From Bacteroidota bacterium (GTDB lineage Bacteria; Bacteroidota; Bacteroidia; B-17B0; Aurantibacillaceae), in assembly GCA_021323535.1 (NCBI GenBank), contig JAJONO010000033.1, forward strand, positions 1-47,634: a DNA stretch of 47,634 nt. The letters are read 5' to 3'. Numbering within the stretch: the first letter of the stretch is position 1; the number at the start of each line of letters is the position of its first letter. The position numbers were made by a program, and so were the translations under genes. Below the pieces are notes generated by a model that did no database searches, was not told the DNA's origin, and worked only from the letters and a program-made list of their open reading frames with translations. Below, piece after piece: positions 1 to 47,634 of this stretch.

Positions 1-3000
1 GATGTAAAACTGTTCGGGCCGGTCCAGCTATATGTTGTTGTTCCGTTTGCTGTAAGGCTTATTGTTTGTCCTGCACAAATAGGTGAATTGCTTCCTAAAA
101 GAGGGGCTGCGGGAATCGGATTCACAGTAACGCTGATCGTTCCTTCTGGTCCTGTACAACCCAACTGTGTAGCAGTTACAGAATAATCTCCTGTGGCTAA
201 TGTTGAGGCATTTGTTATTGTCGGATTCTGAAGAACAGATGTAAAACCATTCGGGCCCGTCCAACTATAGCTTGCGCCACCAGGACTAATTGTGAAATTA
301 AGGTTTTGTCCCGCGCATATTGGCGAATTACTTAATGGCAAAGGTGCGCCAGGAATTGGATTCACTGTTATACTCACTGTTCCTACATTACTTATGCACC
401 CTGCACCGCTTGTTGCTGTCGCAGAATAAATACCGGTAGCTAAAGTAGATGCTCCTGTTACAGATGGATTCTGCACGTTCGCTGTGAAACTATTAGGGCC
501 GGTCCAGTTATAAGAAAATCCTCCGGTACTAATTGTGAAATTAATATTTTGCCCTGCGCAGATCGGTGAGTTACCTGATAGAACCGGCGTGGCAGGAGTT
601 GGATTTACAGTAATACTGATCGTTGCTGCCGAACTTCCACAACCCGAAACATTCACACCAACGGTATATGTTCCGGAAGCTGCAAGTGTTACAGCTGTGA
701 TCGTTGGATTCTGAAGTGTGGATACAAAACCATTCGGACCACTCCAATTGTAGGATGCTCCTAAAATTGTACTTGCAGTGAATGTAAGATTTTGCCCGGT
801 ACAAGGAGTATTACTTGATAATATTGGAGGCGGCGGATTACCAAAAACACTTACGCTTACAGTTCCGGCAGGGCCGGTACAACCTGCAGTGCTTGTCGCG
901 GTTACAGAATACATTCCTGTTGCAAGTGTTGATGCGCCTGTGATAGATGGATTCTGAAGGGTGGATGTAAATCCGTTCGGACCATTCCAGTTGTAAGAAA
1001 AGCCAGCTGGGTTTGCCGTAAGATTAATGTTTGATCCTTCGCATAAGGTAGCGGTTCCTCCTGCTGTTGGCGCAGATGGAGTTTGGTTCACTGTTACACT
1101 CACCGTTCCTTTTGCACTCGCACAGCCCAGCACTGTTATCGATAAAGAATAATTTCCAGCAGCGAGTGTAGACGCTCCTGCAATAGTTGGATTTTGCGAA
1201 GTAGAATTAAAACTGTTCGGACCGGTCCAGCTATACGTTGCTCCTGAAACCGGAGAAACAGAAAGACTGATCGTTTGTCCTGAACATAAAGGACTATTCG
1301 ATAATGGTACCGGGGTTGCCGGTATAGGATTTACAGTCACCGAAATTGTTCCTGCGGGACCTGTACACCCAGCCATTGTAGCGTTAACTGAATAAACACC
1401 ACTTCCTGCCGTTGAAATTCCTGTTATGGTTGGATTCTGAATGTTAGATGTAAAACCATTCGGACCAGTCCATGAATAAGTGGCTCCGGAAGTAAATGTA
1501 GAAGTAAGATTTAGATTTTGTCCGGCACAGAGCGGACTGTTAGCACCTGCAGTTGGTGACGCGGGAATTGTATTTACCGCAACTGCCAGTGTTCCTGTTG
1601 GACCCGTACATCCTGCCATAGTTGCATTTACCGAGTATACTCCCGCACCTGCTGTAGTAATTCCAGTGATGGTCGGATTCTGAACATTAGATGTAAAACT
1701 GTTCGGACCGCTCCATGCATATGTTGCACCTGAAGTAAATGTTGCCGTAAGATTTAAATTCTGCCCGACACAAATCGGAGCATTACTTCCCGGCGAAGGT
1801 GAAGCAGGCGTTGTATTTACAGTTACAGCAATTAATGTTGCCGCGCTTCCGCAACCCGAAACGTTTACTGAAAGTGTATAATTCCCTGCCGCTGCAGTTG
1901 TCACATTTGTTAATGTTGGATTTTGCAAAGCTGATGAAAAACCATTTGGCCCTGTCCATGCATAACTAGCCCCTGCAATAGTTGCAGCGGTGAAGGTGAG
2001 ATTTTGTCCCGTACAAACCGGTGAGTTACTCCCCAGATTAGGTGGTGAAGGAATTCCAAAAACGTTTACACTAAAAGTTCCGAAAGGTCCTGTACATCCG
2101 CCAGCGCTTGCTGTTACAGAATACATTCCTGTTGCCAGAGTAGTTGCTCCTGTAATTGTAGGGTTTTGTAATGTTGAAGAGAATCCATTAGGGCCCGTCC
2201 AGTTATAAGTAAAGCCTCCGGGATTTGCGGTTAAATTTATGTTTGATCCTGCACAAAGTGTTGCTGTTCCTCCGGCAGTTGGAGCGGAAGGTGTTTGATT
2301 AACTGTTACCGCAACGGTGCCTTTTGAACTTGCGCAGCCTGCAACAGATATTGAAAGAGAGTAATTTCCCGCGGCAAGTGTTGATGCTCCAACTATTGTA
2401 GGATTTTGTAATGTTGAATTAAAACTATTCGGGCCGGTCCAGCTATAAGTTGCTCCTGCACTGAAAGTCGTGGAAAGACTCAGCGTTTGTCCTGAACAGA
2501 TAGGACTATTTGCTGAAGGAACCGGTGCTGCCGGAATTGGATTTACAACAACATTGACAGTTCCGTTTGGTCCGCTGCATCCTGAAATGGTTGCATTTAC
2601 AGAATACACACCACTTCCCGCCACTGTGATTCCTGCAATGGATGGATTCTGAACGTTAGATGTAAAACCATTCGGACCATTCCAGGAATAAGTTGCTCCT
2701 GCTGTGAATGTGGATGTAAGATTTAAATTTTGTCCCTCGCACAAAGGAGAATTACTTCCTGGCGCCGGTGCCGCCGGAACTGTGTTCACCACAACTGCAA
2801 TTGTTCCGTTAGGTCCGGTACATCCGGCAATGGTGCCTTTTACAGAATAGGTTCCGGCTCCTGCAAGCGTTATTCCTGTAATAGTTGGGTTCTGAAGTGT
2901 GGATGTAAAACCGTTGGGACCAGCCCAGCTGTAAGTTGCTGCTGCAGTAAATGTAGATGTAAGATTTAAATTCTGTCCAACGCATAAAGGTGTGTTGGCA

Positions 3001-3960
3001 CCCGGTGATGGCGCTGCAGGAGTTTGATTGACTGTAACGCTAACGGTTCCCGCCGAACCTGTACAACCTGCAACAGTTGCAGTCACAGAATACATTCCTG
3101 TAGCAAGAGTTGTTGCTCCTGTAATGGTTGGATTTTGTAAGGTTGATGAAAATCCGTTAGGGCCCGTCCAACTGTATGTGGCTGTTCCTACTACTGTGAG
3201 ATTTAAATTTTGTCCCGAACACAAAGGTGAGTTACTACCCGGAGAAGGAATTCCTGGTATTGCATTTACGGTGACATTAATCACACCTGCCGGACTTGTA
3301 CAGCCTGCAACTGTTGTTGTTACAGAATATCCGCCGGTGGCAACAGATGAAGCTCCGGTGATTGTAGGATTTTGTAATGCTGATGTAAATCCGTTAGGCC
3401 CTGTCCATGAAAAAGTTCCACCACCAGGAAGCGCGGTAAAACCAAGATTTTGTCCTGCGCATATTGGTGCGTTGCTATTAGGTACAGGCGCTGACGGCGT
3501 TGAATTAACGACTACCGAAATAGTTCCTATTGGGCTGGAGCATCCTGCTGCTGTTATAAATAACGTGTATGTTCCAGTGGCAAGTGTTGAAACTCCAGTA
3601 ATGGTTGGATTCTGTACAGATGATGTGAAACCGTTCGGACCGGTCCAGCTATAAACACCGCTGCTGACAAGATTGGAAGTGAAAATCAGATTCTGCCCCG
3701 AACAAACCGGAGAGTTGCTTCCAAGCGTTGGTGTTGATGGTGCATTATTTATTGTAACAGAAAGTGTTCCTGTGGTCCCTACGCAACCACTCGTTGTTGC
3801 TACCGCCGAATAAACTCCGGAAGCGGCCGTCGTAACACTGCCAACCGTTGGGCTCTGGACAGCCGATGTAAAACTATTTGGTCCGGTCCAGGAATAAGTT
3901 GCACCATTACTCACTGCATTCAAACTTAATGTCTGCCCGGCACATAAAGGCCCGTTGCTC
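1..3960 (-). repeat. Tandem ~240-bp coding repeats (Ig-like domain array, at least 17 units)
   Basis: The plus-strand signature of the GPNGF motif (ccattcggacc and variants) recurs near 8, 246, 488, 730, 970, 1209, 1452, 1697, 1941, 2185, 2427, 2670, 2909, 3151, 3388, 3631 and 3871. The spacing is 237-245 bases. Each unit is one ~80-residue Ig-like domain, so this is a protein repeat and not a CRISPR or satellite array. Unit sequences have diverged but stay in frame. The array continues beyond the left edge. Confidence 0.93.
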
Positions 3961-4910
3961 GTAATAGAGGGTGCTGTCGGAGTTGTGACCGCAGCAACTG
4001 TAATTGTTTTACTTATTGGCGGACAACCAGCAGTTGCATCACCAACCAGAACGGTATAATTACCAACACCGGCACCGATGGATTGTGTTGTAGCGCTTGT
4101 GTTCCAGGTATAAGTTAACGGTGGCGATCCACCGCTTGCCGTTGCTGTAATTGCAGTAGTAGCAGAGCCTCCCGAACAAACCACAGGATTTGTAGGAGTA
4201 ATGTTCACTGTCATTGCAGGAACCACATATACATTGATCGTATCTTTATTTGTGCCAGGACAACCGGTTAAGGGTGATCCGCTTACCAGGTAGGAAATCA
4301 ATGTTGGTGTGGAAGCTGTTGGTGTGACTGTTGTTGTGGCACACGCAGCAGCACAGCTCAGATAAGAATTATAAGCGCCCACTGCTCCGGGAGAAATGGA
4401 GGTCCATGTAATAGAAGCAACGCTCAATCCTCCAACCGTCATGGTTGCAGCACAATTAGCCCTCACGGTAAAATCATCAGAAGCTTTTACGGTTTTTGTT
4501 GCAGTGATATGATAGATGGGGCTATCTCCTCCCGGTTTGCAATATGTAATACAAACCATGGTTTGATTATTCACGCAGGCAGGGGTTCCTATTGACACTG
4601 TACCTCCGCAATTGATCTGGTAAAATGCCGATCCACTGGGGGAAGGATTTGTAACATCGAAACTTAACAGATCAGAACCGGGGTTTACAAAAACAACAAA
4701 TTTAATGCAATTAGATCCTGCGCAACAGGTACCATTTCTGACAGGGCCACTTTGTGTCCAGGCAGTATCCACCTGCGAAGTTAAATTGACTGTAAAAGTG
4801 GTGGCACCACAAACTGTACATTGTGCCTTTAGTTTACCCGCATAAAAAATTGCTGTAATGATTAACAGACAAATTAATTTTTTGTGAAGGACACCGTAAA
4901 TTTTCCCCAT
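1..4910 (-). CDS. Giant Ig-like-repeat surface protein, 5' part only (gene continues past the left edge)
   Basis: A single minus-strand reading frame begins at ATG 4908-4910. I translated most of its 5' half and the first ~850 bases of the window without meeting a stop, so at least 1636 residues are encoded and the end lies outside the window. Residues 1-28 are a Sec signal peptide (basic MGKIYGVLHKK, hydrophobic LICLLIITAIF, cleavage near KAQ). A Cys-rich N-terminal domain follows (CCAGSNC, YQINCGG, CITYCKPGG). Then comes one PKD/SprB-like segment (VCSGGSATT...TYTWNTS) and at least 17 tandem domains of about 80 residues. Each domain carries PxCxGQ, YSWTGPNGFTS, QNPTI and a late Gly-Cys; the pattern resembles the Pfam Ig-like CHU_C-associated family. 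Known relatives are secreted adhesins of Bacteroidota, often ending in a gliding-motility or T9SS C-terminal domain, which cannot be seen here. Surface adhesion or filament function is inferred. Every minus- or plus-strand ORF inside it is a shadow. Confidence 0.93.
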   Translation of the reverse strand, partial: MGKIYGVLHKKLICLLIITAIFYAGKLKAQCTVCGATTFTVNLTSQVDTAWTQSGPVRNGTCCAGSNCIKFVVFVNPGSDLLSFDVTNPSPSGSAFYQINCGGTVSIGTPACVNNQTMVCITYCKPGGDSPIYHITATKTVKASDDFTVRANCAATMTVGGLSVASITWTSISPGAVGAYNSYLSCAAACATTTVTPTASTPTLISYLVSGSPLTGCPGTNKDTINVYVVPAMTVNITPTNPVVCSGGSATTAITATASGGSPPLTYTWNTSATTQSIGAGVGNYTVLVGDATAGCPPISKTITVAAVTTPTAPSITSNGPLCAGQTLSLNAVSNGATYSWTGPNSFTSAVQSPTVGSVTTAASGVYSAVATTSGCVGTTGTLSVTINNAPSTPTLGSNSPVCSGQNLIFTSNLVSSGVYSWTGPNGFTSSVQNPTITGVSTLATGTYTLFITAAGCSSPIGTISVVVNSTPSAPVPNSNAPICAGQNLGFTALPGGGTFSWTGPNGFTSALQNPTITGASSVATGGYSVTTTVAGCTSPAGVINVTVNAIPGIPSPGSNSPLCSGQNLNLTVVGTATYSWTGPNGFSSTLQNPTITGATTLATGMYSVTATVAGCTGSAGTVSVTVNQTPAAPSPGANTPLCVGQNLNLTSTFTAAATYSWAGPNGFTSTLQNPTITGITLAGAGTYSVKGTIAGCTGPNGTIAVVVNTVPAAPAPGSNSPLCEGQNLNLTSTFTAGATYSWNGPNGFTSNVQNPSIAGITVAGSGVYSVNATISGCSGPNGTVNVVVNPIPAAPVPSANSPICSGQTLSLSTTFSAGATYSWTGPNSFNSTLQNPTIVGASTLAAGNYSLSISVAGCASSKGTVAVTVNQTPSAPTAGGTATLCAGSNINLTANPGGFTYNWTGPNGFSSTLQNPTITGATTLATGMYSVTASAGGCTGPFGTFSVNVFGIPSPPNLGSNSPVCTGQNLTFTAATIAGASYAWTGPNGFSSALQNPTLTNVTTAAAGNYTLSVNVSGCGSAATLIAVTVNTTPASPSPGSNAPICVGQNLNLTATFTSGATYAWSGPNSFTSNVQNPTITGITTAGAGVYSVNATMAGCTGPTGTLAVAVNTIPASPTAGANSPLCAGQNLNLTSTFTSGATYSWTGPNGFTSNIQNPTITGISTAGSGVYSVNATMAGCTGPAGTISVTVNPIPATPVPLSNSPLCSGQTISLSVSPVSGATYSWTGPNSFNSTSQNPTIAGASTLAAGNYSLSITVLGCASAKGTVSVTVNQTPSAPTAGGTATLCEGSNINLTANPAGFSYNWNGPNGFTSTLQNPSITGASTLATGMYSVTATSTAGCTGPAGTVSVSVFGNPPPPILSSNTPCTGQNLTFTASTILGASYNWSGPNGFVSTLQNPTITAVTLAASGTYTVGVNVSGCGSSAATISITVNPTPATPVLSGNSPICAGQNINFTISTGGFSYNWTGPNSFTANVQNPSVTGASTLATGIYSATATSGAGCISNVGTVSITVNPIPGAPLPLSNSPICAGQNLNFTISPGGASYSWTGPNGFTSVLQNPTITNASTLATGDYSVTATQLGCTGPEGTISVTVNPIPAAPLLGSNSPICAGQTISLTANGTTTYSWTGPNSFT
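600..3026 (-). repeat. Higher-order repeat: two ~1.21-kb blocks of five Ig-like domains each
   Basis: Units five positions apart resemble each other more than their neighbours do. The unit with aacccgaaac near 643 recurs near 1853. The unit beginning ccaaaaac near 840 recurs near 2055. The unit with a cytosine-poor start and 'agagaataatttcc'-like text near 1145 recurs near 2355. The 'acaccacttcc' unit near 1396 recurs near 2607. The following unit near 1640 recurs near 2850. The offset is about 1,210 bases each time, which implies duplication of a five-domain block (about 601-1813 and 1814-3026). Boundaries are approximate. Confidence 0.75.
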
Positions 4911-4966
4911 AGATTAAATTGCAACTCAATCTTTTACGGGTCCCAAGTGTTAAAGTTTCATAACTT

Positions 4967-4980
4967 AACGAATATTCGTT
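4967..4980. promoter_or_regulatory. 14-bp perfect palindrome upstream of the giant repeat gene
   Basis: AACGAATATTCGTT is a perfect inverted repeat 57-70 bases upstream of the start codon at 4910, in the 222-base gap before the next gene. Size and position suit an operator for a dimeric regulator. No regulator can be assigned, and chance in AT-rich DNA is possible. Confidence 0.4.
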
Positions 4981-5076
4981 CCAATATATTCAAATAGCTT
5001 ATTATCAATAATTTATATTCATCTTAAATACCTGTATTTTGGTAATAAAATTACCTCCGGAGGGAGCTCTCAAAGG

Positions 5077-5108
5077 AAAAGGCGCGCCACATGAATAACG
5101 CACCTTTT
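5077..5108 (-). terminator. Terminator-like hairpin downstream of the VWA operon
   Basis: The arms AAAAGGCGCG (5077-5086) and CGCACCTTTT (5099-5108) form a 10-bp stem with one mismatch and a 12-base loop. A-rich and T-rich ends on both sides let it act in either direction. It lies 25 bases past the stop of the minus-strand VWA gene. The rest of gap 4911-5132 holds only the palindrome at 4967 and a CCTCCGGAGG motif near 5055. Confidence 0.55.
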
Positions 5109-5132
5109 AATCAACTACACGGATCAACTATT

Positions 5133-7091
5133 CTATGGTTTTTTTAAAAGTTCGGCCATTTCAACAAGGCGGATGAATTCGGCTCTGTAACCTTCATCAT
5201 CTTTTCCTTTAGATTGTTTAGCCAAAGCGATCACAGATTTATAATCGGCATCGCCTTTAAATTTTGAATCGCGTAAGATCATTCCAAATTGTGCCACAGC
5301 GCTTGAGAATCTACAATTTTCAGAAGCTTTAGAAAAAGATACTTTATCATCTTTCAATACTTCGGTGATGAGTTTCGAAACACTTTCGCTTGGTTCTTTG
5401 TAACGGAACTTAATGGTCATGATTTCGCTGCTGGTAGATTTGCTTGGCGCAACGGGCGACTGATATTTAAGCGGATCTATTGACGCAAGCACTTCATCCG
5501 ATCCAGCAGGAATAATTTCATAGATTGCTGTTACGGTATGTCCCGCTCCTAATTCACCTGCATCTTTTTTATCGTTATTAAAATCTTCTTTATTGAGGAT
5601 CCTGTTTTCGTAACCCACCAAACGGTACCCTTTTACTTTATTCGGGTTGAATTCAATTTGGATCTTCACATCTTTGGCAATGGTTAAAAGTGTTCCGCCC
5701 ATTTCTTTTACAAGAACTTTTTTAGCTTCAAAAATATCATCCACGTAAGCATAGTTTCCGTTTCCTTTATCGGCAAGCTGCTCCATTTTAGAATCTTTGT
5801 AGTTACCGGTTCCGAATCCAAGAACAGTTAAGAAAACACCGTCTTCGCGTTTTTGTTCAATGAGACGTGTGAGATCACCATCGCTGCTAACACCAACGTT
5901 AAAGTCACCATCGGTAGCAAGGATCACACGGTTATTTCCTCCTTTGATAAAATTATCTTTCGCAGTTTGATAAGCAAGAACAATGCCTGCGCCGCCAGCT
6001 GTTGATCCTCCGGCTTCGAGACTTTCAATAGCCTGCATTATTTTTTCTTTCTCGCTTCCCGGAGTTGAAGGCAGAACCAATCCTGCTGCTCCGGCGTACA
6101 CAACGAGAGAAACACGATCCTGTGTTCTTAGCTGATCCACCAATAAACGTAAACCCGATTTTACCAATGGTAATCTGTCGGCAGTCATCATTGATCCTGA
6201 AACATCAACAAGAAATACAAGATTATTAGCGGGAAGATTTTCTGTTTTTACTTCTTTACCCTGAATGCCGATATGAATAAGATTATGTTTTTTGTTCCAG
6301 GCACATTCTGTGTATTCGGTGGTAATAGAAAAAGGAACATCGCCTTTTGGTTGCGGATAATTATAACTGAAATAATTAATCATTTCTTCAACGCGAACAG
6401 CATCCGGCGGAGGCATGCTTCCTTTGGTGATATAACGACGCACATTGCTGTAAGAAGCACGGTCAACATCAATACTTAAAGTAGATAAGGGATCTTTTGA
6501 AACATCTTTGTATTCATTTTCATTGATGCGGCTGTATTCTTCAGTGTTGAATTCGGGAGCTTTGTTGTAAGAAGTTACAGCCGGAATACCAAAATTGGCT
6601 TTACTCATTTTTTTACAGGATTCCATCGATTTGTATGCAACCTGCTCTTTCATCTGCACATGTTCTATTTTCTTTTCAGATATTTCCGCTTTCAAAACTT
6701 TTATTTCATCTTTCTGACTAATTACTTGTTTTTCCTTGTCCTTCACTTTAACATCATTCAATGTTTTTGTCAACAATGAAAGCGAAATGTTTATCATAGT
6801 TTTTTCGGTATTTCCAACAACAACCGCTTTAGAATATTTTTCATAACCAATAAGACTGGCCACCACTTTGTAAGTTCCGGGCCCGAGCTTACTCACGCAA
6901 AAATTCCCGTCAACGTCCGATAAACCGCCACTGACAAAAACAGTGTCTTGTTTGTAGATGATAAGCTTAGCGCCAGCCAAAGTTTCGTTTGATCGTGAAT
7001 CTGTTACTTTTCCGCAAACAGATTTGTTTCCGTTCTGAGCCGATAGTCCCAAGCCAACAAACATAATTGTAGTGAAGATGATTTTATACAT
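5133..7091 (-). CDS. YfbK-like von Willebrand factor A protein with N-terminal carboxypeptidase-regulatory domain
   Basis: 652 residues, ATG start, signal peptide at residues 1-18 (ending LGLSAQ). Residues ~25-105 look like a CarboxypepD_reg beta-sandwich (VCGKVTD, GTYKVVASLIGY). Residues ~115-160 form a charged, helical linker. Residues ~183-285 match the VWA-associated N-terminal region of YfbK (DPLSTLSIDVDRASYSNVRR, VRVEEMINYF). The VWA domain starts near 290 with an intact MIDAS motif DVSGS (Asp296) and a later ATDGDFNVG. The C-terminal ~180 residues fit the YfbK_C/DUF3520 region (GAGHTVTAIYEI, RFSSAVAQFGMILRDS). The family's biochemical role is unsettled; metal-dependent protein binding in the envelope is inferred from MIDAS. 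It is the last gene of a three-gene minus-strand unit and a close paralogue of the protein encoded at 7542-9464. Confidence 0.93.
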   Translation of the reverse strand: MYKIIFTTIMFVGLGLSAQNGNKSVCGKVTDSRSNETLAGAKLIIYKQDTVFVSGGLSDVDGNFCVSKLGPGTYKVVASLIGYEKYSKAVVVGNTEKTMINISLSLLTKTLNDVKVKDKEKQVISQKDEIKVLKAEISEKKIEHVQMKEQVAYKSMESCKKMSKANFGIPAVTSYNKAPEFNTEEYSRINENEYKDVSKDPLSTLSIDVDRASYSNVRRYITKGSMPPPDAVRVEEMINYFSYNYPQPKGDVPFSITTEYTECAWNKKHNLIHIGIQGKEVKTENLPANNLVFLVDVSGSMMTADRLPLVKSGLRLLVDQLRTQDRVSLVVYAGAAGLVLPSTPGSEKEKIMQAIESLEAGGSTAGGAGIVLAYQTAKDNFIKGGNNRVILATDGDFNVGVSSDGDLTRLIEQKREDGVFLTVLGFGTGNYKDSKMEQLADKGNGNYAYVDDIFEAKKVLVKEMGGTLLTIAKDVKIQIEFNPNKVKGYRLVGYENRILNKEDFNNDKKDAGELGAGHTVTAIYEIIPAGSDEVLASIDPLKYQSPVAPSKSTSSEIMTIKFRYKEPSESVSKLITEVLKDDKVSFSKASENCRFSSAVAQFGMILRDSKFKGDADYKSVIALAKQSKGKDDEGYRAEFIRLVEMAELLKKP

Positions 7092-7165
7092 GATTTCGCG
7101 TTTTAATGATTATTCTTTTTGTTGTGATGAAACAGTTTCTGTATTTCCATAAAAATTTAAAAAAA

Positions 7166-7507
7166 TCAATGCTCAGCGTTCACACAGGCCCTGATTTCCA
7201 TCTTGCCGGTAATGATCATGGGTTTTTCAATCACAATATCATCCATATCGGCCGAGGCGTATCCCTTATAGGTAGAGGTCACGCGGTAATTTCCCGGGGT
7301 AAGGTCCTTAAAGGAATATTCTCCTTTGGCATCGCTTTTTACGCTCGTAATTTTTTTATTATCCTTATAAAGTGTAAGTGTTACGCCCGCGATTGGTGTA
7401 TCCTGGTATTTTTCTACCACTTTAATAGTGATAGAAGATTTTTTTTGCGCACTGGCAAACAGCGAACCACAAAGTAAAACTAAAAGGATGAAAAATCTAT
7501 TCAACAT
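7166..7507 (-). CDS. Small secreted CarboxypepD_reg-domain protein
   Basis: 113 residues with a signal peptide at 1-20 (FFILLVLLCGSLFASAQ). The remainder is essentially one carboxypeptidase regulatory-like beta-sandwich: ITIKVVEKYQDTPIAGVTLTLY, then GEYSFKDLTPGNYRVTSTYKGYAS. The same fold forms the N-terminus of both VWA proteins on either side. The gene sits 34 bases after one VWA gene and 74 bases before the other, so it probably belongs to the same transcript. Such domains normally sit in front of larger exported proteins; a free-standing copy may be a partner or a remnant of a duplicated VWA gene. No catalytic residues are expected. Confidence 0.85.
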   Translation of the reverse strand: MLNRFFILLVLLCGSLFASAQKKSSITIKVVEKYQDTPIAGVTLTLYKDNKKITSVKSDAKGEYSFKDLTPGNYRVTSTYKGYASADMDDIVIEKPMIITGKMEIRACVNAEH

Positions 7508-7541
7508 ATGTTTTCTTTCCTTTAAGATGAAAAGAATAAGG

Positions 7542-9464
7542 TTATTCCATAACTGTAGCGGTACTTTTTAATGAGGCGGCCTTTTCAACGAGACGGATAA
7601 ACTCTGAACGGTAACCCTCTTCATCTTTTCCTTTAGACAGGTTAGCCATAGTAATTACTGATTTATAATCGGCTTGGCCTTTGAATTTCGAATCACGCAG
7701 AATCATTCCGAATTGCGCCACTGCTGAAGAAAATCTCGTGTTTTCAGAAGCCTGGTCTATTGGTTTCTTTTCATCGGTAACACTTTCTTCGATCAGTATC
7801 GATTTTTTATCTGATTTGGGTTGTTTATATCTGAGTTTTAATGTCATTAATTCATTGTTCTTTGCATCGGCAGAACGAACCACCTTTTTATACTTCCGTT
7901 CATTGACTGCAGATATTCTTTCTGTACACGAAGCCGGAACTATTTCATAAATCGCTGTTACCGTATGCCCGGCGCCGAGTTCACCTGCATCTTTTGTGTC
8001 GTCGTTAAAATCTTCGTTCCTGAGAACGCGGTTTTCATAGCCAACAAGGCGATACGCTTTAACCTTAGCCGGATTAAATTGAACCTGTACTTTTACATCT
8101 TTTGCAATCGCATGAAGGGTTCCACTCATTTCCTGAACAAAAACTTTTTTTGCTTCCGAGAGGTTGTCTACATAAGCATAATTTCCATTTCCTTTATCGG
8201 CTAGTTTTTCCATTTTAGAATCCTTATAGTTTCCCGTGCCAAAACCAAGCACAGTGAGATAAATTCCGTCTGTTCTTTTTTTCTCGATAAGCTGAACAAG
8301 TGCGTCATCACTATTCACCCCAACATTAAAATCTCCATCGGTAGCAAGAATAACGCGATTGTTTCCTTCTTTCAGAAAATTATCCTTTGCTGTTTTATAC
8401 GCAAGTTCAATTCCGGCGCCACCTGCGGTTGAACCTCCCGCTCCCAGTTTATCAATAGCATTCATAATGGTTTGTTTATCCGAGCCAGAAGTAGGAGGCA
8501 ATACCATACCTGCGGCGCCCGCATAAACCACGATAGAAACTTTGTCCTGGGCTCTTAGTTCTCCCACTAATAAACGAAGGCCGGATTTAACAAGAGGTAA
8601 TCTATCATCGGTACTCATTGATCCGGAAACATCAATTAAAAAAACGAGGTTACTTGCCGGGGCTTTCTCTTTGCTCATATCCCGGCCCTGTATTCCAATG
8701 TGTACAATATTATGGTTTTTATTCCAGGCACACTCGGTGTATTCGGTTGTGATGGAAAAAGGCATTTCATCCTGGGGCTGCGCATAATGATAATTAAAAT
8801 AGTTGATCATCTCTTCTACTCTTACTGCATCTTTTGGCGGCAAACTTCCCTGGTTTATAAATCTTCTTATGTTGCTATAGGAAGCGCGGTCAACATCAAT
8901 GCTCATAGTAGAAAGCGGTTCCCGCATCACGCTTCTGAAATCGTTCTCAACTATCCTGCTATAATCTTCGGCATTGGATACCTTTTCCGTTTTTGCTTTT
9001 TTTCCTTTTTTCCCGCTTGAGGATATATCGCCATAACAAGCAGGAATTTGTGAAATTTTACACATGCTTATACACTTTTCAGCAAACGTTCGATGACGAA
9101 CTACAATCTCTACTTCATCCAACGTTACACCTTCCTGATCAACCTGGAATTTAACATGTGTTTTTTGTCCGGCTTTTACAACCACGCCTTTAATGATATT
9201 TGGTTTATATCCTACGTAATGTGTCTTGAGAATATATTTTCCAGGCAATACATCTTTCATTATAAAATTACCATCCAGATCTGTAGAACATGCTTTAATA
9301 CCATAAGATGAGATCGAATCTGAATACAAAGCTACTGTGACAAAGGGAATGCTATCGCCATTTGCCTTATCTGAAATGTTCCCATAAATAGAGCCGTAAT
9401 TTTCTACCTGGGCAAAAAAGCGCCCGCAGATCAGCATTGCTGAAATGAAAAATAATCTAAACAT
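7542..9464 (-). CDS. YfbK-like von Willebrand factor A protein (paralogue of the protein encoded at 5133-7091)
   Basis: 640 residues, ATG start, signal peptide 1-19 (FISAMLICGRFFAQ). A CarboxypepD_reg domain occupies ~22-122 (SIYGNISDK, GKYILKTHYVGYKP). A Lys-rich linker ~150-162 follows (GKKGKKAKTEK). The YfbK N-terminal segment spans ~165-270 (REPLSTMSIDVDRASYSNIR). The VWA domain carries MIDAS residues DVSGS (Asp278) and ATDGDFNVG. A YfbK_C/DUF3520-like tail runs to the end. The VWA and C-terminal parts are near-identical in layout to the downstream paralogue, whereas the signal peptide and linker differ. It is the first gene of the minus-strand operon and diverges from the alpha-2-macroglobulin gene across a 337-base gap. 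Function is unproven; exported, metal-dependent adhesion or complex assembly is inferred. Confidence 0.93.
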   Translation of the reverse strand: MFRLFFISAMLICGRFFAQVENYGSIYGNISDKANGDSIPFVTVALYSDSISSYGIKACSTDLDGNFIMKDVLPGKYILKTHYVGYKPNIIKGVVVKAGQKTHVKFQVDQEGVTLDEVEIVVRHRTFAEKCISMCKISQIPACYGDISSSGKKGKKAKTEKVSNAEDYSRIVENDFRSVMREPLSTMSIDVDRASYSNIRRFINQGSLPPKDAVRVEEMINYFNYHYAQPQDEMPFSITTEYTECAWNKNHNIVHIGIQGRDMSKEKAPASNLVFLIDVSGSMSTDDRLPLVKSGLRLLVGELRAQDKVSIVVYAGAAGMVLPPTSGSDKQTIMNAIDKLGAGGSTAGGAGIELAYKTAKDNFLKEGNNRVILATDGDFNVGVNSDDALVQLIEKKRTDGIYLTVLGFGTGNYKDSKMEKLADKGNGNYAYVDNLSEAKKVFVQEMSGTLHAIAKDVKVQVQFNPAKVKAYRLVGYENRVLRNEDFNDDTKDAGELGAGHTVTAIYEIVPASCTERISAVNERKYKKVVRSADAKNNELMTLKLRYKQPKSDKKSILIEESVTDEKKPIDQASENTRFSSAVAQFGMILRDSKFKGQADYKSVITMANLSKGKDEEGYRSEFIRLVEKAASLKSTATVME

Positions 9465-9801
9465 GTTTTTGTGTTTTAGTTTGTTATTAAACCGGTAACC
9501 CTGTTGTTTTATTTAAGAACGCAGTCCTTTCATTTTTTCCATAAAAGAATTTCATAATTAACAATTCCTTCATGAAACAAAGTCTTCCTTAACCCTGAGT
9601 TAATATAACGGCGACTCAAGGGAGATTATTGTATTACTTCCGATTGGACAAAAGACCTGCACTGTCATTTATCATTTATCCGGGACCCGAAATCAAATAA
9701 TCGCCTTTTTGCCGCACTTAATAAATAAACAAGCACACCCTATAAAAGCGCCACTAGAACCCGCCTGAATCGCCGCAACTTTGACCTAAAACCAAGACAA
9801 C
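9465..9801. other. Divergent intergenic region between the VWA operon and the alpha-2-macroglobulin gene
   Basis: These 337 bases contain no convincing ORF. The only ordered element I see is a hairpin: CCCTGAGT (9593-9600) pairs with ACTCAAGGG (9614-9622), apart from one bulged A. It lies roughly midway between the two start codons and could be a regulatory hairpin or a repeat remnant. Close to the plus-strand start is CAACTTTGACC, seven of eight bases of the TAnnTTTG -7 consensus, without a clear -33 TTG. Both promoters must lie here because no other upstream gene exists for either unit. Confidence 0.5.
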
Positions 9802-12800
9802 ATGAAAACCAAAATCACACTGATCGCTTTTATAACGGTCGTTTTATGTACCATCCTAACTTCCTGCTTTCATTTTAAACCGGAGGTCACCGAAGTTAAT
9901 CCTGTGTTTGGACAATACATTGCCGGTTACACTTCCGGCGCTATTACCCGCAAAAGCAGTATCCGTATCGAACTTACCAGGTCCCCGAAAGGAGAGAGTA
10001 ATGTTATTCCCGAATCAACAGCAGGGATAAATACAACTATCTCCGAACTAGCCAATCAGGTAATGCAACTTCCTGATTCTTCTTTACTGGAAGACATTTT
10101 TGTTTTTGAACCGGAAATAAAAGGTAAGGCCATTTGGATCAGCGACAGGGTGATTGAATTTATTCCTTCCGAAATTTTACCGACCAACCAGTTCTACTCC
10201 GTAAAATTTAAACTGGATAAAGTAATGAAGGTTCCCGATGATTTTGAAACTTTCCGCTTCCAGTTCTCGACATTTAACCAGAACTTATTCGTGAATGTAG
10301 ACGGACTTATTTCTTATAATGGATACGACGATAAACTTCAGCGACTCACCGGAAAAATTACAACTTCCGATTATGAAGACACTCTCAACATACGTAAAAC
10401 AATTAATGTAACACACAACGGCAAAAATTTACCGGTGAACCTTAATTACAGTTACAGGAACAACGAATTTTATTTTTATGTAGAAGATATTGAACGCAAA
10501 GTCACTGCCGGAAAATTATTAGTATCGTGGGACGGTTCGGCTATTAAAAGCCCGGAAAAAGGTTCGAAAGAAATTGCAATTCCCGGTCTTGGCGATTTCT
10601 CTGTAAGCGAAGCTAAAGTAGTTGAGAACGACGAACAATATCTTGAATTTCTTTTCAGTGATCCTATCCGTTACGACCAGAACCTGAAAGGCATCATTTC
10701 TATTGATGGCGTTGATAATCTTACTTACGCCATTGAAGGCAACCAGGTAAAAGTGTTTTTACCGAACAGGATCATTGGCAATAAGCTGGTAACAGTAACT
10801 ACCGGAATTAAAAACTCAAGAGGTTATAAAATGAACCTGCCATACAGCACCACGCTTGAATTCAATGAACCAAAACCTTTTGTAAGAATTAAAGGAAACG
10901 GCTGTATCCTTCCAAACTCGAACGGACTCATCTTTCCTTTCGAAGCCATTAGCTTAAAAGCGGTGGATATACGCATCACAAAAATATACGAGAACAACGT
11001 TCACCAGTTTCTTCAAACCAATAGTATGGATGGTGGCGACGGATTATATCGCGTTGGAAAAAAGATAGCAGAGAAAACTATTAAGCTGGATTATGACAAA
11101 AAAATGAATCTCAAACAATGGAACAAACACGTGATCGATCTTGGTAAATTAATTACACCTGACCCTGGAGCGATTTACCGCGTGAGCATCAAATTCGAGA
11201 AAAAATATGCAGTGTGCGATTGTCCTGAAGAAGAAGGCGAAACCACAACCATTACCGAAAACAGTTATAAAGAAGATGACGACGATAAAAACTGGAACGA
11301 AGATGAATGGAACAGATACTACAGCTATGACGAAGGTTATGACGAATGGGATTATTACAGCGATAATTATTCCGCTTGCGATAACAGCTATTACAGCGGA
11401 AAAGCTGTAAACAGAAATATCCTTGCATCCAATCTTGGCCTTATTTACAAACTGGATGACAATAAAATGTCACACGCTTTCGTTAGCGACATGATCACAA
11501 CAAAACCAGTGGCTAATGCCGTTGTTGAATATTATGATTTCACAAAGCAGGTTATTGGTTCAGGAACCACAGATGCTAATGGCATGCTTGATGTTCAGTT
11601 AAAACGCAAACCCTTTTTAATGATCGCTAAATCCGGCAAACAACGAGGTTACTTAAAATTACTGGATGGTTATACAAATTCACTTAGCAAATTCGACATA
11701 GAAGGCGAAACCGTACAGAAGGGTGTGAAAGGATTTATTTATGGAGAACGTGGTGTGTGGAGACCCGGTGATTCGCTTTATCTCGCATTCATTATGGAAG
11801 ACAAAGAAAAACGTCTCCCAAAAAACCACCCTGTAAAGTTTGAACTCCAGGATCCAAATGGTACTATAGTTTATCAGGCTACAAAAACTAAAAACGTAAA
11901 CGGCATTTACGATTTCAGAACCGCAACCGGAACCGAAGCTCCAACCGGAAATTACCTGGCCACAGCCTGGGTTGGTAACCGTTCGTTTTCAGAGTACCTG
12001 AAAGTGGAAACAGTAAAGCCAAACCGTCTTAAAATTTATTTCGATGCACAGAAAGGGAACGATTCTACCGCTAAACTGCAAGTAAAATGGTTACATGGCG
12101 CTGTTGCAAAAAACCTTCATGCTCTCGTAAATGTATCCTTGAATCAAACCGAAACAAAATTTGATAAATATAAAAACTATGTGTTTGATTCGCCGGTCAG
12201 AAATTTTTATTCGGACGCCGATCTTGTATTCGATGGAAATTTAAATGATAAAGGTGAAGCTATTGTAAACACTGATCTCGCAGTAGGACAAACCGCTCCC
12301 GGAATGTTACGCGCCACTTACATTACCAAAGTGTTTGAAGAAGGCGGTGATTTTAGTATAGACCGTTACAGCACGTCCTATTCTCCTTACAACACTTATG
12401 TTGGACTACGTTTCCCTGACAATAAAAGTTTTGACGGAACTTTTGAAACAGGGAAAGAATATTCTTTCGATGTGGCTACCGTGAACAATAAAGGCAAGGC
12501 TGTTACCGCAAACAAACTACAGGTAAAAGTTTACAAGATCCAATGGCGTTGGTGGTACGAAAGAGATTACGAAGATCTTTCGAGCTACATTTCAAGAAGC
12601 GGTACAATTGTTACCAAAGACACCATCATTAAATCAGTTGAAGGAAAAGGTTCGTTTAAGTTCCGCGTGAATTATCCTGAATACGGACGTTACTTAGTAA
12701 CCGTAACAGATCTCGAAGGCGGACATGAAACCGGAAAAGTGATATCGATCGACTGGCCATACTGGAGCCGCGCCAACAGAAGCAGCAACGAAAACGCGAA

Positions 12801-15444
12801 CATGCTCAACTTTGCCTGTGATAAAGAAAAATATACAACAGGTGAAAATATTAAGTTATCGTTCCCTTCTCCCGCCGAAGGAATGGCTCTTGTGAGTGTT
12901 GAAACAGGATACAAAGTGGTGAAGAAATTCTGGGTGCAGACAAAAAAAGGAGAAACCGTTCACGAATTTCCAGCAACGGCTGAAATGACACCGAACGCTT
13001 ATGTTCACGTGACATTAATCCAGCCGCACGCTAATACAAAAAACGATTTACCAATACGAATGTATGGGGTTGTTCCTATTACTGTTGATGAACCCTTAAC
13101 ACATCTTCAACCGGAAATTATCATGCAGGACATTATCAAACCCGAATCTTTCACTACAATCAAAGTGAAAGAAAAAACCGGAAGAAAAATGAATTATACA
13201 TTGGCAATGGTGGATGAAGGCTTACTCGATCTTACAAGATTTAAAACTCCTCAACCATGGACAACATTTTACGCGCGTGAAGCATTGGGAGTAAAAACAT
13301 GGGATATGTACGATGCTGTAATCGGAGCTTATGCAGGTAAATTAGATAAATTGTTAAGTGTTGGTGGCGACGGTGACGGTAATGCAGGCAAAGGCGCTAA
13401 AGCAAATCGTTTTAAACCGATGGTGAAATTTATTGGTCCATTTACACTCGAAGCCGGTGCTGAAAAAAATCATACTATAGAAATTCCGAATTACGTGGGT
13501 TCGGTAAGAGTGATGGTGGTTGCTTCCAACGAATGTTCTTATGGAAATGCTGAGAAAGCCGTAGCGGTAAGAAAACCCTTAATGATCCTGGCAACATTAC
13601 CGCGTGTTCTTGGTCCGGGTGAAACAGTAAGTTTACCGGTAGATATTTTCGCCATGGAAAAACACGTGAAAGATGTGAAGGTAGAAGTTGAAGTCAACGA
13701 ATTCTTAAGCATAGATGGTGTAAAACAACAGAGCATGAAATTTGAACAGGTAGGTGATGAAGTCATCAACTTTAAATTAAATGTTGCTGAAAGAACCGGA
13801 ATTGCAAAAGTGAAAATCACCGCAACAAGCGGAAAAGAAAAAGCTACACAGGAAATTGAACTTGATGTAAGAACCCCTAATCCTAAAGTGGTCGACGGAG
13901 TGGAAATGGTTCTTGAGCCGGGTAAATCCTGGGACGCAACTGTTAACTTAAAAGGAATTATTGGCACGAATAAAGTCACCATGGAATTATCTACTATTCC
14001 TTCTATGGGATTAGAAAAACGTATGGATTACCTCATTCAATATCCGCATGGTTGTATTGAACAAACAACATCATCGGTGTTCCCGCAATTGTATGTAATG
14101 AACTTACTCGACTTAAAAGATCTTCAGAAAAACAAGATCAGTAATAACATAAAGGCAGGATTAAAACGTCTGCAGTTATTCCAGACATCTAACGGTGGAT
14201 TCTCTTACTGGCCGGGTGAGGGTTACGACAGCGATTGGGGAAGTAATTATGCCGGACACTTTATGGTGGAAGCTGAAAAACAAGGTTACAATTTACCACA
14301 CAACATGAAGAACAGATGGGTGAAATACCAGCAACAACAGGCACGCAACTGGTCGCCGACAAGCAATAAATACTCACACCCCCATGGCGAAGAAACCAAT
14401 GAAGTGATACAGGCGTACCGTTTATTTGTTCTTGCCTTAAGTGAAAACGCTGAACTCGGAGCCATGAATCGTTTACGTGAAGAGAAAAAATTATCGGCAA
14501 CTGCTAAATGGAGATTAGCTGCCGCGTATAAACTGGTGGGACAAAATGAAGTTGCTCTTTCGTTGATCAAAAATCTTCCTACAGAAGTAAAACCATATAA
14601 AGAACTTTCCTATAGTTATGGATCAGACGTAAGGGATCAGGCCATGATACTTGAAACATTAAGCTTATTGAAAGAAAACGACAAAGCCTCTCCTCTTGCG
14701 AAAAAAGTAGCCAAGGAACTTAACTCACAAAACTGGATGAGCACTCAGGAAACAGCTTATTCGTTATTGGCGATGTGCCAGTATGCAGGAGTAAAAAACA
14801 ACCGTGGGGATATTAACTTCTCTTATTCACTGAATTCAGGCACTGAAAATAATAAGACTAGCAAGAAGACCATGTACCAGGTGAAATACGACGATACCGA
14901 TATAAAAGGTACTGGCTTAGTGTCAATAAAAAATACAGGCGGCGTAACATTATTCGGAAAAATAATTGTTGAAGGTGTTCCGCTCATTGGCGATAAAACT
15001 GCCAGCGCGAAAGATCTTAAAATGGAAGTAGTTTATAAAAACATGAAGGGACAAGTAATTATGCCTGACAAATTAATTCAAGGAACCGATTTCGTAGCCG
15101 AAGTTACTATTTCAAATCCTGGCACTAAAGGCTTCCTTGCCGAAATGGCGCTGAACCAGGTATTCCCAAGTGGCTGGGAAATTCATAATACAAGAATGGA
15201 TGAAACGGCAACTGCCAACGTTGCAAGATACCAGGACATTCGTGACGACAGGGTTTACAGTTATTATGATCTTGGTGTAAACTCAAGCAAAAAATTTGTG
15301 ATACAACTGAACGCAACTTACCTGGGTAAATTTTATCTGCCAACCATTTATAGCGAAGCTATGTATGATCATCTTATCAATGCCCGTGTACCGGGAAGAT
15401 GGGTAGAAGTTGTAAAAGACGACGGTAAAGTAGCAACAAAATAA
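9802..15444 (+). CDS. Alpha-2-macroglobulin family lipoprotein with intact thioester motif
   Basis: 1880 residues. The N-terminus is a lipoprotein signal with lipobox LTSC (Cys22). No acidic surface-export signal follows the Cys, so a periplasm-facing anchor is likely. Macroglobulin-type beta domains occupy the first ~1200 residues, including an MG2-like stretch near 640-740 (YGERGVWRPGDSLYLAF). A bait/A2M core lies near 1130-1260 (LAMVDEGLLDLTRF, IGPFTLEAGAE). The thioester motif GCIEQ (Cys1418, Gln1421) precedes an alpha-helical thioester domain to ~1690 (SNGGFSYWPG). An unusual Asp/Glu/Tyr-rich stretch sits at ~485-535. Known bacterial homologues (YfhM) trap proteases by covalent linkage and work with penicillin-binding protein 1C, whose gene lies ~10 kb downstream. 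The length fits Bacteroidota members. Confidence 0.95.
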   Translation: MKTKITLIAFITVVLCTILTSCFHFKPEVTEVNPVFGQYIAGYTSGAITRKSSIRIELTRSPKGESNVIPESTAGINTTISELANQVMQLPDSSLLEDIFVFEPEIKGKAIWISDRVIEFIPSEILPTNQFYSVKFKLDKVMKVPDDFETFRFQFSTFNQNLFVNVDGLISYNGYDDKLQRLTGKITTSDYEDTLNIRKTINVTHNGKNLPVNLNYSYRNNEFYFYVEDIERKVTAGKLLVSWDGSAIKSPEKGSKEIAIPGLGDFSVSEAKVVENDEQYLEFLFSDPIRYDQNLKGIISIDGVDNLTYAIEGNQVKVFLPNRIIGNKLVTVTTGIKNSRGYKMNLPYSTTLEFNEPKPFVRIKGNGCILPNSNGLIFPFEAISLKAVDIRITKIYENNVHQFLQTNSMDGGDGLYRVGKKIAEKTIKLDYDKKMNLKQWNKHVIDLGKLITPDPGAIYRVSIKFEKKYAVCDCPEEEGETTTITENSYKEDDDDKNWNEDEWNRYYSYDEGYDEWDYYSDNYSACDNSYYSGKAVNRNILASNLGLIYKLDDNKMSHAFVSDMITTKPVANAVVEYYDFTKQVIGSGTTDANGMLDVQLKRKPFLMIAKSGKQRGYLKLLDGYTNSLSKFDIEGETVQKGVKGFIYGERGVWRPGDSLYLAFIMEDKEKRLPKNHPVKFELQDPNGTIVYQATKTKNVNGIYDFRTATGTEAPTGNYLATAWVGNRSFSEYLKVETVKPNRLKIYFDAQKGNDSTAKLQVKWLHGAVAKNLHALVNVSLNQTETKFDKYKNYVFDSPVRNFYSDADLVFDGNLNDKGEAIVNTDLAVGQTAPGMLRATYITKVFEEGGDFSIDRYSTSYSPYNTYVGLRFPDNKSFDGTFETGKEYSFDVATVNNKGKAVTANKLQVKVYKIQWRWWYERDYEDLSSYISRSGTIVTKDTIIKSVEGKGSFKFRVNYPEYGRYLVTVTDLEGGHETGKVISIDWPYWSRANRSSNENANMLNFACDKEKYTTGENIKLSFPSPAEGMALVSVETGYKVVKKFWVQTKKGETVHEFPATAEMTPNAYVHVTLIQPHANTKNDLPIRMYGVVPITVDEPLTHLQPEIIMQDIIKPESFTTIKVKEKTGRKMNYTLAMVDEGLLDLTRFKTPQPWTTFYAREALGVKTWDMYDAVIGAYAGKLDKLLSVGGDGDGNAGKGAKANRFKPMVKFIGPFTLEAGAEKNHTIEIPNYVGSVRVMVVASNECSYGNAEKAVAVRKPLMILATLPRVLGPGETVSLPVDIFAMEKHVKDVKVEVEVNEFLSIDGVKQQSMKFEQVGDEVINFKLNVAERTGIAKVKITATSGKEKATQEIELDVRTPNPKVVDGVEMVLEPGKSWDATVNLKGIIGTNKVTMELSTIPSMGLEKRMDYLIQYPHGCIEQTTSSVFPQLYVMNLLDLKDLQKNKISNNIKAGLKRLQLFQTSNGGFSYWPGEGYDSDWGSNYAGHFMVEAEKQGYNLPHNMKNRWVKYQQQQARNWSPTSNKYSHPHGEETNEVIQAYRLFVLALSENAELGAMNRLREEKKLSATAKWRLAAAYKLVGQNEVALSLIKNLPTEVKPYKELSYSYGSDVRDQAMILETLSLLKENDKASPLAKKVAKELNSQNWMSTQETAYSLLAMCQYAGVKNNRGDINFSYSLNSGTENNKTSKKTMYQVKYDDTDIKGTGLVSIKNTGGVTLFGKIIVEGVPLIGDKTASAKDLKMEVVYKNMKGQVIMPDKLIQGTDFVAEVTISNPGTKGFLAEMALNQVFPSGWEIHNTRMDETATANVARYQDIRDDRVYSYYDLGVNSSKKFVIQLNATYLGKFYLPTIYSEAMYDHLINARVPGRWVEVVKDDGKVATK

Positions 15445-15744
15445 AAAATAATGATCATCGAAAAGTTAATGGTAAACAACGGCATGCGTTTAGTTACGCA
15501 CGTCACCCTGAGCGAAGTCGAAGGGACAAACACACGAACACCATAACTAACTAAAACCGGATGATCAGCAATCGCGGCGCAGGAGGGTTTTGTTGAGTTC
15601 CCTTCTGCGTTTTGCGGTTTCTGGACAAGTTCTCGCTGAGGACGCGGAAGATAAACCAGAGAACACAGAGCTATGTGTACCTGATCTCAACGCACTTTGA
15701 GAAAACCTTAACAAAACTTTGCGAGAAAAAACATAAAACCTATT
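15445..15744. repeat. Intergenic region with dispersed repeat fragments
   Basis: The 300 bases hold no ORF. CCCTGAGCGAAGTCGAAGGG (15506-15525) is an imperfect palindrome of a type widely seen between genes in diverse bacteria. Its arms CCCT/AGGG are separated by tandem G-A mismatches. From about 15590 to 15730 there are fragments resembling other dispersed families (ttctgcgttttgcggttt, gaggacgcgg, gagaacacagag, aactttgcgag). Similar text recurs near 20690, 25700, 28130, 34800-34975 and 35765. These look like decayed intergenic repeats. Confidence 0.6.
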
Positions 15745-16368
15745 ATGAATATTTTAAATTCCTTAGCGCGAATGAAACGAAAACATAAACTTCTTATCAT
15801 CACAATTATTGTACTGATAGCGGCTTATTTTACCTATAAGCAGGCATTACAAATCAATCCAAATCCTAAATATGAAGTAGGACAAAAGCTGGATAGCTTA
15901 AATGGCGTATATGTTTATTACAACGGTGGCGTGGGCCATACCGGTGACCGTAATCTGGGTCCCGATGGTTATAACGTGGGATTAAAATACCAGTGTGTTG
16001 AATTTGCGAAACGTTACTATTACGAACATTATAAACATAAAATGCCCGACAGTTACGGAAACGCCAAAGATTTTTTTGACGATTCTATTGAAGACGGTAA
16101 AATAAATGCAAAGCGAGGACTGTTACAATATAAAAATCCAAGTAAATCGAAACCGCAAACCGGCGACCTTCTTGTTTTCGGAGGCCATGTAAGAAACCAA
16201 TATGGGCATGTTGCCATCATTTCTAATGTCACTGAAAACAGTGTTGAGATCATTCAACAAAACCCTGGTCCGTTTGCTTTTCCCCGGGCAACTTATGCTC
16301 TTTTATTAAAAAACGGCAAATTTAACATAGGCCATGACGGTATTCTTGGAAGGCTAAGGATGCCGTAG
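15745..16368 (+). CDS. CHAP-domain cysteine peptidase/amidase, membrane anchored
   Basis: 207 residues. Residues ~14-32 form one N-terminal membrane segment (LLIITIIVLIAAYFTY) after a basic stretch, suggesting a signal anchor with the rest in the periplasm. The CHAP domain follows: the Cys nucleophile sits in YQCVEFAKRYYYEHY and the His in GHVAIISNV, with GDLLVFGG before it and ENSVEIIQQNPG after. CHAP enzymes cleave peptidoglycan cross-bridges or glutathionylspermidine-type amides; the substrate here is unknown. It follows the alpha-2-macroglobulin gene on the same strand after a 300-base gap, so co-transcription is uncertain. Peptidoglycan work would suit the nearby PBP1C gene, but that is inference. 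Confidence 0.85.
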   Translation: MNILNSLARMKRKHKLLIITIIVLIAAYFTYKQALQINPNPKYEVGQKLDSLNGVYVYYNGGVGHTGDRNLGPDGYNVGLKYQCVEFAKRYYYEHYKHKMPDSYGNAKDFFDDSIEDGKINAKRGLLQYKNPSKSKPQTGDLLVFGGHVRNQYGHVAIISNVTENSVEIIQQNPGPFAFPRATYALLLKNGKFNIGHDGILGRLRMP

Positions 16369-16387
16369 TGTTAAAACCAGTTTTTCA

Positions 16388-16419
16388 TTGGCATTTTCAG
16401 GTTACGTTTATTATATTTA
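16388..16419 (+). promoter_or_regulatory. Candidate Bacteroidota-type promoter for the T9SS protein gene at 16442
   Basis: TTG (16388-16390) lies 21 bases before TATATTTA (16412-16419). The second element matches seven of eight positions of the -7 consensus TAnnTTTG. The start codon follows 22 bases later. Spacing is slightly long. Confidence 0.35.
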
Positions 16420-16441
16420 TTTACTCTAAAAATTTACCCAT

Positions 16442-17845
16442 ATGAAAAAATCTACTTTACTTTTTGTTCTTGTAATCATCTCTTTCAATACTTTTTCTCA
16501 GAAGAAACGCGCAAATAAGTGGTTCTTTGGAACTCTTGCAGGGCTTGAGTTTGCAACAGGAACACCTACTGTAATTAACGGAGGGGCTCTTAACTCGCCG
16601 GAAGCGACAGCAGTCATGAGCGATACAAGCGGGGCATTATTATTTTACACCGATGCCAATACCGTTTATGACAATACACATGTGGCAATGCCAAATGGTA
16701 CCGGTATTCTGGGAGGTAATTCAAGTACACAAGGAGCTCTCATTGTTCCTTATCCTGATAAAGATTCGCTCTACTATTTGTTTTCACTCGACGAGATCGG
16801 TGGAATGGAAGGCTTGCGTTATTCTATGGTAAACATGAATCTTAACGGGGGGAATGGCGATGTAATGACATCTGCAAAAAATGTAACCTTAAGCGCGAAC
16901 ATGACCGAGAAAATGACCGGTGTAAAAGATCCTAACTCGAAACGTTACTGGATCCTTACTCACGAATGGGGAAATAACACATTCGATATTTTCCAGGTAA
17001 CAGCCAGCGGACTTCAGCCAAAGACCACGCAGTCGATTGGAATGGCGCACACTACAACAAGCATCCAGAACACTTATGGCCAGATGAAATTCAACACCTG
17101 CGGAACAAAAGTTGGATATGCAGCAGGTTATCTTAACACCGTAGAAATTTTCGATTTCAACACAACTACGGGCGTGCTAAGTAATCCTATTACTTTAAAC
17201 ATGGGATCTTTTCCGGTTTACGGATTTGAATTCTCCCCTGACGGAACAAAAATTTATGTGAGCACTTACGATCCTGCGGGAACTTTAATACAATTTGATA
17301 TTACTTCGGGAGTAACTTCCACTATTTTTTCTACCGCGCAAATCCTCAGCACAAATACAATCTACGGTTTGCAGCTTGCCAACAACGGGAAAATTTACGT
17401 GAACTATTCTTTCGATCCAACGCTTGGAGAAATTACAAGTCCGAACAGCGCGGGATTAGCATGTAACTTCCAGGAAAATTTCATTCAACTTGATCCTGAT
17501 TTCTTCGGAAACATGTCAACGCTTAATCTTCCTAATTTCGTTCAATCGTTTATGGCGCAGCCGCAGTTTACCTGCCCTGCTGTATCAGGTGGAACAGTAA
17601 CAGCAATCGCTGAAAATAATTCTTCAGAAGAAACGCGTGTATTCCCGAATCCATCAGCCGATGAGTTTTCAGTTCAGCTCAAGGGAGCTTCAACTGTGAG
17701 TGTTTATTCTACTACAGGAGCTCTCATTGATGAATTTGTTTCGGAAGACAAAATCAGTTTCGGGAAAAATTACGCGAAAGGAATTTACCTTGTAAGGATC
17801 TCTGACAATAAAAACTTAAAAACAATTCGAATCGTAAAAGAGTAA
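16442..17845 (+). CDS. Secreted beta-propeller-like protein with T9SS type A sorting domain
   Basis: 467 residues with a signal peptide at 1-19 (STLLFVLVIISFNTFSQ). The body resembles Bacteroidota surface propeller proteins that begin NKWFFGTLAGLEFATG and carry SDTSGALLFYTDANTVYD. Blade-like repeats such as YGFEFSPDGTKIYVSTYDP occur near residue 260. Residues ~395-467 form a T9SS type A C-terminal domain: RVFPNPSADEFSVQL, VSVYSTTGALIDEF, then KGIYLVRI and a terminal IRIVKE. Such domains direct export across the outer membrane and are removed or replaced by a lipid-linked sugar. No enzyme motif is recognised. It is followed 46 bases later by a second T9SS cargo gene in the same direction. Confidence 0.9.
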   Translation: MKKSTLLFVLVIISFNTFSQKKRANKWFFGTLAGLEFATGTPTVINGGALNSPEATAVMSDTSGALLFYTDANTVYDNTHVAMPNGTGILGGNSSTQGALIVPYPDKDSLYYLFSLDEIGGMEGLRYSMVNMNLNGGNGDVMTSAKNVTLSANMTEKMTGVKDPNSKRYWILTHEWGNNTFDIFQVTASGLQPKTTQSIGMAHTTTSIQNTYGQMKFNTCGTKVGYAAGYLNTVEIFDFNTTTGVLSNPITLNMGSFPVYGFEFSPDGTKIYVSTYDPAGTLIQFDITSGVTSTIFSTAQILSTNTIYGLQLANNGKIYVNYSFDPTLGEITSPNSAGLACNFQENFIQLDPDFFGNMSTLNLPNFVQSFMAQPQFTCPAVSGGTVTAIAENNSSEETRVFPNPSADEFSVQLKGASTVSVYSTTGALIDEFVSEDKISFGKNYAKGIYLVRISDNKNLKTIRIVKE

Positions 17846-17891
17846 TCTATCATTGTACCTGTGAGCTTACCGTGTCCCCCGTATTTTAAAA

Positions 17892-19106
17892 ATGAAAAAA
17901 GCATATCTTCTATGTTTCTTTTTATTGATACTGGCAAAAACAGTAAGCTCACAAACTTTGACCTATACATTCACTTCGCTTGCCGGAACCTTTAACGCGC
18001 TGGCAACTTCAACTGCTATTACTGAAATATACTGGGGGGCCGATGATGATGTATCTCCAACTTATTCCATCGGCTTCAGTTTTCAGTTTGGCTGCACAAC
18101 CTATACACGCTTCGCGGTTTCAAGTAACGGCTGGCTCACATTCAACACTTCGGCCTTCAGTTCCGATCCAACAAATGATCTTCCGAATAATACCACCATG
18201 CGGCCAGGCATTGCACCATTGTGGGACGATCTTTGTTATAACAACAATACATTTCCTCCACCCTGCGGTTACGCTGTTACCGGAACAGCGCCAAATCGTA
18301 CACTTACTGTTCAATGGAGACGTGCTTATTGGAAAATTCTCGGAGGCTCACCGGGAGCAATGTCTTACCAGGTAAGGCTGATGGAATCTACCAACAGAAT
18401 TGAAATGGTATATTTACAGGAATCAGGAACCCTGAATGCTCCGAGCGCGTCTATAGGACTGGCAGGCGTAGCAACGGGTGATTACTATTCGGTAAATACT
18501 ACATTTACCGGGGCCACTAAAACAACAAACGTTACAACTATTGCAAGCAAGCCTGCAAACGGCCTTACATTACGCTGGGATCCTCCGTGCACCACTCTTC
18601 CCATTCACCTGGTTTCATTTACCGGCGAACATAAGAATGGAAAAAATATTATCAGGTGGGTAACAGGCAGCGAAAAAAATAACGATCATTTTTTACTCGA
18701 ACGGTCCGAAGACGGAATTAATTTTAAGGAAATAAAAAAGATCAAAGGCGCTGGTGATAATGCTTCGAAAAAAAATTACGAAGAAACTGATGAGGCCTTT
18801 CCTCCAGGAATAGTGTATTACAGGCTCAGACAAAACGATCACGATGGAAGATATACTTATTCGGATATTATAACTCTCACTGATTTTACTGTAAGGGAAC
18901 CAATACGCTTCTATCCGAATCCTGCAGGAACAAAAATTTACCTGAAAGAAAGAGAAGGACAAAGTTATTCACTCATTAACGCATCAGGCCAATCCATGAA
19001 AGAAGGCGTTGTAGAAAATCTGGAAATATCAGTCAAAGATCTTCCCGAAGGACTCTACATTCTTAAAGTAAAAGATTCCTTTACCAAAGTATTCATAAAA
19101 CATTAA
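17892..19106 (+). CDS. Secreted protein with T9SS type A sorting domain
   Basis: 404 residues with a signal peptide at 1-20 (AYLLCFFLLILAKTVSSQ). The N-terminal ~210 residues form a beta-rich domain common in Bacteroidota exported proteins (IGFSFQFGCTTYTRFAVSSNG, WDDLCYNN, MSYQVRLMESTNRIEMVY). A fibronectin-like stretch follows (LPIHLVSFTGEHKNGKNIIRW, HFLLERSEDGINF, YYRLRQNDHDG). The T9SS domain spans ~335-404 (IRFYPNPAGTKIYL, LPEGLYILKVKD). No catalytic signature is seen. The gene ends 8 bases before the convergent stop of the small lipoprotein gene. Confidence 0.9.
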   Translation: MKKAYLLCFFLLILAKTVSSQTLTYTFTSLAGTFNALATSTAITEIYWGADDDVSPTYSIGFSFQFGCTTYTRFAVSSNGWLTFNTSAFSSDPTNDLPNNTTMRPGIAPLWDDLCYNNNTFPPPCGYAVTGTAPNRTLTVQWRRAYWKILGGSPGAMSYQVRLMESTNRIEMVYLQESGTLNAPSASIGLAGVATGDYYSVNTTFTGATKTTNVTTIASKPANGLTLRWDPPCTTLPIHLVSFTGEHKNGKNIIRWVTGSEKNNDHFLLERSEDGINFKEIKKIKGAGDNASKKNYEETDEAFPPGIVYYRLRQNDHDGRYTYSDIITLTDFTVREPIRFYPNPAGTKIYLKEREGQSYSLINASGQSMKEGVVENLEISVKDLPEGLYILKVKDSFTKVFIKH

Positions 19107-19114
19107 ACACGGTT

Positions 19115-19312
19115 TTATTTTCCTTTTGATTTGCCGTTCGACTTGCTTTTCCCTTTTCCGGGATTAGTTGTAGCAGGATGATGAGGATTATTCGTGTTCT
19201 TGAACCAGCCTTTATGTTTACCATTGTCGTGCTTGTGAACAGCACAAGATGGACTAATAGAAACCGATAAACAAAATAACGCGATTGATAAAAAATAATT
19301 AACAGACTTCAT
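19115..19312 (-). CDS. Small basic lipoprotein
   Basis: 65 residues. The N-terminus is a lipoprotein-like signal with hydrophobic YFLSIALFCLSVSIS followed by SPSC (Cys23). The mature part is short and strongly basic: two His/Lys clusters (AVHKHDNGKHKGW, NPHHPATT) and a Gly/Ser/Lys tail of GKSK-type repeats to the end. I do not recognise a family. A basic disordered tail could contact lipopolysaccharide, nucleic acid or metals; this is speculation from composition. It is convergent with the T9SS gene upstream, with 8 bases between stops. The ATG is preceded by an AT-rich 263-base gap shared with the divergent gene at 19576. Confidence 0.65.
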   Translation of the reverse strand: MKSVNYFLSIALFCLSVSISPSCAVHKHDNGKHKGWFKNTNNPHHPATTNPGKGKSKSNGKSKGK

Positions 19313-19575
19313 AGTAATAGGGTTGAATAATACTAATAAGACTTTTATTTTAGGCCGTACCCCCCAAACGACTTTAGATTATTTTTTAAAGAACTTCAAC
19401 AGCCGTATGAATGTCAAAACCGACCACTTTTTTCGACGGAATGAAGGGTTGATCACATCAGCACAAATCTTAAATTGATCAAGTAGCAAATAGAGACGAT
19501 TGATCATGTCTTTTCGCAAAAATAAAGCTTGACTTCCCTTCACGGATTTCGTAAATTCAGTATACCAAAAGAATA

Positions 19576-19938
19576 ATGGACATGAAAAAATCTCTTTACA
19601 TATTATCTGTTTTGGTTTTATTCTCACTTTCAGCAATGGCACAGGAAAAACGCGCGGCTGATTTCACTTTTGCAACATCCACTCTCACCCCCACTGGCAA
19701 TGATGTTCAGGCCAGCCCTTCAGAAGCTTCTGCAAGTCCTTCCTGTAACGACTTCTCCGTAAATCTTAACGAGACCTCAACAATTTCTGTATATTCGAAT
19801 ACAGGCGTTGTGGTGGATCAGTTTAATGTTAACGGAAAAGAAAAGATCTGCTTTGGTAAAGATTATACGCAGGGTATTTACCTGCTAAGGGTCAATACCG
19901 TAAGCTTCGTTAGTTCTACCTTGCTGATCAAGGAATAA
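19576..19938 (+). CDS. Cargo-less T9SS protein: signal peptide plus sorting domain
   Basis: 120 residues from ATG 19576; a second in-frame ATG at 19582 (MKKSLYILSVLVLF) gives a more typical signal peptide and may be the true start. After cleavage near AMAQ comes about 25 residues rich in Thr, Ser, Pro and Ala (TFATSTLTPTGND, ASPSEASASPSCND). The remainder aligns by eye with the T9SS domain of the protein encoded at 16442-17845: FSVNLNETSTISVYSNTG against FSVQLKGASTVSVYSTTG, and FGKDYTQGIYLLRV against FGKNYAKGIYLVRI. It thus looks like a sorting domain with almost no cargo. The canonical FPNP is replaced by a Ser/Ala-rich run with one Cys. It could be a degenerated T9SS gene or a small surface peptide. 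Confidence 0.8.
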   Translation: MDMKKSLYILSVLVLFSLSAMAQEKRAADFTFATSTLTPTGNDVQASPSEASASPSCNDFSVNLNETSTISVYSNTGVVVDQFNVNGKEKICFGKDYTQGIYLLRVNTVSFVSSTLLIKE

Positions 19939-19945
19939 GATTGAA

Positions 19946-20674
19946 TTACTTTTTATTGGTTGTCACCCCAATCAGCACACCGAAATTTCCATCCGTCTGG
20001 AGCCAGTTCTTTTCGGGAAGATAAGTGCGCGACACAAAGCCATCGAGGTACAAGGCATTTTTACAGCCCTTGCTTTTAAAGTACGTGGCAAAGTCAAAAA
20101 AACTGATCGGTTCCTTCGACATCGCGAAAAGGATCTTTCCGTCAGGCAGAATTCCTACGCCATTTCTGATGTTCAGATTTTTTGATCCTTCTTTGAATTC
20201 AGGATGAAGTTTTCCGTCGATCACTAACATAGGACCAGACTGTGTGGCGTAATTTATTTTGTTGTTCTTAAAGTCTTCCGTTTTACAAACTCCCGCTTTT
20301 TTATCAGTGGTAATGTAAAAGATTCCATTAGGTTTCATGTAGAAATTTCCTGAAGCATCGGCCTTATTTATTTTATGAACGTTTTTTTGTTCCTGGATAA
20401 AAAGTCCAAGCGGCGAATTATCTTCCATGTACATGCCACCATTCATGGCGAAGATTAAATTTTTCTTTTTGCCTTCAAGATAATTCTTAAGATTAAGAAT
20501 ACTTCGGAGAGGTTTAGCACTGTCGTTTTTCCAATACAATTTTATGTCCTGCGTTTTAGGATCCGCAATGTAATCCAGAATTTTTGAATCTGGAGGATTT
20601 TGTTTTAGTTCAAAGCTGGTGATCAGGAATAAAACCGCTATAAAAGAAATTATGCTAAAAAATTGCTTTGTCAT
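19946..20674 (-). CDS. Phosphodiester glycosidase (NAGPA/DUF2233) family exported protein
   Basis: 242 residues from ATG 20672-20674; the longer frame to 20782 overlaps the neighbouring regulator gene and adds an Arg/Cys-rich leader, so I reject it. The start gives a membrane signal MTKQFFSIISFIAVLFLIT. The body has the family pattern: LIFAMNGGMYMEDNSPLGLF near residue 75, YATQSGPMLVIDGK near 145, IRNGVGILPDGKILF near 165, and ALYLDGFVSRTY near 210. Relatives include the mammalian uncovering enzyme (removal of GlcNAc from a phosphodiester) and bacterial envelope proteins; the bacterial substrate is generally unknown. It begins 40 bases after the LytTR regulator gene ends, in the same direction, so it may share that transcript. 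Confidence 0.85.
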   Translation of the reverse strand: MTKQFFSIISFIAVLFLITSFELKQNPPDSKILDYIADPKTQDIKLYWKNDSAKPLRSILNLKNYLEGKKKNLIFAMNGGMYMEDNSPLGLFIQEQKNVHKINKADASGNFYMKPNGIFYITTDKKAGVCKTEDFKNNKINYATQSGPMLVIDGKLHPEFKEGSKNLNIRNGVGILPDGKILFAMSKEPISFFDFATYFKSKGCKNALYLDGFVSRTYLPEKNWLQTDGNFGVLIGVTTNKK

Positions 20675-20714
20675 AAAAATAAACTTCTGCGGTTTTCGCC
20701 TCTTCTGCGAGAAC

Positions 20715-21458
20715 CTAAAGTTCCTCCAGCATCTTAATAACTTCCGGCCTCTTTCTCGTAGAAACCGGCACCGAACATCCATCGTTCATCATAAGATAAC
20801 CACCATCGGTCTTCACAAATTCCTTGATGTATCTTGTATTTACGAGATGAGATTGATGTACACGATAAAATCCCTGGTCGCAAAGAAGATCTTCAAAATC
20901 CTTTAATGTTCTTGTCACCAACAACTTTTTCGCGTTGTTGAAATAAAATTCGGTGTAATTCACATTACTTTCACAGCGGACAATGTCATTGATGTTGACA
21001 ATAAAAATTTTATCCTGTGTATGAAGAGCGAGACGTTCATGAGGTTTGTGATGGTTCTTCAACGAATCGTTCAGTAATTTATACTTTTCGTTTTCGTTGA
21101 CTTTATGTTCGCGGTATTTTTTGAGTGCGTTTACGAGTTCATCGGGATCAACAGGTTTTAAAAGATAATCAATGGCCGCGTAACGAAAAGCTTTGATAGC
21201 ATGCGCGTCGGAAGCAGTTATGAAAATAATTTTGAAATTGATTTCTTTCAGAATATCCAGCAGGTCGAAACCACTACCATCCTGCATCTGAATATCCAGG
21301 AACAAAACATCGGGCTGTAATGTTTTAAGAAGTTTGGCGCCTTCCACTACTCCATTCGCTTCACCAATCACTTCCACATCGCTGGCATAAACCTGCAGGT
21401 CCTTTTTAAGCGTGATTCGTGCCTGTTCAATATCGTCTATTATTATTGCTTTGATCAT
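20715..21458 (-). CDS. LytTR-family response regulator
   Basis: 247 residues. Residues 1-~120 are a receiver domain: acidic pair Asp8-Asp9, phospho-acceptor Asp55 in VLFLDIQMQDG, Thr in FITASD, and Lys in YLLKPVD. Residues ~145-247 form a LytTR DNA-binding domain (LALHTQDKIFIVNINDIVRCES, FYRVHQSHLVNTRYIKEF). The probable kinase partner is the LytS-like propeller kinase encoded at 22029-25058 on the same strand; an opposite-strand lipoprotein gene separates the two. LytTR regulators bind paired direct repeats, which I could not place here. Confidence 0.95.
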   Translation of the reverse strand: MIKAIIIDDIEQARITLKKDLQVYASDVEVIGEANGVVEGAKLLKTLQPDVLFLDIQMQDGSGFDLLDILKEINFKIIFITASDAHAIKAFRYAAIDYLLKPVDPDELVNALKKYREHKVNENEKYKLLNDSLKNHHKPHERLALHTQDKIFIVNINDIVRCESNVNYTEFYFNNAKKLLVTRTLKDFEDLLCDQGFYRVHQSHLVNTRYIKEFVKTDGGYLMMNDGCSVPVSTRKRPEVIKMLEEL

Positions 21459-21520
21459 ATAATTAATATAAAAATAGTAATTTTATTTTGTAAGACTCTT
21501 ATGTCTCTCAATATTGAACC

Positions 21521-22027
21521 ATGAATAAATCAGTATACTTTCTCTTTCTGTTAGCTACTTTTCTTTACGGCTGTAATGGTTCAGAACTTTCACAAGAGTT
21601 AAAACCAAAAAAAACAAGAGGCCCTGGTTTTCTGGAGACAGGAATGTATTTTATAAATGAAGATTCCAGTGGAGTAAAAAAAGCAATTCCATTTGATACA
21701 ATTTGGTTTTTCATTGACCCAAAACCTGCAATTGATTTAAGTCACTTTAAAGAGGTGGAAATGACAAACAGAAATGGTTTTAGTCTACACATACAGTTTG
21801 ATGATTTTGCCACCAGAAAATTTGAAGAAATTACGGAGAAAATGAACGGAGAACTTCTCGCATTCATTATAGAAGACGACCTTGTAATGGCCCCAAGAAT
21901 AAGTGGGAAAATTACAGGAGGATCTGTACAGATCTCCGGTAATTTTACAGAAGACCAAATGCTTGAATATTATCGGGCTATTAAATTGTCCATGCAGGTT
22001 CATTCAAATCAAGTTAAACCGGATTAG
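21521..22027 (+). CDS. Lipoprotein resembling the SecD P1 head subdomain
   Basis: 168 residues with lipoprotein signal and lipobox LYGC (Cys18). Residues ~95-160 read like the periplasmic P1 head of SecD: ATRKFEEITEKMNGELLAFIIED, then VMAPRISGKITGGSVQISG followed by NFTEDQ. In SecD the equivalent region is a long loop in a 12-TM export protein (pattern LAIxLDGxVxSAPxI...GGxxxIxGxFT). Here it stands alone, lipid-anchored, with no transmembrane helices. An N-terminal region of ~70 residues (ETGMYFINEDSSGVKKAI, FFIDPKPAIDLSHF) resembles the P1 base-to-head link. It could assist secretion, compete for preprotein, or be repurposed. It lies between the genes of a kinase-regulator pair, on the other strand, with only 1 base to the kinase stop. 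Confidence 0.75.
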   Translation: MNKSVYFLFLLATFLYGCNGSELSQELKPKKTRGPGFLETGMYFINEDSSGVKKAIPFDTIWFFIDPKPAIDLSHFKEVEMTNRNGFSLHIQFDDFATRKFEEITEKMNGELLAFIIEDDLVMAPRISGKITGGSVQISGNFTEDQMLEYYRAIKLSMQVHSNQVKPD

Positions 22028-22028
22028 T

Positions 22029-25000
22029 TTAACCTATTGGTATTCTCACAATCACCTTAGTCCCGATCGCTTCGCCTTTATCATCATACAAATCAATGAT
22101 CTCAAGAGATTTTATATTCTTATCTTCTTTCAAAAGATCAAGTCTTTCCTGCGTCACAAGCAAAGCAGTTGATTTATGATACGTTTCCTTACTGTTCTTA
22201 TTTAATTCTTCCGCTTTTTTTCTGCCTATTCCATTATCCGTAACTGAACATTCAAGTAATTCTCCTGATTGCATAAAACTCACTTCAATCATTCCGCGTT
22301 TTCCATCAATGTATTTTAGTCCATGTTTGATAGCATTCTCAATGAAGGGTTGCAAAATCATTGGAGGAATTTTTACATAATCCTTTTCAATGTTTTCATC
22401 TACATTAATTTTATAATCGAAACGGTCGCCGTTACAGAACTTTTCTATGAGGAGATAATTTTCGAGCGTATTTATTTCTTCTTCAAGACTTATTACCGGC
22501 ATCCGTGAATTGTCGAGGATCTGGCGCATGAGTCTCGAAAATTTAGCCAGGTAATACCGCGCCGCTTGTTCGTTATCGGTGCCAATCTGCGACTGAATAG
22601 AATTTAAAGCGTTAAAAATAAAATGCGGATTCATCTGCAGCCTCAATGCTTTTTGTTCCAGCTCCACAATTTCTTTTTCCATCATGATCTTCTGTTGCTG
22701 CTCTTTCGCTTTCTGCTGTATACGATTGATCCTCCATTTAAACACCAGCGAAATTATAAATGATGCGAGAATAAGAATAGATAAAAAGAACCACCATTTT
22801 TTCCAGATAGGGGCCGAAATATTAAACTGAAAAGCAACCGGACTCCTGTTCCACACACCATCCTCATTGCAGGCTTTTACCATAAACGTGTAACTTCCTG
22901 CAGCAAGATTGGAATATAAAATTTTACGATCCTTTGATTCGGGCGACCAGCTTTCATCAAATCCTTCCAGTTTCCATTTGTATTTTACCGCGTCAGGGTT
23001 TGAGAAATTAATTCCTGTGAACACAAACGTGAGGTGATTCTGATCGTAAGGCAAATTCAGATTGGAAACACTGTTCCAGTCACCAACAAAATCTTTAAAC
23101 ACTGTATTTGAAATTGGCTCATAAAACAACTGAATGTCTGTGATACTTGTAACAGGTTCATTTTTGTTTCTTACAAGATTCGCAGGATTATATTTTGTAA
23201 GTCCGTTGATGGTTCCAAACCAAATGGTTCCATCGCTATCGTTAAAGACTGAATTCTGGCAGGTTTCAATTCCTGTGAATCCTTCTCCTTTGCCATAATG
23301 TTTTATTTCAGATATTTTTCTTTCCTTATCCAGGAATAAATGATCGAGTCCGGTTTCTGTTCCAACAAAAATATTTCCAGTGTTGTCTGTCGTCAGTAAA
23401 TAAATATTGGACGATGTTAGTCCGTTCGTATGATCAAAGCGGCGTATCTTTAAATCGCCCTGGTAAAGCGGGAAACTGAAAATTCCGTCGCCGGCAGTTC
23501 CAACCCACAAATAACCATTCACATCTTCTGTCATGCATCGAATTGCATTGGATGGTAAACCTTCTTTTATGGTAAAGGAAACATCCTGAACTTTATCATT
23601 CACAAGCAAACCCATTCCATCTGATTCTGTTCCGTACCAGAGCCTTCCCTGCTTATCGTAATGCAATGAAGTAATACGGTTGCTTCGTAGTTTTTCTTTT
23701 ACTGTATAATTGACAAGAACTGGCTGCCCGCTTAAAACTAATTTGTAAAGTCCGGCCCCCGCAGTGGCTATCCACAGATCGCCATCTTTATTTTTTACAA
23801 TGGCGCGGATGTATTTTTTACTTAGTTCTTCAATTTCTTTGAATTCTGTTCCATTATAAACATAAACACCCTGGCCATCGGTTCCGAAATAAATATTTCC
23901 GGAGTTATCTTCGTTGATAGCTTTAACCTTTACATCTGCAAAACCATTGGAAGCATTGTAATTAAAAAAACGTGAGCTATCATAAAGTGTAAGTCCTTTG
24001 TCGGATGTGCCAGTCCACAATCTGTTTTTACCATCACGAAAAATGCTGTAAATAAAATTTCCACCGAGTCCAGAAGTTTTATCGTAAACGGTAAACTGTT
24101 TCCCGAAATAATTACATACGCCACCACCTGAAGTTCCAAACCAGTAGTTACCGCTTTTATCCTGGATAATGCTTCTTACATGATTATTACTCAGACCCTC
24201 TTTTTCGGTGATCCATGAAAATGTTCCGTTCACGGCATTGTATTGGGCAACACCGTTGTTCAGTGTAGCGAGCCATACATTGTCGGCTTCGTCAAAATAA
24301 ATATCAAGAATAGTTTGCTTGTACAGTTCCATGTTAAGATCGATCCTGTAAAAGCGCGAACCATTATATACATACACTCCATCTCCATAAGTACCTATCC
24401 ACAGGTTTCCTTTTTTATCCTGTTTTATACAGGGAATAGAATTATTGGTGAAGCCATTCGATTTATCGTACTTTATTTTTTCGAAAGTACCATTGTTTTC
24501 CCTGACACAATAAAGCCCCCCATTACTCCCACCATACCACACCGTGTTTTGTTTGCCGACATGAATGGTATTGATCACCGATTTTTTTTCTTTGAGAATC
24601 TCGGTAACGTTAGTTATTCCCTTCTCGTCGTAATACAAAAGTCCAACATTGGTTCCCAGCCATTTCCTGTTCTTTGAATCGAAATCAATATCATGAACCG
24701 TCACCTGCGCTGAATCTCCAGCAGGCTGCACATTTTTAAAACTGATTCCATTAAAGTGCGAAAGACCATTAATCGTTCCTATCCAGAGATTATGTTTAGC
24801 GTCTTCGCGAATACATGAAATGTAATTATTAACGAGCCCATCTTTTACTGTATATGTTTTGAAGTTGACTCCGTCAAAACAGGTAATACCTCCGCCCCTT
24901 GTTCCCATCCACAAATAACCGCGACCATCCTGCAAAAGACTGTACACCTGCGACTGGGCAACTCCTTCTTTTACGGAATAGTTATGGAAGTTATATTGCT

Positions 25001-25058
25001 GGGAAAACAAATTCATTCCCGCCAATACTAAGATGGTTATTTGGAAAAGTTTTTTCAA
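22029..25058 (-). CDS. Two-component propeller / Y_Y_Y / LytS-type sensor histidine kinase
   Basis: About 1009 residues from TTG 25058. No ATG opens this frame: upstream TTG 25103 and GTG 25079 are alternatives. TTG 25058 gives a compact signal peptide (LKKLFQITILVLAGMNLFSQ) and overlaps the upstream stop as TTGA. Residues ~20-640 are propeller repeats (DGRGYLWMGTRGGGI, DKKGNLWIGTYGDGV, EDVNGYLWVGTAGDGI). A Y_Y_Y domain follows (KYKWKLEGFDESW, YTFMVKACN), then one membrane helix (WWFFLSILILASFIISLVF) and a coiled linker. The kinase has LRLQMNPHFIFNALN with phospho-acceptor His812, N-box ENAIKHGL and DNGIG. The family senses periplasmic ligands; this is a full kinase without fused regulator, so the LytTR protein encoded at 20715-21458 is its likely partner. 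Confidence 0.95.
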   Translation of the reverse strand: MKKLFQITILVLAGMNLFSQQYNFHNYSVKEGVAQSQVYSLLQDGRGYLWMGTRGGGITCFDGVNFKTYTVKDGLVNNYISCIREDAKHNLWIGTINGLSHFNGISFKNVQPAGDSAQVTVHDIDFDSKNRKWLGTNVGLLYYDEKGITNVTEILKEKKSVINTIHVGKQNTVWYGGSNGGLYCVRENNGTFEKIKYDKSNGFTNNSIPCIKQDKKGNLWIGTYGDGVYVYNGSRFYRIDLNMELYKQTILDIYFDEADNVWLATLNNGVAQYNAVNGTFSWITEKEGLSNNHVRSIIQDKSGNYWFGTSGGGVCNYFGKQFTVYDKTSGLGGNFIYSIFRDGKNRLWTGTSDKGLTLYDSSRFFNYNASNGFADVKVKAINEDNSGNIYFGTDGQGVYVYNGTEFKEIEELSKKYIRAIVKNKDGDLWIATAGAGLYKLVLSGQPVLVNYTVKEKLRSNRITSLHYDKQGRLWYGTESDGMGLLVNDKVQDVSFTIKEGLPSNAIRCMTEDVNGYLWVGTAGDGIFSFPLYQGDLKIRRFDHTNGLTSSNIYLLTTDNTGNIFVGTETGLDHLFLDKERKISEIKHYGKGEGFTGIETCQNSVFNDSDGTIWFGTINGLTKYNPANLVRNKNEPVTSITDIQLFYEPISNTVFKDFVGDWNSVSNLNLPYDQNHLTFVFTGINFSNPDAVKYKWKLEGFDESWSPESKDRKILYSNLAAGSYTFMVKACNEDGVWNRSPVAFQFNISAPIWKKWWFFLSILILASFIISLVFKWRINRIQQKAKEQQQKIMMEKEIVELEQKALRLQMNPHFIFNALNSIQSQIGTDNEQAARYYLAKFSRLMRQILDNSRMPVISLEEEINTLENYLLIEKFCNGDRFDYKINVDENIEKDYVKIPPMILQPFIENAIKHGLKYIDGKRGMIEVSFMQSGELLECSVTDNGIGRKKAEELNKNSKETYHKSTALLVTQERLDLLKEDKNIKSLEIIDLYDDKGEAIGTKVIVRIPIG

Positions 25059-25549
25059 ATCTGTATTCCCGAGAGCCACATTGATAGTTCGAGCGAGTAA
25101 CAACTTACCAGGGCGTTAATTGTTCCCAAAGAAGCGCCAATAAAAATAAGACGATTTTTTATCTGGTACCTGTCTTTTATGAAAAGAAAAAAAACCGGGC
25201 CGGCAAGAAACATAGTTCCACCGATAAGCGCGATAGCAAAAAGACTTTTTATAAAAAAGACAATAGGGATCAGTGCCGTGTAACAGCTTGCATAAAAAGC
25301 CAAGAACCATCCACTGGTCCTTTTCCAGAAAATAATCATAATTATTCCAACGCATCCCATGAAGTAAGGAAGGAACTGGGACAATGAACTTATTCTTCCA
25401 ACATTTTTTGCATAAAAGGGAACGAGGGGACTTACTTCTGAAAGGCGCTGAACGTTTTCGATCTGCGTAAAAAGAGCGGCACCCCAATACACCATACACA
25501 AGGCAAAAAACAGCCATTCGTACCATAAAATGTGGGAAAACCGGTTCAT
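25055..25549 (-). CDS. Hypothetical multi-pass membrane protein upstream of the propeller kinase
   Basis: 164 residues from ATG 25547-25549; a TTG four codons earlier is possible. Four or five membrane segments are visible: LFFALCMVYWGAALF, LPYFMGCVGIIMIIFW, WFLAFYASCYTALIPIVFF, IALIGGTMFLAGPVFFLFI and LIFIGASLGTINALVS. I recognise no family. Its TGA stop overlaps the TTG start of the kinase gene (TTGA), which suggests translational coupling and a functional link to sensing. A perfect -7 box (TACCTTTG) sits just upstream. Another frame across the same bases is open but Cys/Lys-rich and unlike a protein, so it is taken as a shadow. Confidence 0.7.
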   Translation of the reverse strand: MNRFSHILWYEWLFFALCMVYWGAALFTQIENVQRLSEVSPLVPFYAKNVGRISSLSQFLPYFMGCVGIIMIIFWKRTSGWFLAFYASCYTALIPIVFFIKSLFAIALIGGTMFLAGPVFFLFIKDRYQIKNRLIFIGASLGTINALVSCYSLELSMWLSGIQI

Positions 25550-25558
25550 ACAATTAAT

Positions 25559-25566
25559 CAAAGGTA
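25559..25566 (-). promoter_or_regulatory. Candidate -7 box of the membrane protein / propeller kinase operon
   Basis: TACCTTTG on the minus strand matches the Bacteroidota -7 consensus TAnnTTTG at every fixed position and lies 10 bases before ATG 25549. This would make the transcript almost leaderless. No clear -33 TTG is present at the usual spacing. Confidence 0.4.
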
Positions 25567-25631
25567 AAAAACACTTCCTATTAAAAAACCCTCGGATAAT
25601 AAAAGAGCCCGAATTTCTGTTAAAGACACTC

Positions 25632-25639
25632 TAATTTTG
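25632..25639 (+). promoter_or_regulatory. Candidate -7 box of pbpC
   Basis: TAATTTTG matches TAnnTTTG completely. It ends 5 bases before ATG 25644, so transcription would begin at or just after that codon. Either the message is leaderless or translation begins at the second in-frame ATG (25662). No -33 TTG is obvious. Confidence 0.35.
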
Positions 25640-25643
25640 AGGT

Positions 25644-28115
25644 ATGAAACTCAACAATTTCATGTTTAACCGCAACGCTTGCGCCATAGCTTCAGCGTCG
25701 GAGCAAAGACGCAAAGAAAGCGCAAAGGGGGCAATTAAGAACTTTGCGTTTAAATATAGAGCCAACAAGGTCCTGATCAAAAAAATTAAAAGGATTACCT
25801 ACGTTCTTAGCCTTATAGCTTTTACGATCTGGTATGTGAACTGCTTGCCCGACCGGCTCTTTAACGATAGCACCTGCACCGTTCTGCTGGATAAAAACGG
25901 TAATCTCCTTGGGGCACGAATAGCTGCCGACGGACAATGGCGTTTTAGTCCAACCACAAAAGTGCCTGCTCGTTTTGAAAAATGCCTGATCGAGTTTGAG
26001 GACAGAAATTTTTACGGTCATTATGGTATCAGCATCCGCGGAATTGGAAGAGCTATTACGCAAAACCTCAAAAAACAGAAAGTGGTCAGCGGCGGAAGTA
26101 CGCTCACCATGCAACTGGCCAGGATCATGAGAAAAAATCCTCCGAGAACGGTACGCGAAAAAGTGCTGGAAATGATCATCGCTACAAGATTAGAAACGCG
26201 TTACAGCAAAAAAGAAATTATGGGTTATTATGCTTCGTACGCACCTTTTGGAAACAATGTGGTTGGGTTAGATGCAGCAGCGTGGCGTTATTTTGGCAGA
26301 AGCGCCGATAAACTGAGTTGGGCCGAAAGCGCCACGCTGGCTGTTTTACCGAATGCACCCGGACTTATCTACCCGGGGAAAAATCATAAACGCCTTCTTG
26401 ATAAACGTAACCGCCTTCTTAAACGCCTTTACGATATCAAAGAGATTGACGAAACCACTTATCAGCTTGCTCTCTCAGAGCCCTTACCCGATAAGCCTTT
26501 GGCCCTGCCACGAGAAAGTCCGCATTTATTATCGCGGCTTATCAAAGAAGGACATAAAGGAAAAACAATTCATTCTTCCATTGATGTGAACCTTCAGCAA
26601 AAAGCAACAGCCATTCTCCAATCGCATAGTGAACGGTTACAGGAAAATAAAATCTACAATGGTTCGGTGATCATTACATCAGTAAAAACAGGAAAGATAC
26701 TGGCTTACGTTGGAAACACGAGCCTTGAAGACAGTGAACAGAGTTGCGATGTAGATTGCATCACAGCGCCACGAAGCACCGGGAGTATTCTAAAACCTTT
26801 TCTTTATGCTAAATGTTTAGAAGATGGCCAGATAAATCCCACAACATTAATTCCGGATGTGCCCACACAATTCGGAAGTTTCTCTCCTAAAAATTTCGCA
26901 GCGTCTTATGATGGGGCCGTTCCCGCCAACAAGGCACTGGCCAGAAGTTTAAATATTCCAATGGTGAGATTGCTGAATGAATATGGCCTCGAAAAATTTC
27001 ACCGTGATTTAAAAAATCTTGGATTAACCACTTTAGGAAAGCCCGCGAAACATTACGGTTTATCATTGATATTGGGAGGCGCCGAAGCAAAACTGTGGGA
27101 CCTCAACAATGCCTATACTTATCTTGCGCAGGAATTACGTTACGATGAAATAAAATCAGTTAGTCTTTTGAGTGAAGAAGATCAACGTCATAAAAATAAA
27201 AAGGAAAAACACATCATTGAAAATTTTAATACCAACCGCGCCTGTATTTACAGCACCTTTGAAGCTATGGTGGATGTAAACCGCCCTGATGAAGACGGCA
27301 ACTGGCGCGCTTTTGCATCTGCTCAAAAAATAGCCTGGAAAACAGGAACAAGTTTCGGCTTTCGCGATGCCTGGGCCATTGGAGTAACACCCGATTATGT
27401 GGTTTCGGTTTGGGTTGGAAACGCAGATGGTGAAGGACGACCCGGACTCACCGGAATTAAGGCCGCCGCGCCATTATTGTTTGATGTGTTTGCACAATTA
27501 CCGCGTTCTCAGTATTGGTTCACTGCTCCGAAAGAAGAAATGTGTAAGACTGTCATTTGCAAGGAGAGTGGACACCGTGCTTCTGATATTTGTGAAAGCG
27601 CTGACACAGTGTGGGTGCCGAAAACCTGTTTGAATACAACTGCTTGTCCTTACCACAAGGTCATTCACCTCAGCAAAAAAACATTGCAACGCGTAGATAG
27701 TGAATGTGAAAACGTATACGCCATGAAACATGTAAAATGGTTTGTGCTTCCGCCGCTTATTGAAAAATATTATAAGTTCAATCATCCTAACTACAAAGAG
27801 GTGCCGGATTACAAACCAGAATGTTTAGCCAGAGTTTCGGACAGAGCCATTGCATTGTTATATCCTAAACCGAATGGAAAAATATATGTGCCCGTGGAAA
27901 TAGACGGTAACACTGGCCGTACTGTTTTTGAAGCTACGCACCGTAATGTAAGTACAAAAATATACTGGCACATGGATAACGAATTCATTGGAGAAACGAG
28001 CGAGATTCACCAGATGGCTCTGAATCCATCGGTTGGAAAACACAAATTAATGCTGGTGGATGAGAATGGAATTTCGGTGACGGTGAAGTTTGAAGCTTTG
28101 GGGAGAATGAATTAA
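25644..28115 (+). CDS. pbpC: Penicillin-binding protein 1C (bifunctional glycosyltransferase/transpeptidase)
   Basis: 823 residues from ATG 25644; ATG 25662 is an alternative start. A cytoplasmic tail of about 50 residues leads to one membrane helix (YVLSLIAFTIWYV). Glycosyltransferase motifs follow: EDRNFYGHYGIS (Glu119) and GGSTLTMQLARIM. The transpeptidase has SILK (Ser381, Lys384) in PRSTGSILKPF, SLN before IPMVRL, and KTG (Lys566) in WKTGTSFGFRDAWAIG. The Cys-containing linker (CKESGHRASDICE) and beta-rich C-terminal domain are typical of PBP1C. It polymerises and cross-links peptidoglycan in the periplasm. In many bacteria pbpC adjoins an alpha-2-macroglobulin gene; here that gene ends about 10 kb upstream. 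Residues ~18-36 are encoded by repeat-like DNA, suggesting a recently altered N-terminus. Confidence 0.96.
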   Translation: MKLNNFMFNRNACAIASASEQRRKESAKGAIKNFAFKYRANKVLIKKIKRITYVLSLIAFTIWYVNCLPDRLFNDSTCTVLLDKNGNLLGARIAADGQWRFSPTTKVPARFEKCLIEFEDRNFYGHYGISIRGIGRAITQNLKKQKVVSGGSTLTMQLARIMRKNPPRTVREKVLEMIIATRLETRYSKKEIMGYYASYAPFGNNVVGLDAAAWRYFGRSADKLSWAESATLAVLPNAPGLIYPGKNHKRLLDKRNRLLKRLYDIKEIDETTYQLALSEPLPDKPLALPRESPHLLSRLIKEGHKGKTIHSSIDVNLQQKATAILQSHSERLQENKIYNGSVIITSVKTGKILAYVGNTSLEDSEQSCDVDCITAPRSTGSILKPFLYAKCLEDGQINPTTLIPDVPTQFGSFSPKNFAASYDGAVPANKALARSLNIPMVRLLNEYGLEKFHRDLKNLGLTTLGKPAKHYGLSLILGGAEAKLWDLNNAYTYLAQELRYDEIKSVSLLSEEDQRHKNKKEKHIIENFNTNRACIYSTFEAMVDVNRPDEDGNWRAFASAQKIAWKTGTSFGFRDAWAIGVTPDYVVSVWVGNADGEGRPGLTGIKAAAPLLFDVFAQLPRSQYWFTAPKEEMCKTVICKESGHRASDICESADTVWVPKTCLNTTACPYHKVIHLSKKTLQRVDSECENVYAMKHVKWFVLPPLIEKYYKFNHPNYKEVPDYKPECLARVSDRAIALLYPKPNGKIYVPVEIDGNTGRTVFEATHRNVSTKIYWHMDNEFIGETSEIHQMALNPSVGKHKLMLVDENGISVTVKFEALGRMN
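25690..25752. repeat. Dispersed-repeat-like sequence inside the 5' coding end of pbpC
   Basis: The bases gcgtcggagcaaagacgcaa (25696-25715), followed by agaaagcgcaaag and then aactttgcg near 25741, resemble the CTTTGCG/GCAAAG intergenic fragments seen near 15725 and 34805. Here they encode part of the Arg/Lys-rich cytoplasmic tail of PBP1C without breaking the frame. Confidence 0.5.
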
Positions 28116-28191
28116 CGCCTGACGCGGATTACGCTAATCAAATTGAACAACCGATTCGCGAAATTTGCGCAATTAGTGTCCTTTTATTTTA
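28116..28191. repeat. Convergent gap after pbpC with repeat-like sequence
   Basis: The 76 bases between the convergent stops of pbpC and the NarL-type regulator gene contain gacgcggattacgctaatca and cgcgaaatttgcgcaattag. Both are variants of a GCGGATT/GCGCTAAT motif common as dispersed intergenic repeats. No neat terminator with a T-tract is visible. Confidence 0.4.
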
Positions 28192-28866
28192 TTACGGCCT
28201 CACATCGAGCAGATTATGATTCATGGCATACAATACCAATCCAACGGTATTTTTTGCGCCGATCTTTTCGAGGATCTTTAGTTTGTGCGATTCAACGGTA
28301 CGGTGACTAAGATTCAAAATCTCTGCTATTTCCTTAATAGTATGTTCGCTGCAGATTAATTTAAGAACTTCAATTTCTCTTTCGCTTAAAGGCATTGAAT
28401 AAGCCGGAACCATTTTTCTTCTCGAAACCCCTTTCAGCATAATGGCCGAAACACGTTCGTTAATATAATAACCACGTTCGGTTACAGAAAAAATGGCGTC
28501 TATAACAATCTCCACATCGGCATTTTTAGGGAGAAAGCCCGCGGCTCCGTTTTCAATAAGGTGATAGATCATCTGATCGTTATCGTGCATGGTAAGGGCA
28601 ATGATCTTTACTTCGGGATATTTTGCCGTTACATATTTAGTAGCTTCGATACCATCCATTTCAGGCATCTGAACATCCATAAGAATAACTTTGGGCAAAA
28701 AAGTTTTTGGCCTTTTCTTTCTGAGCTTTGATAATTTATCAAGAAGGTCGAGGCCATTTGAGGCCTCAAACGTTACTTCGAGTCCTTCCTGCTCATTCAG
28801 GAGGCCGGCCATACCCTGCCGGAAAAGTTTATGATCATCTACTATGCCAATGGTAATTTTACTCAT
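28192..28866 (-). CDS. NarL/LuxR-family response regulator
   Basis: 224 residues. The receiver domain has Asp10-Asp11, phospho-acceptor Asp64 in VILMDVQMPEMDG, Thr in IALTMHD and Lys in GFLPKNAD. A LuxR-type helix-turn-helix occupies ~155-220 (LSEREIEVLKLICSEHTIKEI, LNLSHRTVESHKLKILEKIG). The start codon overlaps the stop of the kinase gene by 4 bases (ATGA), indicating coupled translation and a dedicated pair. It is the last gene of the three-gene minus-strand operon that starts at 30295. Confidence 0.95.
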   Translation of the reverse strand: MSKITIGIVDDHKLFRQGMAGLLNEQEGLEVTFEASNGLDLLDKLSKLRKKRPKTFLPKVILMDVQMPEMDGIEATKYVTAKYPEVKIIALTMHDNDQMIYHLIENGAAGFLPKNADVEIVIDAIFSVTERGYYINERVSAIMLKGVSRRKMVPAYSMPLSEREIEVLKLICSEHTIKEIAEILNLSHRTVESHKLKILEKIGAKNTVGLVLYAMNHNLLDVRP

Positions 28867-29666
28867 GAAAGTGAAGTTTCGATGACGATCTTAGGGGAAG
28901 GATCCGAAACAAGATAATCTACTTTAGCGCCAATAAGCTGCGTCCGGGCCGCAATACTCTTTAATCCAAGGCCCTTGCTTTCATCGGTAAACTTTTTTAT
29001 TTGTTCGCTGGTCACGCCCACACCGTTATGTTCAATTGTGGTCACTAATATATGATTATTTACATTTACAGAAACAAGAATTTTTGAAGCTTTGGAATGT
29101 TTAACCACATTGTTTAAAATTTCTTTAACCAGGCGGTAGAGCTGTACCTGTTTTTTCTTTTCCATTGGCACCTCTTCCTCGTTGCTTTCAAAATTAACCT
29201 GTATCATACCGGTTGCATTCAACTGGTCGCACATGTCCATAAAAGCGCTCACAATTCCTATATTGGCAAGCGAGGCAGGCATAAGGTCGTTTGAAATGTT
29301 GCGAATGATCTGGATGGTTTCCTCTATCAGTTTATTAGATTCGGCGAAAAGGGTTTTGGCTGTTTCTTCATTGCCGGGATTTTTAATTGCCTTATTAAGC
29401 TTAAGTTTAAGAACACTGAGAATGATCCCAACATCGTCATGAATATTAGCCGCGACTTTGGCGCGTTCCTGTTCAGCAACTTCAAGCGAGGCATTGAGCA
29501 ACGTTTTCTGAAAAGTAGATTCGGTAGCGGCGCTAAGGGTTTTTTGTTCAAGTACTTTTTTCTGATAAAAAAGAACAAATAAAACAATGAAAGAAACCAG
29601 GATTAAAATCCCCATGGTGCCTATTACCACTAAAGTTGAAATATCTATTGAGCTCGAGTTTTCCAA
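28863..29666 (-). CDS. NarX-type sensor histidine kinase with minimal input domain
   Basis: 267 residues from TTG 29664-29666. An ATG 17 codons later would cut the membrane helix to ~16 residues, so the TTG start is preferred. After about 10 outside residues comes one helix (LVVIGTMGILILVSFIVLFVLFY), then a cytoplasmic coil and HisKA_3 domain with ERAKVAANIHDDVG (phospho-acceptor His76). The ATPase has N-box KEILNNVVKHS. The G1 box reads EHNGVG, with His in place of the usual Asp of DNGxG; the G2 motif KGLGLKSIAAR is present. There is no sensory domain, so input probably comes from the membrane protein encoded just upstream, whose gene overlaps this one by 22 bases. Confidence 0.92.
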   Translation of the reverse strand: MENSSSIDISTLVVIGTMGILILVSFIVLFVLFYQKKVLEQKTLSAATESTFQKTLLNASLEVAEQERAKVAANIHDDVGIILSVLKLKLNKAIKNPGNEETAKTLFAESNKLIEETIQIIRNISNDLMPASLANIGIVSAFMDMCDQLNATGMIQVNFESNEEEVPMEKKKQVQLYRLVKEILNNVVKHSKASKILVSVNVNNHILVTTIEHNGVGVTSEQIKKFTDESKGLGLKSIAARTQLIGAKVDYLVSDPSPKIVIETSLS

Positions 29667-30295
29667 AATCCAATACTGATTAAAAGGTTATAAGAAATAT
29701 TTACAAAAGAGTGAATTGCATACATTCCTTCGAAATTCGCTTCTTTTGATATATACAGATATTTGCTAAATAAAAAGAGAAGAAAATTTCCCGAAAAATA
29801 TAGTAGTATACCAGTGTTTATCCAGAAGAATGATGTTGCTAATATATTAGCATATAACATCTTTTGCATTACTATAAAAAAAGATATTAACGAAAAAACC
29901 GAAAGAAATATGGACTCTATGGAAACGGCAAAACTATTCATTTCATCAAGCCCGTTAATTCTGAAATCAATATAGGCTACAATTAAAAACAGTGGGATCA
30001 TTCCCAGTATTATCCATTTATGCACAAAAGGTTTAAGGAACATCACATAAAAAAACATGATCGATGAAAATTCCAGGATGGTAAATATGTGATAAATGAA
30101 TTCGTTCTTCATTTCCATTTTCATGGTAACATAATTCAACGTTTCTGTTAACACTGAAAAACAGATCAAAATAAATACAGGCCACACTAATGTTTTTATT
30201 TTCTTAATACAAATAAGCCCAATGAGAAATGGAATTAAGCAAGATAACGCTGAAATTTTTGCTAAAATCCAATATAAGTTTTCTTCATCCTGCAT
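29645..30295 (-). CDS. Hypothetical multi-TM protein, likely sensory partner of the NarX-type kinase
   Basis: 216 residues with six or seven hydrophobic segments (ISALSCLIPFLIGLICI, LVWPVFILICFSVL, FYVMFLKPF region, WIILGMIPLFLIVAYI, IFLSVFSLISFFIVM, FFWINTGILLYFSGNFLLFLF, SYNLLISIGFW). I recognise no catalytic motif. It is the first gene of the operon; its 3' end overlaps the kinase gene by 22 bases and the kinase gene overlaps the regulator gene by 4. Because the kinase lacks an input domain, a role as membrane sensor or signal relay is inferred from context. A terminator-like hairpin ends right at its start codon. Confidence 0.8.
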   Translation of the reverse strand: MQDEENLYWILAKISALSCLIPFLIGLICIKKIKTLVWPVFILICFSVLTETLNYVTMKMEMKNEFIYHIFTILEFSSIMFFYVMFLKPFVHKWIILGMIPLFLIVAYIDFRINGLDEMNSFAVSIESIFLSVFSLISFFIVMQKMLYANILATSFFWINTGILLYFSGNFLLFLFSKYLYISKEANFEGMYAIHSFVNISYNLLISIGFWKTRAQ

Positions 30296-30319
30296 AAAAA
30301 AAGACGGTTCTACCCGTCT
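30296..30319 (-). terminator. Intrinsic terminator abutting the start codon of the multi-TM protein gene
   Basis: On the minus strand the arms AGACGG and CCGTCT (30314-30319 with 30302-30307) enclose a 6-base loop. A run of seven T follows, ending at ATG 30293-30295. It lies 27 bases after the stop of the small protein gene at 30346. It can end that gene's transcript and could act as an attenuator for the sensor operon. Confidence 0.7.
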
Positions 30320-30345
30320 CTAAAATACATATTTTAAAAACTCTT

Positions 30346-30651
30346 TTATAGAGTGCTACCGTTTGGACAATAAGGAGGACAAGGAAATCCTCTTTCCGCA
30401 AGATGCCCGTCTGTCATATCGCTTTCATCATCTTTAACACCCACAATAACGAGGTGTTTTGCACCTTCATTATCAAGCGCATAATAAATTCTAATACCAA
30501 TACAATCGGTTTGATCGATAATGTCTTTTATTGCAGATTTTCCAAAATAGTGCGCTTTGATGTCATTTGGGAACTCGCTGCGGTAGTTAGCTGTCATTTC
30601 TTCTGCATCCTGGAGACTGATGCTGTGGTCTTCGCTGCCTGATAAAGCCAT
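30346..30651 (-). CDS. Small conserved-looking protein with CPPYCP tail
   Basis: 101 residues, no signal peptide, acidic. An N-terminal helical part (LQDAEEMTANYRSEFP) leads to AHYFGKSAIKDIIDQTDC, then a strand-rich IGIRIYYALDN and KHLVIVGVKDDESDMTDG. The C-terminus is Cys/Pro-rich: GFPCPPYCPNGSTL. I recall similar short Bacteroidota proteins with the GIRIYY and LVIVGV strands and a PCPxxC tail, all uncharacterised. The paired Cys could bind a metal or form a disulfide. The gene is monocistronic between a repeat-rich upstream region and the terminator at 30296. Two short palindromes lie upstream: TATTAG-C-CTAATA (30675-30687) and AATTCGAATT near 30695. Confidence 0.75.
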   Translation of the reverse strand: MALSGSEDHSISLQDAEEMTANYRSEFPNDIKAHYFGKSAIKDIIDQTDCIGIRIYYALDNEGAKHLVIVGVKDDESDMTDGHLAERGFPCPPYCPNGSTL

Positions 30652-30782
30652 AAAAAATAGAATTAATTGGTTAGTATTAGCCTAATATATAAAAATTCGA
30701 ATTATTAACGCTGTTCTACACTTTTTTCGACTTTTGCAATACTTTGTTTATTAGATAGTTATAAAAATTTAACACTAAAAAA

Positions 30783-30869
30783 CTACGTAAAAACACGGAT
30801 AATAATCAGGGTTTTTACGTAGTCGTTCGTACCGCATTTTTACTGGTTAAAGCTGTGGTTTTTACGTAA
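30783..30869. repeat. 12-bp perfect inverted repeat plus a third copy
   Basis: CTACGTAAAAAC (30783-30794) and GTTTTTACGTAG (30811-30822) are exact inverted copies separated by 16 bases. A third copy, GTTTTTACGTAA, lies at 30858-30869, next to the stop of the aldo-keto reductase gene. On RNA the first two would form a hairpin that could end that gene's transcript, though no T-tract of the usual kind follows. As DNA the three sites could bind a protein upstream of the small gene at 30651. Gap 30652-30871 holds no ORF. Confidence 0.7.
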
Positions 30870-30871
30870 AA

Positions 30872-31819
30872 TTACCAGGAACTTGCCTCATCTAAAAGGT
30901 TAAGATCCGACTTATCTAACGTTAAAAACACACCCTTTACCAGCGCCCCTAATTGCTCCTTCGTTGTTGCGCTTGCTATTGGCGCAGTTACAGACTTTCG
31001 CGTAAGGAGCCACGCCAGGGCCACACTCGAATTTGTGCAGCTATGCTTTGAAGATACTTTGTCCAGTGCCTCAAGAATTTTCATTCCTTTTTCGGTCATA
31101 TACGTTTCGGCCTTAGCCCCTCTTACACTTTGAGTGAGATCCGATTTTTTCCGGTACTTCCCTGAGAGAAACCCCGCAGCCAGTGAATAAAAATTAATTA
31201 CGGAAATAGAATTCTGTATACAAATTCCCTCTAGCTCTTTTTCAAAAATTTCGCGGTCGTAAAGATTGTATAGAGGCTGCAGCGTTTCATATTTTGGCAG
31301 ATTATATTTTTTACTGGCTTCAAGCGCCGCATTTAATCGGGCCGGAGAAAAATTGGATGCTCCTATCGTTCTAACTTTTCCTTCTTTGATCAGTTGCGCA
31401 TACGCCTCCAGAGCTTCCTCAACAGGAACTGTTTCATCGTCCTTGTGTGTCTGGTACAGATCAATATAATCGGTCTGTAATCTTTTCAGCGATGCTTCCG
31501 CCGCTTTTAAAATATACTTTTTACTTACGTCCACTTTGCCCTGCCCCATATCCATCCCCGCTTTAGTAGCCAGAATAATTTTATTTCTGTTTTTATTTTT
31601 TTTCATCCATTTCCCAATAATGCTTTCCGATTCGCCTCCTATATTGCTGGCCCAGCGCGAATAAACATCGGCTGTATCAATGAAATTAAATCCTTCCGAC
31701 ACAAAACCGTCGAGTATGTCAAACGAAATGGTTTCGTTAATGGTCCAGCCAAAAACGTTACCGCCTAAACAAAGCGGCATTACTTCTATTCCTGAGTTTC
31801 CTAATTTACGTGCATTCAT
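30872..31819 (-). CDS. Aldo/keto reductase
   Basis: 315 residues, cytoplasmic. The catalytic tetrad of the family is visible: Asp48 and Tyr53 in FIDTADVYS, Lys86 in ATKAG, His125 in LYQTHKDD. The barrel continues with VRTIGASNFSPARL and LQPLYNLYDRE, and the C-terminal part contains the NADPH-binding stretch around TAPIASATTKEQL. The enzyme would reduce an aldehyde or ketone with NADPH; the substrate cannot be told. It is transcribed divergently from the fructosamine kinase-like gene, with 92 bases between that include a perfect ATGATATCAT palindrome near 31830. Pairing with a sugar-amine kinase may point to carbonyl or glycation detoxification, as inference. Confidence 0.94.
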   Translation of the reverse strand: MNARKLGNSGIEVMPLCLGGNVFGWTINETISFDILDGFVSEGFNFIDTADVYSRWASNIGGESESIIGKWMKKNKNRNKIILATKAGMDMGQGKVDVSKKYILKAAEASLKRLQTDYIDLYQTHKDDETVPVEEALEAYAQLIKEGKVRTIGASNFSPARLNAALEASKKYNLPKYETLQPLYNLYDREIFEKELEGICIQNSISVINFYSLAAGFLSGKYRKKSDLTQSVRGAKAETYMTEKGMKILEALDKVSSKHSCTNSSVALAWLLTRKSVTAPIASATTKEQLGALVKGVFLTLDKSDLNLLDEASSW

Positions 31820-31911
31820 ATTTATATTTTATGATATCATCTGAAATTACAAATGTTTAAGATGTAAGCCAAAAGAAAATTTATCTTTAAGGAAAGATTG
31901 TTTTAAATCTA

Positions 31912-32763
31912 ATGTCGCTTTTATCAATTATAGAAGATTGCCGGTTAAACATTCTCCGAACCGAAAGAGTCAGCGGCGGTGATATTAATTCTGCCTATTG
32001 CTTGCATGAAGAGAATAGAAAATATTTTCTGAAAATAAATTTCGCTTCGCCTTATAAAGATATGTTCCGGAAAGAAACCGTGGGTCTTGAAAAGCTCCGT
32101 GATAATTTTTTGTTGCATGTACCAAAGGTTATAAAAACAGGAACAGTGAACAATAAGCAATATCTTTTGCTGGAATGGATAGAAGGCGGAACCCCCGCCA
32201 AATATTTCCGGGAAGAGTTTGGCGCAGCGCTTGCCGGAATGCACAAAAAAGAACAATCATTCTTCGGCTTCGAAGAAAATAATTTTATTGGTTCGCTTGT
32301 ACAGATAAATAATAAAACAGATTCATGGGACAAATTTTATTGCGAATGCAGAATTCTTCCATTGGCAAAACAACTTTACTTATCGGGATCTTTTTCTAAA
32401 GAAGATATTGCTTTAACCGAGAAGTTTTGCAATAAACTCCAAAATTTGTTTCCGGAAGAAAAACCTGCACTGCTTCATGGCGATTTATGGAGCGGCAATT
32501 TCATGTGCGCTTCAAACGGGCAAGCCTGCATATTTGATCCGGCAACGTATTACGGGCACCGCGAAATGGATCTGGGTATAACAAAATTATTCGGAGGCTT
32601 TGATAAAAAATTCTACGAAGCTTATCATTCGGCTTATCCCCTGGAAAAGAACTGGGAAGAACGCCTGCCGCTCACGCAATTGTATCCTTTGCTGGTGCAT
32701 GCGGTGTTGTTTGGAGGAGGGTATGTAGGTTCGGTAAGAAATAATATGAAGAATTATATTTAA
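31912..32763 (+). CDS. Fructosamine kinase family protein
   Basis: 283 residues, close to the usual length. It has a protein-kinase-like fold: RVSGGDINSAYCL near the start (nucleotide loop), Lys41 in YFLKIN, a hinge LLLEWIEGG, the catalytic LLHGDLWSGN (His189, Asp191), and the metal-binding IFDPATYYGHREMDLG (Asp209). The C-terminus has the family's YPLLVHAVLFGGGY. Members phosphorylate ketosamines or ribulosamines formed by protein glycation, so that the sugar falls off; bacterial ones act mainly on ribulosamine or erythrulosamine. The stop lies 5 bases from the convergent stop of the T9SS gene. Confidence 0.92.
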   Translation: MSLLSIIEDCRLNILRTERVSGGDINSAYCLHEENRKYFLKINFASPYKDMFRKETVGLEKLRDNFLLHVPKVIKTGTVNNKQYLLLEWIEGGTPAKYFREEFGAALAGMHKKEQSFFGFEENNFIGSLVQINNKTDSWDKFYCECRILPLAKQLYLSGSFSKEDIALTEKFCNKLQNLFPEEKPALLHGDLWSGNFMCASNGQACIFDPATYYGHREMDLGITKLFGGFDKKFYEAYHSAYPLEKNWEERLPLTQLYPLLVHAVLFGGGYVGSVRNNMKNYI

Positions 32764-32768
32764 TGATG

Positions 32769-34196
32769 TTATTCCAATATAAGTTTCTTAATGAATTGAT
32801 GTGGACCAGAATTTATTTTCAGAAAATAGACTCCTTTTGAAAACCCGTTTAAGTTCAGCGATTTTATTCCTACTCCAAGATTCATTTTGTTTTCATAAAC
32901 TTTCTCCCCTAAAACTGTCAGAATATTTACCTCCGCGTCTAGCGCTTCATTACTATGGTATTCTAAATTAATCATCCCGGTGGAAGGGTTAGGATACACC
33001 GCTAAATCGTCTTTCATTTTATATTCGTGTAAACCAACCGCCGTATTCTGGTTAAGTTTTGCAACAAACAGATCACTATAAGGATCATTCCCTGTCACTG
33101 TTATTGTATCGAATTGGTGCGTAGCAGCAATGACACCCGCTAAAAAAATATTCTGATGCTTATCCATCTTAGCGCAATACGGATAAACAGTTTTGTAAGA
33201 CCCTGTTGTTTGCTTTGCCGATAAAAGAAAACCATTCTGATGTACTTTCAAAAGCACCATACTTAATGATGCTGTAAGAACAGTATTCTGAAACTTCATA
33301 TGATCCCACACGGTTCCTCCCAGGTAAATATTATTATCGTTATCATGAAACATTACTGATAGTTTTCCATACGTCTTGTGCGTAATAAGCGTGCTCCAGA
33401 TCTGGTTTCCCTGAAGATCCATTTTTTGAAATGTAGTTTTGGCTACATAAGTAAAATCGTAAACTGTTTTAGTGAGGTAAACTGTGGCATTGTCATCCAC
33501 GTCAAGAAGATAATATCCCACCGGCTGTGTATGTTGAGATAAAACGGGTGCAGTAACAAGGTTCCCTGTAGAGTCTATAACCAGGAGTTTAAGAACATAC
33601 TGCTGGTTCACGAACTGTTCCCGGAGTGCATAGGTAACTTCGTTCTTATCGCAGGTGAAGGGAGAATTGTCGCAGCCGTAAGAATCTCCTTTACGTAACC
33701 ACAGTTCTGTTCCATTGGTGTCGTACATTGCAAACACCGAAGTGTCGCAGGTACCACTGCCTGTAAATCCTGCCACCACAATTTTTCCCGAAACTGTACT
33801 TTTAATTTGGTTAAAGGAATAATTCCCGGTCACTTTGGTCCATAACAATTGTCCATTATTATCTATTTTTTTAATTGTTGCCGCTGAGATTAGAAAAGTG
33901 TTTCCGTTTCCATCTATAGCACTTTTTAAATAACCCTGGCCAATTGTATCCACCCACAGAAGACTTCCACCTGGCGCATACTTTAACAATAGGTTATAAC
34001 TAACCCCCGAGATCTGGCCAGACGAAGGGTTTCCGTGTTTTAGCGTCACATAAACATTGCCCGAGGTATCGGTTCCCAAATTATCGGGGTTCTCAAGAAA
34101 TCCTTCTTTTGGTCCAAACGTTTTAACCCATTCGTAGGCTTGGGAATTAACTGAGATGGAGAGCAATAATAAAAATGAAAGTAAAAACTGTTTCAT
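32769..34196 (-). CDS. Secreted SBBP/propeller-like protein with T9SS type A sorting domain
   Basis: 475 residues with signal peptide 1-19 (FLLSFLLLLSISVNSQ). Residues ~22-385 hold repeated strands of the kind in Bacteroidota beta-propeller repeat proteins: YEWVKTFGP, SGNVYVTLKHG, NGQLLWTKVTG, DNDNNIYLGG, DKHQNIFLAGV. The T9SS domain begins near 400: LAVYPNPSTGMINLEY, VNILTVLGEKVYENK, FSKGVYFLKINSG, ending KKLILE. No enzymatic motif is seen. Its 5' end faces the DUF6265 lipoprotein gene across a 65-base gap. Confidence 0.9.
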   Translation of the reverse strand: MKQFLLSFLLLLSISVNSQAYEWVKTFGPKEGFLENPDNLGTDTSGNVYVTLKHGNPSSGQISGVSYNLLLKYAPGGSLLWVDTIGQGYLKSAIDGNGNTFLISAATIKKIDNNGQLLWTKVTGNYSFNQIKSTVSGKIVVAGFTGSGTCDTSVFAMYDTNGTELWLRKGDSYGCDNSPFTCDKNEVTYALREQFVNQQYVLKLLVIDSTGNLVTAPVLSQHTQPVGYYLLDVDDNATVYLTKTVYDFTYVAKTTFQKMDLQGNQIWSTLITHKTYGKLSVMFHDNDNNIYLGGTVWDHMKFQNTVLTASLSMVLLKVHQNGFLLSAKQTTGSYKTVYPYCAKMDKHQNIFLAGVIAATHQFDTITVTGNDPYSDLFVAKLNQNTAVGLHEYKMKDDLAVYPNPSTGMINLEYHSNEALDAEVNILTVLGEKVYENKMNLGVGIKSLNLNGFSKGVYFLKINSGPHQFIKKLILE

Positions 34197-34261
34197 GGTT
34201 TGTATACAACGGAGTACTCAAAATTCATTCCCGGTTAAACAAAAAACAGTACATTTATTTA

Positions 34262-34768
34262 ATGAAAAAACTAATTCCTTTCCTGCCATTAATTGCTTTT
34301 TATAGTTGTTCATCTGAACACAAACCTCTTTCAGAACTAAATGAACCTGTTTCTAAAAACATGACCTTAAAACATTTCGATTGGCTGGAAGGAACCTGGC
34401 AATTTAATTCTTCCGACGGCATGAGCATGGAGATCTGGAAAAAAGAAAACGATTCGCTGATAACCGGCAATGGTTATTTCATTAAGGGAAAAGACACGCT
34501 CTTTGCCGAGAAACTCGAAATACAGCAAAAAGGATCGGATCTGTTTTATGTGGCAACCATCGCTGAACAAAATAACGGACAACCTGTCCCTTTCCGGTTT
34601 ATGGAATTTAATAAAGGTGAATACAATTTTGTAAACAAAGATCATGACTTTCCGCAGCGAATTATTTACAAAAATCCACAACCCGATTTTTTATGCGTAC
34701 GCATTGAAGGAACAGAAAAAGGAAAACTCAGGAAGGAAGATTTTAATTTTCTGAAGGTGAAGAAATAG
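34262..34768 (+). CDS. DUF6265-like lipoprotein
   Basis: 168 residues from ATG 34262. The longer frame from 34175 would overlap the divergent T9SS gene and adds a leader with no signal character, so I reject it. A short signal, KKLIPFLPLIAFYSC, gives a likely lipid-anchored Cys16. The body starts FDWLEGTWQFNSSDGMSMEIW and continues with DSLITGNGYFIKGKDT, FAEKLEIQQKG and VNKDHDFPQRIIY, the pattern of DUF6265 (a lipocalin-like small barrel of unknown function common in Bacteroidota). Ligand unknown. Followed by a 414-base gap of repeat debris. Confidence 0.85.
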   Translation: MKKLIPFLPLIAFYSCSSEHKPLSELNEPVSKNMTLKHFDWLEGTWQFNSSDGMSMEIWKKENDSLITGNGYFIKGKDTLFAEKLEIQQKGSDLFYVATIAEQNNGQPVPFRFMEFNKGEYNFVNKDHDFPQRIIYKNPQPDFLCVRIEGTEKGKLRKEDFNFLKVKK

Positions 34769-35182
34769 TCACTTTTTAAAATACGAAACAAAATAACCAC
34801 AAAGTTCGCTTTGCGAATACGCAGAGAATTCACAAAGTAACACAAAGCTGCAGGTGCTATTTAAGGTAAACAAAGGAAAATTTTCAAAGGAAATTTTAAT
34901 CTGCGTCAATCCGTGAAATCTGTGTCAGAATTCTGCGATCTCCCTCTGTTTCTCCGCGTCTCTGTGGTAAATTAAATTCCCTTTGAGGTTAAATCGTTGT
35001 AACACCAACCGGATTGTCGCCCAACCCTACCGAATTGTAAATTCAATCGCCAATGTTTGGGAGCGCAATAATTGTGCCAGCTATTTCATTAAAAAGTAAT
35101 GATTTTTTAAAGGAGGTTTAATATAAAACTCCTAACTTCAGGTTGCTTAAATAAATTAATTATAAATTAAAAACAGAAAGCC
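34769..35182. repeat. Repeat-rich intergenic region before the TerB-like gene
   Basis: These 414 bases have no credible ORF. From 34790 to about 34975 they are a patchwork of dispersed-repeat fragments: ataaccacaaagttcgcttt, acgcagagaattcacaaagt, tctgcgtcaatccgtgaaat, then ctgtgtcag and ctccgcgtctctgtggtaaa. The last 80 bases hold a hairpin, GGAGGTTT with AAAACTCC (one mismatch), about 55 bases before ATG 35183. This could shape the leader of the TerB-like message. Confidence 0.6.
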
Positions 35183-35635
35183 ATGGGATTTTTTGACAAA
35201 ATTTTTGCAGATTCAACTGCAGCAGCAAAGCCGGTTATCACCAGCGAACAGGAAGCATTCTTAACCATTATCGCAGCAGCGTCTTCATCAGACGGCGTAA
35301 TGGATCTTGAAGAATGGGACACGATCATTGACACGCTTTATCAAAAGAAAATGTTCGCCAATACCGATCTCAGAGCATTGGTAGACGAGTGTAACAACAA
35401 CGTTAAAAATTTCCCTTCTCTTGCAGAAGCAGTTAACGATTGTTCGCCTGTAATTAAAGCTGAAAACAGGAACATGGTATTCGCTGTAGCGGTAGACATC
35501 GTTCTTATCGACGGCGCCATCAGTCCTAAAGAAAAAGAAATTATCGAGCACCTTAAAAACAAACTTGGCATCAGCGATGATTTCGCCATGAAAACCTGCG
35601 AAGTAATGCTTGCCAGAAACTACGGAAATATTTAA
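35183..35635 (+). CDS. TerB-like (tellurite resistance B fold) protein
   Basis: 150 residues, all-helical, no signal. The TerB pattern is visible twice as acidic metal-binding-like motifs: AAASSSDGVMDLEEWDTI near residue 33 and IVLIDGAISPKEKEIIEHL near residue 112, both of the form xDGxxxxxE. It starts MGFFDKIF, typical of free-standing TerB proteins. The fold is linked to envelope stress and metal-responsive complexes in other bacteria, but single-domain proteins like this are uncharacterised. The gene is monocistronic and is followed by a clear intrinsic terminator. No other ter genes are nearby, so tellurite resistance should not be assumed. Confidence 0.88.
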   Translation: MGFFDKIFADSTAAAKPVITSEQEAFLTIIAAASSSDGVMDLEEWDTIIDTLYQKKMFANTDLRALVDECNNNVKNFPSLAEAVNDCSPVIKAENRNMVFAVAVDIVLIDGAISPKEKEIIEHLKNKLGISDDFAMKTCEVMLARNYGNI

Positions 35636-35655
35636 TCCGGAAAATCAATAAAAAG

Positions 35656-35690
35656 AAACCCCGTGGCATTACACACGGGGTTTTTTATTT
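35656..35690 (+). terminator. Intrinsic terminator of the TerB-like gene
   Basis: AAACCCCGTG (35656-35665) pairs perfectly with CACGGGGTTT (35674-35683) around an 8-base loop, and a T-rich tract follows to about 35690. It lies 20 bases after the TerB-like stop. Confidence 0.92.
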
Positions 35691-35786
35691 TAGATACTAT
35701 ATAGAAAGCTAAACCGAAAAGTACAATAACATTCACACGAAAGAAACCTTTAACGGAATTTTACCACAGAACAGAGACCACAGAGA

Positions 35787-36770
35787 TTAATCCGTCTTTA
35801 TAATTTTCTTCGTAACTGAAGATTTTTCTGTAGAAAGTTTCACAAAATAAATTCCTGACTCAACTTCACTTAACGACAACATTCCATTTCGTTTTACCAT
35901 AACACCATCAAGGATCTGTTTTCCTGAAACGTCCGTCACTTCAACTTTCAGATCTTCTTCTCCTGCCACAAACACATTCACGTTTCCTGAGGTTACATTC
36001 GGAAACAAACGTACTTTCTTTTCCAGATCTGAATTTTCTGTTACAGATACCGGAACCTGGTTAATAACACCAACTGCATCAAGATCAAATCCGCTCGATC
36101 CAAAGGCCGTGGCCCAGGGATCATTGATCTTATTACTGTTTTTGTCATAAGTGGCGTATTGAGCCTGTATGCAACCCACAGCGTCAATAATCTTTACGTG
36201 GGTAATGGCATTGATATCTAATCCACTTGTACCATTCAATTGCTGCAGATCGAAAGGAACACCATAATTCATGATGTACTTTCCTGCCAGGTTATCAATC
36301 TTTGTTGGGTCGCTGCTCGTATCAAATGGACCAATCTGCACCGTGTTCTGCACATTACATGTTGCCGGGAAACGTGTAAAATTTGTACCGTCGCTGCTAA
36401 CCTCAACAAATGCGAGTTCAAGAAATCCCGCGTCGAAAGAATTTTCGAAAACACAGAAATCCGGTCCTGGTGAATTTTTGATAGGCGATTGAAATGTGAG
36501 AATGGCCGAGCCCGCGTCGCCCAGGCTTACTACATTCACACCATCAGCTACACCAATGGCCTTGCTGCTGTCGCCTACATTTGCATAACCTGCACTTTGA
36601 TTACTTACATCCTGGTAGCCCCGTATCACTTTACAACCTGTGGCCCAGTTAATAATAATAGAACTGTCTTTTTTTATCGCTGTTGTTCCGGGCTGTCCCG
36701 CCGCCGGAGCGAATTGCGCATTCACAAAAAACGGAATGCTGACGATTAAACTTAAAAATCGTTTTTTCAT
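35787..36770 (-). CDS. T9SS-sorted surface protein under cobalamin riboswitch control
   Basis: 327 residues with signal peptide 1-18 (FLSLIVSIPFFVNAQ). The body (~20-240) has the pattern of a Bacteroidota cell-surface family: WATGCKVIRGYQDVSNQSAG, VVSLGDAGSAILTFQSPIKN, GPDFCVFENSF, LAFVEVSSDGTNFTRFP, and DINAITHVKIIDAVG. Residues ~252-327 are a T9SS type A domain (VRLFPNVTSGNVNVFV, VTDVSGKQIL, ESGIYFVKLST). The gene stands alone behind a cobalamin riboswitch, so its synthesis should fall when B12 is plentiful. A role in capturing or handling corrinoids at the cell surface is inferred from that control. In Bacteroides, B12-binding surface proteins such as BtuG are part of riboswitch-controlled uptake loci. 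Repeat-like ccacagaacagagaccacag follows its stop. Confidence 0.9.
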   Translation of the reverse strand: MKKRFLSLIVSIPFFVNAQFAPAAGQPGTTAIKKDSSIIINWATGCKVIRGYQDVSNQSAGYANVGDSSKAIGVADGVNVVSLGDAGSAILTFQSPIKNSPGPDFCVFENSFDAGFLELAFVEVSSDGTNFTRFPATCNVQNTVQIGPFDTSSDPTKIDNLAGKYIMNYGVPFDLQQLNGTSGLDINAITHVKIIDAVGCIQAQYATYDKNSNKINDPWATAFGSSGFDLDAVGVINQVPVSVTENSDLEKKVRLFPNVTSGNVNVFVAGEEDLKVEVTDVSGKQILDGVMVKRNGMLSLSEVESGIYFVKLSTEKSSVTKKIIKTD

Positions 36771-36858
36771 AAAAAACGATACGATTTACCTCAAAAAATT
36801 TATAGATTTTTTAAGTCCCTGCCCTGTATCGCGAAAGCAGAATTAAAATTAAACATTG

Positions 36859-36991
36859 CTAAGACAAGTATTCCGACTTCCATAAAGCAGAAATTATCTT
36901 CGATAATTACGCTTCATGATCACGGTTGCGCGCCAGCTCCTGAATTGCACAGGATTCCTTTTTAAAGCTTACTCAAGCATCTTAACCTTAG
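36859..36991 (-). ncRNA. Cobalamin (B12) riboswitch
   Basis: On the minus strand the conserved core is present: AAAAAGGAATCCTGTG leads to CAATTCAGGAGCTG, then CGCGCAACCGTGATC (36918-36963), with CCTG/CAGG as the P3 stem. The B12 box is GAAGTCGGAATACTTG (36865-36880). Flanking CTAAG (36987-36991) and CTTAG (36859-36863) pair to close the element. A variable hairpin-forming stretch lies between core and B12 box. The start codon of the T9SS gene at 36770 is 88 bases downstream. In that leader CGATAC and GTATCG can pair just before a T-run and the ATG, a possible expression platform. The element is shorter than average but complete in its landmarks. Confidence 0.93.
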
Positions 36992-36993
36992 AA

Positions 36994-37022
36994 CAAATAT
37001 AGAAATTTTTTTATGGCACAAA
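36994..37022 (-). promoter_or_regulatory. Promoter of the cobalamin riboswitch transcript
   Basis: On the minus strand TTG (37019-37021) is followed after 17 bases by TATATTTG (36994-37001), a perfect match to the Bacteroidota -7 consensus. Predicted transcription starts a few bases later, exactly at the 5' edge of the riboswitch. Confidence 0.7.
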
Positions 37023-37048
37023 GCTCTGCCTTGCGCCAATTATTCTGT

Positions 37049-37066
37049 AAGCCTCTGGCTTACGCA
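37049..37066. repeat. Short hairpin just past ribH
   Basis: GTAAGCC and GGCTTAC are perfect 7-bp inverted arms around TCT. A second hairpin, GGCACAA with TTGCGCC (one G-T pair), lies at about 37015-37037. Neither has a T-tract suited to terminating ribH (stop at 37073), so they may be repeat debris or weak terminators. Confidence 0.4.
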
Positions 37067-37072
37067 TGACAG

Positions 37073-37561
37073 TTAGAAAGAATCTTCAAGCACCACCATT
37101 TTAATGGCTGTAATTGCGGCTTCATCACCTTTATTACCATGTTTTCCACCTGCGCGATCAATGGCCTGCTGTTGATCATTGGGAGTTAATACACCAAAAA
37201 TAACCGGTGTACTGTGTTCAATATTGAGTTGGGTAATACCATTAGCGACTGCATTGCAGATAAAATCAAAGTGGCGTGTTTCTCCTTGTATTACGCAGCC
37301 AATGCAAATCACCGCGTCGGCTTCCGTGTTTTCGAGCATCCATTGTGCGCCAAGTGTCAGTTCAAAACTTCCGGGCACTGCTTTCACAATAATATCGTCA
37401 ACCGCAACACCATTCGCTACAAGCGTTTTAAAAGCGCCATCTTTCATGGCCCCGGTAATTTCCTCGTTCCATTCGGCCCAAACAATTCCGAATTTGTAGC
37501 CGGCGGCATTTGGTACCGATGAGCCTTTGCTCCAGGAGAGATTATTATTTACACTGCTCAT
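37073..37561 (-). CDS. ribH: 6,7-dimethyl-8-ribityllumazine synthase
   Basis: 162 residues, cytoplasmic. It condenses 5-amino-6-ribitylaminouracil with 3,4-dihydroxy-2-butanone 4-phosphate in riboflavin synthesis. Family motifs are intact: IVWAEWNEEI (Trp31-Asn32 region), VPGSFELTLGAQWM, CIGCVIQGETRHFDFI with catalytic His97, PVIFGVLTPNDQQQAIDRAGG and the C-terminal KGDEAAITAIKM. It normally assembles into a 60-mer or pentamer. Other riboflavin genes are absent nearby. A terminator-like hairpin sits between this gene and the TPR gene upstream; no FMN riboswitch is seen. Confidence 0.97.
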   Translation of the reverse strand: MSSVNNNLSWSKGSSVPNAAGYKFGIVWAEWNEEITGAMKDGAFKTLVANGVAVDDIIVKAVPGSFELTLGAQWMLENTEADAVICIGCVIQGETRHFDFICNAVANGITQLNIEHSTPVIFGVLTPNDQQQAIDRAGGKHGNKGDEAAITAIKMVVLEDSF

Positions 37562-37570
37562 ATATTTTCC

Positions 37571-37596
37571 AAATAAAAATCCCGCCGGAGCGGGAT
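37571..37596 (-). terminator. Intrinsic terminator between the TPR gene and ribH
   Basis: On the minus strand ATCCCGC (37590-37596) and GCGGGAT (37579-37585) pair perfectly around a 4-base loop and are followed by TTTTATTT. It lies 24 bases after the TPR stop and its T-tract ends 9 bases before the ribH ATG, so it could end the TPR message or attenuate ribH. Confidence 0.8.
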
Positions 37597-37619
37597 CAGT
37601 TAAAAGTGCTATTTAATTC

Positions 37620-38390
37620 TTAGAGGCTCCCTAAAGCTTTTACTTTAGCAATTTCTCTTTCAATTTCTTTTCCTTCGTTACTTTGACCGTATTCTTTTTT
37701 AATACGTTCGTACACGTTAAGCGCCTCTGCATAGTTCTTTTTTAGTTCGTAGGCAAAACCCGCTTTCTTCAGGTAGATAGGAGAAGTAAAATTGTTATTG
37801 CTTTTCTCAGCAGCTTTCAGATAATACTTAATGGCCTCATCAACGTTTGTAAGTTCCATGTGGCAATCACCGATAGCGCCAATCGCGATTGGAGCAACCA
37901 TGTCGTCGTTACCATCGTATTTTTGTAAACGTTCAATGGCTTCGTTGAATTTTCCGGTACGGAGATAACATATTCCCGCGTAATAGTTAGCAAGGTTCCC
38001 TGATTTTGTCAAAGAATAATTATCAGCGATCGCATTGAAACCCTGGATAGTTTTTTGTCCGTCAGGTGACATTACATTAACGTTTCCGTTAAGCGCGATA
38101 TTGAAACTGTCGATTTCAAAATAAGCCTGTGCCCAGAAAATTTCATTTGAAACTTCTTTCTCTTGTTCAGGTAACCAGTAAAGTTTATAGAAACAAAGAA
38201 TTCCTACAATAGCAATAAAACCAATACTAACATAGTTTACTGCTTTTTTGTTCTTTTCATAGAACAACTGTATGCCCTTTAAGTTCGGGTCAATTGGCTT
38301 AGGGGCCGGGGTTTCCTCCACGGTTTCTTCTACCTTCTGGTTGTCAAGTTCGTTATTATCAACCGTTTGTTCTTCTTTTAAATCAGACAT
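37620..38390 (-). CDS. TPR-repeat membrane protein
   Basis: 256 residues. An acidic, Pro-rich cytoplasmic tail of ~45 residues (EETVEETPAPKPIDPNLKG) precedes one membrane helix (VNYVSIGFIAIVGILCFY). The outer part contains tetratricopeptide-like helices: NLANYYAGICYLRTGKFNEAI, GAIGDCHMELTNVDEAIKYYL, KAGFAYELKKNYAEALNVY. The layout (tail, single helix, TPR) resembles YfgM-like proteins that sit beside the Sec translocon and chaperones, but this is only an architectural likeness. It diverges from recF with about 110 bases between. Confidence 0.85.
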   Translation of the reverse strand: MSDLKEEQTVDNNELDNQKVEETVEETPAPKPIDPNLKGIQLFYEKNKKAVNYVSIGFIAIVGILCFYKLYWLPEQEKEVSNEIFWAQAYFEIDSFNIALNGNVNVMSPDGQKTIQGFNAIADNYSLTKSGNLANYYAGICYLRTGKFNEAIERLQKYDGNDDMVAPIAIGAIGDCHMELTNVDEAIKYYLKAAEKSNNNFTSPIYLKKAGFAYELKKNYAEALNVYERIKKEYGQSNEGKEIEREIAKVKALGSL

Positions 38391-38474
38391 TGTGTACTTA
38401 AAATTAGTGGGCGAAGATAGCTTTTTTTACCAGAAATTTGAAATTTTTTTAGGAAAAAAGGGGTAAAATTAGCG

Positions 38475-38482
38475 TATTTTTG
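38475..38482 (+). promoter_or_regulatory. Candidate -7 box of recF
   Basis: TATTTTTG matches the TAnnTTTG consensus fully and lies 21 bases before ATG 38504. No -33 TTG occurs at the usual distance. Confidence 0.4.
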
Positions 38483-38503
38483 AGCCCGGACAGGCCAAAA
38501 CCC

Positions 38504-39607
38504 ATGTATTTACAGCATTTATCGCTCATAAACTTTAAAAACTACGAATCTTTTGAGGAAACCTTCTCCAAAAAGATCAATTGTTTTGTGGGTAATAATG
38601 GCATGGGAAAGACCAATCTTCTGGACGCTATTTATTATCTCTCTTTCTGTAAAAGCTTCTTTAATCCTGTAGATAGTCAGAACATAAGACATAACGAAGC
38701 CTTTTTTGTTTTACAGGCACAATTCAACAGGTTTGGGGAAGAAATTGAAGTGTATTGCGGTATAAAACGTAACCAGAAAAAAGTTTTTAAAAGGAATAAG
38801 AAAGAATACGAACGCCTGAGCGAACACATCGGTCAGTTTCCATTAGTAATGATCTCCCCGGCCGATTCTGAACTGATTAATGAAAGCAGCGAGGCGCGCC
38901 GTAAATTCCTGGATGGCATCATTTCGCAATACGATAAGATTTACCTCGATAAACTCATTTCCTACAACCACGTTTTAAAACAACGCAATGCTTTACTGAA
39001 ACAGTTTCATGAATCAAGAACCTTTGATTCGGAAACCATTGAAATATGGGACGAGCAATTGATGTTGCACGGAAAGATCATTCTTGAAATACGGCTCGGT
39101 TTTTTAAAACAATTCATTCCGCTTTTCAACCGCTATTACCAGTTTATAAGTAACAGCAAGGAAGAAGTGGCTCTGAATTACCTGAACAGCCTTGGCGAAA
39201 AAGAATTTAAAACCGCGCTTCTGAGCTCGTTGCCGCGCGACAGGGCCCTGCACTACACAACGGTTGGTCCGCACAAGGATGATCTCGAGTTTACGATCAA
39301 TAATTTCAGTTTAAAAAAATTTGCCTCGCAGGGGCAACAAAAATCGTATCTCCTGGCTTTAAAACTTGCGCAGTTTGAATTCATTAAAGAACAAAAAAAC
39401 ACAAAACCGCTTTTGCTTCTGGATGATATTTATGACAAACTCGATGAAGAGCGTTTCACTAAATTAATTGAAATGGTAAGCGGCGATGATTTTGGGCAGG
39501 TTTTTATTACCGATACGCACCCCGAAAGAATGAATGAGCTGTTAAACGAGAAACAAATCGAACACAGGATTTTTCTGGTGGACCAGGGCGCGGTGAAACA
39601 TCTTTAA
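38504..39607 (+). CDS. recF: DNA replication and repair protein RecF
   Basis: 367 residues from ATG 38504; a TTG eight codons earlier also lies in frame but overlaps the -7 box. RecF is an ABC/SMC-like ATPase that loads RecA with RecO and RecR at gaps. The N-terminus is characteristic (LQHLSLINFKNYESFE). The Walker A is GNNGMGKTNLLDAIYYLSFCKS. The signature-like segment is KKFASQGQQKSYLLALKLAQ near 275-295, followed by Walker B LLLLDDIYDKLDEERF and the D-loop region with VFITDTHPER. Length is normal for the family. It is not beside dnaA or dnaN here, unlike the arrangement in many bacteria. Confidence 0.96.
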   Translation: MYLQHLSLINFKNYESFEETFSKKINCFVGNNGMGKTNLLDAIYYLSFCKSFFNPVDSQNIRHNEAFFVLQAQFNRFGEEIEVYCGIKRNQKKVFKRNKKEYERLSEHIGQFPLVMISPADSELINESSEARRKFLDGIISQYDKIYLDKLISYNHVLKQRNALLKQFHESRTFDSETIEIWDEQLMLHGKIILEIRLGFLKQFIPLFNRYYQFISNSKEEVALNYLNSLGEKEFKTALLSSLPRDRALHYTTVGPHKDDLEFTINNFSLKKFASQGQQKSYLLALKLAQFEFIKEQKNTKPLLLLDDIYDKLDEERFTKLIEMVSGDDFGQVFITDTHPERMNELLNEKQIEHRIFLVDQGAVKHL

Positions 39608-39866
39608 AAATATAATTTCTTAATTAAACGTATGTTTTGCTTTTATTTTCCATAGGCCGAAAATTGACGCTAATTGAAACTGAATTAAGATAGAATCCCC
39701 TGTGGAAAACCACCACTAAAAGTATTTTTCACAATAGAAAATTCTCTCCGCTAAAAAACGACTCTAGTTTTACCTGAGTACCTGGCTAGGTAGGCGTATA
39801 ATTGTTTGTTAATTAGGCTAATTTAAGTTATCTTGAGATTTCTGTGAATTGCCTTCTCTCCCTATC
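39608..39866 (+). other. Leader region of the cheR-cheB-hybrid kinase operon
   Basis: The 259 bases between recF and the CheR start contain no ORF or strong terminator. A short inverted repeat, TACCT-GGCT-AGGTA (39779-39792), preceded by another TACCTGAG, lies about 75 bases before the start and could be an operator. ATTGTTTG near 39801 is a weak -7 match. Nothing else is recognised. Confidence 0.35.
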
Positions 39867-40688
39867 GTGAATTCAGAATCGTCAGACATAGAAATTAACC
39901 TATTGCTTGAAGCAATTTATCAAAAATACGGCTACGACTTCAGGCAGTATTCCGAAGCACATATCCGCCGCCGGCTCACAAACAGGTTAATGCTTTCGGG
40001 GTTAAGCAGTATTTCCGAAATACAACACAATGTATTACACGATCCGGTATTCGCCTCCCAATTGCTCCAGGATCTTTCAATTACCGTCACCGAAATGTTC
40101 AGGGACCCTCCCTTTTATAAGTACATACGGGAAAACGTGATTCCTATTCTTAAGACTTATTCATTTATAAAAATATGGCACGCCGGCTGCTCTACGGGCG
40201 AAGAAGTGTACTCCATGGCCATACTACTGAAAGAAGAAGGATTATATGAAAGAAGTACTATTTACGCAACAGACTTTAATGAATTTGCACTTGACAAGGC
40301 GCGTGAGGGAATTTACGCTGCCGAAATCATGAAGGAATATACCTCAAATTATCAGCAGGCGGGTGGCAAAAAATCGTTTTCGGATTATTTCATCGCTGAT
40401 TACGACATGGCTATTATGGATCAATCATTAAAGAAACGCGTTGTATGGGCCAATCATAACCTGGTAACCGATAGTGTTTTTGCTGAAATGAATATGATCC
40501 TTTGCCGTAATGTTCTCATTTATTTTAACAGGGATCTTCAGAACCGGGTTCAGAAACTTTTCTTCGATAGTCTTACGAATGGAGGTATTCTCGCCCTGGG
40601 CTCTAAAGAAAGTTTACGTTTTAGTACGCTGGAGGACCATTACCAGGAGCTTGATAAAAAGTACAGGGTTTTTAAAAAGAAGTATTAA
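39867..40688 (+). CDS. cheR: CheR-type protein-glutamate methyltransferase
   Basis: 273 residues from GTG 39867; TTG 39849 is an alternative start and no ATG is available. It would transfer methyl groups from S-adenosylmethionine to glutamates of a receptor or receptor-like kinase. The N-terminal helical domain is LLLEAIYQKYGYDFRQYSEAHIRRRL. The SAM site is IKIWHAGCSTGEEVYSMAI, with TEMFRDPPFYKY before it and IYATDFNEFALDKAREG after. The C-terminal part has MILCRNVLIYFNRDLQNRV. No TPR tail is present. It is the first gene of a four-gene operon and CheB follows 19 bases later. No chemoreceptor, CheA or CheW gene is in the window, so the methylation target may be the kinase encoded downstream. 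Confidence 0.93.
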   Translation: MNSESSDIEINLLLEAIYQKYGYDFRQYSEAHIRRRLTNRLMLSGLSSISEIQHNVLHDPVFASQLLQDLSITVTEMFRDPPFYKYIRENVIPILKTYSFIKIWHAGCSTGEEVYSMAILLKEEGLYERSTIYATDFNEFALDKAREGIYAAEIMKEYTSNYQQAGGKKSFSDYFIADYDMAIMDQSLKKRVVWANHNLVTDSVFAEMNMILCRNVLIYFNRDLQNRVQKLFFDSLTNGGILALGSKESLRFSTLEDHYQELDKKYRVFKKKY

Positions 40689-40707
40689 AAAAACAGTTTA
40701 AAAAAAA

Positions 40708-41289
40708 ATGGCGCATAAATATAAAGCAATTGTTATGGGATGCTCGGCCGGTGGTCTATCTCTTATGAAAGAGCTTTTACCTGCTTTGCCATCAGACTTC
40801 ACTTTACCCATTATTATTGTTCAGCACATTTCAGCGAATTCGGATAATATATGGGTTCATCTGTTAAACACCATGAGCAGACTTCACATAAAAGAAATTA
40901 ACGAAAAAGATCTTATACAGCCGGGAAATGTTTATGTGGCGCCGCCCAATTATCATGTATTGGTTGAAAATGACGAAACCTTTTCGCTGAGTGTTGACGA
41001 AAAAGTAAATTATGCGCGCCCATCTATTGATGTACTTTTCGAATCGGCAAGTCACGTGTATAAAGATCAGCTGATCGGCATTGTCTTTACCGGTTCAAAT
41101 CATGACGGAGCAGCCGGCCTTCGAAAAATAAAGGAAGGAGGCGGCCTTACCATTGTTCAGGAACCATCCACGGCCGAGTATTCTTCGATGCCTTTGGCGG
41201 CCATTGCTGCAACCAAAACAGATCATATACTTCCGTTAGAAAAAATAATCCCGTTATTAATTAACTTATCAAACCCCATTCATCCATGA
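40708..41289 (+). CDS. cheB: CheB-type methylesterase domain protein without receiver
   Basis: 193 residues, consisting only of the esterase domain. The catalytic triad is visible: Ser13 in MGCSAGGLS, His40 in IIVQHISANSD, Asp133 in FTGSNHDGAAGL. VYVAPPNYHVLVE and ARPSIDVLFESAS are further family blocks. It would remove methyl groups added by CheR or deamidate glutamines. Classical CheB has an N-terminal receiver that restrains the esterase; that part is missing here, so the activity may be constitutive or controlled by partners. Its stop overlaps the start of the hybrid kinase gene (ATGA), showing translational coupling. Confidence 0.93.
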   Translation: MAHKYKAIVMGCSAGGLSLMKELLPALPSDFTLPIIIVQHISANSDNIWVHLLNTMSRLHIKEINEKDLIQPGNVYVAPPNYHVLVENDETFSLSVDEKVNYARPSIDVLFESASHVYKDQLIGIVFTGSNHDGAAGLRKIKEGGGLTIVQEPSTAEYSSMPLAAIAATKTDHILPLEKIIPLLINLSNPIHP

Positions 41290-44200
41290 ACTCATCCATC
41301 AAAAGTAAACTCATTGCCGGCTTTTCAATTATCCTGTTACTATTAGCCGGAATTGCTCTTTTAATGATCAATAAATTTTCGGAGACCAACGACAGGCTGG
41401 GAAATATTGTGAACGTATCCTCAAAAAAAATCAGTCTTTCAAACGAAATCCTCATTGGTGTCCTCGAAGTTGCACGTCACGAAAAAAACATCATTCTTGA
41501 AAAAGATCCTGTGAAAAAAGAATATTATAAAGACAGGATCTATGCCGGTTTAAAAATAGTAGAGGAAAAAACACCTGAACTTGAAGATCTTGTTGATGAA
41601 AAAGGCGGCAGGTTAATCGTAGATTTTAAAACCACATGGATAGGATACCGAAAAACACTCGATGAAATAATTACACTGGCCATGAAAGATGAGGACGCGA
41701 AAGCTTTTGAATTATCCATCAACAAAGGTCTTGTTACAAGAGATGAAGTAATTTCTATCATGAACAGACTCGTTGCAAAAAACAAATCTTCCATGGACGA
41801 CGATAAACTCGCTAACGATAAAAGTTATAGCGCGTCGCTTACACTTATTCTGATCATATTATTCGTTAGTTTCTTCGCAGCTGTAGGGATCGCTTTCTGG
41901 ATCATAAAAAGCATTACCTCCAGAATAGTATTTATGTCGGGAGAAGCGGAAAAAATAGCAAGTCGCGAATTTTCAGATCTCACATTACACGATCCTGTAA
42001 ACGATGAACTGAAACCTATCTTTAGTTCTCTTGTAAATATAAATAACAGCTTTAGTGAAATAACTACCAATGCCAACCTGGTTGCTTCCGGTAATTATTC
42101 TACTGATACGGTTCCAAGATCAGATAACGATCGCCTTGGAAATTCTCTTCGAAAAATGACCATTTCGCTTAGAGAAACAACCGCTGAAAATGAAAAACAT
42201 ACCTGGCTCACTACTGCGCAGAACCAATTAAACGAAAAACTCCGGGGAGACAAAACAACCGAGGAACTGTCGCTTACCATGATCACATTCTTATGTAATC
42301 ATGTACACGCCGACATTGGCGCGGTATTTTTATTTAACGAGCAAAGAACGTCTCTTTCTGTTGTGGGACAATACGCCTTTTCATCAGATCAAGGAAAGCA
42401 GGTCTTCCGGCCAGGTGAAGGATTGATCGGGCAAGCAGCGCTTGAACAAAAAATAATTCTTATGGAGAAGGTGCGGGAACAGGATATTACAGTAAGGTCG
42501 CTCACCATTGATGCAAAACCAGAACATATTATCATCATTCCGTTTTTATTCGAAGGACAAACACTCGGGGTGCTTGAATTAGGAAAACTCATGCCTTTTA
42601 CACCGGTGGAAAAAGAATTTCTTACTGCTGCTCCTGAAAGTATTGCCATAAGCATTAACTCAGCCATTTCCAGAAAAAAAATTCAGAACCTTCTTGAAGA
42701 AACCCAGGTGCAGAGTGAAGAGCTGCAGAGCCAGCAGGAAGAACTAAGACAAATGAACGAAGAGCTCGAAGAGCAGGCACAAAACCTGAAACAACAACAA
42801 GAAGAGCTTCAAATGACCAATGAAGAACTGGAAGAGCAAACACAAATGCTTGAGGCCAGGAACAAAGAAGTAGAAAACGCCCGTTCTGATATTGAACAAA
42901 AAACAAAACAACTCGAAATCAGTAGTAAATATAAATCCGAATTCCTTGCTAATATGTCGCACGAATTGCGAACACCGTTAAACAGTTTACTTATTCTTTC
43001 GCGCGACCTTGCTGATAACAAAAAGAAAAACCTCAACTCCGATCAGGTAGAAAGCGCTGAAATTATTAATAAAAGCGGTAACGACCTCCTGGCTCTAATT
43101 AATGAAGTGCTCGATCTCTCAAAGATCGAAGCAGGTAAAATGACACTTTCAGTTGAACGTATTTACCTGGAAGATTTCGTCAAGGCTATTCATATGGATT
43201 TTAAACACCAAGCAGATAAAAAGAACCTCTCCTTTGTAATTGATCTGGCCCCGGATCTTCCTGAAACAATACAATCAGACCTTCAGCGTCTCAACCAGAT
43301 CCTTAAAAATATTCTGTCAAACGCTATTAAATTTACAGATAAAGGAAGCATTAGTTTAAAGATCTTTAATCACACAGCGGGTACAATAGGCATTTCGGTA
43401 ACAGACACAGGCGTTGGTATCCCTGAAGAAAAACAGGCCGCTATCTTTGAAGCGTTTCAGCAAGCTGATGGGGGCACTTCCCGAAAATATGGCGGCACAG
43501 GGCTTGGACTTTCAATTTCACGTGAGCTCAGCAAACTACTTGGAGGAGAAATTCAGCTTGTAAGTATACCTGATAAAGGATCCACCTTTACCCTGATCAT
43601 TCCCACAGAATTATCGCCGGGAACAGAACATATTAAAATTCATAAAACTGTAAAATATCCATCTCCTTTAAAGCTGCATGTAAAAACCGATGAGTTTAAA
43701 AATTATCCTACCATAAAAGATGACAGGGAAAGTCTGGTACCCGGAGATAAAGTTGTTCTTATCATTGAGGACGATCTCAAATTTGCAACCGTTCTGTTAA
43801 GGCAATGTCATAGCAAAGGATTTAAATGTATTTCGGCGGCAACCGGTGAAGATGGATTATTACTTGCCGCAAAACATAAGCCACAGGCTATTATCCTGGA
43901 TATTGATCTGCCCGGCATCAATGGTCATAAAGTTCTTGCTGAGTTAAAGGCCAATCCTTCGGTGCGCCATATTCCGGTTCATATTGTTTCTGTGAACGAA
44001 CGAACGCTTGATCCTATCAAAGAAGGCGCGGTGGAATATCTGACCAAACCTGTAGATAAAAAACAAATGGAAGAAGCCTTTAACAGGATCGAGAACTTTA
44101 TCAGCAGGAAAATGAAAAACCTTCTGATCGTGGAAGATGATGTTAATTCAAGAAAAGCGATGAGAAAACTAATTGGCAATGGTGATGTGAAATGTTTTGA

Positions 44201-44918
44201 AGCCGGAACAGGTAAAGAAGCGCTGACATTATTCGGGGAAGAGCATATTGATTGCATCGTACTGGATATAGGACTCCCGGACATTAGTGGTTTTAATCTT
44301 ATTTATGAATTCGAAAAAATAAAGGAAGGTAAAATGCCGCCTATCATTATTTATACAGGCAAAGATCTTTCAAGGGAAGAAAATGACGAACTTCAAAAGT
44401 ACGCCGAAACAATTATCATTAAAGGTGTAAAATCTGAAGAACGGCTCCTTGATGAAACCGCTCTTTTCCTTCACCGTACCATCAGCGAACTTCCGGAATC
44501 GAAACAAAAAATAATCAACAACCTGTATGATAAGGAAATGATCTTTAATTCGAAAAAGATACTTGTAGTTGATGATGATATGCGCAACGTTTTTGCCTTA
44601 TCAAAGGTCCTTAAAGAAAAAGGGATGGAAATTATTAAAGCCGAAAACGGACGAATGGCGCTTGATGTCCTTGAAAAGAACAAACAGGTGGATCTTGTTC
44701 TCATGGACATTATGATGCCCGAGATGGATGGTTATGAAGCTATGCGGGAGATCAGAAAAAATCCGTCATGGAACAGGCTCCCTGTAATTGCGTTAACCGC
44801 TAAAGCCATGAAAGAGGACAGGCAAAAATGTATTGACGCCGGAGCGAACGATTATATAACAAAACCAGTAGATGTTGAGCGCCTTTTGACTTTAATGCGC
44901 GTTTGGCTAAGCAAGTAA
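41286..44918 (+). CDS. Hybrid histidine kinase: 4-helix sensor, HAMP, GAF, coiled coil, kinase, three receivers
   Basis: 1210 residues. Membrane helices at ~8-28 (LIAGFSIILLLLAGIALLM) and ~185-210 (LILIILFVSFFAAVGIAFWI) flank a ~155-residue helical periplasmic domain of the 4HB/CHASE3 kind. A HAMP region follows, then a GAF domain ~310-455 (ADIGAVFLFNEQRTSL, EGLIGQAALE). A long Gln/Glu coiled coil spans ~460-550 (LQSQQEELRQMNEELEEQ and the repeated QQEELQMTNEELEEQ). HisKA has phospho-acceptor His559 in NMSHELRTPLNS; the ATPase has DTGVGIP and GGTGLGLSIS. Three receivers carry Asp872, Asp994 and Asp1141. The coupling to CheR and CheB suggests the sensor or coil is reversibly methylated, which is inference. 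The architecture resembles the GacS-like multi-receiver kinases. Confidence 0.95.
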   Translation: MNSSIKSKLIAGFSIILLLLAGIALLMINKFSETNDRLGNIVNVSSKKISLSNEILIGVLEVARHEKNIILEKDPVKKEYYKDRIYAGLKIVEEKTPELEDLVDEKGGRLIVDFKTTWIGYRKTLDEIITLAMKDEDAKAFELSINKGLVTRDEVISIMNRLVAKNKSSMDDDKLANDKSYSASLTLILIILFVSFFAAVGIAFWIIKSITSRIVFMSGEAEKIASREFSDLTLHDPVNDELKPIFSSLVNINNSFSEITTNANLVASGNYSTDTVPRSDNDRLGNSLRKMTISLRETTAENEKHTWLTTAQNQLNEKLRGDKTTEELSLTMITFLCNHVHADIGAVFLFNEQRTSLSVVGQYAFSSDQGKQVFRPGEGLIGQAALEQKIILMEKVREQDITVRSLTIDAKPEHIIIIPFLFEGQTLGVLELGKLMPFTPVEKEFLTAAPESIAISINSAISRKKIQNLLEETQVQSEELQSQQEELRQMNEELEEQAQNLKQQQEELQMTNEELEEQTQMLEARNKEVENARSDIEQKTKQLEISSKYKSEFLANMSHELRTPLNSLLILSRDLADNKKKNLNSDQVESAEIINKSGNDLLALINEVLDLSKIEAGKMTLSVERIYLEDFVKAIHMDFKHQADKKNLSFVIDLAPDLPETIQSDLQRLNQILKNILSNAIKFTDKGSISLKIFNHTAGTIGISVTDTGVGIPEEKQAAIFEAFQQADGGTSRKYGGTGLGLSISRELSKLLGGEIQLVSIPDKGSTFTLIIPTELSPGTEHIKIHKTVKYPSPLKLHVKTDEFKNYPTIKDDRESLVPGDKVVLIIEDDLKFATVLLRQCHSKGFKCISAATGEDGLLLAAKHKPQAIILDIDLPGINGHKVLAELKANPSVRHIPVHIVSVNERTLDPIKEGAVEYLTKPVDKKQMEEAFNRIENFISRKMKNLLIVEDDVNSRKAMRKLIGNGDVKCFEAGTGKEALTLFGEEHIDCIVLDIGLPDISGFNLIYEFEKIKEGKMPPIIIYTGKDLSREENDELQKYAETIIIKGVKSEERLLDETALFLHRTISELPESKQKIINNLYDKEMIFNSKKILVVDDDMRNVFALSKVLKEKGMEIIKAENGRMALDVLEKNKQVDLVLMDIMMPEMDGYEAMREIRKNPSWNRLPVIALTAKAMKEDRQKCIDAGANDYITKPVDVERLLTLMRVWLSK

Positions 44919-44930
44919 TAAAAAAATAGC

Positions 44931-46061
44931 ATGGATAGAATACCAAAGATTTTGATCGTAGACGACAGACCCGAGAATCTTGTGGCCCTGGAAACGGTTT
45001 TGAAAGAACAGGATGTTGATATCATTAAGGCCACGAGCGGCAATGAGGCCCTGAAAGCAACGCTTCACCATAATTTCGCGCTGGCTCTGTTAGATATACA
45101 AATGCCCGAAATGGACGGTTATGAACTCGCCGGCATATTGCGTGAAGAAGAAAAAACATCACACCTTCCGTTCATATTTATTTCAGCAGTATATACTGAT
45201 AACCTGAATGTTTTTAAGGGTTATGAAAAAGGAGCCTTCAGTTTCATTACAAAACCTTTTCAACCCGAGATCCTTCTTAACAAAGTAAAATTCTTTATTG
45301 AAAAACATCAGCAGGAAATCGCGCTGTATGAACTAAATAAGAATCTGGAAAATAAAAATGCTGAGCTGATTGCGGTTAACCAGGAACTCGAAGCATTTAC
45401 CTACTCTGTTTCGCACGATTTAAGAGCGCCCTTGCGTGCCCTTACCGGCTATACGAATATTCTTAAAGAGGATTATGAAGAAAAAATTGATGATGAAGGA
45501 AAAAGGATCATCAATACGATCAGTAACAATGCTCTTAAAATGAATAATCTTGTAGACAGTTTACTAAATCTTTCACGGCTCGGTAAAAAAGAACTTAATA
45601 GGGTCGCCGTAAATATCAACATTCTTATCCGCGAGGTTCTTGAAGAACTTAAGTCGGACTACAACAGTAATGTAGTCTTTAAAATTGAGAAGTTGCCTCC
45701 TGTTATGGCCGACCGGGAACTGATAAAACAGGTATTTGTTAATCTTATTTCCAATGCAATAAAATATTCCTCGAAAAAAGAGCATCCGGTCATTGAGATT
45801 TATTGCACCGATAAGGGAGAAGAACTTGTATACTCTGTAAAGGACAATGGCGCTGGCTTTAACATGAACTACAGCAGCAAACTGTTTGGTGTTTTCCAGA
45901 GACTACACAATCAGGATGAGTTTAAAGGTGTAGGTGTTGGCCTGGCCACCGTGCAGAGGATCATTAACCGACATTATGGAAAAGTATGGGCAGAGGGAAA
46001 AGTTGATGAAGGCGCTACTTTCTCTTTTTCTTTACCGGTGGAACGAATGCAGTATACGTAA
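44931..46061 (+). CDS. Receiver-histidine kinase fusion protein
   Basis: 376 residues, cytoplasmic. An N-terminal receiver (ILIVDDRPENLVALETVL; phospho-acceptor Asp55 in LALLDIQMPEMDGYEL; Lys in SFITKPF) is joined by a coiled linker (ELNKNLENKNAELIAVNQELE) to a HisKA domain with His162 in YSVSHDLRAPLRAL. The ATPase has LISNAIKYSSKK, VKDNGAGFN and GVGVGLATVQRIINRHYG. It probably accepts phosphate from the hybrid kinase encoded 12 bases upstream and passes it on. No DNA-binding output is encoded in the operon, so the final target lies elsewhere. Confidence 0.94.
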   Translation: MDRIPKILIVDDRPENLVALETVLKEQDVDIIKATSGNEALKATLHHNFALALLDIQMPEMDGYELAGILREEEKTSHLPFIFISAVYTDNLNVFKGYEKGAFSFITKPFQPEILLNKVKFFIEKHQQEIALYELNKNLENKNAELIAVNQELEAFTYSVSHDLRAPLRALTGYTNILKEDYEEKIDDEGKRIINTISNNALKMNNLVDSLLNLSRLGKKELNRVAVNINILIREVLEELKSDYNSNVVFKIEKLPPVMADRELIKQVFVNLISNAIKYSSKKEHPVIEIYCTDKGEELVYSVKDNGAGFNMNYSSKLFGVFQRLHNQDEFKGVGVGLATVQRIINRHYGKVWAEGKVDEGATFSFSLPVERMQYT

Positions 46062-46074
46062 ATCCTGCTGCAAA

Positions 46075-46095
46075 TTTTAAGAACAAAACTTAAAA
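46075..46095. terminator. Weak AT-rich hairpin between convergent stops
   Basis: TTTTAAG (46075-46081) pairs with CTTAAAA (46089-46095) around a 7-base loop in the 47-base gap between the REC-kinase gene and asnS, which converge. Low GC makes it a weak terminator candidate. Confidence 0.3.
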
Positions 46096-46108
46096 AACGA
46101 AAGGCTTT

Positions 46109-47545
46109 CTAGAACTCGCAGTTATTTGGTGTTCTGGGGAATGCAATCACGTCGCGAATGTTTGTCATGCCCGTAACAAAAAGTACAAGTCGTTCAAACC
46201 CTAAACCAAAACCGGCATGTGGAACAGTTCCGAATCGACGGGTATCTAAATACCACCATAATTCTTCAACCGGAATGTTCATTTCCTTCATGCGTGTTTC
46301 CAGTTTTTCGAGACGCTCTTCACGCTGGCTTCCGCCAACGATCTCGCCAATTCCCGGGAAGAGAATGTCCATAGCGCGAACCGTTTTACCATCATCGTTC
46401 TGACGCATGTAAAACGCTTTTATGTTTTTAGGGTAATCGGTAAGGATTACAGGTTTTTTGAAATGCTTTTCTACCAGGTAACGTTCGTGTTCGCTCTGAA
46501 GATCAACTCCCCACTCATTCACAAGATATTGAAATTTCTTTTTCTTATTGTGATTGCTGTCACGCAAAATATCAATGGCCTCGGTGTAAGTAACACGTTC
46601 GAAATTATTATCGAGACAGAATTTTAATTTTTCGATCAGCGTTAATTCACTGCGTTCGTTCTGAGGTTTTTGTTTTTCCTCTTCTGTTAAACGCTGGCTC
46701 AGGAACTCAATATCTTCCATGTTGTTATCCATAGCGTATCTGATCACGTATTTCAAAAGATCTTCTGCAAGATCCATGTTGTCGTTCAGATCAAAGAAGG
46801 CCATTTCGGGTTCAATCATCCAGAATTCGGCTAAGTGACGGGGTGTATTGCTATTCTCGGCACGAAACGTTGGCCCGAATGTATAAATGTCGCTGAAGGC
46901 CATAGCGGCAAGTTCGCCTTCTAATTGTCCTGATACTGTAAGGTTCGCAGCTCTTCCGAAAAAGTCCTGTTTAAAATCAATCTCGCTTTTCTCGTTCTTA
47001 GGAAGGTTCATCATGTCAAGGTTCGTCACATGAAAGGTTTCCCCTGCTCCTTCAGCATCGCTGGCTGTGATGATAGGTGTATGGATGTATAAAAATCCTT
47101 TTTCGTTAAAGAATTTATGGATCGCGAAAGCCAGAGCGTTACGTAAACGGAACACCGCCCCAAACGTGTTGGTACGAAAACGCAGGTGAGCAATCTCGCG
47201 TAAATATTCAAGACTAGGTTTATTTTTTAGCTGCAATGGGTATTTATCAGGATCACTGTCGCCAAGAATTTCAACTGTTTTTGCCTGAACTTCTACTACT
47301 TGTCCTTTTCCCTGGGAGGCAATAAGCGTGCCGGTAACGCTGATAGAAGCGCTGGTGGTAATGCGTTTAAGGGTTTCTTCCGAAAGGCCCGCCTGCTCTA
47401 CTACCACCTGCAAATTATTATTCGTGCTGCCGTCGTTTAGCGCAATAAACATATTATTGCGAAAGCTTCTTACCCAACCTTTAACTGTAATTTCCTGGTT
47501 TTGCGGCGATGTTTTTAAAACATCTTTGATTCTTGCACGTTTCAT
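46109..47545 (-). CDS. asnS: Asparagine--tRNA ligase
   Basis: 478 residues, class II synthetase charging tRNA-Asn with asparagine. An N-terminal OB-fold anticodon domain ([22 protein letters not shown]) is followed by the class II core. This has [20 protein letters not shown], motif 2 in [21 protein letters not shown], and motif 3 in [19 protein letters not shown], ending [15 protein letters not shown]. The end [10 protein letters not shown] and [10 protein letters not shown]-type insertions separate it from aspartyl synthetases. Length fits the family. It converges on the REC-kinase gene with 47 bases between, and a promoter-like sequence lies 22 bases upstream. Confidence 0.97.
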
Positions 47546-47566
47546 AATAAATTAAAAAATAGAGGT

Positions 47567-47597
47567 GCAAAGTTGCGAAAAATTTGAGGATTTTCAA
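47567..47597 (-). promoter_or_regulatory. Candidate promoter of asnS
   Basis: On the minus strand TTG (47595-47597) precedes CAACTTTG, followed by C, by about 19 bases, close to the Bacteroidota TTG-N19-TAnnTTTG consensus (one mismatch in the -7 box). The start codon lies about 20 bases beyond. Confidence 0.55.
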
Positions 47598-47634
47598 TAG
47601 ATGTGCTGCATTTTTATACCTTTGGGTATAATGA

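Follow-up and report, generated by a model that had tools for sequence, protein, structure and literature searches.

We found that the window, by which we mean the whole 47.6-kb stretch of Bacteroidota DNA analysed here (47,634 nucleotides), carries a cobalamin riboswitch followed by a single gene for a secreted surface protein. This protein recurs across Bacteroidota as what appears to be a component of B12 uptake, apparently not described before, and in the window its gene is on its own; homologues of its core are found with a riboswitch in 76 of 110 loci, with btu-type genes in 55, and fused to DUF4465 in two. It probably serves as an accessory surface protein of B12 (corrinoid) uptake, which would be exported by the type IX secretion system (T9SS) and repressed by corrinoid, and whose discoidin-like core probably binds corrinoid or partner proteins.

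The earlier note, made from the DNA letters alone, had described a promoter, a cobalamin riboswitch and a lone gene for a signal-peptide protein with a T9SS sorting domain, with no TonB receptor nearby, and this description of the locus held throughout (Table 1). RF00174 is the sole Rfam family over any cut-off in a cmscan of the whole window (E 1.3e-9, model positions 1-189), and the motifs quoted for the riboswitch are present in the sequence. The promoter reads exactly as described, with TTG at 37021-37019, then 17 bases and TATATTTG at 37001-36994 on the minus strand, and follows the Bacteroidota-type consensus; in an alignment of 15 aptamers, TATATTTG is likewise what the majority of letters spell at the 5' end. 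The start of the protein is signal-like by eye, and its Por_Secre_tail exceeds both curated cut-offs (PF18962, 43.6 bits against 27; TIGR04183, 48.9 bits against 23), which together with the SprA protein encoded in the same genome (2365.6 bits) places it among T9SS type A cargo. Profiles of BtuB, DUF4465 and DUF5074 found no match at E 0.001 among the window ORFs of at least 60 aa. A ribH-like gene (named by eye) lies upstream on the same strand and ends at 37073, and a terminator-like hairpin follows downstream; thus, the gene looks monocistronic. A second protein of 475 aa with a T9SS-type tail, recognized by eye, is encoded at 32769-34196.

Table 1. Features of the riboswitch locus, in window coordinates.
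Feature	Position	Strand	Basis
Bacteroidota-type promoter TTG-N17-TATATTTG	36994-37021	-	direct reading of sequence
Cobalamin riboswitch aptamer, RF00174	36846-36999	-	covariance model, 50.0 bits against cut-off 31.5
L5 loop letters CGCG, predicted L5-L13 kissing contact	36929-36932	-	complementarity to L13
P13 hairpin, 3' of aptamer; loop L13 CGCGATAC at 36826-36833	36818-36841	-	
Anti-L13 element GTATCGT	36776-36782	-	complementary to L13; functional role hypothetical
Start-codon hairpin ATCGTTTTTT-ATG-AAAAAACGAT, sharing letters with anti-L13 element	36758-36780	-	functional role hypothetical
Gene for 327-aa secreted surface protein	35787-36770	-	ORF; aligned with 37 homologues
Signal-peptide-like N-terminus, residues 1-18	36717-36770	-	by eye; model helix 2-15
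Core domain, residues 19-241; nearest solved fold BtuH B12-binding domain	36048-36716	-	predicted structure
T9SS type A C-terminal sorting domain	35796-36008	-	PF18962 and TIGR04183
Terminator-like hairpin AACCCCGTG...CACGGGGTT followed by a T-run; flanking genes convergent	35650-35682	-	read from sequence

The genome (5.3 Mb) holds two RF00174 matches in all. The second, on contig C113 (90.5 bits), precedes genes for a TonB-dependent receptor of 649 aa, a DUF4465 protein with a T9SS tail (324 aa; DUF4465 131.9 bits) and a BtuG-like DUF5074 protein (342 aa, 84.2 bits); hence, the organism has a B12 uptake set, located away from the window. It also encodes the B12-dependent methionine synthase MetH.

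Recurrence of the core gene in B12 loci

Core homologues were detected in 37 of 60 genomes, the own one included, at 38 loci. RF00174 exceeds its cut-off upstream and on the same strand in 22 of these, at a distance of about 0.5 kb or less in 18 and, with intervening genes, of 1.6 to 3.2 kb in four. The gene order is riboswitch-BtuB-DUF4465-core protein in genome G038, riboswitch-BtuB-DUF4465-core protein-DUF5074 in G047, and riboswitch-another gene-core protein-BtuB-DUF5074 in G040. A scan of public genomes returned at least 473 encoded relatives, the best 80 of which, added to the 37 neighbourhoods, gave 117 loci and, after removal of seven duplicates, 110 distinct cores, a sample that leans toward close relatives. 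All 117 loci were searched with our riboswitch model R1, which contains only five base pairs and so behaves essentially like a sequence profile. In each of the 76 positive distinct loci the match lies upstream on the same strand; 13 of the 76 contributed to R1 and match by construction, and the two weakest matches (L123, E 0.017; L111, E 0.054) are left out of the count. At least one of BtuB, DUF4465 and DUF5074, counted with domain-only profiles, is encoded on the same strand within 8 kb in 55 loci, short contigs being scored as lacking genes that possibly lie beyond their ends.

Taken together, 87 of the 110 loci possess a riboswitch or btu-type genes and 23 possess neither. The riboswitch is accompanied by BtuB, DUF4465 and DUF5074 in 24 loci, by BtuB and DUF5074 in eight, and by none of the three in 32; BtuB and DUF5074 are found without it in seven, and each of the remaining sets accounts for four loci at most. 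At least 3.5 kb is available on each side in 23 of the 32 riboswitch-only loci and in 14 of the 23 loci with neither. An even sample of 295 genomes of the class yielded 91 strong core matches in 90 genomes; among the matches listed, at least 46 of the 91 lie within 6 kb of a DUF5074 gene and at least 31 have RF00174 about 5 kb or less upstream, as judged by eye. In two loci DUF4465 and the core are naturally fused into one protein (L107:5946-7610 and L128:4315-6096). No relatives of the 327-aa protein were found in the viral contigs searched. The check named in the earlier note thus came out in its favour: homologues are found repeatedly downstream of cobalamin riboswitches and next to btuB-like genes. 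This linkage gives good support to a role at the surface in acquiring corrinoids; we consider it very probable that the core protein belongs to B12 acquisition.

Seven same-genus lone homologues (L043, L047, L048, L053, L054, L056, and L058) are without a recognizable riboswitch, and B12 control has therefore been lost or replaced there; an unfiltered riboswitch search of 11 same-genus loci with neither riboswitch nor btu genes gave a best E of 0.12. Two same-genus relatives (L042:7984-9159 and L060:8045-9256) encode an in-frame fusion in which a cysteine-rich CWC domain (PF14375) comes ahead of the core protein's signal region, and in other same-genus relatives (L038, L039) a separate small CWC ORF is seen by eye between the riboswitch and the core gene. 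Nine genomes of family f3 (G038, G084, G120, G152, G183, G213, G240, G291, and G314) gave ten core matches each, with ten candidates scored; the matches are mostly weak and lie in long proteins, which suggests an expansion of the superfamily in this family. A 262-aa lipoprotein-like gene (L176:9373-10161) adjoins a BtuH-type gene in what by eye is a Bacteroides-like btu locus.

As for the origin of the lone gene, a quickly built tree of 111 cores shows lone and operon genes interspersed. The operon label requires 11 changes on this tree, against a shuffled mean of 37.5; with the root placed at the midpoint, the deepest branches are those of operon genes, and 52 of 108 inner branches have weak support. 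Such a tree fits a repeated separation of the core gene from the operon. Five relatives (L034, L036, L037, L049, and L059) retain the recF-tpr-ribH neighbourhood seen in the window (gene names assigned by eye), and L035 retains its tpr-ribH part. In L137 a complete btu operon is found beyond recF-tpr-ribH, and in L145 a btu operon lies beside recF; these positions are perhaps a trace of the old arrangement.

Predicted fold and likely role of the core

No Pfam family covers the core of about 220 residues in the window protein, and at E 0.01 Pfam gave no match in 80 of 81 cores, with a stray DHQ_synthase match (E 0.0032) in one. The core was modelled alone, since a fold search with the full-length protein was largely filled by the T9SS tail; the full-length model also retrieved 8blw_B at Z 10.3. 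The core-only model (pLDDT 95, pTM 0.93) has the BtuH-domain fold by VIA-align, run on Foldseek candidates, where both top-ranking chains come from proteins that bind B12: BtuH2 (7biz_A, Z 12.6, rmsd 3.4, 159 aligned residues, 17% identity) and the C-terminal BtuH region 392-660 of BtuG1 (8blw chain B, Z 11.2, rmsd 3.5, 161 aligned, 19% identity). PAPP-A and CBM32/discoidin-like folds come next, with Z values no higher than 10.4 and some 128 residues aligned, and BtuJ structures are absent among the VIA-align matches listed. Foldseek itself found nothing for the core at E 0.001 or less in the PDB, with 8blw at rank 11 and 7biz absent among the 50 matches listed, and the notable matches in a PDB search by sequence, with the single protein and two profiles, are T9SS tails.

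By sequence the tie to BtuH is short. A BtuH homologue found in genome G068 was confirmed by sequence against 7biz and 8blw. Aligned with hhalign against six BtuH domains, the core scores 35.2 (E 2.1e-4, probability 46) over only 35 columns, above the best of 30 column shuffles (20.8). Six further proteins (L161-L166), whose examined surroundings of 8.7 to 16 kb contain no BtuB, DUF4465 or DUF5074 genes, align with the core at a score of 135 over 132 columns and with BtuH at 36, about equal to the core. BtuH as a label for the family was consequently rejected, the profile similarity being short and BtuH matching L161-L166 about as well. Among the BtuH residues that contact B12 (Q333, N399, H476, Y510, W511, and W577), only N399, along with F401, falls within the short aligned block. 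Asn399 and Phe401 of BtuH2, described as contacting B12 (PMC8941943), align with the conserved N110 and F112 of the core; as the pair is also present in L161-L166, outside btu loci, it appears to be no B12 signature. In turn, an NDPW-T stretch found in 75 of 81 cores and in none of the six L161-L166 proteins may mark a function of the family's own. A cautious interpretation places all of these in a single large discoidin-like superfamily, with BtuH as a solved B12 binder and the present family as a separate branch that is tied to B12 by its genomic setting; its weak sequence ties to BtuH are common to proteins outside btu loci.

According to the proposed mechanism, the riboswitch would be empty and the protein made when corrinoid is scarce; when corrinoid is plentiful, the aptamer would bind it, the L5-L13 kissing contact would form and expression would fall. 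Exported to the surface by T9SS, the protein would, most likely, use its discoidin-like core outside the cell for binding corrinoid, or corrinoid-loaded partners of the BtuJ/BtuG type, and would help to hand the vitamin on to BtuB. That the core itself binds corrinoid is a somewhat favoured possibility. The protein might instead belong to B12 uptake and bind no corrinoid, acting as a scaffold or assembly partner that holds BtuJ or BtuG near BtuB, or as an aid to vesicle release like BtuL. Operon linkage and the DUF4465 fusion fit such a partner equally well, and BtuL, a co-regulated product of the B12 operon of B. thetaiotaomicron for which a role in vesicle release has been proposed, did not bind cobalamin (PMC12751083); operon membership is therefore no proof of binding. 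We consider a non-binding partner unlikely, however, for the closest solved fold is that of a B12-binding domain and in the window's clade the gene is alone, apart from the other components.

A carbohydrate- or cell-binding domain of the discoidin/CBM32 kind, placed under B12 control with no role in B12 uptake, would agree with the many CBM32/discoidin folds found at Z 8 to 10, with the homologous domains in L161-L166 that lack nearby BtuB, DUF4465 and DUF5074 genes, and with the 23 loci without a B12 link; yet the riboswitches and btu-type genes counted above go far beyond stray coupling and the NDPW-T stretch separates the cores from L161-L166, which makes this explanation quite improbable. 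Beyond the favoured accessory role in corrinoid uptake, a bolder version can be put forward tentatively, as a possibility that we would not bet on. The core would be an unrecognized corrinoid-binding family and a recurrent fourth surface part beside BtuB, BtuJ and BtuG, B12 binding having evolved within the discoidin-like superfamily; in the window's clade it would have left the transporter operon to act as a scavenger exported by T9SS, with its own translational riboswitch, in which L13 either kisses L5 or pairs with an element that would otherwise mask the start codon.

Riboswitch and leader RNA

The kissing contact between L5 and L13 is a known feature of cobalamin riboswitches. We surveyed it in 77 riboswitches, of which 64 were counted, as no L5 was found in 11 and two false L5 matches were excluded. 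The letters of the two loops are complementary in 58 of the 64, the window's included: CCCG/CGGG in 41, CGCG/CGCG in 16 and TGCG/CGCA in one, with six imperfect pairs. An L5 of CGCG always goes with an L13 of CGCG (16/16), and an L5 of CCCG with CGGG in 41 of 47 cases, CGTG in three and CGGA in three. The two loops covary, which supports the predicted L5-L13 contact. It is very improbable that the window's riboswitch is a decayed relic with a constitutive or silent gene. In favour of a relic, its 50 bits are low against the 90.5 of the genome's other copy and the clade aptamers are mostly short; against it, the CGCG/CGCG letters are retained in all eight clade members and no stop interrupts the gene at any of the 38 homologue loci.

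The eight leaders of the window's clade, all of lone genes, share an element of GTAT followed by CG, TG or CA, which ends 5 to 13 bases 5' of the start codon and overlaps a predicted start-codon hairpin. Counting G-U pairs, the complementarity of this element to L13 extends over seven letters in seven leaders and over five in the eighth. Compared with shuffles, the complement gives a p of 0.02 to 0.09 per leader and 0.49 in the eighth, or 2.4e-4 combined with kinship ignored. Outside the clade, where the CGCG rule located L13 in 10 riboswitches and in none of the other 59 of the 77, exact complements reach at most five letters. The overlap suggests translational control in the window's clade, a proposal whose chances we put at about even: with B12, L5 would hold L13 and the start codon would be masked, and without B12, L13 would capture the anti-L13 element. 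The computed energies place the L13:anti-L13 state 2 to 10 kcal/mol above the start-hairpin state in stability terms, that is, less stable, in seven of the eight leaders, so the model requires co-transcriptional folding or else is wrong; in the leader of L059, L13:anti-L13 is the most stable state. Computed AUG exposure changes in no consistent way across the eight leaders.

Comparison with known B12 proteins

Binding of B12 by DUF4465, BtuG and BtuH proteins is published (PMC13398666, PMC12751083, PMC8941943), with cobalamin binding described for BtuG, BtuH, BtuJ and BtuK1 (PMC12751083) and B12 binding for eight DUF4465 members (PMC13398666). A C-terminal targeting motif is reported in 38% of 824 members of IPR027828 (PMC13398666, PMC12751083); secreted B12 binders with C-terminal tails are therefore already known as a kind. 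In Flavobacterium psychrophilum a cobalamin riboswitch precedes a TonB-dependent transporter (PMC9723704). In the papers cited here, the focus is on the Bacteroides lipoproteins BtuG, BtuH, BtuJ and BtuK and on DUF4465, and we found no description of the core family in the listed titles and abstracts of open-licence PMC papers. The family has no Pfam entry and recurs in B12 operons across many Bacteroidota, so that a Pfam-based neighbourhood study like that of DUF4465 (PMC13398666) would miss it. Capture of B12 at the surface matters in competition among Bacteroidota, and, should the core bind corrinoid, one purified domain would be enough to put a missing part of the B12 uptake system to the test.

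The earlier note had gone on to propose a surface role in corrinoid capture, possibly as a T9SS counterpart of BtuG. The surface role in corrinoid acquisition is well backed by the linkage to riboswitches and btuB-like genes; the BtuG-type identity is not supported, as the window protein gave no PF16819 (DUF5074) match even with E values of up to 10 allowed, the predicted fold is different, and the DUF5074 protein of the genome is encoded in the btuB-type operon elsewhere. BtuG/DUF5074 is a component of the same operons as the core genes, but it is a different domain and a separate gene in the same genome. Similarly, BtuJ/DUF4465 (PF14717, IPR027828) shares operons with the core genes, is fused to the core in the two loci given above, and is a secreted protein that in many cases has a C-terminal targeting motif (PMC12751083), whereas PF14717 matches neither the window protein, with E values of up to 10 allowed, nor any of the 81 cores at E 0.01, and DUF4465 has a gene of its own both in these operons and in the window's genome.

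BtuH of Bacteroides (BT_1488, BT_1956, and the C-terminal region of BT_1490) resembles the core family in its riboswitch-controlled btu loci, in being the closest solved fold and in the common block VSLG..G...F...I.N..G.DF....N.F. It differs in the low identity of the structural alignments and the short profile match, in keeping only the N/F pair of its binding residues within the aligned block, and in its lipid anchor, in place of which the window protein has a T9SS tail behind a compact core of 220 residues. The LIC_13355 lipoprotein family (NF033170) and L161-L166 share with the cores the block VSLG.GG...F...I..G.G.DF.VFEN.F, and NF033170 is matched by 63 of 81 cores at E 0.01 (best 5.9e-9), but the window core reaches just 21.4 bits against a cut-off of 120, and L161-L166 are without the NDPW-T and KDSS stretches of the family as well as without its btu-type gene neighbours. 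Finally, the riboswitch agrees with RF00174 in its full-length match over the cut-off and in its complementary L5 and L13 letters, and departs from it in being a short variant found in this clade, whose kissing letters are CGCG/CGCG and whose anti-L13 element overlaps the start-codon hairpin.
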